This document shows positions 1 through 35,836 of a stretch of DNA of 35,836 nucleotides, in pieces. Location of the stretch: assembly GCF_020177335.1 (NCBI RefSeq), contig NZ_JAIVMG010000021.1, positions 1 through 35,836 on the forward strand, in the 5' to 3' direction. Numbering within the stretch: the stretch's first letter is position 1; each line of letters starts with the position of its first letter. The notes beneath the pieces were generated by a model, which was not told where the DNA came from, ran no database searches, and saw nothing but the letters and a program-made list of their open reading frames with translations. Source of the DNA: Stappia indica (GTDB lineage: Bacteria > Pseudomonadota > Alphaproteobacteria > Rhizobiales > Stappiaceae). The translations under genes and the position numbers were made by a program.

Positions 1-915
1 GCTCGCCCCAGCGGGCAGCCGAACGCCCGGCGGCAGGTCATCCTGCTCGGCGCCCCTGAGGGCCGCCGGCGGCGGGGTCGGCTTGGCGCGGGGCAAAGCG
101 GTCGCGATTGCCCCGGTGAGCCCCTCCGCCTCGGGCGCGCTTGCCGAAGCCTCATCCACCGCCGTCTCGCCGACGGGCGCCGTCTCGCCCTCTGCCTCCG
201 GCCCGGCGAGGATATCGGTTTCCGGCGCCCCCGTTTCCGGCATCGCGGTCTCCAGCTCGGTGGTCGTGTCCGTGGCCGTATCCGGGACGGCCTCCTCCGC
301 GTCGTCGGTTTCTTCCGTTTCCGCCAGCTCGGCGCGTTCGGCCTCGCCGTTCTCACCGGCAGGCTCTTCGGCGGGCGGCTCGTCCTCGGCAGGCATCGAC
401 GTGCCGTCAAGCGGCTCGCCCTCTTCCCCGCTCGCGGCCTCCGACGATTCTTCTGCAAATTCCTCCACCGGCTGCAGCACCGGCAGGCTGCCCACGTCCG
501 ATGCCGGCGGCGGAGCGACCTCCGGCTCCGGTTCCGGCTGCGGCGCTTCCTCCTCCGCCGGTTCAGGTTCGGGTTCGGGCTCAGGTTCGGGGGCGCGCTC
601 TTGCTGTTCCCGCTGCTCTTCCTCTTCCTGCTCCGGTTCGGGCTCAGGTTCCGGCGCTGGTTCTTCTGGCGCTGGTTCTTCCTCCGGCGCGGGCGCTTGC
701 GGTGGCGGCACCAGCACCACCTCGACAGGCTCCGCCGCTTCCGGCGCCGCCATCTCCCGCGCCGCTGTATCGAGGAACAGCAGCACGATCAGCCCGTGCA
801 ACAAAAGCGATACGGCCACGCCCACCCAGAACAGCCGATCACCGGCCCGGCCTGCATCGCGCGCGGGCGCCGGCGCGGGCACGATCTGGGGCAGGTCGGA
901 GGGCGTGAAATCCAC
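1..915 (-). CDS. TonB/TolA-like proline/glutamate-rich inner-membrane protein (partial, C-terminus outside window)
   Basis: The minus strand is open for 305 codons from a GTG at 915 to the left edge. The N-terminus is a short cytoplasmic segment followed by one hydrophobic helix at about residues 32-50 (it includes VAVSLLLHGLIVLLFL), then VEVVLVPPP and a very long Pro/Glu/Ala-rich linker with repeated PEPEPE and EEPAPE blocks. A cytoplasmic tail, one membrane anchor and an extended acidic Pro-rich periplasmic arm is the layout of TonB and TolA, and also of the alphaproteobacterial DUF930 proteins. The C-terminal domain that would decide between them lies outside the window. The GTG has an AAGGTG about 10 bases upstream; an in-frame TTG at 936 is an alternative start. 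The plus-strand reading of this stretch is serine/alanine low complexity and is not a gene. Membrane topology is well supported; partner and function are inferred. Confidence 0.72.
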   Translation of the reverse strand, partial: MDFTPSDLPQIVPAPAPARDAGRAGDRLFWVGVAVSLLLHGLIVLLFLDTAAREMAAPEAAEPVEVVLVPPPQAPAPEEEPAPEEPAPEPEPEPEQEEEEQREQQERAPEPEPEPEPEPAEEEAPQPEPEPEVAPPPASDVGSLPVLQPVEEFAEESSEAASGEEGEPLDGTSMPAEDEPPAEEPAGENGEAERAELAETEETDDAEEAVPDTATDTTTELETAMPETGAPETDILAGPEAEGETAPVGETAVDEASASAPEAEGLTGAIATALPRAKPTPPPAALRGAEQDDLPPGVRLPAGAS

Positions 916-1021
916 GGGGACGGCACCTTCTGGCAAACAGCCGGGTCAGGGAAATGCGAGGCCGCAAGGCTCATGGAGCAGCCCGGCGAAGTCAATAAGA
1001 CAGCCAACGCGGACGGCAAAA

Positions 1022-1053
1022 TAAAAAAAGCCCGGCGATGATCGCCGGGCTTT
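1022..1053 (-). terminator. Rho-independent terminator of rpoD
   Basis: A perfect 13-bp inverted repeat (1027-1039 with 1041-1053) reads on the minus strand as a GC-rich hairpin followed by a run of seven T. It lies about 35 bases past the rpoD stop codon and separates rpoD from the TonB-like gene downstream. Confidence 0.9.
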
Positions 1054-1087
1054 GTGCATGATGACGATGCGTTCGGGGTTCCTCGCC

Positions 1088-3097
<2,010 letters not shown>

Positions 3098-3616
3098 ACT
3101 TTTCTCCGCCCCGCCGTCGTCGCAATCCGGCGTCGCCGCGTTTCATTTCAGTCGCTGTCGAACCGTTGCGTCCCGGCCGTCAAAGCAAACGACAGCAATA
3201 AGCCCATGCGCCGTCCGTCATGAACGGGTCGGGCGCGATCTCGTCATCACTCTTAGTCGGTGTCCGTTAAGTGCCACTTAACCCTGAATTGCCGCTGGCG
3301 ACACGAAAGACCGGCGCGCAACTCCTGCCAAAGTCACCCGCGCGCACGATCTCAGGCTGCCCGGTCCGGCAAACCCTTGAGGATATGGGACAGCATCACC
3401 TGATTTCATACCGCGCGTGTGGCTCATCCATGGTCGTGATGGCCCTGATGCGGCGCCCCGGTGCTGTCGAATGTTGTTATTTAGCGCAAGCCGAGAGATT
3501 CGCAAGAGTGATTCGCAGCCGTCAATCGAATCAGATGGCCGCTCCCCGTCTTTTCATCCGCCCGGTGAAAAGGCCGGGCCTCTCCCAGGGGCCAGCCCGA
3601 TAGATGAGGCCGGGCC
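3098..3616. other. dnaG-rpoD intergenic region, rpoD leader
   Basis: No convincing coding sequence was found in these 519 bases on either strand. The stretch should hold the rpoD promoter and leader. A perfect 17-bp palindrome lies at 3266-3282. A short hairpin (GCCCGG with CCGGGC, 3560-3579, minus strand) lies just past dnaG but has no T-run after it, so read-through from dnaG into rpoD is plausible. Confidence 0.5.
3266..3282. promoter_or_regulatory. 17-bp perfect palindrome upstream of rpoD (possible operator)
   Basis: GTTAAGTG and CACTTAAC flank a single central C, forming an exact dyad about 170 bases upstream of the rpoD start codon. It is more AT-rich than its surroundings and lies in non-coding sequence, as an operator for a dimeric regulator would. 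The binding protein is unknown. Confidence 0.4.
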
Positions 3617-5620
3617 CTAATGCCCCTGCCCGCTCTGCGCCGCCATCGCCGCGACCGCCGCCGCCGGCCGCGCGTTGCGCAAGACCCGTCCCCGGTCGGC
3701 CAGTTCCTGCTCATCCCGCGCGCATTCCTCACGGCGGCGGGCCAGATCCTGCGACTGCGCCCGGAACCGCTGCCAGGCCTCCTCGTCCACCGCCTCGCCC
3801 AAAGCGTCCAGCTCCGCCTCAAGCTCCTGTTCCAACCCGCGAATTTCCAGCGTGTCGAGATAGTGGCAGAACAGATCCTCGATGAAATCGGCGGGCGGAT
3901 CGTGCCGCAGGATCGGCAGGCGCTGCATCAGGTCCTGGAACCGGGGCTGCAGCCGCCCGCCGCGCCCGCCGCGCGCGCCGCGCTCTTCCCCGTCCAGCAC
4001 CTCCGACAGGATCTGGTAGAAGCGGTCATCCAGCGTCTCGAAGAAACTGCTGACCGGCACATCCTGCAGTTCCGTGGCGATCCGGCACAATTCGTCGCGA
4101 AACCGGGCGTGCAGCGCATCGCTGATGCCAGCCAGGCTGATCCGCTCCACGTAGCGCTCCAGCAATTCCGGATATTTCAGGCACAGACCGCACAAGGTCC
4201 GCTCGCTGCCGAACAGCGGGCCGGTTGGCGCTTCGGCGCGGCTGAGCGACGGCGGCGCATCGGGCCCACCGCCGGCCCGGCCCGCGCGCTTGCCACCGCC
4301 CGCCGGCCCGCCCTGCTCGCGCATGGCCCGCGCCTGACGGTAGAACAGATTGGACAGCCGCAGACGAATATCGAGCTGATAGCCTCGCTTCACCCGCTCA
4401 TCGGCAATCGAGCGCACAAGGTCGTCGAGGCTTTTCTCCAGCGCCGCCTTGCGCTCCGGCGTGTCGATCCGCGCGCTCTCCACCTCGCGCGACCACAACA
4501 CGTCGATCAGCGGCATCGCCCGGTCGAGTTGGGCGGACACCGCCGCCGCACCGCCCTCGGCGACCAGATCGTCCGGATCCTTGCCATCGGGCAGAAAGAC
4601 GAACCCGAAGGAATGGCCGCTGCGCAGCACCGGCAGGATGCGGTCGACCGCCCGATGGGCCGCTGACACGCCCGCGGCATCGCCGTCGAAGCAGATCACC
4701 GGTTCAGGCGCCAGCCGCCACAGCCGGCCCACCTGCTCCTCGGTGAAGGCGGTGCCAAGGGAGGCGACCACATGGGTGAACCCGGCCTGCCAGAGCGCAA
4801 TGGCATCCATATAGCCTTCCACCACCAGCGCCTGGCCGAGCCGATAGGCCGGCTCCCGCGCCCGGTGGAAGTTGAACACCATGGCGCCCTTGTGAAACAG
4901 CGGCGTTTCCGGCGAATTGAGGTACTTCGGCTGACCATCGGGATCGAGCGTCCGTCCGCCAAAGGCCACCACCCGGCCCCGATCGTCCTGGATCGGGATG
5001 ATCAACCGGTTGCGGAACCGGTCATAGGAGGCCCGGCCATCATCGGGGCGGATCAGAAGCCCCGCCTCGACCATCGCCGCCTCGTCCACCCCCTTGCCGA
5101 GCAGATGGCGCTTCAGCCCGTCACGCCCGTTCGGCGCAAAGCCGATGCGGAACTCGCGCACGGTTTCCGGCTTCAGCCGGCGCCGGGTCACATAGGCGCG
5201 GGCCGCCTCCCCGCCGGAGGTCGTCAGCTCTGCCTGAAAATACCGGGCGGCCATCTCGCAGACATCGGCAAGACTGGCGCGCATCTCCGCCCGCTCCGCC
5301 GCACGCGGATCGGGCGCGGGCAAGGGCACGCCGGACTGTTCCGCCAGCCGCTCCACCGCCTCGGGAAAGGACAACCCCTCGGTCTCGGTCAGAAACCGGA
5401 AATGATCGCCGGAGGCGCCGCAGCCGAAGCACTTGTAGCGCCCGCGCCGGTCGTCGACGTGAAAACTCGGGGTCTTTTCCTGGTGAAACGGGCAGCAGGC
5501 CCAGAAGTCGCCACGGGCCACCTGGGTCTTGCGCCGGTCCCAACTGACCCGCCGGGCAACCACCTCCGACAGGGGCAGCCTTGCACGAATTTCGTCGAGC
5601 AATCCGGGTGAAAAACGCAT
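3617..5620 (-). CDS. dnaG: DNA primase DnaG
   Basis: This 667-residue primase makes RNA primers for replication at the fork with DnaB helicase. The N-terminal CHC2 zinc-binding domain shows CPFH, then KCFGCG (ligands Cys, His, Cys, Cys). The catalytic core follows, with the TOPRIM motifs VVEGYMDAIAL (the metal-binding Glu) and CFDGDAAG (the DxD-like acidic pair). The C-terminal third is a divergent helicase-interacting region ending in a Glu/Arg-rich coiled segment. The ATG at 5620 is preferred because CAGGAT lies just upstream and the family begins with MRF...LDEIRARLP. A TTG at 5656 would add 12 residues and has no clear ribosome site. It lies 42 bases after yqeY on the same strand, in the conserved yqeY-dnaG-rpoD order. 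Confidence 0.97.
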   Translation of the reverse strand: MRFSPGLLDEIRARLPLSEVVARRVSWDRRKTQVARGDFWACCPFHQEKTPSFHVDDRRGRYKCFGCGASGDHFRFLTETEGLSFPEAVERLAEQSGVPLPAPDPRAAERAEMRASLADVCEMAARYFQAELTTSGGEAARAYVTRRRLKPETVREFRIGFAPNGRDGLKRHLLGKGVDEAAMVEAGLLIRPDDGRASYDRFRNRLIIPIQDDRGRVVAFGGRTLDPDGQPKYLNSPETPLFHKGAMVFNFHRAREPAYRLGQALVVEGYMDAIALWQAGFTHVVASLGTAFTEEQVGRLWRLAPEPVICFDGDAAGVSAAHRAVDRILPVLRSGHSFGFVFLPDGKDPDDLVAEGGAAAVSAQLDRAMPLIDVLWSREVESARIDTPERKAALEKSLDDLVRSIADERVKRGYQLDIRLRLSNLFYRQARAMREQGGPAGGGKRAGRAGGGPDAPPSLSRAEAPTGPLFGSERTLCGLCLKYPELLERYVERISLAGISDALHARFRDELCRIATELQDVPVSSFFETLDDRFYQILSEVLDGEERGARGGRGGRLQPRFQDLMQRLPILRHDPPADFIEDLFCHYLDTLEIRGLEQELEAELDALGEAVDEEAWQRFRAQSQDLARRREECARDEQELADRGRVLRNARPAAAVAAMAAQSGQGH

Positions 5621-5662
5621 GATATCCTGTATCCGATCTTCCGGAACGGCGGGCAAGACCCG

Positions 5663-6118
5663 TCAGTCGGCCCGCAGAAGATCCTTCACGACGCAGCTGG
5701 CGCGCACGAAATCCATCTGCCCCGGGTAGCGTTCCTTCAGCGCCGACATGCACCGCCCCATGTCGCGCAGGCCCTTGGCCTTGATATCGCGTACCACATC
5801 CTCGCAGGCGGATTTCATCGCCGCCTCGTCGAATTGCTTGGGGAGAAACTCCCGGATGATGGCAGCTTCCTCACGCTCCTGCTCGGCGAGGTCGAGCTGG
5901 CCGGCTTCCTCATAGTCGCGGATCGACCGGTCGCGCTGGCCGACCATCTTGTTGAGGATATCCAGCACCTCGTCTTCCGGCACGCCGTCCTGTCCAAGCT
6001 CACGCGCCCGCGCGTCCCGATCCTTGATCGCCGCCTGCACGAGCCGCAGGGTTGCCGCCCGTCGCTTGTCGTCACGATCGACCGCTTCGCGCAGTGCCGT
6101 GTTGATCCTGTCACGCAT
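5663..6118 (-). CDS. yqeY: GatB/YqeY domain-containing protein
   Basis: A 151-residue YqeY-family protein. The family shares a domain with the tail of the GatB amidotransferase subunit, which binds tRNA; the cellular role of stand-alone YqeY is not settled. Recognisable segments are RDRINTALREAVDRDDKRRAATLRLV at the N-terminus, a central SIRDYEEAGQLDLAEQEREEAAIIREFLP and the C-terminal GLRDMGRCMSALKERYPGQMDF. The ATG at 6118 fits the family start and has GGGGCAGG close upstream; the frame stays open further upstream but that extension does not resemble the family. It is the first gene of the yqeY-dnaG-rpoD cluster and is divergent from carA across about 240 bases that must hold both promoters. 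Confidence 0.93.
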   Translation of the reverse strand: MRDRINTALREAVDRDDKRRAATLRLVQAAIKDRDARARELGQDGVPEDEVLDILNKMVGQRDRSIRDYEEAGQLDLAEQEREEAAIIREFLPKQFDEAAMKSACEDVVRDIKAKGLRDMGRCMSALKERYPGQMDFVRASCVVKDLLRAD

Positions 6119-6358
6119 GACCTGCCCCGTTGTCTGCCCCGCCACGGCGCCGGATGGTGCCCGCAGCGGCGGCCAATCCGTCAGCCCTGTCATTTATACG
6201 ATTGATTTTTATCGCTGTTTTCTTGCCGAGCCGAGAGTTGACCCTTCCGCTGGCTTCCCCTACATTGCCGCGCTGGACGCACCGTTGACATCTTCCCCAT
6301 TGATCGTCAAGGCGCGGTCCAAACATGATGTCACCGAGTAGAACGAGAAAGCAAGCAC

Positions 6359-7576
6359 ATGACGACCGCAGACGCATGGTCCGCGACGCCGGTAACGGCC
6401 GTCCTCGTTTTGGCCGATGGAACCGTGATCGAGGGCCAGGGCTTCGGCGCAACCGGCCAAGCCTGCGCCGAAGTGTGCTTCAACACCGCGATCACCGGCT
6501 ACGAGGAAATCCTCACGGACCCGTCCTATGCCGGGCAGATCGTGACCTTCACCTTCCCGCATATCGGCAATGTCGGAACCAATGACGAGGATGTCGAGAC
6601 CGTCAACATGGCCTCCGCATCGGGCGTGCGCGGCGCGATCCTGCGCGCGGACGTCACCGACCCGTCGAACTACCGCTCAAGCCGGCACCTGGATGCCTGG
6701 CTGAAGGCACGCGACATCATCGGCCTGTCGGGCATCGACACCCGCGCGCTGACCGCCCTGATCCGCGAGCGCGGCGCGCAGAACGCGATCATCGCCCATT
6801 CGCCCGAAGGGATCTTCGACCTGGACGCGCTGAAGGCGGCGGCGGCGAACTGGCCCGGCCTTGTCGGCATGGACCTGGCCAAGGACGTCACCGCGGGCCA
6901 GAGCTTCACCTGGGACGAGACCCCCTGGGTCTGGAACGACGGCTACGGTCAGCGCCGGGACGACAGCTTCCACGTGGTCGCCATCGACTACGGCATCAAG
7001 CGCAACATCCTGCGGCTGCTCGCCGATGCCGGCTGCAAGGTGACCGTCCTGCCGGCCAGCGCCAGTGCCGAGGATGTGCTGTCGCGCGAACCCGATGGCA
7101 TTTTCCTGTCGAACGGCCCGGGCGACCCGGCGGCGACCGGCGAATACGCGGTTCCGGTGATTCGCGAGCTGGTGGCCAGCGGCCTGCCGCTGTTCGGCAT
7201 CTGCCTCGGCCACCAGATGCTGGCCCTCGCTCTTGGCGGCGAGACCGTGAAGATGCATCAGGGGCACCACGGCGCCAATCATCCGGTCTATGACCGCACC
7301 ACCGGCAAGGTGGAGATCACCTCGATGAACCATGGCTTCGCGGTCGATGCCGCCAGCCTGCCGGAAACGGTCGAGGAGACCCACGTTTCCCTGTTCGACG
7401 GCTCCAACTGCGGCCTCAGGATTTCCGGCCAGCCGGTGTTCTCGGTGCAGTATCACCCGGAAGCCTCGCCCGGCCCGCGCGACAGCCACTATCTGTTCCG
7501 CCGCTTCACCAACCTGATGCGCGCCCGGCGCGGCGACGCGGAACTGCCGGAGAAGGCAGCCCCCGCCGCCGCCTGA
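6359..7576 (+). CDS. carA: Carbamoyl-phosphate synthase small (glutaminase) subunit CarA
   Basis: This 405-residue subunit hydrolyses glutamine and channels ammonia to CarB to make carbamoyl phosphate for arginine and pyrimidine synthesis. The N-terminal CarA domain (LADGTVIEGQGFGATG, FNTAITGYEEILTDPSYAGQIVTFTFPHIGN) precedes a class I glutamine amidotransferase domain. In that domain the nucleophile is in GICLGHQ (about Cys282) and the His/Glu pair in QYHPEASPGP. The ATG at 6359 is preceded by a GAGAAAG. Unlike many bacteria, carB does not follow directly: a MerR gene, an AraC gene and a small HTH gene intervene. A strong hairpin after the stop suggests carA is transcribed on its own. Confidence 0.98.
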   Translation: MTTADAWSATPVTAVLVLADGTVIEGQGFGATGQACAEVCFNTAITGYEEILTDPSYAGQIVTFTFPHIGNVGTNDEDVETVNMASASGVRGAILRADVTDPSNYRSSRHLDAWLKARDIIGLSGIDTRALTALIRERGAQNAIIAHSPEGIFDLDALKAAAANWPGLVGMDLAKDVTAGQSFTWDETPWVWNDGYGQRRDDSFHVVAIDYGIKRNILRLLADAGCKVTVLPASASAEDVLSREPDGIFLSNGPGDPAATGEYAVPVIRELVASGLPLFGICLGHQMLALALGGETVKMHQGHHGANHPVYDRTTGKVEITSMNHGFAVDAASLPETVEETHVSLFDGSNCGLRISGQPVFSVQYHPEASPGPRDSHYLFRRFTNLMRARRGDAELPEKAAPAAA

Positions 7577-7619
7577 TCCGGGCACGGCCCGCAGGCTTCA
7601 GGCACGGCCTGACCCATCC

Positions 7620-7663
7620 AACGCAAAACGCCCACGTCCTTCCGGACGTGGGCGTTTTGCGTT
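7620..7663. terminator. Strong bidirectional hairpin between carA and the MerR gene
   Basis: A perfect 20-bp inverted repeat (7620-7639 with 7644-7663) has a TTCC tetraloop closed by C-G. Each arm carries AAAACGC or GCGTTTT, so either transcript gets a short T-rich end. It lies 43 bases after carA and 29 bases after the convergent MerR gene, as expected for a shared terminator. Confidence 0.85.
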
Positions 7664-7692
7664 GACTTCATATCTGCCTGCCTGGCTTGGCC

Positions 7693-8157
7693 TCAGGCAT
7701 TCGCCCGCGTTTGCAGCAGACCATCAAGGGCAGCAAGCACACCGCTCATTTCCTGCACCTGGTCGCTCAACTGCGCCTGCTGTTCCTTCAGGATTTCCTC
7801 CTGACGGGCGCAGATCTCGCGCAGGGCCTGCAATTGCGCCGCGCGCCCCATCTTGCCCTCCACGAGCGAGATGACCTCGCGGATCTCGATCAGCGTCAGC
7901 CCGATGCGCTTGGCCTGCAGGATCACCCGCATGCGCCCGATATCCCGCGCACCATAAAAACGGCGCGCGCCCCGACGCTCGGGCCGCAGCAGGCCCTTTT
8001 CCTCATAGAAGCGCAAGGCCCGCAAGGTCACGCCGAAGGTTTCCGACATCTCGGCGATCGACAGCTTGGTCGTGTCATTGGCATCCACCTGAATAGGCCC
8101 GGCCAAATCCGGCATAGAGATCGCTTCCATCGTCACTTCCACCATAGTCCCGTTCAT
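7693..8157 (-). CDS. MerR-family transcriptional regulator
   Basis: The product is about 154 residues. The winged-helix MerR DNA-binding domain spans roughly residues 32-100 (LSIAEMSETFGVTLRALRFYEEKGLL, then RRFYGARDIGRMRVILQAKRIGLTLIEIREVISL). A C-terminal coiled coil for dimerisation follows, rich in Gln, Leu and Glu. There is no cysteine cluster of the metal-sensing type, so it resembles the MerR branch found with metabolic or stress genes; the effector is unknown. The start is uncertain: ATGs at 8157, 8145 and 8130 and a TTG at 8166 are all possible, and 8157 has GGGA at usable spacing. It is convergent with carA, and no obvious target operon is adjacent. Confidence 0.85.
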   Translation of the reverse strand: MNGTMVEVTMEAISMPDLAGPIQVDANDTTKLSIAEMSETFGVTLRALRFYEEKGLLRPERRGARRFYGARDIGRMRVILQAKRIGLTLIEIREVISLVEGKMGRAAQLQALREICARQEEILKEQQAQLSDQVQEMSGVLAALDGLLQTRANA

Positions 8158-8647
8158 TATTCCCAACCCCGCGCACCATCTTCCAGAGCAAGATGTCCGC
8201 CCTCACACTCCCCGTGCACCAAGGAGCCGGACGGCGGCATCGTTCGAGAGAGTGGTTGCCGGCCACAGCCCCACCGCTTGCGGCCACCGGGAATTATGCC
8301 ACCACCGGCGCCCGACAACCTTCTCTCAACGCGCCATTTTTTTATCTTCCCAAACGTTGGCACGTAGGCATACGGAGCCATTATTCGATATTTTTGAAAT
8401 ATCTCAACCACAAAAGATAAGAATTACAAATACTTAAGAAACAAGGTGTTTTCCAGGAAATAAAATATCGAATACATCATAAAAAATACATAATACATGA
8501 ATTTTAATGTAAATTATATTTCTTTAATACAGAGATGACGGTCTCTTGAATAGAAACCCCAGCACCCGCCCGATTAGTTCAGGTCCCAATACGCTCGACA
8601 AACAGCCGCCCGCACCGCCCCGGTCGGAGCGGCTCTGGGCCAGGACC
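8158..8647. other. Intergenic region with AT-rich island between the MerR and AraC genes
   Basis: These 490 bases hold no supported gene. The half near the MerR gene has normal GC content. From about 8380 to 8530 the sequence turns strongly AT-rich, with several TACAT/ATACAT runs and A- and T-tracts, in sharp contrast to the rest of the window. A 13-bp inverted repeat brackets part of it (8382-8394 and 8462-8474). Confidence 0.7.
8382..8474. repeat. 13-bp inverted repeat pair inside the AT-rich island
   Basis: TATTCGATATTTT (8382-8394) is exactly repeated in inverse orientation as AAAATATCGAATA (8462-8474), 67 bases apart. It lies in non-coding, AT-rich DNA. It could be a regulator-binding pair, a long hairpin or the scar of a lost mobile sequence; nothing seen distinguishes these. 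Confidence 0.6.
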
Positions 8648-9697
8648 CTAGCGGCCGTCGCGACTGTCCGCGCGGCGCCATTCGCTTGGCGGACAACCGA
8701 ACCAGCGCCGGGCCGCGCGGGTGAAGTTGCCCACCGCGGAAAAGCCAAGCCGGAAGGCAATTTCCGAGACAGGGAAATCCGTGTGCGCCAACAGATCCTC
8801 GGCCATGCGCCGGCGCACACTGTCATGCAACTGATTGAAGGTAAGCCCCCGGCCCGCCAGCCGGCGCTGCAGAACCCGGACGCTGGTCGCCACCGCATTG
8901 GCCACGTCGCCGATGGTCAACCCGGGCTCCTGGATGCGCGCGGCAATCACATCGCTCACCACGGCAATGAAATCATCGGCGCGGCGCCGATCGGCCAGCC
9001 GGCGCTGGTTGAGCTCGCACAGCGCGGCAAACAGGTCCGCATCGTAGAACGGGTTGGGCACATCCGCGTTGCCCGTATGAATGGCGATCCGGCACCCCTC
9101 GGCCCGATAGCGCACTGGAACGCCGAAGAACGCTTCATGCTCGGCCGTGTTCGCCGGAGAATCGCGAGACAGTTCCACCTCCACCAGCCGGGCATCGGGC
9201 CCCGCCGAGCGCATCAGCAAGGCAAGGGTCTTGCTGACGGTCCTGTCCACCAGTTGGTTGCGGCAGACCAGTTCCGGCGAAAAGGCGAATTGCAGCGACG
9301 CCGTCCGCCCCTCCACCACCGCGCTTGCCCCGTCCAGATCGACGGCGATCCGCAGGAAACGGGCGGCCACCTCGAACCCGCTGCGCAGGTCAGGAGCATG
9401 ACGCACGGCAAGCGACACCGTGTTTTCCGCCCCTGCCCCGAGCATCCGCGTCCAGCGCAGCGCGAACAGTTCATCGTCGCAGTGGCGGGCGCAAGCCTCC
9501 AGCATCCGTGCATGCGCCCTGAGGCTGATGTAACCGGAGAAAGACATCTCCCGGCGCGCGCGATCGAGACCGCATTCGCGCATCACCGCCTCGAACGGCA
9601 CCTTGCGCACGCGGCAGTACTCCTCAAGCCCGCATTGAGCCCTTGCGTGGATCAGCAGTGTTTCGGTCGAAGCAGGACCGTCGGGACAGACGAACAT
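8648..9697 (-). CDS. AraC-family transcriptional regulator with arabinose-binding-type N-terminal domain
   Basis: A 349-residue regulator. The N-terminal two thirds match the effector domain common to OruR- and ArgR-type AraC proteins (for example GYISLRAHARMLEACARHCDDELFALRW and EHEAFFGVPVRYRAEGCRIAI). The C-terminal 100 residues hold the double helix-turn-helix: TIGDVANAVATSVRVLQRRLAGRGLTFNQLHDSVRRRMAEDLL, then VSEIAFRLGFSAVGNFTRAARRWFGCPPSEWRR. The ATG at 9697 has only a weak ribosome site (AGG about 11 bases upstream). It is divergent from the small HTH gene at 9987. No catabolic operon lies beside it, so the ligand and targets cannot be told from context. It is flanked downstream by the AT-rich island. 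Confidence 0.92.
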   Translation of the reverse strand: MFVCPDGPASTETLLIHARAQCGLEEYCRVRKVPFEAVMRECGLDRARREMSFSGYISLRAHARMLEACARHCDDELFALRWTRMLGAGAENTVSLAVRHAPDLRSGFEVAARFLRIAVDLDGASAVVEGRTASLQFAFSPELVCRNQLVDRTVSKTLALLMRSAGPDARLVEVELSRDSPANTAEHEAFFGVPVRYRAEGCRIAIHTGNADVPNPFYDADLFAALCELNQRRLADRRRADDFIAVVSDVIAARIQEPGLTIGDVANAVATSVRVLQRRLAGRGLTFNQLHDSVRRRMAEDLLAHTDFPVSEIAFRLGFSAVGNFTRAARRWFGCPPSEWRRADSRDGR

Positions 9698-9865
9698 TAA
9701 GACGAAACCTGCGAGGGGGAGGATCCGACCGGCAAGGCGCCGCTCGCTTCGTTACATGAGCCATCAAGGAGATAAACGCACAGTATCAACAACTTCCGCG
9801 AAGGTCTACCAATCCCCACCACTCGACACGCACAAAGTAAACGAACCGGTCGCCGACACGCGGGT

Positions 9866-9894
9866 TTGACTTTTCTTGCAAGAGCGCGGATTCA
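9866..9894 (+). promoter_or_regulatory. Possible sigma-70 promoter for the small HTH gene
   Basis: TTGACT at 9866-9871, a 17-base spacer and GATTCA at 9889-9894 lie about 95 bases upstream of the HTH gene. The -35 box is good and the -10 box is weak. Confidence 0.3.
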
Positions 9895-9986
9895 TGAAAT
9901 CCTGCCGGGTCGACGGGAACCGATTGAACGCATGACGAAAAGCGGCCCTGGTTGCACGAAGGCATGCGCCGGAATCGGGACGGACC

Positions 9987-10313
9987 ATGAAACGGAACGT
10001 GAAAAAACCAGACCAGCCTCGGGCCCGCCACCAGACCATGACATCCGACCAGTTCCGCCATTGGCGCAAATCCCTCGGCCTCAAGCAGAAGGACGCCGCC
10101 GACCGGCTCGGGCTGAAGAAGAGGATGATCCAGTACTATGAGAAGGGCGACCGCGACGGCCGGCCGGTGGAGATCCCGAAGTCGGTTCGCCTGGCCTGTT
10201 TCGCCATCTCCAGCGGCATCGGCGATTTCGACGGCTCCGGCATCTTCCCGGCAAGCGAACTGGAGACAACCGCCCCTCAGACCGACACCCGCCCTTGCGA
10301 ACAGGACCTCTGA
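9987..10313 (+). CDS. Small helix-turn-helix (XRE-like) DNA-binding protein
   Basis: A 108-residue protein. Residues about 18-65 form a Cro/C1-type helix-turn-helix: FRHWRKSLGLKQKDAADRLGLKKRMIQYYEKGDRDG, with the LKQKDAADRLG turn and a recognition helix before YYEKG. The rest is a short helical segment and an acidic, probably disordered tail. The ATG at 9987 has GGGACGG upstream; an internal ATG at 10038 would start right at the HTH but lacks a ribosome site. It lies 153 bases before carB on the same strand, so it could be cotranscribed with carB or bind locally, but no target is visible. Confidence 0.8.
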   Translation: MKRNVKKPDQPRARHQTMTSDQFRHWRKSLGLKQKDAADRLGLKKRMIQYYEKGDRDGRPVEIPKSVRLACFAISSGIGDFDGSGIFPASELETTAPQTDTRPCEQDL

Positions 10314-10466
10314 AACGGCCACATTGGGCCGATACCAGAAGATGGGGTTCCCCGACGCGCGCTTTTTCCCTATAAGCCGCGTTCAGCCGACATACACAAT
10401 GACAGACCGTGGCCTCACCGCCTCCGTTTCCTCACGGCGGAAGCGCCGTATTCTTGCGAGCCCGAT

Positions 10467-13781
<3,315 letters not shown>

Positions 13782-13885
13782 TGTGAGATCGGCCCGTTCG
13801 GGGTGAACCCGGCCGGGCCATAAAACTGTTGTCCGCGCGCTCCTTGAAAGAGCAGGGAGGCGTGTAGGGAAAGGGTCCAGGACCT

Positions 13886-14359
13886 ATGGAAAAAGTTCCT
13901 ATGACATCCGCCGGCCATGCGATGCTGGAACGGGAACTCAAACAGCGGACGTCGGAAGAACGGCCGCGGATCATCCAGGCGATCGCCGAGGCGCGCGCTC
14001 ATGGCGATCTGTCGGAGAATGCGGAGTATCATGCTGCCAAGGAGCAGCAGAGCCACAATGAAGGCCGCATCAACGAGCTGGAAGACAAACTCGGCCGCGC
14101 CGAGGTGATCGACGTCACCAAGCTGTCCGGCGACACCGTGAAGTTCGGTGCGAAGGTGAAGCTCGTCGACGAGGATACCGAGGAAGAAAAGACCTACACG
14201 ATCGTCGGCGACGTGGAAGCCGACGTGAAGGCGGGCCGTATTTCGATCTCCTCGCCGATCGCCCGCGCGCTGATCGGCAAGGCGGTTGGCGACAGCGTCG
14301 AGGTCGCAGCTCCCGGCGGCGCCCACGCCTACGAGATCATCGAAGTCACCTTCGGATAA
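13886..14359 (+). CDS. greA: Transcription elongation factor GreA
   Basis: A 157-residue factor that enters the secondary channel of RNA polymerase and stimulates cleavage of backtracked transcripts. The N-terminal coiled coil runs to about residue 75 and carries the tip motif [16 protein letters not shown] with the acidic residues needed for cleavage stimulation. The C-terminal FKBP-like domain follows ([56 protein letters not shown]). Length is standard. The ATG at 13886 is preceded by CAGGA. It lies 104 bases after carB on the same strand and could be served by carB read-through or by its own promoter. Confidence 0.98.
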
Positions 14360-14517
14360 GCACCGGCCGGCTTCAGCCCGACCGGACTGCGCACGCGACC
14401 TATCGCCGCACGGCCGTCTCTTCCTGCCGAGCGGCGCGGTCCCTCTCCAAAAAGCTTCTCCGCAAACACGCCCCAGCGCGACGGACCCTTGCGCGATGGA
14501 TCGAAGGGCCGCCGTTG

Positions 14518-14994
14518 TCAGTCGATATGCTCGACCGGCACGGCGGCCTCGTTCTTGGTCTGGCGGATGGTCAGTGCGGTGCGCACGTTGTCCACGTTCG
14601 GCGCGGCCGTCAGATCGCGGATGATGAAGTTCTGGAAGCTTTGCAGGTCCGGAACCACGCATTTCAACAGGAAATCCACCTCGCCGGACAGCATGTAGCT
14701 CTCGCGCACCTCCGGCCAGGCCTTCACCTGCGTCTCGAAGGCAAGCAGATCCGCTTCCGTCTGGCTGTGCAGACCGACCATGGCAAAGGCGGTAACATCA
14801 AAGCCGAGCTGCTTTTCATCCAGAAGGGTGCGATAGCCGCGAATGAGGCCGGCTTCCTCAAGCGCACGCACCCGCCTGAGGCAGGGGGGCGCGGAAATAC
14901 CGACCCGGCGGGCCAGCTCGACGTTGGTGATGCGGCCATCGGCCTGCAATTCCTTAAGGATATGCCAATCAATCGCATCGAGGCGGATTTTCAC
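14518..14994 (-). CDS. Lrp/AsnC-family transcriptional regulator
   Basis: A 158-residue feast/famine regulator. The N-terminal winged HTH covers residues about 1-60 (LDAIDWHILKELQADGRITNVELARRVGISAPPCLRRVRALEEAGLIRGY). The C-terminal RAM ligand-binding domain follows (VTAFAMVGL..., WPEVRESYMLSGEVDFLLKCVVPDL, VDNVRTALTIRQTKNEAAVP). The start is GTG at 14994 with a strong AAGGAG about seven bases upstream. It is convergent with greA and divergent from the ELM1-like gene across roughly 170 bases, a layout in which Lrp-type proteins often regulate themselves and the neighbour. A leucine-responsive or other amino-acid effector is a family inference; the ligand cannot be read from the sequence. Confidence 0.95.
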   Translation of the reverse strand: MKIRLDAIDWHILKELQADGRITNVELARRVGISAPPCLRRVRALEEAGLIRGYRTLLDEKQLGFDVTAFAMVGLHSQTEADLLAFETQVKAWPEVRESYMLSGEVDFLLKCVVPDLQSFQNFIIRDLTAAPNVDNVRTALTIRQTKNEAAVPVEHID

Positions 14995-15163
14995 TCTGGT
15001 CTCCTTCGCAGATCAATGGCACAGCCATCCTTGCGAGTCTCTCGTGGTGGCGCGGCGGGGCTGTCCTGGCGCGCGCCCGCGAATCCCGGTTCGGATCGGG
15101 CGCTCATGTCTTAGCGCCTTAGTGTTTTTTGCGTAAGTCTGCAATACTGTGACAACGGACGGC

Positions 15164-17172
<2,009 letters not shown>

Positions 17173-17222
17173 CCTGCCGTTTGCGCCCCGTATCACCAAA
17201 CAAGAACCTGGCGGATATCACT

Positions 17223-18119
17223 GTGCCGTTGGACTGGGACAAACTTCGCATTTTTCACGCAGCGGCACAGGCCGGGAGCTTCACCCACGCGGGTGAAGCC
17301 CTCAACATGAGCCAATCCGCTGTCAGCCGACAGGTCAGCGCCCTGGAGCATGACCTGAAGGTGCCTCTGTTTCACCGTCACGCACGCGGCCTGCTGCTGA
17401 CGGAACAGGGCGAGGTGCTCTATCGCACCGCGCGGGAAGTGCTGATGAAGCTGGAGGCGGCGCAGACCCGCCTCACCGACAGCCGTGAGAAACCGAGCGG
17501 CGTGCTGCGGATCACCACCACCGTCGGCCTCGGCTCGACCTGGCTGGCCCAGCGCCTGCACGAGTTCATCGACCTCTACCCGGACATGGAGCTCAGGCTG
17601 ATCTTCGACGACGAAGAGCTTGACCTCGGCATGCGCGAGGCCGATGCGGCGATCCGCCTGCGCCAGCCGACCCAGCCCGACCTGATCCAGCGCAAGCTGT
17701 TCACGGTCCATTTCCACCTGTACGCCGCCCCGTCCTATCTCAAGCGCTTTGGCGCGCCGAAGAGCGTGGCGGATCTCGATTCGCACCGGATCATCACCTT
17801 CGGCGAACAGGCCCCGCCCTACCTGCGCGACATGAACTGGCTGGAGACCGCCGGGCTTCCCACCGGTCAGCGCCGGCGCAGCGTCTTGCGGATAAACAAT
17901 GTGGTGGCGATCAAGCGCGCCGTGCAGCAGGGGACCGGCATTGCCATCCTGCCCGACTACATCAACGAGGAAGGCTCCGGCCTCGTCCAGTTGATCCCCG
18001 AAGCCGAGGTGCCGAGCTTCGACACGTTCTTCGTCTATCCGTCCGAGCTGAAGAACACCGCCCGCATCACCGCCTTCCGCGACTTCCTGCTGGCGAACGC
18101 CGAACGCTGGACCTTCTGA
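17223..18119 (+). CDS. lsrB: LysR-family regulator LsrB/VtlR
   Basis: About 298 residues. The N-terminal winged HTH begins PLDWDKLRIFHAAAQAGSFTHAGEALNMSQSAVSRQVSALE and a periplasmic-binding-like effector domain follows (RITTTVGLGSTWLAQRLHEFIDLYPDMELRLIFDDEELDLGMREADAAIRL). Identification as LsrB of Sinorhizobium / VtlR of Brucella rests on position (directly after trxB, directly before tandem AbcR-like genes) and on the characteristic N-terminus. In Brucella, VtlR is known to activate abcR2 and small-peptide genes. GTG at 17223 has GGCGGA seven bases upstream; an in-frame TTG at 17181 lacks a ribosome site. The protein has no cysteine at all, which matters because LsrB in Sinorhizobium has been described as thiol-redox responsive. 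Confidence 0.88.
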   Translation: MPLDWDKLRIFHAAAQAGSFTHAGEALNMSQSAVSRQVSALEHDLKVPLFHRHARGLLLTEQGEVLYRTAREVLMKLEAAQTRLTDSREKPSGVLRITTTVGLGSTWLAQRLHEFIDLYPDMELRLIFDDEELDLGMREADAAIRLRQPTQPDLIQRKLFTVHFHLYAAPSYLKRFGAPKSVADLDSHRIITFGEQAPPYLRDMNWLETAGLPTGQRRRSVLRINNVVAIKRAVQQGTGIAILPDYINEEGSGLVQLIPEAEVPSFDTFFVYPSELKNTARITAFRDFLLANAERWTF

Positions 18120-18122
18120 GCC

Positions 18123-18161
18123 ATCCTGGCGGCCCCTCCCCGACAAAGGGGCCGCCAGGAT
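18123..18161 (+). terminator. Hairpin after lsrB (probable terminator)
   Basis: A perfect 14-bp GC-rich stem (18123-18136 with 18148-18161) with an 11-base loop begins four bases after the lsrB stop. There is no T-run after it, so it may act as an inefficient terminator or mRNA 3' stabiliser that insulates the sRNA genes downstream. Confidence 0.6.
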
Positions 18162-18232
18162 CGCCCGATTGGGCACGAATTGGCCTCATAGGGTCGCCGC
18201 TGCCCATTTCAATGGCAACGCCCCGCCAATTC

Positions 18233-18249
18233 TGCATAGCTGCAATGCA
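18233..18249 (+). promoter_or_regulatory. Candidate LsrB/VtlR operator upstream of sRNA 1
   Basis: TGCAT-N7-ATGCA, an interrupted dyad with T-N11-A spacings like those bound by LysR proteins, ends nine bases before the -35 box. The same element stands at the same place in unit 2. Assignment to LsrB is inferred from adjacency and from VtlR control of abcR2 in Brucella. Confidence 0.6.
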
Positions 18250-18258
18250 AAGGCGCTT

Positions 18259-18287
18259 CTTGCATAGGCGCGTTGTGCAGTGCATAT
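18259..18287 (+). promoter_or_regulatory. Promoter of sRNA 1
   Basis: CTTGCA (18259-18264), 17 bases, GCATAT (18282-18287). This is close to the alphaproteobacterial sigma-70 pattern CTTGAC-N17-CTATAT and is conserved exactly in unit 2. Transcription would begin near 18294. Confidence 0.75.
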
Positions 18288-18293
18288 AAGCAA

Positions 18294-18429
18294 CAGGCTG
18301 TTGGTTTGCTTCGTCGCTATCTCCTCCCAGCGACGTCTGATGCGACCAGCTGTTCCCTCTGGAAGGTGATTGCGCCACCTAGGTGGCAAAATCGAATAAC
18401 TGCCGGGCCACGTGCCCGGCATTTTTTTT
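18294..18429 (+). ncRNA. abcR1: AbcR-type trans-acting sRNA, copy 1
   Basis: The predicted transcript is about 136 nt. Hairpin 1 is a perfect 7-bp stem (CGTCGCT 18312-18318 with AGCGACG 18329-18335) presenting the loop ATCTCCTCCC. That loop is an unpaired anti-Shine-Dalgarno sequence like those AbcR sRNAs use to block ribosome sites of ABC-transporter mRNAs with Hfq. A small TTCC/GGAA hairpin with another CTCT loop follows (18353-18364), then a palindromic hairpin GCCACCTAGGTGGC (18374-18387). An A-rich single-stranded stretch (AAAATCGAATAA) suits Hfq, and the terminator ends the molecule. AbcR1/AbcR2 lie in tandem beside lsrB in Sinorhizobium and Agrobacterium, which matches this context. 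Exact ends and the copy numbering are assumed. Confidence 0.87.
18401..18429 (+). terminator. Rho-independent terminator of sRNA 1
   Basis: The 8-bp stem TGCCGGGC/GCCCGGCA (18401-18408, 18414-18421) with a 5-base loop is followed by eight T. Confidence 0.93.
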
Positions 18430-18509
18430 GCCCTCATGAGCTTGCAGGCAATCACCTTTCCGGCGACGCCGCCGAAAAACGCACCCCCCACTGGCGCCCC
18501 CTCCCATTT

Positions 18510-18526
18510 TGCATGGCTGCAATGCA
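18510..18526 (+). promoter_or_regulatory. Candidate LsrB/VtlR operator upstream of sRNA 2
   Basis: TGCAT-N7-ATGCA again, differing from copy 1 at a single spacer base and also ending nine bases before the -35 box, although flanking sequence has diverged. Preservation of both arms points to a functional site. Confidence 0.6.
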
Positions 18527-18535
18527 GCACTGCCT

Positions 18536-18564
18536 CTTGCATAGGCACGTTGTGCACTGCATAT
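18536..18564 (+). promoter_or_regulatory. Promoter of sRNA 2
   Basis: CTTGCA (18536-18541), 17 bases, GCATAT (18559-18564), identical in boxes and spacing to the promoter of copy 1. Start expected near 18571. Confidence 0.75.
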
Positions 18565-18570
18565 AAGCAA

Positions 18571-18706
18571 CAGGCTTCTGGTTTGCTTCGTCGCTATCTC
18601 CTCCCAGCGACGTCTGATGCGACCAGTTGTTCCCTCTGGAAGGTGATTGCGCCACTTAGGTGGCAAAATCGAATAACTGCCGGGCCCTGTGCCCGGCATT
18701 TTTTTT
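18571..18706 (+). ncRNA. abcR2: AbcR-type trans-acting sRNA, copy 2
   Basis: The predicted transcript is about 136 nt, same length as copy 1 and about 96% identical. The anti-Shine-Dalgarno hairpin and the TTCC/GGAA hairpin are unchanged. In the third hairpin a C to T change (GCCACTTAGGTGGC, 18651-18664) keeps pairing as G-U, and terminator-loop bases differ. Changes fall in loops, wobble positions or the 5' end, which supports selection on RNA structure. The second copy ends 24 bases before the end of the convergent msrP gene. Confidence 0.87.
18678..18706 (+). terminator. Rho-independent terminator of sRNA 2
   Basis: The same 8-bp stem as copy 1 (18678-18685 with 18691-18698) with loop CCTGT is followed by eight T. 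Confidence 0.93.
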
Positions 18707-18729
18707 GCCTCCTCGCGGACGGGCGCCCC

Positions 18730-19713
18730 TCACATATAGAGCGCCTCGCCCTCCAGCCCCGTGTAGAGCCCGGCCACCTGTTCGCCATAGCCGTTGAAGA
18801 GCTGGGTCGGTATCCGCTCGCCGGTGGCGAGCAGCCGCTCGCTTGCCTGGCTCCAGCGCGGATGTGGCACATCCGGGTTCACATTCGCCCAGAAACCGTA
18901 TTCGGACGCGGCAATCTGTTCCCAGAAACTGACCGGCCGCATGTCGGTGAAGCTGATGCGCACGATCGACTTGATCGACTTGAAGCCGTATTTCCACGGC
19001 ACCGCCAACCGCAGCGGCGCGCCGAACTGCTTCGCCAGCGGCTTGCCGTAGACCCCGGTGGCGATGAAGGCCAGTTCATTGGTCGCCTCGGCGAGCGTCA
19101 GCCCCTCCACATAGGGCCAGGGATACCAGGACGCCCGCTGGCCGGTGGCCACATCCGGATCGAGAAAGGTCTCCATCCGCAGGTATTTCGCATCCGAGGT
19201 CGGCGCGGCGAGCCGCACCAGCTCGGCCAGCGGGAAGCCGGACCAGGGCACCGCCATCGACCAGGCCTCGACACAGCGATGCCGGTAAAGCCGCTCCTCA
19301 AGCGGCATTTTCTTCAAGAGATCGTCAATGGCAATGGTCTGGGGATTGTCGCACAGCCCGTCGATCCGCAGCTCCCAGGGGCGGATCTTCAGCGCCTGCG
19401 CGGCACTGGCGATCTGCTTGTGGGAGCCGAATTCATAGAAGTTGTTGTAGGTGGAGGTGATCGCCTCCGGTGTCAGCGGCCGTCCCGGCTGATAGGCCTC
19501 GTTGCGCGGCACCGGATAGAGCCCGGCGCTCGGGTCCCCCTCCGCCGCCAGCGCCCCGCCGGGCAAGAGGGCACTGCCCGCGATTCCCCCGGCGGCCATC
19601 CCTCCGGCTGTAAGTCCGAACCCCGCAAGCAGCTGGCGCCGATTGAGAAACACCGCCTCCGGCGTCGCGGCCGCTTCCGGCAGTTCCCATCCGCGTTTGC
19701 GCAGGATGTGCAT
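18730..19713 (-). CDS. msrP: Protein-methionine-sulfoxide reductase catalytic subunit MsrP (YedY)
   Basis: A 327-residue periplasmic molybdoenzyme that repairs oxidised methionines in envelope proteins. A twin-arginine signal is clear: NRRQLLAGFGL at residues 24-34 then a hydrophobic Ala/Gly stretch ending ALAAEG near 58. The mature part has the sulfite-oxidase fold, with the molybdenum-ligand cysteine in RHRCVEAWSM (about Cys147) and the conserved end QLFNGYGEQVAGLYTGLEGEALYM. ATG at 19713 has AAGGGA upstream and gives a normal-length protein. The usual partner, the haem membrane protein MsrQ, is not adjacent: the sRNA locus occupies the downstream side. The gene is 136 bases downstream of the EF-G-like gene on the same strand. 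Confidence 0.95.
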   Translation of the reverse strand: MHILRKRGWELPEAAATPEAVFLNRRQLLAGFGLTAGGMAAGGIAGSALLPGGALAAEGDPSAGLYPVPRNEAYQPGRPLTPEAITSTYNNFYEFGSHKQIASAAQALKIRPWELRIDGLCDNPQTIAIDDLLKKMPLEERLYRHRCVEAWSMAVPWSGFPLAELVRLAAPTSDAKYLRMETFLDPDVATGQRASWYPWPYVEGLTLAEATNELAFIATGVYGKPLAKQFGAPLRLAVPWKYGFKSIKSIVRISFTDMRPVSFWEQIAASEYGFWANVNPDVPHPRWSQASERLLATGERIPTQLFNGYGEQVAGLYTGLEGEALYM

Positions 19714-19849
19714 CGGCAGTCCCTTTCCAGTCAGATCACATGTCTCCTTCTGGCTAACGCTCCGCGACCTCGCGTGCAAATCAAGCCCGGTTGATCGGGC
19801 TGGCAGGACGGAGCCCGTCCGCCCCGTCCCGCCATCGGCCTGACTGTCC

Positions 19850-21925
19850 TCAGGCAGCCTTGCGCCCATGGCGCGCCAACACCTGGTCGGCCGCCTTGCC
19901 GCCGAGCTCCGCCAGGTGATCGAACCGCTTGCTGTAGCTTGCCACGCCGGCGGTCGCCGAGCGCAGCTCGATGATCAACCCGCCGATTTCCGCTTCCGGC
20001 ATCATCGCCCGCACCTCGTCCCATCCGGGCCAGCCGGCGCGCGCATCGAAGCCGAGCAACTGGCCGCGCCGCGCCGAGACGATGCCGTTGATCCGGGCCG
20101 TTGCATCGCTCGGACAGAAGATCGTCACCTCATGCACCGGCTCCAGCAGCACCGGCTTGCACATGGGAAGCCCCTCGCGCATGGCCTGGATTGCCGCCAT
20201 GCGGAATGCCTGGTCGGAGGAATCGACGCTGTGGTAGGAGCCGTCTGTCAGGGTCACCGCCAGATCGACCGTGGGAAAGCCGAGGGTTCCCCGCTGCAGC
20301 GCTTCCTCAACACCGGCCCGCACCGCCGAAATATACTGTTTCGGCACCACACCGCCGGTGATCGTGTCGGTGAAGACGAACCCATCGCCCCGCCCGAGCG
20401 GCTGGATCTCCAGCGCCACATCGCCGAACTGGCCATGCCCGCCCGACTGCTTCTTGTAGCGGGAGCGCACCGCCGCCGTGGCGCGGATGGTCTCGCGATA
20501 AGGCACCGCCGGATCGCCGGTTTCCACCGACAGGCCGTATTTGCCCGTCAGCCGTTCCAAGGCAACACGCAGGTGCATCTCGCCCTGCCCCTCCACCAGC
20601 GTCTCTGTCATGTCCTGCAACTGGGTGACCACCAGCGACGGATCCTCCTCCACCAGCTTGGCCAGCGCGCTGGTCAGCTTGACCTCGTCCCGGCGCTCCT
20701 TCGGCCGCACCGCCAGCGCCAGCACCGGCTGCGCCGGCGCCAGGGGGGCCAGTTGCGGCGCCGGGTGCTCCAGCCCCAGGGTCTCCCCGGTCAGCACCCC
20801 TTCCAGCTTGCCAAGCGCGACAGTGTCGCCGACGCCCGCGCTCTCGCGCTTCAGCGCCTGCTGACCCATCACCGTGTAGAGACCAGACACCCGCGCCGGG
20901 CTGCCATCGGCACGCTGCAAGGTATCCGCATCGCCAACCGACCCGGCCAGCACCCGCGCCACCGACAGCTTGCCCGCATGCAGCGTGTGCACGGTCTTGA
21001 GGACCTGAAGCACCGTATCGCCACGCTCCTCCAGCCCGAGGCGGGCGGCGGTGGCGCCAATCCCCGGCGCCTCGTGGCGGATCGCCTTCAGCAAGCGGCC
21101 GATGCCATGGCCGTGTTCGGCCGATCCGAACAGGACCGGCAGGATCATGCCCTCGCGCATTTCCCCGGACAGATCCGCGAACACCCGCTCCCGGTCCGGC
21201 GCGGCATCCTCCAGAAGCGCCTCCATCAGCACATCGTCATGATCGGCCAGCGTTTCCAGCATGGAGAACCGCGCCTCGATCTCGCGCGCCACCTCCTCGC
21301 CGGGGATCTCGATCACCTCGCTTTCGGCCTGCTCGCGGTAGACATGCGCCCGCTCCAGCGCCAGGTCGATGTAGCCGGTGGCAACCCCCTCCGACCAGAT
21401 CGGGATCTGGCGCAGCACCAGCGGCACGCTGGAGGCCGGCTGCAGCATCTGCAGCACCTCGCGCATGCGCAAGGAAGCCTTGTCGATCTTGTTGAGGAAG
21501 AGAACATGCGGAATGCCCTGGTCCTCGAGCTGCTTCAGGATCACCTGCAGCGCCGCGACCTTCTTCTCATCCGCCTCGACGACGACGACGGCCAGGTCGA
21601 GACCCGGCAGAACGCCGGCGCTCTCGCCGAGAAAATCGACGGCGCCGGGGCAATCGAGAAAGGTGATCCTCTCCCCGAGATACTCCGCCTCGGCGATATT
21701 CACCTCAACGCTCATGGCATGGGCGCGCGCCTCCGGCGCCCCGTCGCCGACGGTGTTTCCCGCCGCGATCGTTCCCTGCCGCTGAATGGCCCCCGTGCGC
21801 GCCAGAAGCGCTTCGAGCAAGGTCGTCTTGCCGCTGCCGAACGGCCCGACGATGCCGATGCACCGGGGCCCCGTTTCCCTGCCGCCGTTGAAACCACCGC
21901 CTCCGGATCCGCTGTCCGCACCCAT
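19850..21925 (-). CDS. Elongation factor G-like GTPase (EF-G paralogue, FusA2 type)
   Basis: A 691-residue translational GTPase with the EF-G domain set. The G domain starts with GIVGPFGSGKTTLLEALL (P-loop near residue 30), switch II is DCPGAVDF and the specificity motif is NKID. Domain II, III and V and an EF-G domain IV (PYRETIRATAAVRSRYKKQSGGHGQFGDVALEIQP) follow. Canonical EF-G has DTPGHVDF; here the catalytic histidine position is alanine. This marks the EF-G-like paralogue group, whose role in translation is not defined, rather than the main elongation factor. ATG at 21925 with AAGGGAG is preferred; ATG 21949 and TTG 21952 lie upstream without ribosome sites. A signal-less cytoplasmic protein, possibly cotranscribed with msrP. 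Confidence 0.9.
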   Translation of the reverse strand: MGADSGSGGGGFNGGRETGPRCIGIVGPFGSGKTTLLEALLARTGAIQRQGTIAAGNTVGDGAPEARAHAMSVEVNIAEAEYLGERITFLDCPGAVDFLGESAGVLPGLDLAVVVVEADEKKVAALQVILKQLEDQGIPHVLFLNKIDKASLRMREVLQMLQPASSVPLVLRQIPIWSEGVATGYIDLALERAHVYREQAESEVIEIPGEEVAREIEARFSMLETLADHDDVLMEALLEDAAPDRERVFADLSGEMREGMILPVLFGSAEHGHGIGRLLKAIRHEAPGIGATAARLGLEERGDTVLQVLKTVHTLHAGKLSVARVLAGSVGDADTLQRADGSPARVSGLYTVMGQQALKRESAGVGDTVALGKLEGVLTGETLGLEHPAPQLAPLAPAQPVLALAVRPKERRDEVKLTSALAKLVEEDPSLVVTQLQDMTETLVEGQGEMHLRVALERLTGKYGLSVETGDPAVPYRETIRATAAVRSRYKKQSGGHGQFGDVALEIQPLGRGDGFVFTDTITGGVVPKQYISAVRAGVEEALQRGTLGFPTVDLAVTLTDGSYHSVDSSDQAFRMAAIQAMREGLPMCKPVLLEPVHEVTIFCPSDATARINGIVSARRGQLLGFDARAGWPGWDEVRAMMPEAEIGGLIIELRSATAGVASYSKRFDHLAELGGKAADQVLARHGRKAA

Positions 21926-22168
21926 GACCGCAACTCCCTTGCCTTGCATCAACAGGAGGGACCGGGCACGGCGGAACCAGACCGGGGCCGCGCGCGGCGC
22001 CCCCGCCCGCCGACGGCGAGCGGATGATCATGGTCGCGCCACTGGATCAGGGAACGCAAGGGAAACCGTTCCCGCAGCGCAGCACGAGCCCTGCGGCCAA
22101 GGCGCGCAGCCAAACGAAAAGGACCGCCCCGAGTGTGATGCCAAAGCCCTTTGTTTCGGAAGAAGGGG

Positions 22169-22475
22169 GCGTCCTCCCGGACGAAGCGCAGCGGAGATCC
22201 GGGATCGGCGAGGCACGGCCGCTCGGTTCCGGTCTCTTCAAAAAGCGCGTCTTCTGGCTCTCCGATCCCGGGTCGCGCCAGGGCTTGCCCGGGACGACGC
22301 CGAGAAATGGCGCAAGGGCTACTCTTCTCCCGACATTGCCCCACACTCCGCGTCTTCCCGGACGACGCGTACGCGGAGATCCGGGACCGGAGAGCCACGG
22401 TCTGCCGGTTTCAGACCCATGAAACGCACGGCTTTCGGTTCCCCGATCCCGGCTCGGGGGCCGGGATGACGCCGA
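22169..22475. repeat. Mosaic of four palindromic extragenic elements in alternating orientation
   Basis: Four elements share a TCCCGG...CCGGGA core: A 22176-22204 (forward), B 22266-22294 (inverse), C 22356-22386 (forward), D 22447-22466 (inverse). A and C share GCGTCYTCCCGGACGA and CGGAGATCCGGGA. B and D share the inverse GATCCCGG and CCGGGA-GACG ends. The base pair closing each core differs but stays paired (A-T, G-C, A-T, C-G). The A-B and C-D pairs, including their inner spacers, look like two diverged copies of one roughly 130-bp unit. This resembles the REP/BIME-like intergenic mosaics of enterobacteria and the palindromic elements of rhizobial genomes. Confidence 0.85.
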
Positions 22476-22629
22476 GGCGCGAGGCATCGATTGCCGTCAT
22501 GCGAAAGATCATCGCCCTCCTCAATGCACGCATCAGAGACGAACTCACCGCAATGAGTTGATGACGCCGTGAGGGACCGTTGTCCCTTACCAGTGGTTTT
22601 TTGAGGGGGCGACGCGGGAGCGCAGATCC

Positions 22630-22659
22630 AAACGAAAACGGGGCGGCCAGGGCCGCCCC
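22630..22659 (-). terminator. Rho-independent terminator of the aminotransferase gene
   Basis: On the minus strand, 35 bases after the stop, a 9-bp GC stem (22640-22648 with 22651-22659, 2-base centre) is followed by TTTTCGTTT. The T-run is interrupted, so efficiency is uncertain. Confidence 0.7.
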
Positions 22660-22693
22660 GAACGCAGGCAATTTGTCGGAAAACCCGCGCGGA

Positions 22694-23935
<1,242 letters not shown>

Positions 23936-24047
23936 CTACTTCCGGGCCCGTATCCATGCAAGGCCATCGCGGCCCGCCCAAGGGGAATTCCTCCACCTTT
24001 GCCACCCCATGCCGGGCCGGACATCTTCCGGCCCGTGCCTTTCGTGC

Positions 24048-24476
24048 CTAGACGTCGAGCCGCAACTGCGGCAGTCCGTCGGAGGTCCGCTCGCGCGAAT
24101 GCCCCTCCGGTCCGACAACGCCCCGGATTCGCGTTCGAAAGTTCGAGAAGCTAGCGAAGCTGACGACGTCGACCGCCTCATCCAGATCGAGCACCAGGCG
24201 GAACCAGCCCGGGCGCACCATCTCCACCGCGACGATGGTTGCCGAGAAGGCTTGCGACAGATAGCGGCCCTCAACCCGGTCGCCGGGCGACCAGCCCTCC
24301 GGCGGACGGTTGCCCATCGCCGCGTGGAAGGCGTTCCAGTCGCGGAAGCCATGTTGATGGGCCACGAGCTCAAGGGCATTGCCATGGCTGACCGGCGTGC
24401 CCTGCCTGCCAAGCTGCTCCCGCAGCCGCTTCGCCTGTCGCTTTGCCTCGGCCACGGTTGGGAGCTGTCCGCTCAT
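24048..24476 (-). CDS. Glyoxalase-superfamily-related protein
   Basis: A 142-residue cytoplasmic protein. The N-terminal part LPTVAEAKRQAKRLREQLGRQG, then SHGNALELVAHQHGFRDWNAFHAAM, matches the conserved helical segment of the small glyoxalase-related family common in alphaproteobacteria. The second half, WSPGDRVEGRYLSQAFSATIVAVEMVRPGWFRLVLDLDEAVDVVSFASFSNFRTRIRGVV, looks like a small beta barrel. No glyoxalase metal-ligand set is evident, so enzyme activity is doubtful. The ATG overlaps the stop of the upstream MATE gene by four bases (ATGA), and GGAGGA lies seven bases before it. The two genes are therefore translationally coupled, which suggests a joint role, though none is known. Confidence 0.8.
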   Translation of the reverse strand: MSGQLPTVAEAKRQAKRLREQLGRQGTPVSHGNALELVAHQHGFRDWNAFHAAMGNRPPEGWSPGDRVEGRYLSQAFSATIVAVEMVRPGWFRLVLDLDEAVDVVSFASFSNFRTRIRGVVGPEGHSRERTSDGLPQLRLDV

Positions 24477-25924
24477 GCCGCATCCTCCGCCGTTGCCCGG
24501 AACAGTCCCAGGCGGAGCGCATGGCGCCGCGCGTTGCGTGTCAGCACCAGCAAGGTAAGCGCCAGCAGCAGAGCCTCGGCGACCGGCCCGGCGCTCCAGA
24601 TGCCGATTTCCCCGAACTGCGCCGACAGGAGGAACGTCAGCGGAATCGCGAAGAGATACGGCTTTGCCAGACCGAGAAGCGCGGCGCGCGCCGCCTCGCC
24701 GATCGCCTGGAAATAGGTCGCGATCATCATCAGCGGGCCGGCGAGAACAAACAGGGTCACGACGACGGGCAGGATGCGGCCGACCTCGGCGACAACGGCG
24801 GGATTGTCGACAAAGGCGCCGCCGATGCCTCGCGCGAACAGCGTCATGACGAGTTGCAGCGCCGCACAATAGGCAAAGGCGATGCTCACCGCGAGCTTCA
24901 GACTGCCGTCGGACCGTCGCCATTGCCGCGCGCCGAAATTGTTGCCGGTGATCGTCTGCATCGCATGGGACAGGCCGAGCAGCGGCAGGAAGGCAAAGGT
25001 CATGACCCGGGTGATGATGCCATAGGCCGAAACCGTCTCCGCATAGTCGGGACTGGCAAGGATCTGCAGCGCCATCATGATGGCCGCGGAGCCCAGCGCC
25101 AGGCCGATGAAGTTCAGGCTCTGCGGCGCGCCGAGCGCCAGAATGCGCCCCCAGCCGTGAAACACCCCATGCTGAAGGAGCGCGCTCGGGCGAAGGGCTG
25201 TTCTCCCGCGAAACCGGAAGGCCAGAATGATGGCGAAGGCCAGTGCCTGCGCCAGCGCGGTTCCATAGGCCGATCCGGCGACGCCCAGCTCAAAGATCGC
25301 GATCAGCACATAGTTGAAGCCGATGTTCGCCAGCGAGACCAGGAGGCTCATCGCCGCCATGAAACCGACCCGGCCCTCATTGCGCAGCGTGTCGGAATTG
25401 ACCGAGAGGACGAAGAGCAGCGGCGAAAACAGCACCGTGATCCGCAGATAGGTCAGCCCCATGTGCGCCAGCTCCACCGACCCGCCGGCGGCCAGCTCGG
25501 TGAGCTGACGGCCGAAGCCGGCAAACAGCAGGAGCAGCACCGCCGCGATCACCAGCGCCAGACCATGAGCGCCGGCGAAGACCATGCGCGCTTCGGTCAG
25601 ACGCCGGCCGCCGAGGTGACGGGCCAGCAGGCTGGACATACCGCTCGACACCAGGGTCGAAAGCGCCACGATCAGCATGTAGATCGGAAACATCAAGGTG
25701 ACCGCCGCCAGCGCTTGCGGGCCGACATAGTGCCCAAGGAACAGGGCATCGGCGACGGCAAGCAACCCGTTCATCCCCATCACGAAGATGATTGGCAATG
25801 CGGTCCTGGCGTAGATGGCCGCGAGCGGTCCATCGAGAAACATGTTGGTGGAGGCGTCGGACGTGGCAACGTCGGACGTTGAAACATCTGGCGTGGGCGC
25901 GCCGGAGGTGGAGGTATCAGGCAA
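24473..25924 (-). CDS. MATE-family multidrug/metabolite efflux transporter
   Basis: About 483 residues with twelve hydrophobic segments in two six-helix halves. Family signatures are ALPIIFVMGMNGLLAVADALFLGHYVGPQALAAVTLMFPIYM in helix 1-2 and the related LGAPQSLNFIGLALGSAAIMMALQIL at the start of the second half. MATE proteins export cationic drugs or metabolites in exchange for Na+ or H+; the substrate here cannot be told. The N-terminus is uncertain. No ATG occurs before 25843 (MFLDGPLAAIYARTALPIIF). A TTG at 25924 has AGGAG nine bases upstream and adds a Thr/Ser/Asp-rich head with repeated TSD units (DVSTSDVATSDAS), and a TTG at 26038 is possible. The gene is translationally coupled to the glyoxalase-related gene. 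Confidence 0.9.
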   Translation of the reverse strand: MPDTSTSGAPTPDVSTSDVATSDASTNMFLDGPLAAIYARTALPIIFVMGMNGLLAVADALFLGHYVGPQALAAVTLMFPIYMLIVALSTLVSSGMSSLLARHLGGRRLTEARMVFAGAHGLALVIAAVLLLLFAGFGRQLTELAAGGSVELAHMGLTYLRITVLFSPLLFVLSVNSDTLRNEGRVGFMAAMSLLVSLANIGFNYVLIAIFELGVAGSAYGTALAQALAFAIILAFRFRGRTALRPSALLQHGVFHGWGRILALGAPQSLNFIGLALGSAAIMMALQILASPDYAETVSAYGIITRVMTFAFLPLLGLSHAMQTITGNNFGARQWRRSDGSLKLAVSIAFAYCAALQLVMTLFARGIGGAFVDNPAVVAEVGRILPVVVTLFVLAGPLMMIATYFQAIGEAARAALLGLAKPYLFAIPLTFLLSAQFGEIGIWSAGPVAEALLLALTLLVLTRNARRHALRLGLFRATAEDAA

Positions 25925-26105
25925 GGTCCCATACTCCTCGTGCAAGAAATCGCGCAAGAAAGGATGGGCACCCGCATTGCCATCCGCGCGACATGCGTGG
26001 AGGATCACAAGGACAGCTCTGATACGAAACTTCACCAAGACAAGATGTCAGCGGGTGGCGGGCGTCCGCAGCCTCAACCGCAGATAACGCGAAGCGGCGT
26101 CCCCG

Positions 26106-27275
26106 TCAATGCTTGCTCTCGATCATCAGGTGCCGCCCGGCGCCCGAATCGATCAGCGTGGCGCGCAGGCGCTTGCTGCGCGACACCCCATCGAAGCCGC
26201 TGACGGTCGCCTGGAAGGGCGTCGCCCCCTCCTTGCGCGCATGGTCGATCAGCGACATGAAGGTCCGGGGATGCAGCATGGTCTCGGTGATCGGTGCCGA
26301 TTCCATCAGTTGCTCGGTGATGGCGAAGGTCTTGCGGGCGGCGGCATTGGCCGAGACCAGCATTCTGGTCTTGAGATCGACGACCAGCAGCGGCGCGTGC
26401 ACCGCGTTGAACAATTGCTGGTAGTCGACCGAACAGTCGTTGACCTTCTCCGCCGTGAACACCACGCCGCTCAGCCCGGCGGAAACCTTGAACGGCATCA
26501 TCTCGTAGGTCAGCGTCATGGAATCGCCGCTGGCGAGGAAGAAGCGCTTCTTGGCTTCCGTCGGCGCGCGCCGGGCAAGCGTCGTCAGCAGCACGGACGT
26601 CAGTGTCTTGCCGACGCGGTTTGGAATATGCGCCACGTTGCGGCCGATGCACAGGGTGGGGTCGGCGATGTGAAACAGCTCGAACAGCGCCTCGTTGGCG
26701 TAGCGCAGGTAGCCGAAACTGTCGACCACCAGCACAGCCTTTTCCGAGCCTTCCACCAGATGACGGATCAGCGGCGCGACGCCGCGAACGGCGGTGCCGC
26801 CCGCGTCCTCCTCGCCATTGGCGCTGGCCACCACGGTGACGAAGGTGCGCCCACCTTCCGCCTGGTAGCGCGATGCAAGCAGCGACAGCCCATTGCCGGG
26901 CTCCCCGCCGGCCAGTTCCACCGGCCCGGCCTTGCCGCTCCTGACGGTCTGCTGCACCAGCGACAGGATCTGGCGCTGATCGTTCTGCGCCAAAAACCGC
27001 AAGGCGCTGGACAAGGGCGCCTCGTTCAGCCCCGCTGTTTCGGCGAAATCCAGCACCGGAGACTCAAGCCAGACAATGCGCTTTGCCTGGATATCGACCA
27101 TGAAGAACGACAGGCCGGCCAGCGACAGGGCAGGCTCGCCGCCCGCGGCAGTCGGGACCAGGGCGGTGCCGCCCTCCTGCGTCAAATCCTGCCGTGCGGG
27201 AAGCTGATCGTCCCGGTCCGCTGCGCCCATGCCAAACATCCATATTGCGGCGACGGCACGCCAGTGCCCCGCCAT
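26106..27275 (-). CDS. PAS-domain protein without an output domain
   Basis: A 389-residue soluble protein. Three PAS-like units can be seen. The first is near residues 50-130 (LSLAGLSFFMVDIQAKRIVWLESPVLDFAE). The second is near 178-280 (SEKAVLVVDSFGYLRYANEALFELFHI, a typical PAS opening). The third is near 285-385 (QQLFNAVHAPLLVVDLKTRMLVSANAAARKTFAI). No histidine kinase, GGDEF, EAL, HTH or methyl-accepting region follows, so it probably acts through protein contact with a partner encoded elsewhere. Ligand and partner are unknown. The ATG at 27275 is weakly supported (GAGAC nearby); M13 and M16 are alternatives. It is divergent from the small membrane-protein pair at 27630 and on the same strand as the MATE gene, 181 bases away. 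Confidence 0.8.
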   Translation of the reverse strand: MAGHWRAVAAIWMFGMGAADRDDQLPARQDLTQEGGTALVPTAAGGEPALSLAGLSFFMVDIQAKRIVWLESPVLDFAETAGLNEAPLSSALRFLAQNDQRQILSLVQQTVRSGKAGPVELAGGEPGNGLSLLASRYQAEGGRTFVTVVASANGEEDAGGTAVRGVAPLIRHLVEGSEKAVLVVDSFGYLRYANEALFELFHIADPTLCIGRNVAHIPNRVGKTLTSVLLTTLARRAPTEAKKRFFLASGDSMTLTYEMMPFKVSAGLSGVVFTAEKVNDCSVDYQQLFNAVHAPLLVVDLKTRMLVSANAAARKTFAITEQLMESAPITETMLHPRTFMSLIDHARKEGATPFQATVSGFDGVSRSKRLRATLIDSGAGRHLMIESKH

Positions 27276-27629
27276 GTCTCAAGCCATCCGCCCCGATCAA
27301 GGTCCCGGACCGATCGGCGTCCCTGGATGGAACACTGTCACTTTCACCGGCGCTTCCCGAGCGTGAAGACGTGACCTTCGTCCTGCCTGTCGCGCCTTGC
27401 CCTGAAGGCACAATCCGACACAGGACCTTACGTTTAATATGCCAAAGCGCTCCTGAAAACTCGGTAAATGCGCACGCCGCAATTCACGCGGCAAAAGGGA
27501 ACCACCTTCCCCCGCTCGCCTTGAAAGCGCCGCGAAATGACACCGGAAGCGCCCGAAAGCCGGCCTGCACCGGCCCCTTTCCCCCGTCAGTTTGAGACCA
27601 TCGCAACGAACGAGACCGGGAAGATTGTC
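27276..27629. other. Divergent intergenic region, no gene seen
   Basis: These 354 bases separate the PAS gene (-) and the small membrane-protein pair (+) and should hold both promoters. No strong promoter, terminator or conserved small gene was recognised. A mildly AT-rich spot (ACGTTTAATATGCC) lies near 27429-27442. Confidence 0.4.
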
Positions 27630-27914
27630 ATGCGTATCCGGAATTCATCGAAGCAGCCCCCCCGCCGGCAGGTCGTCCGCGCCCTCACGCTGGCCCTGAT
27701 CGGCGCGGTGCCGCCGGTGCTGATCGCCTCCAGCGCCCGGGCCGCCGGAACCAGCGTCGTCGACGACTGGACCATCGGCCTCCTGAGCCTCACCTTCGGC
27801 GCCATGCTGGTCGTCCTGACGTTTCTCGCAGGACAGATGTCGCGCAACTTCCAGGCGGGAATGCGCGCCCGCATCGAGGCGGCACGCCGGCTGAACGGAG
27901 ATGCCCAGGAATGA
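27630..27914 (+). CDS. Small membrane protein, uncharacterised
   Basis: A 94-residue protein I do not recognise. A basic N-terminus (MRIRNSSKQPPRRQ) leads into a hydrophobic stretch ending ASSARAAG, which reads as a signal peptide or first helix. A second hydrophobic helix (WTIGLLSLTFGAMLVVLTFLAG) and a basic amphipathic tail with MRARIEAARRLNG follow. ATG at 27630 has GGGAAG upstream; an ATG 93 bases earlier would add a Pro-rich head that hides the signal. The stop overlaps the start of the next gene (ATGA), so the two products are translated together and may form one membrane complex. Confidence 0.65.
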   Translation: MRIRNSSKQPPRRQVVRALTLALIGAVPPVLIASSARAAGTSVVDDWTIGLLSLTFGAMLVVLTFLAGQMSRNFQAGMRARIEAARRLNGDAQE

Positions 27915-28123
27915 AACTGATCCAGCAACTTTCTGGCGTCGCCGGCCGCGACATGCCCACCGACCGCGACGCGGCCGCCCTGCTGGCCCTCGCGGTTGCC
28001 ATCGGCCTCCTGTTCGCCGGTGCCCTCACCCTGTTCGGCGGCCCGCTGGCGGCATCGTTGAAAAGCATCGAGGCGGACGCGCCCAGCCAACAGATCGTCC
28101 ATACCCCTTCGCCGGAGAAGTGA
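27911..28123 (+). CDS. Small single-pass membrane protein, uncharacterised
   Basis: A 70-residue protein with a short polar head (MKLIQQLSGVAGRDMPTDRD), one Ala/Leu-rich helix (AAALLALAVAIGLLFAGALTLFGG, about residues 21-45) and a polar tail ending HTPSPEK. The start codon overlaps the stop of the preceding gene by four bases. No family is recognised; function unknown. Being one of a coupled pair of small membrane proteins is the main clue. Confidence 0.6.
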   Translation: MKLIQQLSGVAGRDMPTDRDAAALLALAVAIGLLFAGALTLFGGPLAASLKSIEADAPSQQIVHTPSPEK

Positions 28124-28346
28124 ACCTTCCGGCCACGGTCTCCTGTCATGCCGTCCTGTGCCCGGCCCGGCGTTGTCGCCGCCGCCGGGCAGGCCGGTCT
28201 TGCAGTTCCTCGAAAAAGCCGCGATAAGCAGGCGGACGGATGGACAAATTCCTCTCGTCCCGCGCGCCAGCGGTTTTCTGTGCGGCGCGGTCCAGATCAA
28301 CGCGCAACGATGGATTGCCGCGCCATTCGAGGTGGAGTGCCAGACC

Positions 28347-28757
28347 ATGCCGGTCGATTTATCCCTGTCCCCCGACACGATGCGCATGTTCGTGCAAAAA
28401 GCCCGCGCAGCCGCGTCCATCGACAACGACGGGTTTGAGGATGGACGGGACCACGAGGTCGAGTTCGACGTCGACACGCTTGAGGACAGTCATGCCCATG
28501 ACGGCCTCGCGGAAGAGGAAAGCGAAGACCTCTCCGGCGAGGAACTGCGTGAGCTGATCGAGGACCTCAACGTCGATGAGGCCGCCGAGCTGGTCGCCAT
28601 CGTCTGGATCGGGCGCGGCGACTTCGAGCAATCCGACTTCGAGCAGGCCGTCGAGCAGGCTCGCGAACGGGCCGTCGGCTCCACCGCAACCTATCTGATC
28701 GGGATGCCGCTCTTCGCGGACCATCTGGAAGCCGGGCTCGACGCACTCGACGTCTGA
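28347..28757 (+). CDS. DUF3775 domain-containing protein
   Basis: A 136-residue, very acidic protein. The N-terminal LSLSPDTMRMFVQKARAAA, the Asp/Glu-rich middle (about residues 30-70) and the C-terminal LIEDLNVDEAAELVAIVWIGRGDFEQSDFEQAVEQARE followed by STATYLIGMPLFADHLEAGLDAL match DUF3775, a short family of unknown function in alphaproteobacteria. ATG at 28347 has GGAG nine bases upstream; the frame continues upstream but without resemblance. It appears to stand alone between two groups of membrane-protein genes. Confidence 0.85.
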   Translation: MPVDLSLSPDTMRMFVQKARAAASIDNDGFEDGRDHEVEFDVDTLEDSHAHDGLAEEESEDLSGEELRELIEDLNVDEAAELVAIVWIGRGDFEQSDFEQAVEQARERAVGSTATYLIGMPLFADHLEAGLDALDV

Positions 28758-28841
28758 CCGCAAAAACGCCAGCATTCCGCCCGTTCGCGGCGAAATCTCT
28801 GGATAACCGGCGACGCCCAGGGCGCGCCGGTTTACTTTTTA

Positions 28842-28849
28842 TTAACCAT
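28842..28849 (+). promoter_or_regulatory. Possible CtrA half-site TTAACCAT
   Basis: TTAACCAT is a motif linked with the cell-cycle regulator CtrA in rhizobia. It sits in an AT-rich patch (28831-28860) about 45 bases before the start of a small membrane-protein gene. A single 8-base match is weak evidence. Confidence 0.3.
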
Positions 28850-28894
28850 AAGGGCTAACTTTCACGGTTCGATTGTCGCGACGGAGACGAGCGC

Positions 28895-29029
28895 ATGAGC
28901 ATGACGAACCGGACCGAAACGGATGGGTTTCCGATCGAACGCATCTCTCCCTGGCCCATTGCCTTGCGTGTGACCCTCACGGCCTCCGCGCTGCTCCTGG
29001 TGCTCTGCTTCGCCTTTCCCAACGGCTGA
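28895..29029 (+). CDS. 44-residue single-pass membrane protein
   Basis: A short frame, ATG at 28895 to TGA at 29027-29029, encodes a polar head (MSMTNRTETDGFPIERISPWP) and one hydrophobic helix (IALRVTLTASALLLVLCFAF) ending in PNG. GGAG lies eight bases before the ATG and an AT-rich, promoter-like patch precedes it. The charge pattern (acidic head, Arg before the helix) is what a real inner-membrane protein would show. It is 62 bases upstream of the EamA gene on the same strand and may be cotranscribed. No family recognised. Confidence 0.55.
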   Translation: MSMTNRTETDGFPIERISPWPIALRVTLTASALLLVLCFAFPNG

Positions 29030-29091
29030 TCGTCGGCCCTGACCGGCTTTTCCCGCTTGCTGCGATGGAAAACTTCCGATAGCGGGACATC

Positions 29092-29994
29092 ATGAGCCGC
29101 CTTCTCGCCAATACCCTTCTGCTGCTGGCCGCCCTGATCTGGGGATCCGCCTTCGTCGCCCAGTCGACGGCAATGCAGGACCTTGGCCCCCTCACCTTCA
29201 CCGGCCTGCGCTTTCTCATCGCCGCCGCCGTCGTCCTGCCCTTTGCCTTTCGCGAGGGGCGGCAGCCGGCGGCCCGTCCACTGGCACGCGGCCACATGCT
29301 GCAGTTCACCCTGATCGGCGTGGTGTTCTTTTTCGCCATCAGCCTGCAGCAGGCCGGCCTCGTCGTCACCAGCGTCACCAATGCCGGCTTCCTGACCGGT
29401 ATCTATGTGGTGCTGACGCCGATCCTCGGTCTGCTCGTCTTTCGCGAACACCCGCATCCGGTGGTGTGGCCGGCCTCGCTGGTCACCCTTGGCGGCATCT
29501 GGCTCCTGGGCGGCGGCTCGCTCTCGGCGCTGAACTACGGCGACGGGCTGATGATCGTCTGCGCGGTATTCTGGGCCATCCACGTCGGCCTGCTCGGGCG
29601 GATCGCGTCCTCCTCCGGCCGCCCTCTGGCGCTGTCGGTCTGGCAATTTTCGGTCGTCGCGGTCCTTGCGCTGGTCGCCGGGCTGGCGTTCGAGGACGTG
29701 AGCTGGCAGGGCATTCAGGCGGCCGGCCTTGAGCTGTTCTACACCAGTGTGATTTCCGGCGGCCTCGCCTTCACCCTGCAGGCCATCGGCCAGCGCTGGA
29801 CCCGGGCCGGCGACGCGGCCATCCTGCTGTCCTCCGAGGCCTTGTTCGCCGCCCTGTTCGGTGCCATCGTCCTGGGCGAGCGCCTGTCGCCACTCGGGCT
29901 GGTCGGCTGCGCCCTGATTTTCCTCGCCATCCTGGCGGTGCAGCTCGTGCCGCTGTTCGGCTGGCGCCGTCTGCGACTGCGGTTCGGCAGCTAG
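29092..29994 (+). CDS. EamA/DMT-superfamily transporter
   Basis: A 300-residue inner-membrane protein with about ten hydrophobic helices in two EamA repeats. The first begins LLLLAALIWGSAFVAQSTAMQDLGPLTFTGLRFLIAA and the second begins GDGLMIVCAVFWAIHVGLLGRIA, ending with the typical SSEALFAALFGAIVLGERLSPLGLVGCALIFLAIL. The superfamily exports metabolites or amino acids; the substrate is unknown. Start ATG at 29092 has GGGAC just upstream. The DUF1624 gene begins 15 bases after its stop, so the two probably share a transcript. Confidence 0.92.
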   Translation: MSRLLANTLLLLAALIWGSAFVAQSTAMQDLGPLTFTGLRFLIAAAVVLPFAFREGRQPAARPLARGHMLQFTLIGVVFFFAISLQQAGLVVTSVTNAGFLTGIYVVLTPILGLLVFREHPHPVVWPASLVTLGGIWLLGGGSLSALNYGDGLMIVCAVFWAIHVGLLGRIASSSGRPLALSVWQFSVVAVLALVAGLAFEDVSWQGIQAAGLELFYTSVISGGLAFTLQAIGQRWTRAGDAAILLSSEALFAALFGAIVLGERLSPLGLVGCALIFLAILAVQLVPLFGWRRLRLRFGS

Positions 29995-30009
29995 GGTCTG
30001 GACTCATAA

Positions 30010-31014
30010 ATGAGGCTGACACTCCATTCCGCCGACCAGCCGGTCCCCGAAAGGAAGTCAGCCGCGACGCCTCGGCTGGATCTTCTGGATGTCGCGCGCG
30101 GGCTCGCCCTGCTGACGATGGCCGTCTATCACCTGTCCTGGGATCTTGCCTGGTTCCGGCTGGTCGACTGGCCGGTTTCCTCCGGCCCCGGCTGGCGCCT
30201 GTTCGCAGCCCTGATCGCCGGCAGCTTCCTGTTTCTGGTCGGCGTCGGGTTGGTGCTCGCGCATCGCCGCAAGATCCAGTGGCGCAAGGCGACGATCCGC
30301 CTGGCCCGCATCGCCCTTGCCGCAGCAGCGATCTCCGCCGCGACCCATCTGGCCCTTGGCGATCAATATGTCCGCTTCGGCATTCTGCACGCCATCGCCG
30401 CCAGCTCGCTGATCGCGCTGCCGTTCGTCCGCCTGCCCGTGCCGGTCACCCTGGGCGCCGCCGCGCTCGCCGCCGCCCTCCCCCGGCTGCTGCCGGGCGT
30501 TTTGGGCGACAGCCCCTGGCTGCTGTGGACCGGCCTGACCGGCGCCCCGCCCGCCGCCGTCGATTACGTACCGCTGTTGCCCTGGCTCGCCCCGGTGCTT
30601 CTCGGGGTCGCCGCCGCCCGCCTTGCCCTTGCCCGACCGGGCCTGATCGAGGGCCTGGGCCGCTGGCAGACACACGCCCGCTGGTCCCGGCTTGCGGCCT
30701 TCGCCGGGCGGCATTCGCTCATCGTTTATCTCTTGCACCAGCCGGTGCTCTACGCCTCGGTCTGGCTGGTTGTCGCAACCGGCCTGACGCCCGACCGCAC
30801 CGCCCGGGAATTCGTCGAGGAATGCGTGCTTTCCTGCACCTTCACGATGGAAGAGGCCGCCTGCCAGCGTGTCTGCGCCTGCACCCTGGAGGCCCTGCGT
30901 CGCGACGGCACCTGGGCCGCGCTGCTGCAATCGCCCACCGACCCGGCCCTGACCCGTGAGATGCAAGCCCGCTTCGGCATCTGCCACCGGGACGAACTGG
31001 CCCGCACGCCTTGA
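30010..31014 (+). CDS. DUF1624 / heparan-alpha-glucosaminide N-acetyltransferase-like membrane protein
   Basis: A 334-residue multi-pass membrane protein. The opening RLDLLDVARGLALLTMAVYHLSWDLAWF is the acyltransferase-like signature of DUF1624, where the Asp-Arg and His residues of helix 1 are conserved. Six to eight helices follow, closing with LAAFAGRHSLIVYLLHQPVLYASVWLV. After the last helix there is a cytoplasmic-type tail of about 75 residues with six cysteines: five cluster at ECVLSCTFTMEEAACQRVCACTLEAL and one lies near the C-terminus (FGICHRDE). The acetyl-transfer role is inferred from the distant human HGSNAT relation; bacterial substrates are unknown. It is only 15 bases after the EamA gene. 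Confidence 0.85.
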   Translation: MRLTLHSADQPVPERKSAATPRLDLLDVARGLALLTMAVYHLSWDLAWFRLVDWPVSSGPGWRLFAALIAGSFLFLVGVGLVLAHRRKIQWRKATIRLARIALAAAAISAATHLALGDQYVRFGILHAIAASSLIALPFVRLPVPVTLGAAALAAALPRLLPGVLGDSPWLLWTGLTGAPPAAVDYVPLLPWLAPVLLGVAAARLALARPGLIEGLGRWQTHARWSRLAAFAGRHSLIVYLLHQPVLYASVWLVVATGLTPDRTAREFVEECVLSCTFTMEEAACQRVCACTLEALRRDGTWAALLQSPTDPALTREMQARFGICHRDELARTP

Positions 31015-31399
31015 AACGCCGTTCATGGCAGGACGTGACATCGCGTGACATCACGTGACCGGCATCACAGTCCTTCCCCGCGAAGTTGCGCTATGGTTCA
31101 GCCAGATCGAAACCGGCAGGGGGCTGACATGACCACATCCAACAAGCGGCAACGGCTGATGGCCGACCGGCAAGCGCACCACGGACACGCTGGTCTTCAC
31201 CTATAGCCACGGCTACTGAAATGCAGGCTGCCATGCGCCTATCGGCATCGACACGCCCGGCGGGAAACCGCTAGACTGGGGCAGGTTCAGCCGACCTTGC
31301 ATTCTTGTCCGGCACCTTCCCCGCTCGCGGATACCCGTCACACCGACCAGCGCCCTGACCAACGCCGTGCGCGTGGGCCGGCCAGGAGAGAGACCGATC
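31015..31399. other. Intergenic region with short direct repeats
   Basis: These 385 bases contain no firmly supported gene. Features seen are three phased CGTGAC repeats (31034-31059) and a 25-codon frame (31129-31206) behind a good AGGGGG site, discussed among the findings. The rest shows nothing recognisable. Confidence 0.5.
31034..31061. repeat. Three CGTGAC direct repeats at exact 10-bp spacing
   Basis: CGTGACATCG (31034), CGTGACATCA (31044) and CGTGACCGGC (31054) repeat on one face of the helix. The palindrome TCACGTGA spans the second and third. This could be a regulator-binding array; the target gene is not obvious. Confidence 0.45.
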
Positions 31400-31909
31400 G
31401 TGACCATTGCCCTGTCCCTGACCACCGTGCCTGTGTTCACCCGCCATGTCACCGGGCTGGGCCAATGCCTGAGGAAGGCCGAGGTCCATGCCGCCCGCAC
31501 CGGGTTCGATCCGGCCCTGTTTCTGCCCATGCGCCTGGCACCGGACATGTATGACTATGCCCGGCAGGTGGAGGTGGCCTGCGACTATGCGGTGCGCGGC
31601 ATCGCCCGGCTGCAGGAGAACGACTTGCCCGCCTGGGGCTTCGGCGCGGCCAGCGTCGCCGACCTGCATGCGCGCATCGAGCGCACGCTTGCCTATCTCG
31701 CCGCCGCCGACACGGCGGCGATCGACGCGGCCGCCGACCGGCCGATCACCCTTGGCGCCAACAACGAGACCCGCCGGTTTTCCAGCGGCGCGACCCTGAT
31801 TGCCAAGTTCACCATGCCGAATTTCCTGTTTCACGCCACCGCCGCCTATTCGATCCTGCGCCTGCACGGCGTCGATGTCGGCAAGCTCGATTTCTTCGCG
31901 CGGGACTGA
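31400..31909 (+). CDS. DUF1993 domain-containing protein
   Basis: A 169-residue soluble protein: helix-rich with [63 protein letters not shown] at the N-terminus and [28 protein letters not shown] at the end, the typical boundaries of DUF1993, a DinB-like four-helix family of unknown function. GTG at 31400 is chosen because AGGAGAG lies upstream and it gives the family start; GTG at 31367 is in frame but adds an unlikely head. anmK follows after 34 bases, probably in the same transcript, though no functional link is known. Confidence 0.87.
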
Positions 31910-31943
31910 GCGCGAACACCATCGCTTCTTGAGGAGACCTGAC

Positions 31944-33074
31944 ATGCAGCCTGGTTGGGCGATCGGATTGATGACCGGAACGGTCCTCGACGGTCACATC
32001 GACATCGCCATGATCCGCACCGACGGCGAGACCATCGCCGAATTCGGCCCCTGGACCCTTGCTCCCTACCCTGCGGAGCTGCGCGCCCTCTTGATCGAAA
32101 CCCTGCGCGCCGCCGGAAAATGGGCGTTCGACGGCCCCGATCCGGCGATCTTCGCCGAGGCGGAACAGGCCCTGACCCTGGCGCAATCGGAAGCGGTCGC
32201 CGCCTTTCTGGAGCGGGAGGGCATCCGCCCCGCCGACATCGCCGCCGTCGGGTTCCACGGCCAGACGGTGCTGCACCGCGCGCCCGCTCCCGGACGCCCC
32301 GGCCAGACCCGGCAACTGGGCGACGGCGCCGCCATGGCGCGGCATCTGGGCATTCCGGTGGTCAACCGCTTCCGCGACGACGACATGGCCGCGGGCGGAC
32401 AGGGGGCGCCGCTGTCGGCGGTCTATCACGCCGCCCTGCTGCGCCGGATCGAGGCCGATGGCGATACCGCCGTGCTCAATCTCGGCGGCGTGGCCAACAT
32501 CACCTGGTGCGGCGACGATGGCACGCCGGTCGCCTTCGACACCGGGCCCGCGAACGCCCCGATCAACGACTGGGTGGTGCGCCACGGGCTCGGCGACATG
32601 GACCGCGATGGGCTGATTGCCGCCTCCGGCACCGTCGATGAGGCGCGGCTCTCCGAGCTGCTGACCCATCCCTATCTCAGCGCCCCCTATCCCAAGTCGC
32701 TCGACCGGAACGACTTCCGCCACACCATGGCCGACGGGCTGGCCGCCGCCGACGGCGCCGCCACCCTGACCGCCTTTTCCGCTGCTGCTGTCGGCCGGGC
32801 GCTCGACCTTCTGCCCCGGCGCCCGAGCCGGCTGATCGTCTGCGGTGGCGGGCGCCGCAATCCGGAGCTGATGCGCGCCATCGGCAAGCGCGCCGGGGTG
32901 CGCGCGGTGCCGGCCGAGGAGGTCGGCTGGCGCGGCGACGCGATCGAGGCTGAGTGTTTCGCCTTTCTGGCGATGCGCAGCCTGCGCGCGTTGCCGATCA
33001 GCTTTCCGCTGACCACGGGCGTCGCCCGGCCCTTGCCCGGTGGCCGGCTGCATCCGATCCGCTCCGCCGCCTGA
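31944..33074 (+). CDS. anmK: Anhydro-N-acetylmuramic acid kinase AnmK
   Basis: A 376-residue kinase that converts 1,6-anhydro-MurNAc to MurNAc-6-phosphate during recycling of peptidoglycan turnover products. The ATP-binding opening reads [24 protein letters not shown], the variant usual in rhizobia, where most bacteria have GTSMDG. Also present are [54 protein letters not shown] (with the Asp/Gln catalytic stretch), [21 protein letters not shown] and the C-terminal [17 protein letters not shown] at 31944 has GAGGAG eight bases upstream. The next gene encodes a DUF1402 envelope protein possibly related to murein, so a shared wall theme is plausible. Confidence 0.96.
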
Positions 33075-33251
33075 CCGGCAAGGCGTGTTTCGGCGGCCAT
33101 GGGCTTGTCTGGCTGGGAGCAATACAGGCCAGAGATATCGCCCGAAATCATGGTGCGTAGAACCTTCCGAAGCGGGCAAGTCTCCCTCGCGGGACTTGCC
33201 CCGCCACGGAAAGAATGTGTATCTGCTCTAGAAAATTGGCAGGAGCCTTGG

Positions 33252-34268
33252 ATGGCCTTCTTCGTTTCCCTTGTTTCACGCTGGCGCGCGGCATCCCGGA
33301 CCGCCTTGGCCTGTCTGGCGATTGCCTCCGCCTGCGCCCTGCCGGCCGGCACTCTGCCGCTCGTGGGCGCGGAAGTGGCTCAGGCGGCCACCGCCGTTCC
33401 TGCCGGCAATCGCAACAAGAGACAGCCGAAGATCCCCTTTGCCTCGGCCCGCCGCACGGCGGCCGGCAAGTCCAGCTATGATGCCAAGTTCGACCGCGTC
33501 GTCGCCGTGCTGCGCCGGGACACCAGCCTGATCCGCAACATCAAGAAGGTATCCAAGCGCTACAAGATCGACCCGGTGCACATGCTGGGGGCCATCGTCG
33601 GCGAGCATACCTACAACTACGACAGCCTCGACAGCGCCCAATCCTACTACATCAAGGCGCTGGCCTATACGGGCGTGCGGATCGAATTCTCGCTGGGCGG
33701 CGAGCATGTGCTGGATTTCGTGAAACGTCCGCAGTTCGACCGATGCAACAAGGGCAAGAAGGACAGCAACACCCTGTGGAGCTGTTACCAGCGCTCCTGG
33801 CAGTCGCATTTTCGCGGCAAGGCCGTCGACGGCACGCGCTTTCCCAACAAGAATTTCAACGAGGCGTTCTTCCAGCCGCTGTTCGCCGGCCAGAGCTTCG
33901 GCCTCGGTCAGCTCTCGCCTCTCACCGTGCTGAAGATGAGCGACCAGGTCGCCAGCACCAGCGGTTTCAGCAAGCTGACGGCCCGCGATGCCCAGGCGAT
34001 CTACCGCGCGGCGATGGACCCGAACAAGTCGCTGCACTACATGGCCGCCGTGCTGCGTGACGCGATCAACGCCTATCGCACGGTGGGCGGCGTCGACATC
34101 TCCGGCAACCCCGGATTGACCGCGACGCTCTACAATCTCGGCGACCCCTGGGCGCGCGCCAGCCAGTACCGCCGCCGCAAGGCCGCCGGCAAGGCCCGCT
34201 GGCCCTCGGAAAACTACTACGGCTGGCTGGTCAATTCCCGGCTCGATGTCCTCAAGAGCCTGCTCTGA
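33252..34268 (+). CDS. DUF1402-family exported protein (transglycosylase-like)
   Basis: A 338-residue protein with a clear signal peptide: basic start, hydrophobic core (TALACLAIASACALPAGTLPLVG) and an AQAA-type cleavage site near residue 46. The mature part matches DUF1402: IRNIKKVSKRYKIDPVHMLGAIVGEHTYNYDSLDSAQSYYIKAL, FVKRPQFDRC, FRGKAVDGTRFPNKNFNEAFFQPLFAGQSFGLGQLSPLTVLKM, LTATLYNLGDPWARA and the ENYYGWLVNSRLDVLKSL end. The GEHTYN glutamate and the later FGLGQLSPLTVL and TATLYNLGDP segments recall the Glu, GxxQ and YNxG motifs of lytic transglycosylases, so a murein-cleaving activity is a reasonable inference. ATG at 33252 has AGGAG six bases upstream; in-frame starts from 33099 would bury the signal peptide. 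Confidence 0.9.
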   Translation: MAFFVSLVSRWRAASRTALACLAIASACALPAGTLPLVGAEVAQAATAVPAGNRNKRQPKIPFASARRTAAGKSSYDAKFDRVVAVLRRDTSLIRNIKKVSKRYKIDPVHMLGAIVGEHTYNYDSLDSAQSYYIKALAYTGVRIEFSLGGEHVLDFVKRPQFDRCNKGKKDSNTLWSCYQRSWQSHFRGKAVDGTRFPNKNFNEAFFQPLFAGQSFGLGQLSPLTVLKMSDQVASTSGFSKLTARDAQAIYRAAMDPNKSLHYMAAVLRDAINAYRTVGGVDISGNPGLTATLYNLGDPWARASQYRRRKAAGKARWPSENYYGWLVNSRLDVLKSLL

Positions 34269-34323
34269 CGAACGGCGGCCCACGGGGACACCCGCAGGCC
34301 ACCGGAAAAGTGCTTTCGCGACG

Positions 34324-34983
34324 TTACCGCAGGAACGGGTTGGTCTTGCGCTCGTGACCGAGGCTGGAGGCCGGCCCATGGCCCGGCAGGAAGGTGACAT
34401 CGTCACCGAGCGGCAAGAGCTTTTCCCGGATCGAACGGATCAGGGTGTCATGGTCCCCGCCCGGCAGGTCGGTCCGTCCCACCGATCCGGCAAACAGCAC
34501 ATCGCCGGATAGGGCGAACTTCAGCTCCGGATCAAAATAGACGAGATGTCCTGGCGCATGTCCCGGGCAATGCAGCACCTGAAACGCCCGCCCGGCGATC
34601 GAAAGGTCATCCCCCTCATCGAGCCACTGATCCGGCGTGACCGCACGCACCCCCTCGACGCCGAACTGGCGCGCCTGCGCCTCGACCTGGTCGATCAGCA
34701 TCTGGTCCGCCCGATGCGGCCCGACAACCGGAACCCCGAGCCGCTCGGCCAGGTCCGTCGCCCCACCGATATGATCGATATGCCCGTGGGTCAGGACGAT
34801 CTTCTCGACCGACACCCCGTTCTCGGCAATGACCTGAAGGATCCGCTCCACATCGCCGCCCGGGTCGATCACCGCACCGACCTTGCTGTCCAGGTCGAAC
34901 ACCAGCGAGCAATTCTGCTGGAACGCCGTCACGGGAATCACGACCACCTGGATCGGCGGCTCGGCTGCGGCTGTGTCGGACAT
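34324..34983 (-). CDS. Metallo-beta-lactamase-fold hydrolase (glyoxalase II-like)
   Basis: A 219-residue cytoplasmic hydrolase. Metal-binding motifs are all present: LTHGHIDHIGG (HxHxDH), HCPGHAPGHLVYF, the bridging aspartate in ALSGDVLFAGSVGRTDLPGGDHDTLIRSI and the final FLPGHGPASSLGHERKTNP. This is the group often annotated YcbL-like, with thioesterase or glyoxalase II-type activity; the exact substrate is open. ATG at 34983 with GGGGAG seven bases upstream gives the family start. It is convergent with the DUF1402 gene, 55 bases apart, and no clear terminator was seen between them. Confidence 0.92.
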   Translation of the reverse strand: MSDTAAAEPPIQVVVIPVTAFQQNCSLVFDLDSKVGAVIDPGGDVERILQVIAENGVSVEKIVLTHGHIDHIGGATDLAERLGVPVVGPHRADQMLIDQVEAQARQFGVEGVRAVTPDQWLDEGDDLSIAGRAFQVLHCPGHAPGHLVYFDPELKFALSGDVLFAGSVGRTDLPGGDHDTLIRSIREKLLPLGDDVTFLPGHGPASSLGHERKTNPFLR

Positions 34984-35463
34984 GTGAAGCTCCCCTTGGC
35001 TGGTGCGGGCGCCAAACGCCGCCCGTTGATTGCAACCGTGTCGGCACGACCGCAAAAGCGTCTTACCCAGTCCGCCACAAGGTGACAACCGCCAGCGCAC
35101 AACGCCTCGTTTGTTCCTCGGCAAATTGGCGGATAGTCAGCCGATCCCATCGGGGGTCCCGTAGCGGAGCCGACAATCGGCACACGGTTTCTCTCGGTTT
35201 TTCTTGCCCGGACGCCGGTTCCGACCATATGATACGCGCGCGGTTGGTGGCTCCGGAACGATTTCCTGTGTACCGGACGAAATGGGGTTGTACGTCTCGG
35301 CGAATAGTATGGTCAGTGGCAGAAACTCCGGTCGCGAACAGTGGGTGTCGACCGCAAACAAAACCAGGCGTTGCAATGTTCGTGGTGGTGGAACCTTGCA
35401 ACAAGCCATGAGATTGAACAGCGAGCCCACCGGACCAGCGGGCTCAAACAAGGTGATTTTGAT
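34984..35463. other. Divergent intergenic region and long leader of the last gene
   Basis: These 480 bases have no supported gene. They include a candidate promoter (35203-35231) and a leader of about 225 bases with two hairpins: GTTGCAA/TTGCAAC (35370-35376 with 35396-35402) and GAGCCC/GGGCTC (35423-35428 with 35440-35445). The second sits just upstream of the ribosome site of the last gene. The remainder shows nothing recognisable. Confidence 0.5.
35203..35231 (+). promoter_or_regulatory. Candidate promoter of the Gly/Arg-rich gene
   Basis: CTTGCC (35203-35208), exactly 17 bases, CATATG (35226-35231): a good match to the alphaproteobacterial pattern CTTGAC-N17-CTATAT. A start near 35238 would give a leader of roughly 225 nt. 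Confidence 0.55.
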
Positions 35464-35836
35464 ATGAATGACTGGCGTTCGGACAATCGTCGGCAGGGCA
35501 AACGGCGCGGCGGTTCGAAGGACTTTGGTGACGATTTCGACGAGTTTGGCGGCGGCTCCAATCACGGCAAGCGCAACAAGCCGGAGCGCGGCGGACGCCG
35601 CGATGCATTCGGCGAAGCGGGCTGGGCCGAGCCGCCGATTCCGGATGCGCCCTTCCCCACGGAGGGACGCCCGCAGACGGGCGGTCGCGGTCCCCGCTCC
35701 TTCGGCGACGATCGCGGCGGCGAAGGCCGGCGCGGCCCGGGTGGAGGCAGCTATGGCGGCCAGCGTGCCGGCGGTGATGGCGGTCCACGCGGTGGCGGCT
35801 ATGGCGGTCCGCGCGGTGGCGGCGACGGCGGCCCAC
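35464..35836 (+). CDS. Gly/Arg-rich protein, probably cold-shock-domain or other RNA-binding protein (partial, C-terminus outside window)
   Basis: The first 124 residues of a gene cut by the right edge. The sequence begins MNDWRSDNRRQGKRRGGSKDFGDDFDEFGGG and then becomes increasingly Gly/Arg-rich, ending in repeats of GGPRGGGYGG. Such RGG-type tails or heads bind RNA. In rhizobia a cold-shock-domain protein with a disordered Gly/Arg-rich N-terminus is common, and the long structured leader fits that class, but the decisive domain is not in the window. An RNA helicase or single-strand-binding protein is not excluded. ATG at 35464 has AAGGTGA eight to nine bases upstream. The minus-strand reading here is Arg/His low complexity and is a shadow. 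Confidence 0.7.
   Translation, partial: MNDWRSDNRRQGKRRGGSKDFGDDFDEFGGGSNHGKRNKPERGGRRDAFGEAGWAEPPIPDAPFPTEGRPQTGGRGPRSFGDDRGGEGRRGPGGGSYGGQRAGGDGGPRGGGYGGPRGGGDGGP

Follow-up and report, generated by a model that had tools for sequence, protein, structure and literature searches.

Tandem AbcR-like small RNA genes with putative LsrB boxes beside the gene for a cysteine-free LsrB in Stappia indica

Two predicted sRNA units lie in tandem downstream of trxB and lsrB

The window, i.e., the whole 35,836-nt stretch of Stappia indica DNA analyzed here, belongs to a genome of 4.66 Mb in 40 contigs. A trxB-like gene with a Pyr_redox_2 domain and a LysR-type regulator gene precede a pair of predicted sRNA genes (Table 1), in agreement with the position after trxB-lsrB given in the initial annotation. 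Each predicted unit is complete, as had been proposed, and contains the same 17-bp dyad, a CTTGCA-N17-GCATAT promoter, the CUCCUCCC loop, and a terminator with eight T. In both RNAs, CUCCUCCC lies in a hairpin loop, which is consistent with its designation as an anti-Shine-Dalgarno (anti-SD) loop. Both terminators consist of the stem TGCCGGGC-N5-GCCCGGCA followed by T8, and the U tract has an A/U-rich single strand in front, as in AbcR/alpha-r15 RNAs.

Table 1. Predicted features of the trxB-lsrB-sRNA locus (positions in the window)
Feature	Position	Strand	Basis or remark
trxB, thioredoxin reductase-like, upstream of lsrB	16207..17172	+	Pfam Pyr_redox_2, 4.3e-55
lsrB/vtlR orthologue, LysR-type regulator, 312-aa ORF, putative start codon	17181..18119	+	Pfam HTH_1 and LysR_substrate
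Putative LsrB box, copy 1, TGCATAGCTGCAATGCA	18233..18249	+	Published consensus and position (PMC8844928)
Promoter, copy 1, CTTGCA-N17-GCATAT	18259..18287	+	Kept in alignment of family loci
AbcR-like sRNA, copy 1	18294..18429	+	Ends inferred from promoter and terminator
Loop motif CTCCTCCCA, copy 1: anti-SD 1 and Brucella motif M1 (CUCCCA)	18321..18329	+	PMC8844928, PMC5461406
Motif M2 GUUCCC (anti-SD 2 region), copy 1	18352..18357	+	Family-locus alignment; PMC5461406
Intrinsic terminator with T8, copy 1	18401..18429	+	
Putative LsrB box, copy 2, TGCATGGCTGCAATGCA	18510..18526	+	Strict consensus at 18511-18523
Promoter, copy 2, CTTGCA-N17-GCATAT	18536..18564	+	
AbcR-like sRNA, copy 2	18571..18706	+	Predicted unit
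Loop motif CTCCTCCCA, copy 2	18598..18606	+	
Motif M2 GUUCCC, copy 2	18629..18634	+	Predicted ~1 kcal/mol harder to open than in copy 1
Intrinsic terminator with T8, copy 2	18678..18706	+	

The units form a 212-nt direct repeat (18221-18432 and 18498-18709; 92% identity, spacing 277). The RNAs, of about 136-137 nt, differ at exactly six positions (18300, 18301, 18350, 18379, 18410, and 18411), matching the "about six" counted initially, while the 73 nt upstream of the RNAs contain 12 differences. Of the placement described in the initial annotation, the changes at 18379 and 18410-18411 do fall in loops; the G-U wobble is only partly right, as 18301 turns a U-G pair into C-G, while 18300 and 18350 pair with each other in copy 1 and no longer do so in copy 2. 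The promoter hexamers and the motifs M1 and M2 are identical between the copies, and both have a strict LsrB box.

Three further observations concern the surroundings of the RNAs. An 18-bp inverted repeat without a T run (18120-18164) directly follows the lsrB stop codon and might form the 3' end of the trxB-lsrB mRNA or affect its stability. The spacer contains GCAATCACCTT (18448-18458), whose 11 nt are fully complementary to AAGGTGATTGC, a sequence present in each RNA (18363-18373 and 18640-18650); the spacer element is also found, with one change, in S. taiwanensis, and it may reflect chance or be relevant in read-through transcripts. Imperfect repeats whose arms are partly inverted are spaced by ~181 nt at 22169-22456, between large ORFs at 19850-21952 and 22694-23914.

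Both RNAs are related to AbcR through intermediate sequences

AbcR1 and AbcR2 belong to the alpha-r15 family (PMC3712013). At gathering cut-offs, Rfam gave no match anywhere in the window, and ar15 (RF02345; cut-off 40 bits) was absent from it even at E values up to 10. Thus, a scan with the Rfam/alpha-r15 covariance model, the check named in the initial annotation, yielded no ar15 match in the window at any threshold used, and the sRNAs do not qualify as hits of RF02345 as thresholded (at least 40 bits). A missing covariance-model hit is one half of a refuting condition given there, which also calls for a lack of Hfq association. Across the order, ar15 matched 18 of 150 genomes, 5 of these above the cut-off. 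One of the weaker matches (29.5 bits, E 7.5e-4) is an orthologue in G016, a genome of the same family, and it coincides with the match of the window RNA itself, to which it is 80% identical.

We built a covariance model, R1, from 19 of the 28 sequences in hand, omitting near-duplicates, G016, the sister genome G021, and G037. Copies 1 and 2, both of which are in R1, score 149.2 bits (E 3.1e-34) and 147.6 bits (E 7.8e-34), respectively. R1 detected all 24 ar15 loci when these loci (75 kb) were searched (E 4.9e-5 or better) and recovered 20 of the 24 at E 1e-3 in whole genomes with stricter filters. In total, 90 of 249 genomes of the order have R1 matches. Because ar15 misses the window RNAs, the homology to AbcR is shown through the intermediates R1 and G016.

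Both copies contain CUCCUCCC, CUCCCA, and GUUCCC, motifs that are described in PMC8844928 and PMC5461406; M2 GUUCCC lies between stem-loops 1 and 2 in both and is predicted to be mostly paired. For a comparison outside the family, we used 38 loci, a set that takes in the 24 ar15 loci except for 5 duplicates, the G016 locus, and the second copy of the G047 tandem. GUUCCC is present in 38/38 of these loci, a count that is partly selection because the loci were found with models containing the motif, and CUCCCA is present in 10/38.

The LsrB search covered 51 of the R1-positive genomes, and all 51 have LsrB. In 38, the RNA follows lsrB on the same strand at a distance of 88-795 nt; in the remaining 13, it is far off on the same contig (8 genomes) or on another contig (5 genomes). 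Of 189 genomes of the class that lie outside the order, 5 gave weak R1 matches (28.7-31.6 bits). Thus, order-wide matches of ~28-32 bits are uncertain singly; they include G047, G109, G125, and G164, all beside lsrB. Among four outside-order loci checked, two are just downstream of LsrB without GUUCCC, and two have no LsrB nearby. The two loci beside LsrB (family f77) have CTCCCA and no GTTCCC, one of them has a strict LsrB box, and they are perhaps a diverged AbcR-like RNA.

Taken together, both targeting motifs, the reciprocal R1/ar15 matches, and the lsrB synteny bear out the AbcR-type identity proposed in the initial annotation, and we conclude that the two units are, by sequence, AbcR homologues. 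We also considered membership in NfeR1/ar14 and rejected it, based on scores of 16.2-16.6 bits against a cut-off of 58.8 bits and on one loop motif here; NfeR1/ar14 carries three anti-SD motifs (PMC8844928). Separately, copy 2 (18588-18706) resembles the anti-hemB RNA of Burkholderia (28.4 bits) in having the same loop/terminator layout, a likeness that is probably due to convergence.

The RNA structure is conserved in the family

The two RNAs have fold z-scores of −2.8 and −3.3. Using blastn, the RNA was found in 14/14 genomes of the genus (including its own), in 11/11 other genomes of the same family, and in 1/16 genomes from other families. We aligned 26 loci, one per genome, of which 25 are from the family and 1 is from another family. 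GTTCCC and the T run are present in 26/26 and CTCCTCC in 24/26. The second anti-SD motif (18352-18358 and 18629-18635) has three C in both copies here and in S. taiwanensis and four C in 22/26 loci.

RNAalifold, run on 19 sequences, predicted 26 pairs, of which 11 are changed on both sides. When 22 pairs were scored, i.e., omitting one 4-pair helix without a both-side change, 98.6% of the cells pair and 11/22 pairs have both-side changes; none of 500 shuffles reached 11, and slid controls gave 0-2. For the promoters, the E. coli-type rule of the tool found 0 sites (0.1 expected) and, therefore, the promoter call rests on conservation.

In each of the 10 Stappia RNAs that we folded, most of M2 is predicted to be paired (mean unpaired, 0.30-0.37). 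The predicted cost of opening M2 is 3.97 and 4.00 kcal/mol in the copy 2 RNAs of S. indica and S. taiwanensis and 2.86-2.97 kcal/mol in the two copy 1 RNAs and six single-copy Stappia RNAs. As modeled, this small energy difference would perhaps make copy 2 weaker through M2.

The pair most likely arose by a duplication within Stappia

A 25-mer of the sRNA occurs once in Stappia albiluteola and twice in S. taiwanensis CCM 7757. In the genus as a whole, S. indica and S. taiwanensis have two copies and the other 12 of 14 genomes a single copy, as determined by blastn with loci rechecked using R1; the 11 other genomes of the family each have one copy by blastn and one full-length R1 match per locus. 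Within S. indica, 18 of 211 sites distinguish copy 1 from copy 2, and within S. taiwanensis 17 do; orthologous copies of the two species have 5 differences each, and 12 positions split copy 1 from copy 2 in both species. In a tree that covers the Stappia copies, the two copy 1 sequences are joined (0.96), as are the two copy 2 sequences (0.97), while the clade of all four is weak (0.68). The four tandem copies share a one-base deletion, seen as a CCC run, that is absent in 12/12 single-copy genomes of the genus; the CCC run is also seen in two genomes of other genera. The lsrB region is 96.3% identical between S. indica and S. taiwanensis, and the regions of the other 12 genomes are 81-85% identical to that of S. 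indica.

Based on the tree, the shared copy-specific positions, and the lsrB-region identities, the duplication is most likely older than the separation of S. indica from S. taiwanensis and younger than that from the other Stappia. The recent duplication suggested in the initial annotation would accordingly be a tandem duplication in this lineage that is not private to S. indica, which shares the 12 copy-separating positions with S. taiwanensis. Gene conversion, offered there as an alternative, is not needed. The divergence between the copies is 0.043 for the RNA in S. indica, 0.029 for that in S. taiwanensis, and 0.156 upstream, so that the RNAs have diverged little relative to their upstream regions; of 31 comparable single-copy pairs, 4 have RNAs as alike as the S. 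indica pair, and the RNA divergence of the S. taiwanensis pair is below that of all 31 pairs of similar upstream divergence, so partial homogenization may have occurred. Sites 18379, 18410, and 18411 do not track copy identity, a pattern that could result from repeated mutation or limited conversion. In a plasmid collection, no record covers 80% of the trxB-lsrB query; among the 267 best places, 266 have 60-80% identity and one has 90-95%, and the matches were uninformative for the sRNA.

Both copies have a putative LsrB box

The LsrB box of the S. meliloti abcR1 promoter lies at −61 to −49 (PMC8844928). In copy 1, GCAT-N3-TG-N3-T occurs at 18234-18246, about −60 to −48, and both copies carry this published LsrB/VtlR box sequence ~60 nt before the predicted start. 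The seven fixed bases alone are weak evidence because the window contains two further matches to the strict box. With the full 17-mer, which is stronger evidence, only the two sRNA sites were found in the genome at up to 2 mismatches; at up to 3 mismatches, one other place (3 mismatches) was added, and the reversed control also gave one place. Among the 38 R1 loci outside the family, 28 have an upstream GCAT..TGC dyad, which is not part of the R1 model, versus 0.125 in shuffles, and 18 have an upstream strict box. Of the 26 aligned loci, 9 have a strict box where it is expected, and 11/12 single-copy genomes of the genus read GCAT-N3-AG where the consensus reads TG.

Genes for DUF1127 proteins are a target class of VtlR in Brucella. 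No strict box was detected near four DUF1127 genes of the genome, and the loose GCAT-N9-TGC pattern had 3 matches in two of these four loci and none in the other two. One DUF1127 match (G000:C3:129041-129647) is divergent to another LysR gene.

LsrB of S. indica has no cysteines

LsrB of A. tumefaciens is described as a thiol sensor with the pairs C144/C273 and C236/C244, and S. meliloti LsrB as having three cysteines that are needed for its function (PMC11975290). The 312-aa ORF here has no Cys and, because the protein is devoid of cysteine, the Agrobacterium thiol switch cannot be its input. A search of 150 genomes of the order found relatives of LsrB in 140. Among 66 distinct LsrB sequences, a nonrandom sample from loci selected by their similarity to the window or by an sRNA match, 36 are Cys-free and only one (G047) has Cys at both 148 and 277, positions taken as C144/C273 by a +4 offset rather than by alignment to the Agrobacterium protein. 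Within the genus, 5/14 genomes encode LsrB without Cys and 9/14 encode LsrB with a single Cys at position 226. From these sequences, we infer that an LsrB beside AbcR need not carry the C144/C273 switch.

Motif pairing with leaders of candidate target genes

The genome contains hfq (E 1.0e-31). In a pairing test with start codons chosen by rule, the motifs paired more strongly with 24 leaders of solute-binding-protein genes than with 29 LysR leaders (raw p values, 0.003 and 0.006). The LysR control represents 29 of 49 LysR matches (30 loci, with LsrB itself dropped). The raw gap was equaled by 9 and 25 of 300 shuffled motifs. When Shine-Dalgarno strength was allowed for, calculated with what we take to be the 16S 3' end, the gap was not significant (t −1.6 and −1.7; 78 and 42 of 300 shuffles).

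Proposed function and alternative explanations

Very probably, the locus encodes two trans-acting sRNAs of the AbcR family, tandem-duplicated, each with its own box, promoter, and terminator, that are activated by LsrB, depend on Hfq, and repress transporter mRNAs. The AbcR/ar15 homology, the conserved structure, the targeting motifs, the boxes, and the duplication pattern are demonstrated at the level of sequence; the regulatory steps are modeled on AbcR regulation as described in PMC8844928, PMC5461406, PMC7486931, and PMC3712013. By analogy with Sinorhizobium, Agrobacterium, and Brucella, the LsrB protein of the neighboring gene would bind the dyad and activate both copies, a sigma-70-type promoter would drive each sRNA, and the RNAs would bind Hfq. 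The CUCCUCCC loop and GUUCCC would then pair with ribosome-binding sites and cause repression, mainly of mRNAs that encode the solute-binding proteins of ABC transporters. Having two copies controlled by one activator would most likely raise or buffer the AbcR dose.

Alternatively, the two copies might be specialized instead of redundant, with copy 2 having drifted toward use of the loop motif M1 alone or with promoters that respond differently. Three fixed RNA differences (18300, 18301, and 18350) lie in one stem adjoining M2 in both species, M2 is predicted to be costlier to open in copy 2, and 9 of the 12 fixed copy differences sit upstream of the RNA. However, the promoter hexamers and both motifs are identical here, each copy has a strict box, and the energy gap is small and a prediction, so that we regard specialization as rather unlikely. 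An inheritance of the pair from the AbcR1/AbcR2 duplication of Rhizobiaceae, with one copy lost in other Stappia, would account for the same place, orientation, and tandem layout. It is nevertheless very unlikely, and the AbcR1/AbcR2 locus with which the initial annotation equated the position does not appear to be the source of the tandem: 12/14 genomes of the genus and 11/11 other genomes of the family have one copy, the four tandem copies cluster in the tree of Stappia copies, albeit weakly (0.68), and their CCC-run change is missing in 12/12 single-copy genomes of the genus.

The nature of the RNAs themselves leaves less room for other explanations. It is extremely unlikely that another family with an anti-SD loop (anti-hemB, NfeR1/ar14, or the 'CCUCCUCCC' RNA) landed beside lsrB: anti-hemB (RF02837) is the best sub-threshold Rfam match (E 1.5e-4) and ar14 (RF02344) is seen at E about 1, but both are far under their cut-offs (49.5 bits for anti-hemB), the anti-hemB alignment spans the loop hairpin and the terminator with 56 nt between them, and the reciprocal recovery of ar15 loci together with the lsrB synteny points to AbcR. 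Similarly, the covarying stems and the terminators and promoters kept across the family reduce to a negligible chance that the locus is a nontranscribed repeat or regulatory DNA only. We therefore retain a pair of AbcR-family sRNAs duplicated within Stappia as the preferred explanation.

With more doubt than belief, we raise a broader possibility, in which the LsrB-AbcR wiring is an order-wide ancestral module without thiol sensing and, at the same time, the independent Stappia pair is splitting its functions by a weakening of M2 in copy 2. The thiol-independent part follows from the observation that 65 of the 66 LsrB sequences, including the Cys-free one here, lack the C144/C273 pair. If true, the split in Stappia (weaker M2) would differ from the loss of M1 in Agrobacterium and the promoter change in Sinorhizobium.

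AbcR, its tandem form, its control by LsrB, and the shared gene neighborhood of AbcR1 among alphaproteobacteria are already known (PMC8844928). Apart from one paper in which both names occur once each, the entries listed by a literature search with many journals outside its coverage showed no description of AbcR in Stappia. What looks new is that the pair is apparently independent, that both copies have a strict box, and that LsrB is free of cysteine. The locus extends a well-studied regulator of rhizobia and Brucella to a genus in which the Rfam model fails to detect AbcR, and it would offer a second, natural instance of AbcR duplication whose two RNAs and LsrB boxes have remained nearly identical, beside an LsrB that has none of the cysteines to which redox sensing is ascribed. 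Thus, it makes testable why sibling sRNAs are kept and which signal LsrB originally read.

Comparison with known AbcR systems

The arrangement is most readily compared with S. meliloti, in which AbcR1 and AbcR2 are likewise encoded by tandem independent units beside lsrB and have the CUCCUCCC loop, a second anti-SD motif lies between stem-loops 1 and 2, and abcR1 has a box at the corresponding position (PMC8844928). The S. meliloti RNAs are shorter, at 121 and 114 nt versus ~136 nt here, their anti-SD 2 is UUCCCCUC where the Stappia pair has a run of three C, and their LsrB has three cysteines (PMC11975290) where that of S. indica has none. S. meliloti AbcR2 is driven by RpoH1, and no further conserved motif was detected in its promoter, whereas a strict box precedes both copies here. 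A. tumefaciens has the same order, trxB-vtlR-abcR1-abcR2, and VtlR directly activates abcR1 (PMC7486931); its AbcR2 is described as being without M1, a possible cause of its weak activity, whereas both copies here have M1 and M2. In Brucella abortus, M1 CUCCCA and M2 GUUCCC of AbcR1 and AbcR2 are identical to those found here (PMC5461406) and VtlR activates abcR2 (PMC7486931), but abcR1 and abcR2 are on different chromosomes (PMC4211561) and not in tandem.

Within the order, G047 also has two copies downstream of lsrB with dyads upstream of both. Its tandem RNAs score 127 and 119 bits with ar15 and are much diverged, with 26.0 and 29.9 bits with R1; only its copy 1 has a strict box, and its LsrB has Cys at 148, 248, and 277, unlike the Cys-free LsrB of S. 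indica. A third AbcR copy is located elsewhere in G047, and GCAT..TGC dyads are found upstream of all three.
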